This document shows, in pieces, positions 1 to 32,730 of a DNA stretch of 32,730 nucleotides. Source of the stretch: an uncultured Opitutaceae bacterium (GTDB taxonomy: Bacteria > Verrucomicrobiota > Verrucomicrobiia > Opitutales > Opitutaceae). Each line of letters starts with the position of its first letter. The first letter of the stretch is position 1. The stretch is from NCBI GenBank assembly GCA_903887455.1, contig CAISPT010000042.1:1-32730 (forward strand), given 5' to 3'. Made by a program: the position numbers and the translations under genes. The notes beneath the pieces were generated by a model. That model was not told where the DNA came from and made no database searches. It saw only the letters and a list, made by a program, of their open reading frames with translations.

Positions 1-705
1 CGCGCCAAGGAACTCGGCGTGAAGCTCATCGTCCGCACGGTTGACGAAGCGATCGCCAAAGGCCACGCGCATCCGGCGTTGGGCGAAATCAGCCGGAACA
101 AATTGCAGATTCCCGTGTTGCTCGGTGCGATTGAGGAATTTCAATTTGATTGCGCCATCGGCGGTGCGCGCCGCGATGAGGAAAAAGCCCGCGCCAAAGA
201 ACGTTTCTTCAGCTTCCGCGATTCGTTCGGCCAGTGGGATCCGAAGAATCAGCGGCCGGAAATCTGGAATCTTTACAACGCCAAGTTGAATCCGGGCGAA
301 AACATGCGCGTGTTCCCGCTCTCCAACTGGACGGAGATGGATGTTTGGGAATACATCAAAAAAGAGAAGCTCGAAGTGCCGAACATCTATTTCAGCCACG
401 AGCGTGAATGTTATCGCAAAGGCGGCCAATGGCTGCCGGTGCCGCCACCGCACACGGATGCGACCAAGCCCGATCCCTACGCCGGCGCGCGCCCGAAGCC
501 GAACGACACGGTCAAAAAAATGATCTGCCGCGTCCGCACCATTGCCGACATGATCAGCACCGGCATGATTGAATCCAAGACGGAGACGATCGACGACATC
601 ATCGAGGAGCTGAAGGTCACGAAAGTTTCAGAGCGCGCGGGACGCGCGCAAGACCACCACGAGCGCAACGCGATGCAGAAGCTTCGCGCCAAGGGTTTCA
701 TGTGA
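1..705 (+). CDS. cysD: Sulfate adenylyltransferase subunit 2 (CysD), 5' end cut by window
   Basis: This is the small subunit of ATP sulfurylase, which joins sulfate to AMP to make adenosine phosphosulfate; the GTPase subunit CysN follows directly. The frame is open from base 1, and a GTG at 19 is internal to the real protein because CysD is normally about 300 residues and about 230 are present. Visible family landmarks are [15 protein letters not shown], the RPEIWNLYN segment, the [11 protein letters not shown] block and a C-terminal SERAGRAQD region like the end of E. coli CysD. The stop lies 7 bases before the cysNC start. Codon use differs clearly from every gene after it: GAA, AAA, GAT, TTT, AAT and TTG are frequent here, whereas cysNC prefers GAG, AAG, GAC, TTC, AAC and CTC. 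Identity is secure; the reason for the composition change is open. Confidence 0.95.
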
Positions 706-712
706 TCCTACT

Positions 713-2656
713 ATGAGCACCATTTCTGACGCCACCCTGCCCGCCACCCCCGCTGCCGCTCCGACCTTGGCCAAGAAGCCAGAGCAGTCCCCGCAGACCG
801 ACCACCTCCAGCTGGTCGTGGTCGGCCACGTCGACCACGGCAAGTCGACCCTGATCGGGCGGCTGCTCTTCGACACTCACTCCGTCCCGGACGGCAAGGC
901 CGAGCGCATCGAGGCCGCCTGCAAGGCAGAGGGGATGGAGTTCGAGTACGCCTTCCTGATGGACGCCCTCCTTGAGGAGCAGGCGCAAAACATCACGATG
1001 GACACGACCCGGGTCCCGTTCCGCACCGAGAGGCGCTCGTTCACGATCATCGACGCCCCCGGACACAAGGAGTTCCTGAAGAACATGATCACCGGAGCGG
1101 CGAGCGCTGACGCCGCGGTGCTCTTGGTGGACGCCCACGAGGGCCTACGCGAGCAGTCCCGCCGGCACTGCTTCCTGCTCTCGCTCCTTGGCCTTCGGCA
1201 GATCGTGGTCGCCGTGAACAAGATGGACCTTGTCGGCTACAAGCCGGAAGTCTTCGAGGCGATCCGGGCCGAGCTCGGCGAGTTCCTGGCGAAGCTGGGC
1301 GTCGAGCCCGCGCACTTTGTGCCGATCTCCGCCAAGCACGGCGAGGGGCTCCTCAAGCACAGCGAGAAGATGGCCTGGTACCGTGGGCCGACGCTCGTCG
1401 AGGCCCTGGAGAAGTTCCGCGCCACACCGCCGGCGTCGGGCGGGCCGCTCCGCCTCTCCGTCCAGGACGTCTACCGCTTCGACGCACGCCGCATCATCGC
1501 GGGCCTTGTCGAGTCGGGGCGCGTGTCGGTGGGCGACGAGATCGAGTTTGTTCCCGGCGGAAAGAGGAGCCGGGTGAAGGGGATCGAGACCTGGCCCGCG
1601 AAGACGCCTCCGACGCTCGGGCCCGTGGGCTCCGGCAGCGAGGTCGCGATCACGCTCGAGGACGAGCTCTTCGTGGAGCGCGGCCAGATCGGCGCCCCCG
1701 CTTCCGACAAGCCCTACGAGGCACGGACCTTCACGGCGCGCGTGTTCTGGATCCACGACACGCCGCTGCGCTCCGGTGAGCTCATCCCGCTCAAGCTCGG
1801 CACCCAGCAGGCCGAGGCCAGGGTACTCGGCATCCAGCGGACGCTGGACGCCGTGACGCTTGAGACCGGCACCGGCACGACCGGCGAGGTCAAGGTGCAC
1901 GAGGTGGCCGAGATCCGCCTGCGCGTCCGCAAGCCGATCGCCTTCGACGTCGGCGGCAAGGTCCCCGCGCTCGGCAGGTTCGTCCTGATGCGCGGCCGTC
2001 GGATCGGCGGCGGCGGGGTCATTGACTCCGTTGTCGACGAGCCTGTGGCGATCGGCGGCAGGAACCCCGTGAGCCGCTCGGCGATCCTCGGGCACCGGGG
2101 CTGCATCGTCTGGATGACGGGGCTTTCCGGCTCGGGCAAGTCGACGCTAGCCCAGGCTCTCGAGCAACGGCTGCTCAGCTCGGGGGTCCTCTCCGCGATT
2201 CTTGACGGCGACGTTCTCCGCACGGGGCTCAGCCGCAACCTGGGCTTCACCCCGGACGACCGGAGCGAGAATCTGCGCCGCGCCACGGAGCTGGCGATCC
2301 ATCTGGCCGACGCCGGGGTCGTCGTGATCGCGGCCCTCATCTCGCCCTTCCGGGCCGATCGCGCCCTTGCGGCCGAGCGGGCCAAGGAGCGAGGGGTCCC
2401 CTTCGCCGAGATCTTCATCAACGCGCCGCTTGCCGAGTGCGAGCGACGCGACCCGAAGCAGCTCTACAAGAAGGCCCGCGCCGGCCAGATCCAGCAGTTC
2501 ACCGGGATCGACTCGCCCTACGAGGCTCCGATTTCGCCTGACCTCGAGATCCGCACCGACCGTTCCACGGTCGCCGAGTCGGTCGAGCGCCTGGCAGACA
2601 TGGCCCTCGGCCTGGCCCGTCCCTCCGAGCAGACGGGTTCCGGCTCACACATATGA
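713..2656 (+). CDS. cysNC: Bifunctional sulfate adenylyltransferase subunit 1 / APS kinase (CysN-CysC fusion)
   Basis: The 647-residue protein joins the GTPase subunit of ATP sulfurylase to adenylylsulfate kinase, so it both helps form APS and phosphorylates it to PAPS. The GTPase half shows GHVDHGKST at residues 38-46, then [15 protein letters not shown] and NKMDLV, followed by elongation-factor-like beta-barrel regions. The kinase half starts near residue 465, with P-loop GLSGSGKST at 470-478 and the family segment [12 protein letters not shown] followed by [11 protein letters not shown] near the end. Such CysNC fusions are a known family form. The ATG lies 7 bases after cysD with no good Shine-Dalgarno site, which suggests coupling to cysD. 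The stop overlaps the next gene's start by 4 bases (ATGA). GC-rich codon use starts sharply here. Confidence 0.96.
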
Positions 2657-3426
2657 CGCCGGGGACGGTATACCTTGTCGGCGCGGGGCCCGGGGATCCG
2701 GAGCTCCTCACGCTCAAGGCGCGCCGCCTCCTAGGTGAGGCCGACGCGGTAGTCTACGACCATCTGGTCGACGAGGCGCTACTCGATCTTGCGAGGCCGT
2801 CCTGCGAGCGAATCTTCGCGGGAAAGAAGCCCGGCGTCCTATGCCGGCCCCAGTCCGAGATCGACACGACGCTCGTGAGCTTGGCGCTCACGGGCAAGAC
2901 GGTCGTGAGGCTTAAGGGCGGCGACCCGTTCATCTTCGGGCGCGGGGGCGAGGAGGCGGTGGCCCTCTCCGATGCCGGCGTTCCGTTCGAGATCGTCCCG
3001 GGAGTCACCTCTGCGCTTGCCGCTGCGGCCTACTCGGGCATCCCCCTCACCCACCGGCTCCACAGCTCGGCGGTCGTGCTCCTGACCGGGCACGAGGACC
3101 CGGCCAAGCCCGACGCGACGGTACACTGGGAGGACTACGCGCGCCTTAATGCCACCCTCTGCGTGTACATGGGGGTCAAGAACCTGCCGACCATCACGCG
3201 CAGGCTCGAGGCGGGCGGCATGAAGGCGTCCACACCGGCGGCGATCGTGCAGTCGGCGACCACCGAGGGCCACCGCAGGATCACCGGGACACTCGGGACG
3301 ATAGCGGAGCTCGCGGTAAGTGAGGGCGTGGCCGCGCCGGCCATGCTGATCATCGGGGAGGTCGCGGCGTTCTCCGACAAGCTGGCATGGTTCGAACCTT
3401 CGCAGCGGATCCCAGTCGCACAATGA
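2653..3426 (+). CDS. cobA: Uroporphyrinogen-III C-methyltransferase (CobA/SUMT type)
   Basis: This 257-residue enzyme should transfer two methyl groups from S-adenosylmethionine to uroporphyrinogen III, giving precorrin-2, the precursor of siroheme and cobalamin. Family motifs are plain: [18 protein letters not shown] at the N terminus, DAVVYDHLV, the [18 protein letters not shown] block and [19 protein letters not shown]. The length matches single-domain SUMT rather than the longer CysG fusion, so the NAD-dependent dehydrogenase step is not encoded in this protein. The ATG overlaps the cysNC stop and the TGA overlaps the next ATG, indicating translational coupling within the operon. Between sulfate activation and sulfite reductase, its obvious job is siroheme supply for CysI. 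Confidence 0.94.
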
Positions 3427-4244
3427 AGGTCGCACTGGTCGACAACGGCTCCGTGGAGCCGGCCGCCCACGAGGGCCTCCGGGCCGCGGCCGCGGCGATC
3501 GGCGCGCGAGCCGGCGCGCGGGTTGAGGCCGTGTCGTGGCGCCACAGCGACCGAATCGACCCGGCGGCGCTCAAGGGAGGGCCGGCAGAGACGCTCGCGC
3601 CCTGGGTCAGAGCGCAGGTGTCCTCCGGCGAACGGGACTTCCTCTTCATTCCCTTTTTCATCAGCTCCCAGGGAGCGATCGGCTCGTCGCTCAGGCGGGA
3701 CCTCGACGGCCTTTCGGCGGAGACCGGCGGCTTCGCGTACGCGGTGACGGAGGGCCTGGCCTCCGGCGGCGCCCTCCCCGTGATCCTTGCCGACCGCGTG
3801 CGGTCGATTCTCGAGTTGAAGGGCCTGCGGAAGCCGGCCCTCGCGGTCGTCGACCACGGCGGCCCGTCCCAGGCATCGGCCACCATCCGCGACCGGGTCG
3901 CCGGCGAGATTGGCGCCGCGCTCTCGGACCTGGTCGGCCCCGTCAGAGCGGCCTCAATGGAAACACCGCAGGGACCGGAATTCGAGTTCAACCGGCCGCT
4001 CCTCGCGGAGCTCCTTCACGAACCCGGCTTTTCATCCGGGGACGTCGTGATCGCACCCCTCTTCCTCCTGCCGGGGCGCCACGCCGGAAAGGGCGGCGAT
4101 CTGGAGACCATCGCCGCAGCTGCCCGGTTGGACAATCCCCTCCTCCGCTGCCATTTCACGGAGCTTGTCGGCTCACACCCCCAAGCGATAGAGACCCTTG
4201 CCTGCGCCCTTGAGAGGGCGCTCAACGTCGGAACCCACCCATGA
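3423..4244 (+). CDS. CbiX/SirB-type sirohydrochlorin chelatase
   Basis: The 273-residue product looks like a two-domain CbiX/SirB chelatase, which inserts Fe2+ (or Co2+) into sirohydrochlorin. I chose the ATG at 3423 because it forms an ATGA overlap with the cobA stop; an in-frame upstream start at 3387 would lie inside cobA. The two halves repeat the fold. The N-terminal half begins ALVDNGSVEP where the family usually has a His-Gly-Ser motif, so residue 8 is Asn instead of His. The C-terminal half has VDHGGPS (His145) and PLFLLPGRHAGKGGD (His220), both typical metal-site elements, while the matching N-terminal segment reads FIPFFISSQGAIGSS without His. I infer that the active site sits in the C-terminal half. 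Its stop overlaps cysI by ATGA, and siroheme for that enzyme makes iron the likely metal. Confidence 0.85.
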   Translation: MKVALVDNGSVEPAAHEGLRAAAAAIGARAGARVEAVSWRHSDRIDPAALKGGPAETLAPWVRAQVSSGERDFLFIPFFISSQGAIGSSLRRDLDGLSAETGGFAYAVTEGLASGGALPVILADRVRSILELKGLRKPALAVVDHGGPSQASATIRDRVAGEIGAALSDLVGPVRAASMETPQGPEFEFNRPLLAELLHEPGFSSGDVVIAPLFLLPGRHAGKGGDLETIAAAARLDNPLLRCHFTELVGSHPQAIETLACALERALNVGTHP

Positions 4245-5971
4245 GCACACCCGCCGAAGCCGATCCAAAGCCCCTCCACAAGAACGAGCTCTTGAAGGCC
4301 GACAGCAACTTCCTGAGGGGCCACATCCTCCAGGACCTCCAGGACACGTCCACGGGCACGATCTCGGAGGACAGCGCCCAGCTCACCAAGTTTCACGGGG
4401 TCTACCCCCAGGACGACCGGGACCTGCGCTCCCAGCGCCGCAAGGAAGGCAAGGAGAAGGCGTTCATTTTTATGGCGCGCGTCCGTGTTCCTGGCGGCGT
4501 CTGTACGCCGAAGCAGTGGCTGGTCCTCGACACCCTGGCCGACTCCCACGGCAACGGAACCCTAAAGATCACCAACCGCCAGGCCTTCCAGTTCCACGGC
4601 GTCATTAAGAGCAGGCTCCGCGAGACGATTCGCGAGGTGAACAGGGCCCTCCTGGACACGCTGGCGGCCTGCGGCGACGTCGTGCGCAACGTGATGTGCA
4701 ATCCGAACCCACACCTCTCGGGCCTCCACGCCGAGACGCTCGACATCGTGAGGGCCGTCGGCGGGCACCTTTCCCCGAGGACCCGCGCGTACCACGAGCT
4801 TTGGATCGACGACACGCTGGTCGGCGGCGGGGACCCCGCCGAGGACGCGGAGCCGATCTACGGGAAGACCTACCTCCCGAGGAAGTTCAAGATCGTCTTC
4901 GCCATACCGCCCAGCAACGACGTGGACGTGTACGCCCACGATCTGGGGTTCATCGCGATCGCCGATGAAGATGGAAAGCTTGCCGGCTTCGACATCACGG
5001 TCGGCGGCGGGATGGGCATGTCGCACAACCAGATCGAGACCTACCCGCGCCTCGCGGAGGTTCTTGGGTTCTGCAGGCCGGACCAGGTGGTCGAGGTTGC
5101 CGAGAAGATCGTCACAGTCCAGAGGGACTTCGGAGACCGAACCGACCGCAAGCACGCGCGCTTCAAGTACACGGTGGCGGATCGGGGCCTGGTCTGGATA
5201 CGCAACGAGGTCGAAAAGCGCCTGGGGTGGTCCCTCGGGACGCCGCGCCGCTTCGAGTTCACCGATACAGGCGACCGCTACGGCTGGACCGAGGGCCCGA
5301 ACGGAGACTCGCATTTCACGCTCTTCATCGAAAATGGACGCGTGAAGGACGCGACGAAGGTCGCTCTCAGGAAGATCGCCGAGGTCCACACGGGTGACTT
5401 CCGCCTGACCCCGAACCAGCACCTGATGATCGCAGGCATCTCCCCTGCGAAAAGACCAGAAATAGAGGCCCTCCTCAAGGGCCACGGCCTGGACTCCGCC
5501 AACCGGGCGAGCGGACTGCGGCTCAACTCCATGGCCTGCGTCGCGCTGCCGACCTGCGGCCTCGCGCTCGCCGAGAGCGAGCGCTACCTGCCCGAGCTCG
5601 TCACGCTCCTCGACGAGGAGGTCGAGGCCGCCGGGCTCCGGGACGACGCGATCGTGATCCGGATGACGGGCTGCCCCAACGGGTGCGGCCGGCCCTTCCT
5701 TGCCGAGATCGGCTTCGTCGGCCGCTCGCCGGGAAAGTACAACATGTACCTGGGGGCCGCCTTCAACGGATCGAGGCTGAACACGCTCTATAAGCCCTCC
5801 CTCACGACGGCTGAGATCATCCCCCTGACCCGCGGCCTCCTCAGGCGCTACGCCCAGGAGCGGCTCGCCGGTGAGAGATTCGGCGACTTCTCGATCCGCG
5901 TCGGCCTGGTGATGCCGACGGGTGGGCCCGCCGACTTCCACTCCGAGCAGGCCGGGACGGCAGGGGCATAG
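4241..5971 (+). CDS. cysI: Sulfite reductase hemoprotein (CysI type)
   Basis: This 576-residue protein reduces sulfite to sulfide with six electrons through a siroheme coupled to a 4Fe-4S cluster. It is close to E. coli CysI over its full length: FHGVYPQDDRDLR, ITNRQAFQFHGV, RTRAYHELWID, TYLPRKFKIVFAIPP and NSMACVALPTC can all be followed. The cluster ligands are Cys433, Cys439, Cys478 and Cys482 in C-x5-C and C-x3-C pairs. No flavoprotein partner (cysJ) or ferredoxin is adjacent, so the electron donor is not visible. It is the last gene of the operon, coupled by ATGA to the chelatase gene, with a strong hairpin 28 bases after its stop. A ferredoxin-dependent reductase is the alternative, but the sequence favours the CysI branch. 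Confidence 0.94.
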   Translation: MSTPAEADPKPLHKNELLKADSNFLRGHILQDLQDTSTGTISEDSAQLTKFHGVYPQDDRDLRSQRRKEGKEKAFIFMARVRVPGGVCTPKQWLVLDTLADSHGNGTLKITNRQAFQFHGVIKSRLRETIREVNRALLDTLAACGDVVRNVMCNPNPHLSGLHAETLDIVRAVGGHLSPRTRAYHELWIDDTLVGGGDPAEDAEPIYGKTYLPRKFKIVFAIPPSNDVDVYAHDLGFIAIADEDGKLAGFDITVGGGMGMSHNQIETYPRLAEVLGFCRPDQVVEVAEKIVTVQRDFGDRTDRKHARFKYTVADRGLVWIRNEVEKRLGWSLGTPRRFEFTDTGDRYGWTEGPNGDSHFTLFIENGRVKDATKVALRKIAEVHTGDFRLTPNQHLMIAGISPAKRPEIEALLKGHGLDSANRASGLRLNSMACVALPTCGLALAESERYLPELVTLLDEEVEAAGLRDDAIVIRMTGCPNGCGRPFLAEIGFVGRSPGKYNMYLGAAFNGSRLNTLYKPSLTTAEIIPLTRGLLRRYAQERLAGERFGDFSIRVGLVMPTGGPADFHSEQAGTAGA

Positions 5972-5998
5972 CCCGGGGCGCCCCGCCCCCCGAAAGTG

Positions 5999-6029
5999 GA
6001 ACGGGCCGCCTACCCTAGGCGGCCCGTTC
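5999..6029 (+). terminator. Strong hairpin ending the sulfate operon
   Basis: A perfect 14-bp stem, GAACGGGCCGCCTA and its complement, closes a 3-base CCC loop 28 bases after the cysI stop. There is no clean T tract, so it may need Rho or act as an RNA-stabilising 3' end. Because the next gene converges from the other strand, it could serve both directions. Confidence 0.7.
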
Positions 6030-6030
6030 A

Positions 6031-6208
6031 CTTGTGCTTGCTTACCCTAATATACCCTAAACGACACATTCCGCGCTTACTCGGAGACGTGTCTCGATCC
6101 ACCACAGCGAGACGCTCGGTGGCGGCCGAGGTTTCATCTCGCCAATACTTTTCTATAACAATTTTTACCGTAGCGTCTTAGGAATAATTCGACCCGGAGA
6201 TAGATCCC
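6031..6208. other. AT-richer convergent intergenic region
   Basis: These 178 bases lie between two convergent genes and are distinctly poorer in GC than their surroundings, especially 6140-6185. They contain a short imperfect direct repeat, TACCCTAATATACCCTAAA, and a small palindrome GAGACGTGTCTC. A TATAAC hexamer at 6154-6159 stands 17 bases after GTTTCA, a weak promoter-like pair pointing rightwards. I find no convincing reading frame; a 61-codon frame here has no family resemblance and begins inside the terminator. Confidence 0.3.
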
Positions 6209-6523
6209 CTAGGGAAGCACCTGGGCCCCCGCGGCGGGCTTCTTGGGCCTCGGCTCCGTCCAGAGCCGCACCAGGTATTCGGCGAGATTCTTCATGCTGA
6301 TCCTCTTGGGTCCAAAGGAGCGGGCCGCGGAGACAAAGACAGGGACAACCGAGCTCCGCTCCTCAAAGTACCGCCAGAGTTCCCCGTCCAACCGGGCGAC
6401 CGCCAACGGGATGTCGGCAGAGGCCGTCACAATTGCGCGAACTTTATTCTGCCAGAACTGTCTCTCCTCCCGATGCTGTTGGATATAATCGTTCAGGAGT
6501 TGCTCGCTCCGGTTGAGGCTCAT
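6209..6523 (-). CDS. Small hypothetical protein
   Basis: I do not recognise this 104-residue protein. I chose the ATG at 6523 (MSLNRSEQLLNDYIQQ); an upstream start at 6580 would add 19 residues rich in Cys and Gly that look untranslated. The product is mixed in charge and probably helical, with REERQFWQNKVRAIV and LDGELWRYFEERSS segments and a basic, Pro-containing tail (PRPKKPAAG). It has no signal peptide or membrane segment and is probably cytoplasmic. It converges on the sulfate operon and is divergent from the coiled-coil gene at 6654, sharing about 130 bases of upstream DNA with it. Reading-frame quality and GC-rich third positions support a real gene, but no function can be given. Confidence 0.6.
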   Translation of the reverse strand: MSLNRSEQLLNDYIQQHREERQFWQNKVRAIVTASADIPLAVARLDGELWRYFEERSSVVPVFVSAARSFGPKRISMKNLAEYLVRLWTEPRPKKPAAGAQVLP

Positions 6524-6653
6524 GCCGCCAACCTGCGACCGGTATTGTAAAAAACAACCGCAAAACCCCCCTTTCAGCACGGCATTGCAATTATTCTCCG
6601 TTCGTGGTTAACCTCCCTTCAAAGAATTCCTGATCGCCCCACCCCTAACTACC

Positions 6654-7466
6654 ATGTGGCCAAAACTTAAAGAACAGCTCCCCGCCATCATCCTGACCGC
6701 CGTTCTTATTTCCGGCGCAGCTTTTTGGATGCACACACAGACGGTCGCCGAGATGGCGGCCAAGCAGGAGGCCGAGCTTGTCCCGCTGCGCGAGCAGAAC
6801 GAGGCCCTGAAGGTCTCCGCTGAGGAGAACCGCCGCAACATCGAGGCAACGAACAAGATGCTCAAGGAGGCCATCTCGAAGCGCGAGGCCGACATGTTCC
6901 GCACCGACGAGGAGATCCAGAAGCTCAATGGAGAGCGCATGGACGCCCTGGCTGAGGCCATCGCGAAGAAGGTGCAGCCCTACAATCCCCTTCCGAAGAG
7001 CCCTGAGGAGGCCGAGAAGATGCAGAACGAGCAGGTCGACAAGGTGTCCTCCCGCCTGCAGCTGAAGATCCAGCCCATCCTGGTCGACATGGCCAAGGAC
7101 CAGAACCTGACCCGCGCCTCGATCGAGAAGTACAGCCAGCGGATCTCCGACCAAGTTGGGACCGCCCTCACCACCGAGATGGCCCGTAACCAGAAGCTCA
7201 ACAACAACCTCATGGAGACGCAGGCCGCCGCGCAGGACGCCCTCAAGCTGAACCACGAGCTGACCGCCCTCTACCTGAGTACCTTCAAGGACCAGGGCAT
7301 CGTGACCCGCCTCCTCATGCTGCCGGCCAACGTGGTCCGGGACGCAGCCAACTTCAGCATCATCACCAGCAACGACCGCAAGAAGGTCGAGCAGGACTTG
7401 ATCCTCAAGGAGAACGAGATCGAGAAGCACCTCGCCGATATCCAGGCGCAGGCGCCGAAGAGCTGA
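6654..7466 (+). CDS. Membrane-anchored coiled-coil protein of unknown function
   Basis: The 270-residue product has one hydrophobic segment at about residues 9-26 (AIILTAVLISGAAFWMH) after a short Lys-containing N terminus, so it is probably anchored in the inner membrane with the rest in the periplasm. Residues about 30-110 are rich in Glu, Lys, Ala and Gln with heptad-like spacing (QEAELVPLREQNEALK, EENRRNIEATNKMLKE), indicating coiled coil. A middle region, QVDKVSSRLQLKIQPILVDM, and a final charged helix follow. No catalytic motif is visible, and I do not recognise the family. The gene ends 8 bases from the converging gene at 7474. A structural or tethering role in the envelope is conceivable but is only inference. 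Confidence 0.75.
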   Translation: MWPKLKEQLPAIILTAVLISGAAFWMHTQTVAEMAAKQEAELVPLREQNEALKVSAEENRRNIEATNKMLKEAISKREADMFRTDEEIQKLNGERMDALAEAIAKKVQPYNPLPKSPEEAEKMQNEQVDKVSSRLQLKIQPILVDMAKDQNLTRASIEKYSQRISDQVGTALTTEMARNQKLNNNLMETQAAAQDALKLNHELTALYLSTFKDQGIVTRLLMLPANVVRDAANFSIITSNDRKKVEQDLILKENEIEKHLADIQAQAPKS

Positions 7467-7473
7467 GCGGGCC

Positions 7474-8877
7474 CTACGAGGACCTCACCCTGAGCGGGAG
7501 CAGGGCGGCGTCCTGCATCCCGTGGATGATCTTCTTGTCCGGCGGACAGAACGTCGCCAAGGCCCCAGAAAGGCGGGCCTTGCCCCCGACCACGAAATAG
7601 TACGGGCAGAGCCTCAGGCGGCCATCGCTCTCCGAGGCCTCATGCGGGGCCTCGGCAGCATAGAGGCTGTGCCTCACTCTCCTCGGTTTCCGGTAGTCCT
7701 GAAGGACGTGAAGGTTGGTCGGGGCAAGCTCGAGGGCGCGCTCGACCCCCTGCTGCCACTCCTCGCGTGAGGAGTCGCTTCCTAGGACGACGCTCCGGGC
7801 TCCCCAAGCGGTCTCGTGGAATCCGCTGATCTTGATGATCAGGTCGCGCTCCTTCTGCGTCGCAGATATAAGGTCCCTCCATGATCCAAGGGCCCTTCCT
7901 GCGGCACGGGGGCCATCGAGGACCGCCCCTGGCGGCAGCGGCGCCGGGTCAATGACCCAGGTCGGAGGTATCAGGGCCTTAAGGAGCTTGTGCGCACGGC
8001 CGCCGAGCGCCTCGACCCAGTAGTCCTGGAGCAGGTGATGGTGGAACAGCGCAAAGGCGAGCTTCTCCTCCTGGAACGGCCTCATCGGGGGCGCGATGGC
8101 GACCTCGCCCGCGGCCCACGCCTCGAGGATGTAGGGCGCCGTCTTGATGCTCGCCAGATCGAAGAGCTCGAAGAAGCGGTAGATGATGTCGATCTTCTCG
8201 GGGTTGCCCTCGACGTCGAAGAAGAGGGAGGCGCCAAGCGGAAAGATATCCCCGGGGCGCATGCAGAACACGCGGTGTCCGGCGACCTGGAGCTGCGAGG
8301 CGAGCCACTCCATCTCGGGCCTATAGGTCGCGGCCTCGTCGCTGACGACGAGGGCGATCAGCGGGTTGCGCACGTCCGGCCTTAGGCCCGCGAGCGACGC
8401 GTGGAAGTTGCGGATCATCGCATCGTCGGCGCCGAGGATGCCCTCGGTGGCTCCGTAGAGGCGGTTGAGGAAGGCGGTTAGCCCTATCCCGCCGGGCACC
8501 GAATCGAGTTCGGTCATCACGAACCCCTGTTCGGTGAGCAGCAGGTCCGGGCGGAGCACCGTCGGGAACATCCCCCTGTTCTTCGGATCCCTCGAGTGCG
8601 CGACGAGCGAGTCGGGCTTGCCGCGGTCGAGGTAGTCGGCGACCCAGGGGGCAGTGAGCGGCTTGTTCCTGAGGAGGTTCTTGCCGGAGACCGACCGGAT
8701 GTAGAGCGCTTCGAGGGCCTGGTGGAACTCAAGGCACGCCGCCCCGATGGCCTCGAGCTCCTGGAGCTGGGCCTGTTCCACGGGCCACGCATGCGGGGAG
8801 AGGCGCCAGGTCTTGTCCTCGAAGAGGGGCTGCGCGCCGAAGGCCGACCTGAGGTCCTCAAAGGGGAGCTTGTTCAT
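7474..8877 (-). CDS. Hypothetical protein, possible circularly permuted ATP-grasp enzyme
   Basis: The 467-residue cytoplasmic protein is not one I can name. Several patches recall circularly permuted ATP-grasp proteins of the glutathionylspermidine-synthase type: RPDLLLTEQGFVMTELDSVP near residues 108-127, followed by GGIG, then DLIIKISGFHETAWGARSV around residues 340-360 as a possible nucleotide-binding Lys strand, then VLQDYRKP, and a late LRLCPYYFVVGGKARLSGAL block. ATP-grasp enzymes typically ligate a carboxylate to an amine or thiol. Here the match is by eye only and the substrate is unknown. The ATG lies 10 bases after the prfB stop, so the gene is probably co-transcribed with prfB. It has no signal peptide or membrane segment. 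Confidence 0.6.
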   Translation of the reverse strand: MNKLPFEDLRSAFGAQPLFEDKTWRLSPHAWPVEQAQLQELEAIGAACLEFHQALEALYIRSVSGKNLLRNKPLTAPWVADYLDRGKPDSLVAHSRDPKNRGMFPTVLRPDLLLTEQGFVMTELDSVPGGIGLTAFLNRLYGATEGILGADDAMIRNFHASLAGLRPDVRNPLIALVVSDEAATYRPEMEWLASQLQVAGHRVFCMRPGDIFPLGASLFFDVEGNPEKIDIIYRFFELFDLASIKTAPYILEAWAAGEVAIAPPMRPFQEEKLAFALFHHHLLQDYWVEALGGRAHKLLKALIPPTWVIDPAPLPPGAVLDGPRAAGRALGSWRDLISATQKERDLIIKISGFHETAWGARSVVLGSDSSREEWQQGVERALELAPTNLHVLQDYRKPRRVRHSLYAAEAPHEASESDGRLRLCPYYFVVGGKARLSGALATFCPPDKKIIHGMQDAALLPLRVRSS

Positions 8878-8887
8878 CCTCGGTGTG

Positions 8888-10031
8888 CTAGTCGTCGATC
8901 TGGATGTCCTTGTTCCTGTGCCTGGGGCTACCTGCCCGGAGCCACGCCGTCACGAACGGGTCGATCTTCCCGTCGAGCACACCCTGGGTGTCGCTCGTGC
9001 TGTAGCCCGTCCTCAGGTCTTTCACCATCTGGTAGGGCTGCAGGACGTAGCTCCTGATCTGGCTGCCCCAGCCGATCTCGCCCTTCTCGCCGTAGAAGCG
9101 CTCCATCTCGCTCCTCTGCTCGTCCTGCTTCTTCTCGTAGAGGCGGGCCTTAAGCACACTCATCGCGCTCGCCCGGTTCTTGATCTGCGACCGCTCGTTC
9201 TGGCAGACGACCACGATGCCGCTGGGGATGTGCGTGACGCGCACCGCAGAGTCCGTCGTGTTGACGCCCTGCCCTCCCTTGCCCGAGCTCCGGTAGACGT
9301 CCACGCGGATCTCGCTCTCGGGGATCTCGATCTCGATCTCCTCGTTGATCTCCGCGACCACGTCCACCGCGCAAAAGGAGGTGTGCCGGCGCTTGTTCGA
9401 GTCGAAGGGGCTAATACGGACGAGCCTGTGGACGCCGCGTTCGGCCTTCGCATAGCCGTAGGCGTTCTCGCCCTTCAGGACGAGCGTCGCCTTGGTGATG
9501 CCCGCCTGGTCGCCGGACTGCACGTCCTGGACCTCGACCTCGAAGCCCCGGCGCTCAGCCCAGCGGTTGTACATCCGGAAGAGCATGTCCGCCCAGTCGC
9601 AGGACTCGGTACCCCCGGCGCCCGCCTGGATCGAGAGGAAGGCGTTGTTGCGATCGAACTGCCCGGTGAGGAACGAGGCGATCTCAAGCTTATCGAGCTC
9701 CTCGCCCATCACGCCGACGGACGCCTCAAGCTCCTTCTCGTGGGACTCGCGCTCCGCCGGGTCGTAGGCTCCGATCAATTCGAGCATGACGTCGATGTCG
9801 TCCACCTTCCCCTGGAAGGCGATCACGGGCAGGATCGCGCGCTTCATCGCGTTGAGTTTTGCGATGTGCTTTTGGGCCCTCTCGTTGTTGTCCCAGAATG
9901 CTGGATCGCCCATCTGGGCCTCCAGCGCCTCTATCTCCCTGCGCTTTTGGTCGACGTCAAAGAAACCTCCACAGGTGGCCTGCGCGCTTCTTGATGCTCT
10001 CGATCTGGTTGACGGCTTCGGGGGAGATCAT
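8888..10031 (-). CDS. prfB: Peptide chain release factor 2 (RF2), made by programmed +1 frameshift
   Basis: RF2 ends translation at UGA and UAA. The gene starts at the ATG at 10031, reads 24 codons ([20 protein letters not shown] and four more), and meets an in-frame TGA at 9959-9957. A +1 shift on CTT T continues in the second frame as [20 protein letters not shown] and onward to the stop at 8888, about 380 residues in all. The anticodon-like SPF tripeptide ([15 protein letters not shown]) that defines RF2 and the catalytic GGQ motif ([10 protein letters not shown]) are both present. Annotating only the frame that begins at MGDPAFW (9913) would lose about 39 residues. The genes on either side are a downstream partner at 7474-8877 and a divergent aldo/keto reductase. 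Confidence 0.95.
9956..9970 (-). promoter_or_regulatory. prfB programmed +1 frameshift site
   Basis: Read on the minus strand the site is GGAGG TTT CTT TGA C. A Shine-Dalgarno-like GGAGG stands three bases before the slippery CTT, which is followed by the UGA stop and C. This is the layout of the classic bacterial prfB site, where low RF2 lets the ribosome slip from CUU to UUU and complete RF2. The site therefore makes RF2 synthesis self-regulating. Confidence 0.93.
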
Positions 10032-10146
10032 GTTTGAACGGCAAATAAAACCTGCCCCGGGCCGGACAGCAAGCGGACAAGGGGTTTCGGCGGGTGATTG
10101 GGCCAAGACACCTTGCGCCGCGGCGGCTTGCGAGTAGCCTTGCCCC

Positions 10147-11148
10147 GTGAGCACCATCAAAGAACGAAAGCTCGGCAGGGGCGGCCTCGCAGTCTCGGCG
10201 GTCGGGCTCGGCTGCATGGGCATGAGCGAGTTCTACGACCCGAAGGGCATGGACGAGGCGGAGTCCATCCGTGTGATCCACTCCTTCCTCGACGCCGGTG
10301 GAACGCTCCTGGACACGGCCGACATGTATGGGGTCGGGCGCAACGAGGAGCTCGTGGGGCGCGCGATCGCCGGGCGGCGGCATCAGGTCGTCCTCGCCAC
10401 CAAGTTCGGCAATGTCCGCGGCCCCAAAGGGGAGTTCCTGGGCGTCCGCGGGGACCCGGACTACGTCCGGCAGTGCTGCGACACGAGCCTGCGCAGGCTC
10501 GGAGTTGACGTGATCGACCTCTACTACCAGCACCGGGTCGACCCCAAGGTCCCAATAGAGGACACGGTGGGGGCCATGGCCGGTCTTGTATCCGCGGGCA
10601 AGGTGCGCTTCCTCGGGCTATCCGAAGCCGCGCCGGCGACCCTCCGGCGGGCGGCCGCGGTGCACCCGATCGCGGCGCTCCAGACGGAATACTCGCTCTG
10701 GAGCCGGGACCCCGAGGGCGGCCTGCTAGCGACGACGCGCGAGCTGGGAATCGGATTCGTGGCCTACAGCCCCCTTGGGCGCGGCTTCCTCACGGGCCAG
10801 TTTCAGTCCATCGACGACCTGCCAGCCGACGACTACCGGCGCAACTCACCCCGCTTCCAGGGAGCGAACTTCCAGAGGAACCTGGATCTCGTTCGCCACA
10901 TCGAGGCGCTCGCCAGGGAGAAGGGCTGCTCCACGAGCCAGCTGGCCCTTGCATGGGTGCTTGCCCAGGGCGAAGACATCGTGCCAATCCCGGGGACCAA
11001 GCGCCTCAGATACCTTGAGCAGAACCTGGGGGCGCTCTCGGTAAGCCTCTCCCGGGCGGACATGAGGGCGATCGACGCCGTCCTTCCCGCCGGAACCGCC
11101 GCGGGCGAACGCTACCCGGCCCCGAGCATGCTTGCCGTCAACCGCTAG
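10147..11148 (+). CDS. Aldo/keto reductase
   Basis: This 333-residue NADPH-dependent oxidoreductase should be cytoplasmic. The family tetrad is visible as Asp56 and Tyr61 (DTADMYG), Lys86 (LATKFG) and His129 (YYQHRVD). The N terminus carries [12 protein letters not shown], and the C-terminal cofactor region reads [19 protein letters not shown]. The family acts on aldehydes and ketones; the substrate cannot be read from sequence. This subgroup resembles the widespread YajO/AKR13-like enzymes. It starts at GTG with no evident ribosome-binding sequence. It is monocistronic in appearance, diverges from prfB, and its 3' end overlaps the converging antiporter gene by 11 bases. Confidence 0.92.
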
Positions 11149-12757
11149 CCGGCGGGGGCCTCGAGCCGGCGAGCAGCGACTCCTCATGGTCGAGGAGCAG
11201 CTGAAGCGGCCGGTGCACCTCGTCGATGATCTGGCCGCTCCTCCAGAGCCTGTCGAGGGCCGCGCGCTCGGCCTTGAGCGCCTCCAATCGGTAGCCGTGC
11301 CCGGCGTGCCGCCGGCGGCTCGCCCTGACCCGGGTCTCCCCCTCGGCCGCCAGCGCCGCCAGCCTCTGCTCGTACTCGGAGATCACCAGCCCGAGGGCTG
11401 CACCGTGCTCCTCGGTCTGGGCGCCGGGCTCGAGTTCGCGGAGGGCCTGGAGCCCTGCCTCGACCGCCGTCATGCGAGCCAGGCGCTCCTCCCTCGGCCT
11501 ATCCTCGTCCTCTCCGATGCCGAGCCTGCGGATCAGCCACTCGAGCGTCGTGCCCTGGACAAGGAGCGTCGTGGCGATGACCCCGAACGCCAGGAAGATC
11601 ACAATGTCCCTGCCCGGGAACCGGGAGCCGTCACCCAGGTAGAGCGGGATAGAGAGGGCGGCCGCCAGGGTCACCGTGCCGCGCATTCCGGCCCAGCTGA
11701 CGACCAGAACCGCACGGGGATTCGAGGGCTTCTCGCGGCGCCTGACCCCCGGGAACAGGAACGGGAGATAGGTGCCCGGGAAGACCCAGACGATGCGTGA
11801 CAGCATCGCCGTTCCCGAGACGGCGGCGGTCATGCCGAGCAGCTGAAGGACGCTGAACTCGTGGCTCACGGCCGCGAAAAGCGGCTCGAACTGCAGGCCG
11901 AGCAGGACGAAGGCTATCCCGTTAAGCCAGAAGATGACCATCGACCACACCCCGTAGGCGTGCTGGCGGCTCTCGGCATCCATCCTGACGGGATCCCTCC
12001 ACCCCGAATAGAGGCCGGCCGCCACCACGGCAAGGACGCCGGAGACGTGAAGGTGCTCGGCTGCAAGGTAGGCCGCGTAGGGCGTGAGCAGGGAGAGCGT
12101 GGTCTCGATCATCGAATCGCTCGCCTCCACGTGCCGGAGGAGGTCCCTGAGGCGCCCCACGCCGTAGCCGAGTGAGAGCCCGACCGCGAATCCCCCCAGG
12201 GCCAGCACCGAGAACTCCCAGGCGGCCTGCCTAACGGAGAAGGTCCCGGCGAGGGCGGCAGCGAGGGCGAACTTGAACGCGACGAGCCCCGTGGCGTCGT
12301 TCATCAGGCTCTCGCCGTTGAGGATTGTCGTCATGCGGGCGGGGATCCTCAGGTGCTCGGTGGCCGAGTTGACGGCGACCGCGTCGGTCGGCGAGACGAT
12401 AGCCCCGAGCGCAAAGGCCATCGCCAGCGGCAGGCCCGGGACCAAGAGGTGGGCCACCAGCCCGACCGCAAGGGTCGTGAAGACCACGAGCCCTATTGCG
12501 AGGAGCAGGATGGGGCGCTTGGCCTTCAGGAGCTCGCGGATAGGCATGAGCCACCCATCGGAGAAGATGAGGGGCGGAAGGAAGCACAGGAAGAAAAACG
12601 CGGGATCCAGCGTGAACGGGGGGAACCCTCGCAGGTAGCCGAAGGCGACCCCGCCGGCCAGGTAGGTGATCAGCTGCGGCCAGGGCAGCCAGCGGCCGAC
12701 GACGGCAAGGCCCGCAATCAGGAGCAAAAGGAGAAGGGCGTGCTCGAACTCGGTCAT
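11138..12757 (-). CDS. CPA1-family Na+/H+ antiporter
   Basis: The 539-residue inner-membrane protein exchanges H+ for Na+ (or K+) and has about twelve hydrophobic segments in the first 410 residues. Key motifs are SPTDAVAV with Asp125, [12 protein letters not shown] with the Asn153-Asp154 pair expected for electroneutral CPA1 exchangers, and [17 protein letters not shown] further on. A cytoplasmic tail of about 120 residues, rich in Arg, Glu and Leu, follows, as in many bacterial NhaP-like members. It starts 36 bases after tatC on the same strand and is the last gene of the run that begins at valS. Its final bases overlap the end of the opposing aldo/keto reductase gene. Ion specificity is uncertain. 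Confidence 0.92.
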
Positions 12758-12793
12758 GACTCGGCGCCTGGAACCGGTTCGTGGGGGCCGGGC

Positions 12794-13786
12794 CTAGGCC
12801 GCGACGGCCTCGGCCTGCTTCTTCTTCTTTTGCTTGTCCCAGTACCAGGCGATCCAGATGCAGACCTCATAGAGCAGGTAGAGCGGGATCGCCATCGCAA
12901 CCTGGGTGACGACCTCGGGGGTCGTCAGCACAGCCCCAAGGACAAGCGAGAGGACGGCGACGTGCCTGCGGTACTTCTTGAGGTGCTCGTGGGTGAGGAC
13001 CCCGATCTTCACGAGGAAGAGCACCACGAGCGGGAACTGGAACCCGAGGCCCATGCCGAAGATGAACTTGCAGGTGAAGTTGATGTACTCCTGTGCTCGC
13101 CAGTCCTGCGCGGAGAAGCCGAGGAGCTCCGAGTATTGAACCGAGGCGCGCAGCGCCACCGGCAGCAGGATGAAGTAGGTCGTCAGGACGCCCGCCAGGA
13201 AGAGGAAGACCGACCAGCCGAGCCAGCTGAAGATGACCTTGCGCTCCTTCAGGTTGAGCGCCGGCAGGACAAAGCCGCCCATGAAGAAAATCCAGAATGG
13301 GGACGAGATCGCCAGGGCCGCGAAGAGCGCGACGTGGAACGCCACCATGAACGACTCGGCCGGGCTGAAGTTGTGGAGCTTCACCTCGAGGAGCTCTGAG
13401 CCCTTCGGGTCCTCCTCCATGGTGAGGGTGGCGACCTGCTGGTTTCCCATCGGGGCCATTCCCATGTGGAACACGACGTGGGGCGCGTCGCCCGGCGGGA
13501 GGCCGGGGAACTGCTCGCGGGTGACCTCGTAGGGCCCGAGCCGCGTGTCGCCGATCTGGAAGGTGACCGTGGGCTTCGCCTTCTCGAACATGTGCATGTG
13601 CCGGAGCGGCTCCTCGAGCACCTTGACGAGCCAGGGGCTGCCGAAGAGGCAGGCAATCAGCGCCACCATGATCACGGCGACCGACTTGACGAGGGCGGAG
13701 CGGAGGTCGTTCAGGTGGCCCCAGAACGACTTCTTGGGCCCGACGTCCTCCAGCTCGGCCGCTGCGGTGGGGATTTCTTCGGCCAC
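12794..13786 (-). CDS. tatC: Sec-independent protein translocase TatC with enlarged first loop
   Basis: TatC is the receptor of the twin-arginine export pathway in the inner membrane and binds the RR signal of folded substrates. The 330-residue protein has the N-terminal FWGHLNDLRSALV helix, six membrane spans, LKERKVIFSW after span 2, TTPEVVTQ near span 5 and a Lys-rich tail. Between span 1 (about 33-50) and the SPAESFMVAFHVALF segment (141-155) there are about 90 residues, roughly 60 more than in E. coli. The usually conserved Glu of span 4 (FEVP in E. coli) is Gln250 here (GFQFP). The start is GTG, 12 bases after fcl. No tatA or tatB is present in the window. The identity is secure despite the odd loop. 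Confidence 0.93.
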   Translation of the reverse strand: MAEEIPTAAAELEDVGPKKSFWGHLNDLRSALVKSVAVIMVALIACLFGSPWLVKVLEEPLRHMHMFEKAKPTVTFQIGDTRLGPYEVTREQFPGLPPGDAPHVVFHMGMAPMGNQQVATLTMEEDPKGSELLEVKLHNFSPAESFMVAFHVALFAALAISSPFWIFFMGGFVLPALNLKERKVIFSWLGWSVFLFLAGVLTTYFILLPVALRASVQYSELLGFSAQDWRAQEYINFTCKFIFGMGLGFQFPLVVLFLVKIGVLTHEHLKKYRRHVAVLSLVLGAVLTTPEVVTQVAMAIPLYLLYEVCIWIAWYWDKQKKKKQAEAVAA

Positions 13787-13798
13787 GGGTCGGGGGGA

Positions 13799-14737
13799 CT
13801 ACGTGCGGACCGCCCCGGAGGCCTTCTCGCGCAGGAAGTCCCGGTAGGTGGACGCGATGCCGTCGCTCAGGCCGATCCTGGCCCTCCAGCCGAGCGCGGT
13901 GAGCTTGGAGGTGTCGAGCAGCTTGCGGGGCGTCCCGTCGGGCATTGACGTGTTCCAGGTGATCCGGCCCTTGTAACCCGTCGCCGCCGCGACGATCTCG
14001 GTCAGCTCGCGGATAGTGACGTCGGTGCCCGTCCCGACGTTGATCCAGTCGGGCGGGTTCTCGAGACCGAGGAGGAACGCGCAGGCGTCGGCCAGGTCGT
14101 CGACGTGCAGGAACTCCCGGCGGGGCGAGCCCGTGCCCCAGGCCTCCACCTCAGGCAGGCCCGCCTCGCGCGCCTCGTCGAACCGCCGGATCAGGGCGGG
14201 AAGGACGTGGGAGTTCTTCGGGTGGTAGTTGTCGCCCGGGCCGTAAAGGTTCGTCGGCATCGCCGAGTGGAAGAGGACGCCGTGCTGCTTGCGGTAGTAC
14301 TGGCAGAGCTTGAGCCCAGCGATCTTAGCTATCGCGTAGGCCTCGTTCGTCGCCTCGAGGGGGCCCGTGAGCAGGCACTCCTCGGTCATGGGCTGCGCCG
14401 CATGCTTCGGGTAGATGCAGGAGCTGCCGAGGAAGAGGAGCCGCCTGACCCCGCATTTCCAGGCCCCGTGCACGGTGCTAGACGCGATCGCCAGGTTCTC
14501 GTGGAGGAACTCCGCGGGGTAGGTGTTGTTGGCGTGGATCCCCCCGACCTTCGCCGCGGCCACCACGACCACGTCTGGTTTCTCGCCCGCGAGGAACGCC
14601 TCGACGGCGGACTGGCTCGTGAGGTCCAGCTGGGAGCGGTCCCGGGTGACAAGCTCAACGCCCGGCTCCGCGCGGAGCCGACGGACAAGCGCCGACCCCA
14701 CCATCCCGCGATGGCCTGCGATGAAGATCTTGGTCAC
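13799..14737 (-). CDS. fcl: GDP-L-fucose synthase
   Basis: This 312-residue short-chain dehydrogenase/reductase epimerises and reduces GDP-4-keto-6-deoxy-mannose to GDP-L-fucose with NADPH. The cofactor motif GHRGMVG (residues 8-14), the GSSCIYP segment with Ser106 and Cys107, and the YAIAK pair Tyr134/Lys138 match the enzyme. The [11 protein letters not shown] and [12 protein letters not shown] blocks are also diagnostic. Its ATG overlaps the gmd stop by 4 bases (ATGA), so it is translationally coupled to the enzyme of the preceding step. The product would feed fucosylated surface polysaccharide or lipopolysaccharide; no glycosyltransferase lies nearby. Confidence 0.95.
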
Positions 14738-15750
14738 GGACGCGGCAGCTTCGCGATCTGCGACTCGCGCTTGGCGAGATCGAGGTCAGCCTCCACCATG
14801 ATCTTTACGAGCTCCTTGAAGCGGACGGTCGGCTTCCAGCCGAGCTGGCGGGTCGCCTTGGCGGGATCGCCGATCAGGAGCTCGACCTCCGCGGGCCGCT
14901 CGTAGCGGGAGTCGTGCTTGACGTATTTCTCCCAGTCGAGCCCCACGCAGGCGAAAGCATCGCGGCAGAAGTCCTTCACGCTATGGGTCTCATTCGTGGC
15001 CACGACGTAGTCGTCGGGCTTCTCCTGCTGGAGCATGATCCACATCATCTCCACGTACTCCTTGGCGTAGCCCCAGTCGCGCTGGGCATCGAGGTTGCCG
15101 AGGTAGAGGGAATCCTGGAGCCCCATCTTGATGCGGGTCGCCGCCCGGGTGATCTTTCGGGTCACGAAGGTCTCGCCGCGCCTCGGCGACTCGTGGTTGA
15201 AGAGGATACCGTTGCTCGCGTGGAGGTTGTAGCTCTCGCGGTAGTTGACGGTCAGGTAGTACGCGTAGGCCTTGGCGCAGCCGTAGGGCGAGCGGGGCCA
15301 GAATGGGGTGAGCTCGGTCTGGGGCACCTGCTGGACTTTGCCGAACATCTCCGAAGAGGAGGCCTGGTAATAGCGGACCTTCTTGACGAGCCCCGCCTCG
15401 CGTATCGCCTCAAGGATGCGCTGCGCACCGAGGGCGTCGACGTCACCGGTGTACTCCGGGATGTCAAAGGAGACCCGCACGTGGGACTGCGCGCCGAGGT
15501 TGTAGATCTCGTCGGGCTGGAGCTCGTAGAGGAGCTTCACCATCTGCACCGAGTCCGCCAGGTCCCCGTAGTGGAGGAAGAGGCGGACGCCGTTCACGTG
15601 GGGGTCGCTGTAGAGGTGGTCTATCCGGCTCGTGTTGAACGTCGAGGCCCTGCGGATGATCCCGTGCACCTCATACCCCTTCTCTAGGAGGAGCTCCGCG
15701 AGATAGGAGCCGTCCTGGCCTGTGATACCGGTGATGAGTGCTTTCTTCAT
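14734..15750 (-). CDS. gmd: GDP-mannose 4,6-dehydratase
   Basis: The 338-residue enzyme converts GDP-mannose to GDP-4-keto-6-deoxy-mannose. The NADP-binding motif GITGQDG covers residues 8-14, and the active-site residues are visible as the SSS and Glu134 of ASSSEMFG and the Tyr156/Lys160 pair of [24 protein letters not shown] and [14 protein letters not shown] are further family signatures. Length agrees with other bacterial Gmd proteins. It heads the gmd-fcl pair and lies 68 bases downstream of the FMN reductase gene on the same strand. No Shine-Dalgarno sequence is seen before the ATG. Function is well supported; the destination of the sugar is unknown. Confidence 0.96.
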
Positions 15751-15818
15751 GTGGGTGGAAAGGGATTAAAGGCCATGGCCGACGCGGCGGGCAAGCACGC
15801 AGAGGGGCGACCAATGCC

Positions 15819-16385
15819 TCATTGGGCAAGGTGCGCCGACACGTGGACAAGGCGGCCCACGAGAGCACCGACCGACCTAAGGGCGTGGTCGTTGAGCAGG
15901 CGGCCCTCGGCGTCGAACGCTTTAGAGGCCCCGGGCAGGATGCATTGCCCGGGTACCACCAGGCATCCGAGCTTGGTGAGGAGTTGCTGGGCAAGGGCCA
16001 TTGACCGGGCCCCCCCGAGGGCGCCCGGAGAGGCGGCGATGACTGCGGCCGCCCGGCCCTCGAAGGGGTTCGGCTCGACCCGGCTGCACCAGTCCAACGC
16101 GTTTTTGAGAAGGGGCGTCGGCATCGCGTTGTACTCAGGGGAGGCGATGAGGAGCCCGTGGTGGCCCGAGACCAGAGCGGCTAGCCTGGCGGCGCCCGCG
16201 GGAACGCCGGAAGCCTCCTCCAGGTCCCCGTTGTAGAGGGGAAGCGCTAGGGAGCCCAAATCCACCACCGTGACCTCGCAGCCAGCTCGGCGCGCCTCTC
16301 CGGCCGCGACGGCAAGGAACTTGCCGTTGAGCGAGCCCAGGCGCGAGCTGCCCGAGAAGGCCAGAATGCGGACGGGGGACTCCAT
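15819..16385 (-). CDS. NADPH-dependent FMN reductase family protein
   Basis: The 188-residue flavodoxin-like protein belongs to the NADPH-dependent FMN reductase family (SsuE/ChrR/azoreductase relatives). The phosphate-binding loop GSSRLGSLN stands at residues 12-20 and the flavin-contact motif SPEYNAMPTPLLKNALDW follows in the middle. It would reduce free flavin, quinones or other acceptors with NADPH in the cytoplasm. The start lies 2 bases after the valS stop, so the two are almost certainly co-transcribed, although no functional link is obvious. Substrate cannot be predicted from the sequence. Confidence 0.9.
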   Translation of the reverse strand: MESPVRILAFSGSSRLGSLNGKFLAVAAGEARRAGCEVTVVDLGSLALPLYNGDLEEASGVPAGAARLAALVSGHHGLLIASPEYNAMPTPLLKNALDWCSRVEPNPFEGRAAAVIAASPGALGGARSMALAQQLLTKLGCLVVPGQCILPGASKAFDAEGRLLNDHALRSVGALVGRLVHVSAHLAQ

Positions 16386-16387
16386 CG

Positions 16388-19120
16388 TCAGCCGAGCGAC
16401 TTAAGGAGGCGCTCCAACTCAGCCCGCTTGGCCTGCTGGTCCGAAAGCTGCTTTCGCGCGCCCTCGAGCACCGCCGGCGGTGCTTTGCTGACGAAGGCCT
16501 GGTTGGCGAGGCGGGCCTCGGTGCCCGCGATGTGCTTGGCAAGGGTCTCGATCTCCTTGGCCATGCGGACCCGCTCTGCGGCCACATCTACCGTGCTCGC
16601 TAGGTCAAGATAGAGGGTGCCGAGCGAGGTTACGGCGGCCGGGGCACCATCAACGGCGGCGCGGCGGGAGATCTCGGAGGCCCCCGCCATCCGGCAGAGC
16701 TTGGCCAGGTTCGCCTCCACGGTCGCCCACGGCGCGTCCGCGGCAATCAGGAAGAACTTCACGTCCCGGCGGCTCGCCAGGTTGTGCTCCGCCTTCAAAG
16801 CCCTGGCCCGCGAAACAAAGAGCTTCATCTGCTCCACTATCGCCGCCTGAGCCGGGTCGGGACGGGCCCCGAGGACGCCGAGCGCCGTGGCGCAGCCCGA
16901 GGCGTCGAGGAGGACCGCCTGCTCGATGCGCGCGCCCTCGGGCCCGCTGTAGCCGAGCTGGGACCAGAGCTCCTCGGTAATGAAGGGGATCACCGGGTGG
17001 AGCAGGAGTATGGTCTGCCGGAGCACAAGGTCCTGGATCGCCAGGCACGTGGCCTTCGTGTCCTCGGCCTGGAGCTTGGACTTGGAGACCTCGACGTACC
17101 AGTCGCAGAAGTCGTTCCAGAAAAACCCATAGAGGGCCTGGGTGGCCGCGCTGAACTCAAATGAGGCAAAGGCGCGGTCGACCTCGCGCGTGGTCGCGAG
17201 CAGGCGCTCGAGGATCGCGTGGTCGTCGGCGTCGAACTTGCCGGGGTCAATCCGGGCGAGGATCGCCTTCGTCGTGGAGTTGTCACCTGCCGGCCCACTC
17301 ATCTGGCGGAACCGGCACGCGTTCCAGAGCTTGTTGCAGAAGTTTTTTCCGCCCTCGATGCGCTCCTCCTGGAATCGGATGTCCTGCCCCTGGGGGGCGG
17401 TCGAGACGATGCCGAACCTGAGGCCGTCGGCCCCGTAGGAGTCGATCAGGTCGAGGGGGTCCGGCGAGTTCCCGAGGGACTTGGACATCTTGCGCCCCTG
17501 GGCGTCGCGGATGATGCCCGTGAAGTAGACGTCGCGGAACGGGATCCGGCGCTCGAGGGGCTCGCCCGGTCTCACGAACTCGAGGCCAGCCATGATCATG
17601 CGGGCGACCCAGAAGAAGATGATGTCGGGCCCTGTCACCAGGGTGCTCGTCGGATAGAAGGCATCGAAGCCCTGGGCCTCCATGGAGCCCGCCTCGGGCC
17701 AGCCCAGGGTGGCAAACGGCCAGAGCCACGAGGACGCCCAGGTGTCGAGGACGTCCTCCTCCTGGACCCAGTTCTCGGGGTCGGCGGGGCCCTCAGGGGA
17801 CACGTGGACCTTGGAGGGGTCGGCGAGGTCCGCCTCGGTCAGGAGGTCGCGGTCGATCCCCTTGCGGTACCACACCGGGATCCTGTGGCCCCACCAGAGC
17901 TGGCGGCTGATGCACCAGTCCTGGATGTTCTCAAGCCAGTGCAGATAGACCTTCGACCAGCGCTCCGGGTGGAACCGGATCAGCCCGTCGCGGACGGCGG
18001 ACTTGGCTTCCTCGATCCTCGGATAGCGCAGCCACCACTGCCACGTGAGCCTGGGTTCGATCGGGACGTCTGCCCGCTCGGAGTAGCCCACGTTGTTCTG
18101 GTAGGCCTCCTCGCCAACGAGCGCACCCGAGGCCTTCAGGAGCTCCGCGGCCTTCTTGCGCGCGGCGAACCGCTCCATGCCCGCGAGTTCCGGCCCGGCC
18201 AGATCGTTGAGGGTCGCGTTGGCGTTTAAGATGTCGAGGATCGGGAGCCCGTGCCGCTGGCCGATCTCGTAGTCGACCTTGTCGTGCGCCGGCGTAATCT
18301 TGAGTGCCCCGGAACCGAACTTGGGGTCCACCTGTGCGTCCGCGACAATCGGGATCTCCGCCCGGTTCAGGGGGCGGATCACCCTGCGGCCGACCATCCC
18401 CGCGTACCTCGGGTCGTCCGGGTGAACGGCGATCGCCACGTCGCCGGGAATCGTCTCGGGCCGGGTGGTGGCCACCTGGATGAACTGGCCCGGGGCGTCG
18501 GCAAGCTCGTAGCGGACCTTGAAGAGCGACGCATTGGTCGGCTTCATGATGACCTCCTCGTCCGAAAGCGCCGTCAGCGAGGCCGGGCACCAGTTCACCA
18601 TGCGCTTGCCGCGGTAGATGTGGCCCCGCTTGAAAAGCTCGGCAAAGGTGCCAATGACCGCCTTCGAGTAGGCCGGGTCCATCGTGAACTGGGTCCGGTC
18701 CCAGTCGCAGGAGGCTCCAAGTCTCTGGAGCTGCTCCAGGATCTTGCCGCCCTTCTCCCGTCGCCAACCCCACACCCGCTCGATGAAGGCCTCCCGCCCG
18801 TCGTCGTGTCGGGTCTTCTTCTGCTTGCGCATCTCGCGCTCGACGACGGTCTGGGTCGCGATCCCGGCATGGTCCAAGCCCGGGACCCAGAGCGCAGCCT
18901 TGCCCTCGAGTCTAGCCCTACGGATCAGTATGTCCTGCAGCGTGTTATTGAGCACGTGGCCCATCGTGAGCACCCCGGTCACGTTCGGGGGGGGCATAAC
19001 GATCGAGTAGGAGGCACGGGAGCGGTCGGCCCGCCCGGCGAAGGATCCGGCCTGAAGCCAGGCGGCGTACCACTTCTTTTCCACCTCTCGCGGCTCATAG
19101 CTCTTTGTGATCTCGGGCAT
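16388..19120 (-). CDS. valS: Valyl-tRNA synthetase
   Basis: The 910-residue class I synthetase charges tRNA-Val and edits misacylated threonine. I start it at the ATG at 19120 (MPEITKSYEPREVEKKWY), which matches family N termini; a longer open frame to 19438 would run into the divergent glnD coding region. The HIGH-type motif is TMGH at residues 52-55 within PPPNVTGVLTMGH, and KMSKS is at 544-548. LDHAGIATQ, the editing domain with TTRPETIPGDVAIAVHP, WCISRQLWWGHRIP and VTGPDIIFFWVARM are all present. A C-terminal coiled coil (EIETLAKHIAGTEARLANQA) binds the tRNA in this family. It heads the long minus-strand run and diverges from glnD. Confidence 0.96.
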   Translation of the reverse strand: MPEITKSYEPREVEKKWYAAWLQAGSFAGRADRSRASYSIVMPPPNVTGVLTMGHVLNNTLQDILIRRARLEGKAALWVPGLDHAGIATQTVVEREMRKQKKTRHDDGREAFIERVWGWRREKGGKILEQLQRLGASCDWDRTQFTMDPAYSKAVIGTFAELFKRGHIYRGKRMVNWCPASLTALSDEEVIMKPTNASLFKVRYELADAPGQFIQVATTRPETIPGDVAIAVHPDDPRYAGMVGRRVIRPLNRAEIPIVADAQVDPKFGSGALKITPAHDKVDYEIGQRHGLPILDILNANATLNDLAGPELAGMERFAARKKAAELLKASGALVGEEAYQNNVGYSERADVPIEPRLTWQWWLRYPRIEEAKSAVRDGLIRFHPERWSKVYLHWLENIQDWCISRQLWWGHRIPVWYRKGIDRDLLTEADLADPSKVHVSPEGPADPENWVQEEDVLDTWASSWLWPFATLGWPEAGSMEAQGFDAFYPTSTLVTGPDIIFFWVARMIMAGLEFVRPGEPLERRIPFRDVYFTGIIRDAQGRKMSKSLGNSPDPLDLIDSYGADGLRFGIVSTAPQGQDIRFQEERIEGGKNFCNKLWNACRFRQMSGPAGDNSTTKAILARIDPGKFDADDHAILERLLATTREVDRAFASFEFSAATQALYGFFWNDFCDWYVEVSKSKLQAEDTKATCLAIQDLVLRQTILLLHPVIPFITEELWSQLGYSGPEGARIEQAVLLDASGCATALGVLGARPDPAQAAIVEQMKLFVSRARALKAEHNLASRRDVKFFLIAADAPWATVEANLAKLCRMAGASEISRRAAVDGAPAAVTSLGTLYLDLASTVDVAAERVRMAKEIETLAKHIAGTEARLANQAFVSKAPPAVLEGARKQLSDQQAKRAELERLLKSLG

Positions 19121-19223
19121 GTGAGCCCGCCAGCAAACCGGCAGGGCCCCGCGCAGGCAAGTCCCGGGTGCGCCCCGTCCGGGATTGAATCCGGCCGGGT
19201 GCGGGCTTGAATGGCCTCCCACC
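19121..19223. promoter_or_regulatory. Divergent valS/glnD intergenic region
   Basis: These 103 bases must hold the start signals of both genes. I see a possible hairpin with arms TCCCGG (19162-19167) and CCGGGA (19179-19184). I also see a loosely repeated element, CCGGGTGCG followed by TTGAAT, occurring twice towards glnD. No consensus -35/-10 pair or Shine-Dalgarno site is clear on either strand. Confidence 0.35.
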
Positions 19224-22031
19224 ATGGCACGATCCCTTGAAGAGCTAGCCCGCTCGGCCCTTGTTTTCACACCCGAGACAAGCGGGGCCGACCGGATCGC
19301 GGCCTGCAAGGGGTTCCTGAAGGAGGCGATGGCCGACCTGAAGGGGCGCCACGACCTGGGCGCCTCCGGCATCGAGGTGGAGAACGGCCGCTCCGCAATC
19401 ATCGACTTGCTGATAGCCAGGCTCTTCGACCATGCCATAGCCCTCTACGCCTCGACCAAGGGCCCCACCCCTGCGGCCGTGGCGATGATGGCGCTCGGCG
19501 GCTACGGCCGGAGCGAGCTGGCGCCCTGGAGCGACGTGGACGTCATGTTCCTGTACCCGACCAAGTCGAAGCCCGCTGTGGTCCTGCCCTTCCAGGCGCA
19601 CCTGACCCAGGAGGTGCTCTACCCCCTTTGGGACTGCGGCCTGAAGGTCGGCCACTCGACCCGCACCGTGGAGGAGGTGTTTGTGCAGGCGAAGAAGGAG
19701 ATCATGACCATGACAGCGCTCCTGGAGGGCCGCTACGTCGCCGGGTCGGCGGCGCTGTGCGACTCCTTCCTTCTGGCGTACCGCAACTTCTACACGACCG
19801 ACGACCCGAAGGGCTATATTTTGGCCCGCTTGGAGGACCAGGCTAACCGGCGCTCGAAGTTCGGCGACACGGTCTTCAATCAGGAACCCGACATCAAGAA
19901 CGGCGTCGGCGGTCTGCGGGACTACCAGAACACCCTCTGGATGGCCCGGGTGAAGCTCGGAATCACGCGCATGGACGAGCTCGCGAAGGAGGGGCACCTG
20001 ACCGCGGCGGAGGTCGGGGACTTCGGCCGGGCCTACGACTTCCTGCTGCGCGTCCGCAACGAGCTGCATTTCCAGAGCGTTCGCCCGACCGACACCCTTA
20101 ACCTGGACTCGCAGGCGCGCGTCGCCCTTAGCTTGGGTTACACCCATCCGGTGCTCCTGGACCGGGTTGAGCGCTTCATGCAGGACTACTACCGAGCCGC
20201 GCAGACCATATTCCAGACCTCAAAGAACGTGGAAAGCCGGCTCGCCCTTGCGATCGGCCGCAAGTCGAGCGGCGCGAAAGTCCCGATTCGCGAGGCCCTT
20301 AAGATCGCCCGCCTGCGGCGCGCGAGGCGGGTCGACGGCTTCGTGGTCCGGGGCGAGGAGCTCGCCGCCGAGACCAAGTCGGTGTTCCAGGACGACCCCG
20401 TACGGATGATCCGCGTCTTCAGGCACTGCCAGCAGCTCGACTGCACGCTCGACTTTAACCTGACCCAGCTGATTCGGCAGTCCCTATCACTCATGGACGG
20501 GGTGTTTGAATCGCCCGACGCGGCCACCGCCTTCAGGGCCATCCTTTCGGAGTCCGGGGTCGTCCAACCCGTGCTAACCCGGATGCACGAGCTGGGAGTC
20601 CTGGGGAAGTATATCCCCGAATTCGACGCCCTCACCTGCCTGGTTCAGCACGAATTCTACCACCGTTATACTGCTGATATCCATACTCTTAACGCAATCC
20701 GTGAGCTTGACCTGGTCTTCACCGAGGCGGACCCGATCAAGGTCAAGTACCGGTCGGTCATGCACGAGGTCGAGGACCCCGCTTTGATCTACCTGACCCT
20801 CCTGCTGCACGACATTGGCAAGGCGGTCGGGATCAAGGACCACTCCGAGTCCGGGGTCCGCCTAGCCCTGCCCACGCTGCAGCGCCTGGGGGTGTCCGCG
20901 CGGGGCCAGGCCCTTGTTTCATTTGTTATCAAGAATCATCTCGCGATGGCACGATTCTGGCAGAAGCGGGACGTAGATGACCCGAAGACCTCAGCAAGCT
21001 TTGCGGAGCTCGTGGGCGACCAGGAGCGCCTGCGCTTCCTTTACGTCCACACCTTCTGCGACGCTCGCGGGACGTCCTCGGACCTTTGGAACAGCTACAA
21101 GGACACTTTACATACCACACTATATAGGAACACGCTCGAGCGCCTGAGGCTCGGGGCCGCCGTAGACGCCAGCTTTGAGGAGAAAAGAAAAATGACCGAA
21201 CAGGAACTTATCGCCAAACGGATACCGGGCATAAGCAACGACGAGATCGCCGCTCATTTCAGCCTGCTTCCCGACCGCTACTTCATCCTCACGGATTCGA
21301 GCGAGATCACCTTGCACATCCAGATGGTGAACCGCCTCCTGAAGTCCATTTCCTCGACCGAATCGGTCGGTACGCTTAGGCCCGTGATCGACTGGAAGGA
21401 CGACCTGAACCGGTCGCTCACCGTCGTCAATGTCGTCACCTGGGACCGCGCCGGCCTCTTCTACAAGCTCGCCGGCGCGTTCAGCGTCGCCGGACTGAAC
21501 ATCCTCGGGGCCAAGGTCATCTCCAGGACCGACCACATCGCGATCGACACGTTCTACGTGGTCGAGCCGGGCCACGGCGTCGTTCAGAACGCGGCAGCCC
21601 AGGAATCCTTCGCCAAGATCATCGAGTCGGCGCTCGTCTCCAATTCGGACCTCTACCCGGACATCGTCTCCCAGGCCAAGAAGATCGCCTCAACGCGCTA
21701 TATGTACAACAAGGGCGGTGAGACGCTCCAGAGCTCCTTTCCCCCCACTGTAGACGTCTATCACGAGATCTCCATGCAGCGCACGATCGTGGAGGTCCAG
21801 GCTCGGGACCAGATCGGCCTCCTCTACAGGTTGGCGAAGGTGATCTCCGATTTCGGCTTCGACATCACCTTCGCGCGCATCGGCACCGAGCGCGGCGTGG
21901 CCATCGATACCTTCTACATCGAGAGCGCGAACCATGAGTCGGTGGAGGGCACCGAGCGCCTGGTGAAGCTCAGGGCGGCGCTCACCGAGGTGATAACCCC
22001 CGCGCTCCTGCCGGTGGCCGAGTCGGCCTGA
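19224..22031 (+). CDS. glnD: Bifunctional PII uridylyltransferase / uridylyl-removing enzyme (GlnD)
   Basis: GlnD senses glutamine and adds or removes UMP on PII proteins, controlling nitrogen assimilation. I use the ATG at 19224 (MARSLEELAR), giving 935 residues; a TTG at 19185 lies in the divergent control region. The nucleotidyltransferase motif ALGGYGRSELAPWSDVDVMF stands at about residues 88-108. YTADIHTLNAI and LLLHDIGKAVG (about 525-535) mark the HD domain that removes UMP. Two ACT domains close the protein: LTVVNVVTWDRAGLFYKLAG near 733 and RTIVEVQARDQIGLLYRLAK near 855, the expected glutamine sensors. Slightly longer than E. coli GlnD (about 890). No PII gene (glnB) or glutamine synthetase is nearby. 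Confidence 0.95.
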   Translation: MARSLEELARSALVFTPETSGADRIAACKGFLKEAMADLKGRHDLGASGIEVENGRSAIIDLLIARLFDHAIALYASTKGPTPAAVAMMALGGYGRSELAPWSDVDVMFLYPTKSKPAVVLPFQAHLTQEVLYPLWDCGLKVGHSTRTVEEVFVQAKKEIMTMTALLEGRYVAGSAALCDSFLLAYRNFYTTDDPKGYILARLEDQANRRSKFGDTVFNQEPDIKNGVGGLRDYQNTLWMARVKLGITRMDELAKEGHLTAAEVGDFGRAYDFLLRVRNELHFQSVRPTDTLNLDSQARVALSLGYTHPVLLDRVERFMQDYYRAAQTIFQTSKNVESRLALAIGRKSSGAKVPIREALKIARLRRARRVDGFVVRGEELAAETKSVFQDDPVRMIRVFRHCQQLDCTLDFNLTQLIRQSLSLMDGVFESPDAATAFRAILSESGVVQPVLTRMHELGVLGKYIPEFDALTCLVQHEFYHRYTADIHTLNAIRELDLVFTEADPIKVKYRSVMHEVEDPALIYLTLLLHDIGKAVGIKDHSESGVRLALPTLQRLGVSARGQALVSFVIKNHLAMARFWQKRDVDDPKTSASFAELVGDQERLRFLYVHTFCDARGTSSDLWNSYKDTLHTTLYRNTLERLRLGAAVDASFEEKRKMTEQELIAKRIPGISNDEIAAHFSLLPDRYFILTDSSEITLHIQMVNRLLKSISSTESVGTLRPVIDWKDDLNRSLTVVNVVTWDRAGLFYKLAGAFSVAGLNILGAKVISRTDHIAIDTFYVVEPGHGVVQNAAAQESFAKIIESALVSNSDLYPDIVSQAKKIASTRYMYNKGGETLQSSFPPTVDVYHEISMQRTIVEVQARDQIGLLYRLAKVISDFGFDITFARIGTERGVAIDTFYIESANHESVEGTERLVKLRAALTEVITPALLPVAESA

Positions 22032-22106
22032 GGCGAGGCGCAGGCGGGGCGGCAAGACCCGGCGTAATCCCTTGCAGGACCCCCTCCGCCCTGCACGACT
22101 GGAGGC

Positions 22107-23804
22107 ATGACCGAAGAAGAGGAATTGGCGGCGCTCCATGCGATCTCGTCGCTCGCGTCGGGTTCGGAGGACCCGGCGGCGGCCACCAGGGACATCCTCT
22201 CCACCGTTGCCCGCTGCTTCGGGCCCAAGATCGCCCTTGTCGCCTTCCAGAACCCGGAATCGGGACGGCTGGAGATTGAGGCCTCAACGGGGCTGCCCGA
22301 GGGGACCGAGCCCTGGTTCTCGCCGGGTCAGGGCGTTCCCGGGTGGGTGGCCTGGCACATGAAGCCGGTCGTGATCGGCGACTCGGCCGCGGACCTCCGG
22401 AGCCGCCCGCTCGTGCGGGAGACGCGCAGCGAGATGGCCTCCCCTATCGCCCTTCCGAACGGGCACTTGCTCGGCGTCGTCGCCCTCGAGCACAGCGAGC
22501 CGGGGCATTTCAGCGCCGTCGACCTCGGCCACCTGGTGAGGATCGCCGAGGCCTCGGCCCTGGTTCTCAACAGACTCTGGGAGCTCAGGCACCTTCGGGG
22601 AAAGGCCCGACAGCTGGAGACGCTCATCGCCACAGGGCAGGCGCTAGTAGGGAAGCTGGAGCAGCGCGAACTCTTCGACACTCTCACCCGGGATGCGCTC
22701 GAGATGATGCAGGCGAAGGCGTGCGCGTTCTTCATCTTTGATCCGGCGGCGTCGACCCTAAGGCTCGCCTCGTACCGCGGAGCTCCCGACACCCTCACCC
22801 CCGAGGGGGACCTCCCCTTAAGGCTCTGCCTGGCCGCGTCCGCGGTGAGGACCAGGAAGGCCGTCTCGTTTTCGGACATCCAGTCGCCGGAGTTCCACGA
22901 CCTGCAGGACCTGCCGCGCGACGCGGAGCTCAGAAGCGTGATCGCCACCCCGATGCTTTTCGAGGGCGAGGTCATGGGCGTCCTCTCCTGCTTCACCGAC
23001 CGCAAGCGGGTGTTCGACAACGACGAGAAGAGGCTCTGCAGCGCGCTGGCGAGCCTAGGGGCAGTGGCGCTCCAGAATTCGCGGCTCTACTCGAGGGTCT
23101 TCATGAGTGAGGAGTCTCTCCGCAAGAACGAGCGCCTGACGACGCTCGGACTCCTGGCAGCCGAGATCGCACACGAGATCCGGAACCCGCTCACCGTGAT
23201 CAAGCTCCTGCACGGCGGCATGGGCCTCGACTTTGCGGAGGGGGACCCGAGGCGCACCGATGTCCGCGTGATCGGCGAAAAACTTGACCAGTTAGAGAGC
23301 ATCGTGACCCGCGTCCTCAACTTCGCCAAGGCCCCGACGAGCCTCCACGCCCGTCACCAGGTCGCGGAGATCCTGAGCGACACGCTCGTCCTCGTGAGGC
23401 TCAAGCTCGCCCAGAACAACATCCAGATCAGCTACGAGCCGCCGACCCACCCGGTCGTGATCGAGGGCCACAAGGGCCAGCTTCAGCAGGTGCTGCTCAA
23501 CCTCATCATCAACTCGATGCAGGCGATGCCCGACGGGGGTAAGATATCGCTCAGGCTGGGCGCCGAGCAGCGGGAATCGGGAGGGGTTGCGGCCCTAGAC
23601 ATCTCGGACACGGGGCTCGGGATACCCGACGCGATCAGGGAGAGGATCTTCGACTCCTTCCTCACCGGGCGCCACGACGGGACTGGCCTTGGCCTAGCGA
23701 TCGCCAAGCGCGTCCTCCAGGGCCACAATGGCGACATCCAGCTTGTGAGCACGAGCCCGGCCGGAACCACGTTCAGGATCACGATGCCCCTGGCCCGCGG
23801 CTAG
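22107..23804 (+). CDS. Soluble GAF-GAF sensor histidine kinase
   Basis: The 565-residue protein lacks membrane segments and should be a cytoplasmic sensor. Two GAF-like domains occupy roughly residues 15-155 and 185-325; both contain family-like patches (GQGVPGWVAWHMKPVVIGD; LRSVIATPMLFEGEVMGVLS). The H box AEIAHEIRNPLTVIK has the phospho-acceptor His356. The ATPase domain shows LLNLIINSMQAM (N box), DTGLGIP and GTGLGLAIAKRV. The kinase core resembles NtrB/AtoS-like kinases. No response regulator is adjacent. It follows glnD by 75 bases on the same strand, so a link to nitrogen sensing is possible but unproven. GGAGG stands only one base before the ATG, closer than usual. Confidence 0.9.
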   Translation: MTEEEELAALHAISSLASGSEDPAAATRDILSTVARCFGPKIALVAFQNPESGRLEIEASTGLPEGTEPWFSPGQGVPGWVAWHMKPVVIGDSAADLRSRPLVRETRSEMASPIALPNGHLLGVVALEHSEPGHFSAVDLGHLVRIAEASALVLNRLWELRHLRGKARQLETLIATGQALVGKLEQRELFDTLTRDALEMMQAKACAFFIFDPAASTLRLASYRGAPDTLTPEGDLPLRLCLAASAVRTRKAVSFSDIQSPEFHDLQDLPRDAELRSVIATPMLFEGEVMGVLSCFTDRKRVFDNDEKRLCSALASLGAVALQNSRLYSRVFMSEESLRKNERLTTLGLLAAEIAHEIRNPLTVIKLLHGGMGLDFAEGDPRRTDVRVIGEKLDQLESIVTRVLNFAKAPTSLHARHQVAEILSDTLVLVRLKLAQNNIQISYEPPTHPVVIEGHKGQLQQVLLNLIINSMQAMPDGGKISLRLGAEQRESGGVAALDISDTGLGIPDAIRERIFDSFLTGRHDGTGLGLAIAKRVLQGHNGDIQLVSTSPAGTTFRITMPLARG

Positions 23805-23815
23805 GCCGCCCCACA

Positions 23816-24433
23816 CTACTCCTCGAGCTCGACGTTCCAGTACGCGATATCGAGGAAGTCCTTCCAAATCTCGCGGTGCTGGGTTCCGAGGACCATGGAG
23901 ATCACTGGGCGCCACTTTGGTCTCGAGGGCTTGCGAATGAGGCGCATGCCGGCCTCGTGCGGCAGGCGGTTCGCTTTGCGCGAATTACACCTGATGCACG
24001 AGCAGACGATGTTCTCCCACGTGGTCTTCCCGCCGTAATCCCTGGGGATCACGTGGTCGAGGTTGAGCTGCTCCCTCGGAAGGACCTTGGAACAGTACTG
24101 GCAGGAGTTCTTGTCCCGCTCGAAAACGTTGTTTCGGGTGAGCTTAAGCTCCTTGCACGGGAGCTTGTCGAAGAAGGTGAGTAGGATCACGCGGGGCAGG
24201 CGGATCGTGCGCGTCGGTGTGTGGACCATCTCGAGCTCGACCGCCGTCGGGTGGTCCGCCGAGAAGTCGATCCAGTCCATCATGGAGAACATCCTGAAGT
24301 CGTCCGCCTGCTGGTGGACGACGTGGGCGTGCCCGCGGGCAAGCAGCCCGAAGGCTCGCCTGGCGCCGATGACGTTAACCGCCTGCCATAGGCGATTAAG
24401 GACGAGCACCGGCTGATCAAGGGCTGCCTCCAT
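23816..24433 (-). CDS. HNH endonuclease family protein
   Basis: The 205-residue protein carries an HNH nuclease domain at about residues 103-160: Cys111-x2-Cys114 (CQYC), then LNLDHVIPRDYGG with Asp126-His127, TWENIV with Asn141, and CIRCN (Cys146, Cys149) before K. The four Cys probably bind zinc and the His/Asn core binds the catalytic metal. The N-terminal 100 residues (VLVLNRLWQAVNVIGARRAF, RGHAHVV) recall a widespread family of free-standing HNH proteins found outside phage and restriction loci, whose cellular role is not settled. I chose the ATG at 24433; a TTG at 24466 lies between likely promoter hexamers. It converges on the histidine kinase gene with an 11-base gap. DNA repair is a guess only. 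Confidence 0.85.
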   Translation of the reverse strand: MEAALDQPVLVLNRLWQAVNVIGARRAFGLLARGHAHVVHQQADDFRMFSMMDWIDFSADHPTAVELEMVHTPTRTIRLPRVILLTFFDKLPCKELKLTRNNVFERDKNSCQYCSKVLPREQLNLDHVIPRDYGGKTTWENIVCSCIRCNSRKANRLPHEAGMRLIRKPSRPKWRPVISMVLGTQHREIWKDFLDIAYWNVELEE

Positions 24434-24443
24434 ACGGAACACC

Positions 24444-24473
24444 GAATTAGCGGCGGTGCGCCTCAACTGTCAA
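24444..24473 (-). promoter_or_regulatory. Candidate promoter of the HNH gene
   Basis: On the minus strand a consensus -35 hexamer TTGACA (24473-24468) is followed after 18 bases by TAATTC (24449-24444), a weak -10. Transcription would start only a few bases before the ATG at 24433, implying a very short leader. The -35 is exact, but the -10 match is poor. Confidence 0.33.
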
Positions 24474-24641
24474 GCGACGGAACAGAGTGTTAAGAATCAT
24501 TAAATTCGATTTACTAGTCGGCATCCAAGAATCGGTTACACGCCCCCGAAAGATGTCTTTCTTGCCCGCCGCCCCTTGGCGCCCATCGTGCTGCGCTCCC
24601 GAGGGCGGCCAAAATTCCAGCTGCGCCGCCGGGCAGCACCC

Positions 24642-26606
24642 ATGTCACTTAAATCCATCCTCTTCGGCCGGGCAAAATCCCTCACCGACCGAAACCTCTT
24701 CCACAGCATCTCGCTGATCGCCCTGTTCGCTTGGGTGGGTCTGGGGGCCGACGGCCTGTCGTCATCGTGCTACGGCCCCGAGGAGACCTTCAAGGCGCTC
24801 GGGACGAGCCCGCACCTGAGCCTCTTCGTGGCGCTAGCGTCCGTGGTGACGATCGTGGCGATCTGCGCCAGCTACTCCCAGATCATCGCGCTGTTCCCGA
24901 CCGGAGGCGGCGGCTACCTGGTGGCAAGCAAGCTGCTCTCGCCGGCCACCGGCGTTGTCTCCGGCTGCGCGCTCCTGATCGACTACGTGCTCACGGTGAC
25001 GATCTCGGTGGCGAGCGGGTCCGATGCGCTCTTCAGCCTCTTCCCTGAGTCCGCCCAGCACCTTAAGCTCGCTTTTGCTGTTGCCGGGGTCATCGGCCTG
25101 ACGCTCATAAACCTCAGAGGCGTGAAGGAGTCGGTGATGATCTGGGTCCCCATCTTCGCGGTGTTCGTCCTCACCCACGCCTTCGCGATCATCTACGCGA
25201 TGATCTCCCACTCCTCGGGACTGGTGGGAATAGCAACCGCCACGACACGCGAGGTCCACTCGGTGAGCGCGTCGGTGGGATGGTTCGGCCTGATGGCACT
25301 CCTCCTTAAGGCCTACAGCATGGGCGCGGGAACCTACACCGGCATCGAGGCCGTGAGCAACGGCCTGCCGATCCTGCGCGAGCCTCGGGTGCGCACGGGG
25401 CGAAAGACCATGGTCTACATGGGTGCCTCGCTCGCGATCACGGTGGCCGGCCTGCTCGTGGCGTATCAGCTCTACGACGTCCAGATCAACCCGGACAAGA
25501 CGCTAAACGCCGTCCTCTTCGAGCAGATGACGGCGGGATGGAACCACGTCGCGGGCAGCTCATACGTCTGGGTGACCCTCGCGTCGGAGGCTGCGCTCCT
25601 GATCATCGCCGCCCAGACCGGCTTCCTCGACGGCCCCCGCGTGCTTGCGAACATGGCGCTTGACCGGTGGTTCCCGGCGCAGTTCGCGAACCTGAGCGAG
25701 CGCCTGGTGACGCGCAACGGCGTGCTCCTGATGGGGCTCTCCGGCTTCGTCATGATGCTCGCTACGAAGGGTTCGGTCGACCTATTGGTGATCCTATACT
25801 CGATCAACGTGTTCATCACGTTCTCTTTGTCCCAGGCGGGGATGGTGAGACACTGGTGGGAGGAGCGCGCAAACGACCCGCAGTGGCTCCGCAAGCTCGC
25901 CATCAACGGCTTCGGCCTCATCCTCACAGCCTCAATCCTCGTCTCGCTCACGATCGTCAAGTTTAACGAGGGCGGCTGGGCCACGCTGCTGGTGACCGGA
26001 GTCCTCGTGTTCGCCGCGTTCGGGATCAAGCGCCATTACAACGGAGTCCGCTCGCAACTGAAGCGCCTGGACTCGATCGTCGAGGCCGCCCAAGCCGAGG
26101 CCCTCGCCGTTCCCGAGGTCCCCCCGCACGCCGACCCCAAGGCCCGGACGGCCGTCATCCTCGTCAACGGCTTCAACGGCCTCGGGCTCCACACGATCCT
26201 GAACGTCCCGCGGATGTTCGGGAACACGTTCAGGAACTTCATCTTTGTCCAGGTGGGCTCGGTGGACGCCGGCAACTTCAAGGGGGCCTCCGAGATCGAG
26301 GACCTGCGCCTCCACACCGAGCAGGAGGCGAACCGCTACGTGCAGTTCGCCCGCGCCCGCGGGTACGGCTCGAAGGCGTTCACGGCGATCGGCTACGACA
26401 TCACCAGCGAGGTGATGAAGCTCGCCAAGGAGGCCTCCTCGGAGTTCCCGAACCAGGTGTTCTTCGCCGGACAGCTGCTCTTCACCTACGAGACCAACCT
26501 GACGCGATGGCTGCACAACCACACCGTGTTCACGCTCCAGAGGCGGTTCTTCCTCTCGAGCATGCCCTTCGTGGTTCTCCCGATCCGGGTGGACACCGAA
26601 GCCTGA
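24642..26606 (+). CDS. APC-superfamily permease, KimA/YdaO-like, with cytoplasmic tail
   Basis: The 654-residue membrane protein has about twelve hydrophobic segments in its first 470 residues and a cytoplasmic tail of about 185. The N-terminal block GLGADGLSSSCYGPEETF (about 33-50) is typical of the APC branch that includes the KimA potassium transporter and related amino-acid permeases; FPTGGGGYLVASKLL follows. I place the start at the ATG at 24642 (MSLKSILFGRAKSL); an earlier TTG at 24576 would add 22 basic residues. The tail contains TAVILVNGFNGLGLHTILNV and FIFVQVGSVDAGNF and may be a regulatory alpha/beta domain. No ydaO-type riboswitch is recognisable upstream. Potassium or amino-acid transport are both possible; I favour neither strongly. 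It ends 4 bases from the converging actin gene. Confidence 0.85.
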   Translation: MSLKSILFGRAKSLTDRNLFHSISLIALFAWVGLGADGLSSSCYGPEETFKALGTSPHLSLFVALASVVTIVAICASYSQIIALFPTGGGGYLVASKLLSPATGVVSGCALLIDYVLTVTISVASGSDALFSLFPESAQHLKLAFAVAGVIGLTLINLRGVKESVMIWVPIFAVFVLTHAFAIIYAMISHSSGLVGIATATTREVHSVSASVGWFGLMALLLKAYSMGAGTYTGIEAVSNGLPILREPRVRTGRKTMVYMGASLAITVAGLLVAYQLYDVQINPDKTLNAVLFEQMTAGWNHVAGSSYVWVTLASEAALLIIAAQTGFLDGPRVLANMALDRWFPAQFANLSERLVTRNGVLLMGLSGFVMMLATKGSVDLLVILYSINVFITFSLSQAGMVRHWWEERANDPQWLRKLAINGFGLILTASILVSLTIVKFNEGGWATLLVTGVLVFAAFGIKRHYNGVRSQLKRLDSIVEAAQAEALAVPEVPPHADPKARTAVILVNGFNGLGLHTILNVPRMFGNTFRNFIFVQVGSVDAGNFKGASEIEDLRLHTEQEANRYVQFARARGYGSKAFTAIGYDITSEVMKLAKEASSEFPNQVFFAGQLLFTYETNLTRWLHNHTVFTLQRRFFLSSMPFVVLPIRVDTEA

Positions 26607-26610
26607 GGGG

Positions 26611-27759
26611 CTACCCGAGGAGCACCTGCCACTGGTTCTCCCGGGCGGCGCGGGCGGCCTTCAGCGCCCCGATGGCGACGTAGCGCTGGAAGTCCTGGCC
26701 CGCGAGCCGGACCTTGGGGGACTCGTATCCGTCGTCGGCAAGGCGCTTCTGGAGCACGGTGTCGATCCCGCGAATCTGGGAGCCGCCGCCGGTGACGATG
26801 ATGTTCTGTAGGAGCGTCACGACCGAGTCGGAAGACGCCCGGGCTATCAGCGAGGTGAGCGCCGGGTAGATCTTGTCCAGAAGCGCGTTGCAGGCGTTCC
26901 CGATCGCGTCACCGAGCTCGAGCGTGCGGCTCTTGCCGCCGATCACGACCTTCACCTCGAGGGGCTTGCGGCTCGGGCCCACGTAGGCGTGGGCCTCCTT
27001 GATCTCGCGCACGGTGATCACCGATAGGCCGTTGTTCGGGTAGGTCCTGTTTAGCCCGTCGAAAATCAGCTCGTCGATCGCGTCGCCGGCGAAGGCGATG
27101 CTGATTTGGTCGTCGCGCGTCGGGAAGTAGCCCTGGACGAGGCACAGGTCGCTCGTCCCGCCCCCGATGTCGATGAAGAGCGAGTTCACGACGGGGTCCA
27201 CGTAGCCGGACTGTTTCACCCTGGCGTCGTCGCGGTAGCCGAGTGCCGCGAGGAAGGGCTCGGGGATCAGGAGGATGTGCGAGAAGATGCCCGAAGCGGC
27301 CCTGCGAATCGCCTCTCGCGCCGCCTCCCCTGCGTTCGCCGGCACCCCGACGACGGCGCGGATCTCCGCCCGGCCCGTCGGGTCGGCCAGCAGCCGGATG
27401 TGCTGGAGGAAGTCGCGGGCGGACTCCGGGTGCGCGATGATTCCCTCGGCGAGCGGGGTCGCGAGCTCCACGTGGAGCATCTGCCGGAGGGCCTCCTCGC
27501 CGAAGAGGATCTTGGCGTTGCCGGTGATGATCCCGTCGACGATGCCGTCCTTCACGTAGCCCACCACCGAGGGCACCACCTTGCTGACGGTGATGTCCGT
27601 GGTGCCGGGGTTGCCGGCCAGCACGCAGGACTTGTTGGTGCCGAGGTCGAGCCCCACAAGGAGGGCAGCCGGCTTTGTGCTGGAGGGGCGTACCGTGGAG
27701 GCCGCTAGGGGCAGCGTCGCCGAAGGCGAGGCGGGTTTTTCGAGGATCGCGGTGGTCAT
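26611..27759 (-). CDS. MamK/MreB-like bacterial actin
   Basis: The 382-residue protein has the actin/Hsp70 ATPase fold. Phosphate 1 reads GLDLGTNKSCV (residues 36-46), the EP motif is IPEPF (Glu167), phosphate 2 is FIDIGGGTSDLCLV (195-208) and the adenosine loop is VTGGGSQIRG (322-331). The order and wording of these blocks, together with AVVGVPA (135-141) and LLQNIIVTGGG, resemble MamK, the magnetosome actin, more than canonical MreB or DnaK, judged from memory of those families. An N-terminal Ala/Ser/Pro/Thr-rich extension of about 33 residues is unusual. No magnetosome gene is in the window. A 140-codon gene lies 36 bases upstream on the same strand and is probably co-transcribed. A polymer-forming cytoskeletal role is likely; the cargo is unknown. 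Confidence 0.85.
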   Translation of the reverse strand: MTTAILEKPASPSATLPLAASTVRPSSTKPAALLVGLDLGTNKSCVLAGNPGTTDITVSKVVPSVVGYVKDGIVDGIITGNAKILFGEEALRQMLHVELATPLAEGIIAHPESARDFLQHIRLLADPTGRAEIRAVVGVPANAGEAAREAIRRAASGIFSHILLIPEPFLAALGYRDDARVKQSGYVDPVVNSLFIDIGGGTSDLCLVQGYFPTRDDQISIAFAGDAIDELIFDGLNRTYPNNGLSVITVREIKEAHAYVGPSRKPLEVKVVIGGKSRTLELGDAIGNACNALLDKIYPALTSLIARASSDSVVTLLQNIIVTGGGSQIRGIDTVLQKRLADDGYESPKVRLAGQDFQRYVAIGALKAARAARENQWQVLLG

Positions 27760-27795
27760 GATCGGAGGTCGGTTTTCGTTTCGTTGCGGGAAATC

Positions 27796-28218
27796 CTAGG
27801 GGGCAGCCCGGCGATCCTGGGCCAGCATGTCGTCGATGAAGTCGGCGATGCCCCGGGACGCAGGTTCGGCCCCCGCGTGGCGGTGAGGCCGGGCGGCAGC
27901 CGCCTGGATCGGGCCGCGACCCTGCGAAGCCGCGGGGCGCTCGCCGAGCATCGGGATAAGGACCTCCGCAAAGGCGATTGCCTCGGAGACCCGCTCCCCT
28001 TCCTCGTCGAGGAGCCTCCTGAGGAGGGCCTCCGCCTCGTCCCTGTCGGGACTCGAAGCCTTGGCGGCGTCCACCGCCTCCTTAAGGTCGGTGAACTCCA
28101 TCCTCGAGGCCTCGGCTGAGAAGCCCTCGAACCTCAGGAAGCAGATGCGCCTGTAGATCCGCCCCACAAGGAGCCAGGGTGGATCGAATCGGTGGAGGGC
28201 TTCTGCCAACGCGCTCAA
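27796..28218 (-). CDS. Unknown small protein upstream of the actin gene
   Basis: I do not recognise this 140-residue protein. It begins with a helical, basic stretch (LVGRIYRRICFLRFEGFSA), then an acidic helix-rich section (DRDEAEALLRRLLDEEGERV), a low-complexity linker rich in Ala, Pro, Arg and Gly at about residues 95-122, and a distinct end, GIADFIDDMLAQDRRAAP. Such a linker plus short amphipathic C-terminal motif is common in proteins that bind a partner through their tail. The start is TTG at 28218; the first in-frame ATG is at 28101, which would give 101 residues but lose the conserved-looking basic helix. It precedes the MamK-like actin by 36 bases on the same strand, so an accessory role for that filament is my inference. 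Confidence 0.68.
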   Translation of the reverse strand: MSALAEALHRFDPPWLLVGRIYRRICFLRFEGFSAEASRMEFTDLKEAVDAAKASSPDRDEAEALLRRLLDEEGERVSEAIAFAEVLIPMLGERPAASQGRGPIQAAAARPHRHAGAEPASRGIADFIDDMLAQDRRAAP

Positions 28219-28264
28219 GGTTGACGCACTGGACAGCCCGCCGCGCCCCCGGTTCGCGTGAATC

Positions 28265-28486
28265 TTATCCCGACTTCATCCCGACGTAGATCTCCTCAAC
28301 CTTGGTCCGGGCCCAGGGATTCTTCCTGAGGAACGTCAGGCTCGACTTGATGCTCGGGTCGAAGAGGAAGCACCGGATCGGCACCCGCTTTCCAAGTTCG
28401 CGCCACCCGAACTCCGCGACGAGCTCGGTGAGAAGACGTTCCAGCGTTATTCCGTGGAGGGGATCGTTGGACTTGTGGCCGGTCAC
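28265..28486 (-). CDS. VF530-family (DUF2132) small protein
   Basis: The 73-residue product matches the VF530 family, small proteins reported to have DNA-binding character: [20 protein letters not shown], then GWRELGKRV, then [20 protein letters not shown] and VEEIYVG. Length agrees with the family (about 70-80). The GTG start overlaps the stop of an upstream 47-codon frame by 4 bases (GTGA). It lies 46 bases upstream of the 140-codon gene on the same strand. Function in the cell is not established for the family. Confidence 0.88.
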
Positions 28487-28626
28487 CGCCCCGCACCCTG
28501 TGGTTCGGGCGCCCCAAGCTCAAGGCTTGGGTGCGACTGCTCGGCCGTGGCTAGGACCGGCCTCCAGCAGTCCCCGCAGAGCCCCTTAAGGACAGTCTGA
28601 TGGCAGAGTGGATCTAAGTAACACAT
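28483..28626 (-). CDS. Candidate 47-residue Cys-containing protein
   Basis: This short frame starts at the ATG at 28626 and encodes a protein beginning [20 protein letters not shown]. Four Cys at positions 2, 8, 17 and 20, with CGDC as the last pair, could bind metal. On the minus strand AGGGGG stands 9 bases before the ATG, a better ribosome site than most genes here have. The stop overlaps the GTG of the VF530 gene (GTGA), the coupling style used elsewhere in the window. A longer version from 28725 would run through an AT-rich, promoter-like stretch. A hairpin (CCCAAGC, 28513-28531) lies inside its 3' part. It is unrecognised and may be spurious. Confidence 0.42.
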
Positions 28627-28700
28627 AATTAAATGCCCCCTAAATGTTTGTGTAATTAATGACAAGAAATGCGGAGCAATTCCCATCATAAAATCCCCCA
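28617..28700. promoter_or_regulatory. AT-rich probable bidirectional promoter region
   Basis: This stretch is much richer in A and T than its surroundings (ATAATTAAATG, GTGTAATTAATGACAAG, CATCATAAAATCC). It lies between the minus-strand VF530 group and the plus-strand chemoreceptor, so it probably drives both. I cannot assign a convincing -35/-10 pair, and I see no sigma-28 consensus for the chemoreceptor. Confidence 0.4.
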
Positions 28701-28723
28701 ATGCGACCGTAGGGAGGGAATCC

Positions 28724-28807
28724 ATGAAACCGACCGCGCGGCAGCTCAGCCCTAAGGTGCAGCACGTTTACGCACCCGAGGCGATCCGAGTACAAGGGTC
28801 GCTCTAG
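28724..28807 (+). CDS. Candidate 27-residue leader peptide
   Basis: An ATG at 28724 is preceded by AGGGAGGG with a 5-base gap, one of the best ribosome sites in the window, and opens a 27-codon frame starting MKPTARQLSPKVQHVYAPEA and ending at TAG 28805. The gap to the chemoreceptor start is 57 bases. The peptide is unrecognised and basic. It could be a leader or upstream regulatory ORF for the chemoreceptor, or a chance frame. Confidence 0.33.
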   Translation: MKPTARQLSPKVQHVYAPEAIRVQGSL

Positions 28808-28864
28808 GCTGCCCGCGCAAAACCCGTAACCGCCTCCCCCAAGGCAACTCAGAACCCCCGCCTA

Positions 28865-30781
28865 ATGAAGACCATGACCATAGGAAAAAAGATAGCCCTC
28901 GGATTCGTCACGCTGATCATCCTCTGCGCCCTCCTGGGGCTCGGTTCGGTCGTGAGCATGAAGTCCGCCGAGACCAACGCCCGCGCCCTCGGCTCAGCCT
29001 TCGTGCCCGAGGCCGCGATTGCCGGCCGCTTGGAGAGCGAGATGTGGTCCATCCGCCTTGCCGTCCGAAGCTACGGCTTCACGGGGGAACCGTCCTACGC
29101 GTCCGAGGCCCACGCCCTTCTTGGCAAATTGCACGACGACATCAAGGTCGCCCAGGCCCTCTCGGCGGACCACCCCGAGCTCGTGAAGCTGAAGACGCAC
29201 CTGGCGGAGCTCACGCCCCTGCTAGAGATTTTTGAGAAGTCCACGGAGAGCACCATCGCGAAGAGCTCCGAGGTTGCGGCCGGCCGCGAGCGCATGAACA
29301 AGGCCGCCGCGGACTTCCTAGCCAACATTGACACGCTGATCGCCTCGCAGAGCGGCCAGTTCAACGACGAGATCGCCGCCACCGCAGCGGATCAGGAAAA
29401 GCTGAAGCTGCGCCTTCACAAGCTCATGCTTGTGGAAGAGGTCCGCGGCCTCGGAAACGCGGCCCGGGTGGCCGCCTTCAAGTCCCAGGCCCTCCGGGAC
29501 CCCTCCATCATGGACGCGGGGCTCGCGGGTTTCGCGGCGATGGACAGGAAGTTCGACGAGCTTCTGTCCCTCCTGAAGCTCCCGAAGGACGTCGAGGAAC
29601 TCAACCAGGTCCGCTTGGACGCCCACACGTACAGGGACATCATGACCCAAATTAAGGCCAACTACGTCGAGCTCGATGAGATCTCCAGGGGCCGCGTCGA
29701 GGTCTCCGACAAGCTGATCGCCCTCACGAGCGAGACCGCCTCGGCGGGCATGGACCGCACGGTGTCGGCGGCGCAGGACTCGACCGCCAAGCTCGGGAGC
29801 TCGACCATCGGCATCTATATCGGATTGGCCGTCGCGCTCTTTCTGGCCTCGGGCATAGCGTTCCTGATCATCCGCGGCATCAGCCGGGTCCTCTCACACG
29901 TGGCCCTCGCGCTCCGTGACGCCTCGCACCAGGTCTCCGCCGCCTCCAACCAGGTCTCGTCCTCCAGCCAAACGCTGGCCCAGGGTGCAAGCGAGCAGGC
30001 CGCCTCCCTCGAGGAAACAAGCGCATCGCTCGAGGAGATCAGCGGGACCACCAAGCGCAACGCCGAGAGCGCGCAGAACGCGCACGTCATCTCCGGGGAG
30101 AGCCGCAACGCCGCAGACCAGGGCACCAAGCAGATGCAGGAGATGCTCACGGCCATGAACGCCATCAAGGCCTCGGCCGACGATGTCTCGAAGATCATCA
30201 AGGCGATCGACGAGATCGCGTTCCAGACGAACATCCTGGCCTTGAACGCTGCCGTCGAGGCGGCCCGCGCAGGCGAGGCCGGCATGGGATTCGCGGTGGT
30301 GGCCGACGAGGTGCGAAGCCTCTCCCAGAGGGCCGCCAAAGCGGCCAAGGAGATCGGGACCATGATCGACGACTCCATCTCCCGCACGACGGTAGGCGTG
30401 GGTCTGAGCTCCCAGGTCGCCGCCACCCTCAGCCTGATCACCGAGAAGGGTCACAAGGTGAACGAGCTCGTCGCCGAGATCGCGTCGGCCTCAGGCCAGC
30501 AGAGCGAAGGCATCACGCAGGTGAACACCGCCGTGGCGCAGATGGACAAGGTCACGCAGTCGAATGCCTCGACGGCCGAGGAAACAGCGGCTGCGGCCGA
30601 GGAGCTGAGCGCGCAGGCCGCATGCCTGAGCGAGTCCGTCAACGAGCTCATGGCCCTCGTCGGCGGCAACGCGACGGAGCCGATCGAGCGCGCGGCTTCC
30701 GTCAAGATCGAGAAGCCCCGCCTGCCCACCCGCACGGCGCCGAGGGCCAGGGGGCAGGAGGCCATGACCTTCTCCAACTAG
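28865..30781 (+). CDS. Methyl-accepting chemotaxis protein without a recognisable HAMP domain
   Basis: The 638-residue receptor has membrane span 1 at about residues 11-31, a large periplasmic helical domain of about 280 residues, span 2 at about 314-337 and a cytoplasmic signalling coiled coil. The hairpin tip that binds CheA and CheW is [20 protein letters not shown] followed by [38 protein letters not shown] is a typical methylation helix. Immediately after span 2 the sequence goes into [20 protein letters not shown] and the methylation helix; I cannot find the usual 50-residue HAMP with its Pro and central Glu. The C terminus lacks a CheR-binding NWETF-type pentapeptide. No che genes are adjacent. 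The ligand is unknown, but the helical ectodomain suits a 4HB-type sensor. Confidence 0.92.
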
Positions 30782-30806
30782 GAGACCCCTTTTGGGGGTA
30801 GGACAC

Positions 30807-30828
30807 GGGGCCGCCGCGGGGCGGCCCC
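30807..30828 (+). terminator. Terminator hairpin after the chemoreceptor gene
   Basis: A 9-bp perfect stem, GGGGCCGCC with its complement, closes a GCGG loop and is followed by TATTTGCGTTT. A smaller palindrome, CCCCTTTTGGGG, lies just before it at 30786-30797. The position 25 bases after the stop and the T-containing tail fit an intrinsic terminator. Confidence 0.62.
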
Positions 30829-30871
30829 TATTTGCGTTTCCAAGTCCGATCCCGGAGGGTAGGTTCTCCCC

Positions 30872-31354
30872 ATGTCCGCCAACCCGGCCCTCCCGCGACC
30901 CACGCCCCCTAAGATGCTGCGCATCATCGCGGCCATCAAGCTGGCGAAGGGCGTCATGCTGGCAGGGGTCGCGCTGGGACTCTTCTCCATCGTCCACAGG
31001 GACTTGGACCAGCTCGCCCAGCAGCTGGTCGACCTGATGCGGATCTCGCCCGAGAACCATTATGCGAAGCTCCTGCTGGAGAAGGCGGGGCTGATCCAGC
31101 CCCACTCCATCATGACGGCGGGTATCGCGACCGCCTTCTACTCGGCAATCCTCCTGTCGGAAGGCGTCGGGCTCTGGATCGGGGCCTCCTGGGCCGAGTA
31201 CGTGGTGATCTTCACAACCGGATTCTTCGTGCCCGAGGAAATCCTGTCGATGGTCCGCGGCCCGAGCCTCACCAAGGCGATCGTGATCGCCGCCAATGCG
31301 GCGATCCTGGGCTATGTGATCGCCGTGGTCTGGCGCAAGCGCCGGAAGGCCTAG
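30872..31354 (+). CDS. DUF2127 family membrane protein
   Basis: The 160-residue integral membrane protein matches the DUF2127 pattern: LRIIAAIKLAKGVMLAGVAL as the first span, HRDLDQLAQQLVDLMRISPE, then AGIATAFYSAILLSEGVGLW with WAEYVVIFTTGFFVPEEI, and a last span AIVIAANAAILGYVIAVVW before a basic tail. Four hydrophobic segments are expected. The family's function is unknown. GGAGG lies 13 bases before the ATG, rather far. It follows the chemoreceptor terminator and therefore probably has its own promoter, though I see none clearly. It converges on a 51-codon gene with an 18-base gap. Confidence 0.88.
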   Translation: MSANPALPRPTPPKMLRIIAAIKLAKGVMLAGVALGLFSIVHRDLDQLAQQLVDLMRISPENHYAKLLLEKAGLIQPHSIMTAGIATAFYSAILLSEGVGLWIGASWAEYVVIFTTGFFVPEEILSMVRGPSLTKAIVIAANAAILGYVIAVVWRKRRKA

Positions 31355-31372
31355 GACACCGGGTCACCGGCG

Positions 31373-31528
31373 CTAGTTCTTCGTGCGGAAGCCGCCAAAG
31401 AGATAGACGACCAGGCAGATCAAAAGGACCAGGCCCAGGCCGCTGCCGCCGTAGGTGGGACCGCCGTAATAGAAGCCGCCGCCGCCGAAAAGGAGAAGGA
31501 GCACAAGGACGAGTACGATGAGGTTCAT
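31373..31528 (-). CDS. 51-residue membrane protein, DUF3309-like
   Basis: This short gene starts at the ATG at 31528 and encodes a 51-residue protein with two hydrophobic stretches, NLIVLVLVLLLLF and LGLVLLICLVVYLF, separated by a Gly/Tyr-rich linker (GGGGFYYGGPTYGGSG). That arrangement recalls the small DUF3309 proteins, whose role is unknown. GGGGG stands just before the ATG. It ends in FRTKN followed by TAG. It is convergent with the DUF2127 gene and lies downstream of the HAD gene on the same strand. The composition strongly suggests a real membrane peptide. Confidence 0.7.
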   Translation of the reverse strand: MNLIVLVLVLLLLFGGGGFYYGGPTYGGSGLGLVLLICLVVYLFGGFRTKN

Positions 31529-31556
31529 GCCCCCAATGTACCAGACGGCGCGGGCG

Positions 31557-31578
31557 GCCCCAATGGGGCGTTCGCCCC
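31557..31578 (-). terminator. Overlapping hairpins after the HAD gene
   Basis: Two mutually exclusive stems share the GGGGC at 31565-31569: GCCCC AAT GGGGC (31557-31569) and GGGGCG TT CGCCCC (31565-31578). They lie 11 bases past the HAD stop and before the 51-codon gene. A partial terminator or attenuator between the two genes is plausible, although no T tract is present. Confidence 0.4.
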
Positions 31579-31588
31579 AGGTGCGTGC

Positions 31589-32266
31589 CTAGAGCCCGAA
31601 ATGCCTCGCGATGGACGCGTAGGCTTGGCCCGTGCCCGCGTAGACCTCGGCGGCTCTCTCCTGGATGGGGGCTGGGGCGACCCTTCCGTGGTGGACGAAG
31701 ATGGTACGGACCCCGGCGGCGTGGCCGCCCTCCACGTCGACATCGGCGTCACCCATGAAGACCGCCTCGCCGGCGCTGACCCCGAGTCTCCGGACCACCT
31801 CGAGCAGACCCTCCGGGTCTGGCTTGTGGGTGGGGAGGTCGTCGCCGCAGACCATCGTGTCGATGAGCGGGGCGAACCCGTGGACGGAAAGCATCCTCTC
31901 GGCCGACCACCGGTCCCTCCCTGTCCAGATGCCGAGCCCGGCCCCGACGCCCCTCAGTCGGACGAGCAGATCCTTTGCGCCATCAAAGGGCGTGAGCCGC
32001 TCCTCCTGCCCGTGGCCGTGCTCCTGAGTCGCGAGACGCCTTTTCGCCTCCTCAAACGAACTGGCCGCCTCCGCACCGAGGACATTGCGCAGGCAGGTGT
32101 CGAGCGGGCCTCCCAGCTTGGAGAGCACCTCCTCGGTCGTCGGCCGGGCCCTGAACGGCTCGACCGCGTAGATGAAGGCCTCGACCACGAAGGACATGCT
32201 GTCGATCAGGGTGCCGTCCAGGTCGAAGATCGCGGCGCGCGGCCGGGGTTGCGGTGGCTTGCTCAT
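31589..32266 (-). CDS. HAD-superfamily hydrolase (phosphoglycolate phosphatase-like)
   Basis: The 225-residue cytoplasmic phosphatase has all HAD motifs: DLDGT with nucleophile Asp15 and acid Asp17, GIWTGRD as motif II, HKPDPEGL carrying the motif III Lys, and GDADVDVEGGHAAG as motif IV. The helical cap inserted after motif I (residues about 24-95) places it with the Gph/beta-phosphoglucomutase subfamily. The substrate cannot be predicted. The GC-rich hairpin immediately before its ATG covers the G tract that would serve as ribosome site. Downstream on the same strand is the 51-codon membrane protein gene. Confidence 0.92.
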   Translation of the reverse strand: MSKPPQPRPRAAIFDLDGTLIDSMSFVVEAFIYAVEPFRARPTTEEVLSKLGGPLDTCLRNVLGAEAASSFEEAKRRLATQEHGHGQEERLTPFDGAKDLLVRLRGVGAGLGIWTGRDRWSAERMLSVHGFAPLIDTMVCGDDLPTHKPDPEGLLEVVRRLGVSAGEAVFMGDADVDVEGGHAAGVRTIFVHHGRVAPAPIQERAAEVYAGTGQAYASIARHFGL

Positions 32267-32267
32267 T

Positions 32268-32298
32268 GGTTACCCCCCACTCTGCGCCGGGGGGAACC
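32268..32298 (-). promoter_or_regulatory. Leader hairpin masking the HAD ribosome site
   Basis: On the minus strand GGTTCCCCCC pairs with GGGGGGTAACC (one bulged base, 10-base loop), ending one base before the ATG at 32266. The GGGGGG arm is the only Shine-Dalgarno-like sequence, 6 bases from the ATG, and is fully paired. It could limit translation or, alternatively, be part of the terminator of the upstream gene. Confidence 0.45.
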
Positions 32299-32322
32299 CG
32301 AGGCAAGGGTGACAGAACCCAC

Positions 32323-32340
32323 AACCCGGGCGGCCCGGTT
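32323..32340 (-). terminator. Short hairpin at the end of the partial gene
   Basis: Immediately after the stop on the minus strand, AACCGGG pairs with CCC(G)GGTT around a short loop with one bulge. It shares the GGGCCGCC core with the hairpins at 5999 and 30807. The stem is short and the T-rich tail is weak. Confidence 0.35.
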
Positions 32341-32730
32341 TCAGCGGAAGAGCATAGGCGGCGTGACGTCGCCGCCGTACTTGCTGGAGCCGTCGGGAAA
32401 CTGGAGGTACGGCGAGCCCCGGCCCGGGATGTACTTCAGGGCGAGGGCCTGCCGGTCGAAGAGCACCTTGGCCTCGGCGAGCTTTGCCGTGTAGCCCGGG
32501 AAGAGCTCGGCGAGGCGGCGGTTGAGCTCCCTCGAATTATGCGTGATCAGCGGGTCGCGGAAGGCGTCCTCCTGGGCGAAGACGGCCGCGAACTGCTCCT
32601 GGGGGTTGCCCGGGGAGGACAGGATCGCGGCGAACACGGCGATCGTGTCGGCGCTGGTGCCGTAGGTTGCGTAGACGAAGATCTTCGGCCCCTTCAGGGT
32701 ACCGACGTGCGGGTGGGTGAGCGTCGCCAC
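32341..32730 (-). CDS. Unidentified protein, N-terminal part outside the window
   Basis: The frame is open to the window edge, so at least 129 C-terminal residues are seen and the true start is not visible; the GTG at the edge is probably internal. I do not recognise the product. It contains PKIFVYATYGTSADTIAVFA, FAAVFAQEDAFRDPLI and LIDRQ-like VLFDRQALALKYIPG, then GSPYLQFPDGSSKYGG, and ends PPMLFR. The alpha/beta alternation and the GSPYLQF segment could suit a thioredoxin-like or DsbA-like fold, but no CxxC is present in the visible part and I would not name it. Codon use matches the neighbours. It is transcribed towards the HAD gene. Confidence 0.6.
   Translation of the reverse strand: MATLTHPHVGTLKGPKIFVYATYGTSADTIAVFAAILSSPGNPQEQFAAVFAQEDAFRDPLITHNSRELNRRLAELFPGYTAKLAEAKVLFDRQALALKYIPGRGSPYLQFPDGSSKYGGDVTPPMLFR

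Follow-up and report, generated by a model that had tools for sequence, protein, structure and literature searches.

The locus described here raises the question of why the gene of an actin-type ATPase is preceded so closely by a small gene of no known family, and what the two products might do together. The window, as we call the whole stretch of 32,730 nucleotides analyzed, comes from an uncultured Opitutaceae bacterium (GenBank assembly GCA_903887455.1, contig CAISPT010000042.1). Two open reading frames on its minus strand were confirmed, the actin gene at 26611-27759 and the small gene at 27796-28218, both in the same frame, with the small gene upstream and a gap of 36 bp between them, as the initial annotation had placed them. 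The features discussed below are the following.

26611-27759, minus strand: beeR, a BeeR-family actin-like ATPase of 382 amino acids with an ATG start (from NF053558, PDB 8r2n and the model alignment).
27664-27759, minus strand: codons 1-32 of BeeR, an Ala/Ser/Pro-rich disordered N-terminal extension (from the sequence, low pLDDT and PMC11929497).
27796-28218, minus strand: the partner gene (working name beeP), 140 amino acids with a TTG start, predicted first gene of a two-gene unit with beeR.
27940-28176, minus strand: partner residues 15-93, a predicted three-helix N-terminal domain (AlphaFold2 pLDDT 95-98; conserved family-wide).
27853-27939, minus strand: partner residues 94-122, a low-complexity linker (pLDDT 53-68; pairwise identity 21%).
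27811-27849, minus strand: partner residues 124-136, the C-terminal amphipathic helix IADFIDDMLAQDR (from the logo and a predicted helix at 124-138).
28229-28256, minus strand: a promoter-like element, CGAACC-N16-GTCCAG, 10 bp before the partner start and of ECF-type appearance (from its recurrence across loci).

The actin is complete, as had been noted, with matches above the cut-offs of Pfam MreB_Mbl and Actin and a full-length match to the NCBIfam BeeR equivalog NF053558. It is not, however, the MamK-type protein in an unexpected setting that the initial annotation took it for; it is BeeR, a separate published family. Against NF053558 it scores 591.4 bits (cut-off 530), with residues 33-381 aligned to positions 1-349 of the model, whereas its 222.9 bits against the MamK model NF040964 fall below the cut-off of 400. 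The NCBIfam MreB models give 63.6 and 58.5 bits, where 293 and 365.75 are required, and the protein falls outside the ordinary MreB and Hsp70 groups. The best solved relative is the BeeR filament of Opitutus terrae (PDB 8r2n, E 1.9e-184), on which the predicted actin model superimposes with a Z score of 45.9 and an rmsd of 2.2 over 353 aligned residues at 76% identity, compared with a Z score of 36.7 and an rmsd of 2.0 over 320 residues at 29% identity for MamK. Curated family scores and the published tree (PMC11929497) thus settle the placement of the actin.

BeeR was described in 2025 by Bergeron et al. as a hollow three-stranded filament whose N-terminal extension is disordered and for which no function was known; its nearest relative is MamK, and its hosts are non-magnetotactic Verrucomicrobiota (PMC11929497). 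Membership of this family explains both the MamK-likeness of the actin and its odd N-terminus. The 32 Ala/Ser/Pro-rich residues preceding the actin core, modeled with low pLDDT, fit the disordered extension of 30-50 residues found throughout the family, so that the extension is present as first reported but is a known hallmark of BeeR instead of a peculiarity (PMC11929497). Eight of the 12 cross-strand contact residues named for BeeR are identical in the window's actin, assuming a numbering offset of 4; two of the other four positions are substituted and two may be affected by the numbering. The nearest named relative, at 88% identity, is encoded in the metagenome-assembled genome of an uncultured Opitutaceae bacterium, and a second actin-fold match in the window's own genome, on another contig, is 28% identical.

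The partner is a real gene, since it is conserved in dozens of genomes, evolves under purifying selection (dN 0.23, dS 0.99 and dN/dS about 0.23 between the window and locus L072; dN/dS about 0.06 to 0.31 across nine pairs) and keeps its TTG start in relatives, one of which (L073) shows a stop codon in frame shortly before it. The initial annotation assigned it to no known family, and this stands: the window's partner has no significant match in Pfam, NCBIfam, PADLOC or the PDB sequences, a profile of the partner family finds nothing significant among PDB sequences, and 49 members searched against family databases return only weak, single-member matches to unrelated families. Comparing the fold of the N-terminal domain with the PDB gave a best Foldseek E of 2.1 and, in VIA, a best Z of 7.0 (rmsd 3.1, 76 aligned), which is within the noise stated for helical bundles, as are all the VIA rows, FliS-like and MIT domains included. 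No RNA family was found in the region. The main text of the BeeR paper (PMC11929497) contains none of the terms operon, partner, upstream and gene cluster, and the partner appears to be unreported both there and in literature searches of incomplete coverage.

Conservation beside the actin was surveyed in 169 BeeR loci from two genome collections, 141 of them non-redundant. Five could not be evaluated, four ending within about 230 bases of BeeR and one being the decayed locus L191, which leaves 136. In 121 of these the partner lies directly upstream of BeeR on the same strand. The remaining 15 lack it there, and for most of them a genome-wide search found no partner, indicating that BeeR can exist without it. 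An iterated partner profile matches 124 of 13,819 ORFs, every one upstream of BeeR on its strand with the exception of L191. Of the 373 genomes surveyed in the order, 70 carry both genes, five BeeR only, seven the partner only and 291 neither, giving totals of 75 for BeeR and 77 for the partner (Fisher's test 4e-61, shared ancestry being ignored); most of the genomes surveyed are metagenome assemblies. The exceptions are mostly contig ends, misses or decaying loci. Among the BeeR-only genomes, G524 and G565 have the locus near a contig end, G025 and G072 are without a partner, and in G080 the iterated profile does find one (L021). Partner-only genomes are G487, at a contig end, G685, G383, G512 and G523, together with weak matches in G596 and G688 that are probably due to chance. 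Outside the order, four members of the class have strong partner scores, and in three of them the partner adjoins BeeR.

The genes around the pair differ by group and include permease, rpmA, sigma factor, lipoate synthase and HDOD genes, among others; in these otherwise unlike neighborhoods the conserved unit is partner plus BeeR. Two genomes, G071 and G074, carry both genes on different contigs with the motif kept, so linkage alone is an insufficient explanation for their joint retention. The open frame of the unlinked G074 partner (L210:870-1565, minus strand) also includes a hydrophobic stretch before the N-terminal domain, possibly a membrane-anchored variant or an overlong frame.

Genomes that have lost BeeR show which part of the partner depends on it. 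G512 and G523, both 96% complete and without BeeR, keep the N-terminal domain but carry an unrelated, motif-less tail, and the domain is under purifying selection between them (dN 0.15, with dS saturated at 2.1). G819, which belongs to another order and likewise lacks BeeR, keeps the N-terminal domain and a sigma54-type element, while its motif has eroded to a non-matching tail. We count these as two independent losses. The motif, rather than the entire partner, is tied to BeeR, and the same genomes suggest that the N-terminal domain has a second, BeeR-independent role. Elsewhere the two genes decay together: in G383, which has no BeeR, the partner is a pseudogene with four stops; in G685 BeeR carries an internal deletion; and in G002, from the window's genus, an in-frame deletion fuses the N-terminal domain of the partner to the C-terminal part of BeeR (L191:2998-3528). 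Divergent copies are matched as well. Locus L028, from the window's own genus, pairs a divergent BeeR with a correspondingly divergent partner, and where a genome holds two BeeR copies (L111, L142) each is accompanied by its matching partner type. Tree distances of BeeR and partner are correlated (r = 0.80; no more than 0.06 in any of 1000 permutations), which partly reflects common species history. The partner is inherited, transferred and lost together with BeeR.

Its anatomy offers a way in which the partner may act on the actin. AlphaFold2, run on an alignment of 49 partners, predicts helices at residues 15-30, 34-54 and 59-93 with pLDDT 95-98, followed by a linker of low confidence and, at 124-138, a C-terminal helix of moderate confidence. 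The linker and the short amphipathic motif at the end of the protein (GIADFIDDMLAQ), both noted at the outset, are therefore present. The linker varies between species in length and sequence, and mean pairwise identity among the 49 partners is 43% for the motif, 27% for the N-terminal domain and 21% for the linker; with twice the identity of the linker, the motif is constrained. Its consensus is I-x-D-[LFM]-[IL]-D-x-[ML]-L, represented in the window by IADFIDDML; it is amphipathic and acidic, with a net charge of -2, and residue 129 is Asp in 47 of the 49 partners and Glu in the remaining two. Because beeR and the partner share a frame with a single TAG between them, a read-through chain could be folded, which serves here as a modeling device only and implies no claim that read-through occurs. 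With BeeR in the chain, the pLDDT of the C-terminal helix rose from 78 to 89 (residues 121-130) and from 76 to 86 (residues 131-140) relative to the partner alone, the two models having used different alignments, with fewer motif sequences in the one containing BeeR; that of the N-terminal domain was nearly unchanged. The rise is consistent with docking of the predicted helix on BeeR.

The explanation that best accounts for linkage, co-inheritance, motif constraint and the loss of the motif without BeeR is one in which the partner would physically contact the actin, at a site that we infer. Judging from sequence comparisons, we consider it likely that the partner serves BeeR as a dedicated binding protein, an adaptor or regulator whose tail helix would dock on BeeR while its N-terminal domain binds something else. 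The two genes, partner then beeR, are probably transcribed from a promoter just ahead of the partner. With ATP, BeeR would assemble into a hollow filament of three strands, as its Opitutus terrae ortholog is known to do. The C-terminal helix, held on its flexible linker, could then dock as arcadin-2 and ParR do on their actins, either in the hydrophobic groove of a BeeR monomer or on the filament. The three-helix domain might bind a cargo, a membrane protein or a second copy of the partner, so that the partner would tether the BeeR filament or regulate it, for instance by nucleating, capping or depolymerizing it. The fuller proposal would make the partner the first actin-binding protein known for a three-stranded tubular actin, one that grips BeeR with its helix and brings a cargo or anchor with its N-terminal domain, which has a function of its own; we hold it tentatively, at slightly worse than even odds. 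The initial idea of a two-gene filament system accordingly survives insofar as a small dedicated partner is conserved beside the actin and its C-terminal motif probably acts; the MamK type attributed to that system does not.

Other readings have to be weighed against the adaptor. The partner could be purely a regulator of BeeR assembly, sequestering or depolymerizing the actin as arcadin-2 does and serving no cargo, with its helix competing for the groove of the longitudinal contact. Its gene adjoins beeR, its motif is constrained, and its anatomy resembles that of arcadin-2, whose last 17 residues alone depolymerize crenactin (PMC5173319), but its N-terminal domain is conserved as well, and the purifying selection on that domain in G512 and G523, where BeeR and the motif are gone, indicates a second function; we regard this reading as possible but rather unlikely. 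The motif might instead be a membrane-targeting amphipathic helix or bind a third protein, the partner then acting with BeeR indirectly. Amphipathicity would suit such a role, and a BeeR interface is not directly seen in the model; on the other hand the motif is acidic, with its near-invariant Asp and net negative charge, a character unlike that of typical membrane-binding helices. It is also absent where BeeR is absent, and the confidence of the helix rises with BeeR, all of which makes this possibility improbable. A DNA segregation system like ParMRC, with the partner as a DNA-binding adaptor, is brought to mind by a small gene with a C-terminal helix adjoining an actin, as in ParM-ParR, and by the VF530 DNA-binding gene next door. 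That gene, however, was seen next to the partner in the window's genus alone, the partner resembles no known DNA-binding family, and searches of 72,556 plasmids and 50,697 phages returned no BeeR match. In single-contig genomes, several BeeR genes are found on the main contig. We therefore give segregation very little credence. Ordinary synteny of an unrelated small gene without joint function is strongly disfavored and barely credible for us, because although adjacent genes often stay together in related genomes, this linkage extends across unlike neighborhoods in several families and orders, and the pair is kept when unlinked, decays jointly and diverges in matched pairs.

The adaptor reading can be compared with known systems. 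The window's actin is of the same family as Opitutus terrae BeeR (8r2n), with 76% identity in the core and the same N-terminal extension, but BeeR was described alone (PMC11929497), whereas here it has a conserved upstream gene. MamK is the nearest other actin in sequence and structure; its filament is two-stranded and that of BeeR three-stranded. No magnetosome genes are known to accompany BeeR. Arcadin-2 binds the hydrophobic groove of crenactin through its conserved C-terminal helix and depolymerizes it (PMC5173319). Like arcadin-2, the partner is encoded in a cluster with its actin and ends in a conserved helix, and by analogy it may occupy the equivalent groove; arcadin-2, however, is archaeal and depolymerizing, and no sequence similarity between the two has been shown. 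ParR binds ParM at its hydrophobic groove, at the same site that arcadin-2 uses on crenactin (cited in PMC5173319). The partner is proposed, again by analogy, as a groove-binding adaptor of this kind, but its N-terminal domain is a predicted three-helix one without any match to DNA-binding families, and its genes are chromosomal. ParR, for its part, is a plasmid protein that binds centromere DNA.

BeeR has a solved filament structure, yet no known function or binding partner, and a co-inherited partner is a direct handle on both: it offers a bait with which to look for cargo, a short motif for mutation, and lineages in nature that lack BeeR and the motif. If binding is true, the pair would be a bacterial chromosomal case of a small neighbor whose C-terminal helix controls an actin, a recurring design exemplified to date by ParR and arcadin-2, which act at a site shared with many eukaryotic actin-binding proteins. 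If the adaptor reading is true, BeeR would form a chromosomally encoded system for positioning or scaffolding in bacteria, with no relation to magnetosomes or plasmids.

Upstream elements differ between groups of loci. In the window's group, 26 of 48 loci have CGAACC-N15/16-GTCTAG or a close variant immediately ahead of the partner, against a background of 0.24% of windows, and in a Pelagicoccus/Puniceicoccaceae-like group 32 of 38 have a sigma54-type GG-N10-GC there (background 2.5%); these counts are descriptive, because the patterns were written after viewing the same sequences. Related operons are thus apparently under different sigma factors. The ECF-like form CGAACC-N15-GGTCTAG occurs at the equivalent place in L004, L005 and L072-L101, and the sigma54-type element in L025, L028 and L116-L149. 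In three partner-less loci (L099, L102, L112) the ECF-like element still stands some 300 bases ahead of BeeR, as though the partner had dropped out of the space between the two, which supports the partner as the first gene of a two-gene transcript. The exact 28-bp element occurs seven times in 20 genomes, five times at the partner-beeR operon and once each before a Dps-like gene (G015) and a Sel1-repeat gene (G046), too few sites to infer function from a regulon.

Two further candidates were considered and rejected. Flagellin is found in 63 of 75 BeeR genomes compared with 51 of 298 others, but flagellar motility was set aside as the function of BeeR, because one family gives much of the excess and the two traits vary independently inside genera; flagellin is missing from several complete BeeR genomes, and BeeR from several flagellated sister species. 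Flagellin has one match in the window's genome. The candidate third component was a small protein that ends in a transmembrane segment and is encoded between rpmA and the partner in many Opitutaceae loci; it is also common in genomes without BeeR and is thus more likely a neighbor. This protein (L216:2911-3285, minus strand, L077, L083, L088, L092 and others) has a charged N-terminal part and a Pro-rich linker, and in G032 (L216) a motif-like DVDAMLDDLLQ precedes the membrane segment. In the window itself, the VF530-type gene (PF09905) lies upstream of the partner at 28265-28486 on the minus strand, as it does in L008 and L010 of the same genus, and a methyl-accepting chemotaxis protein gene at 28865-30781 on the plus strand is divergent from the partner unit.
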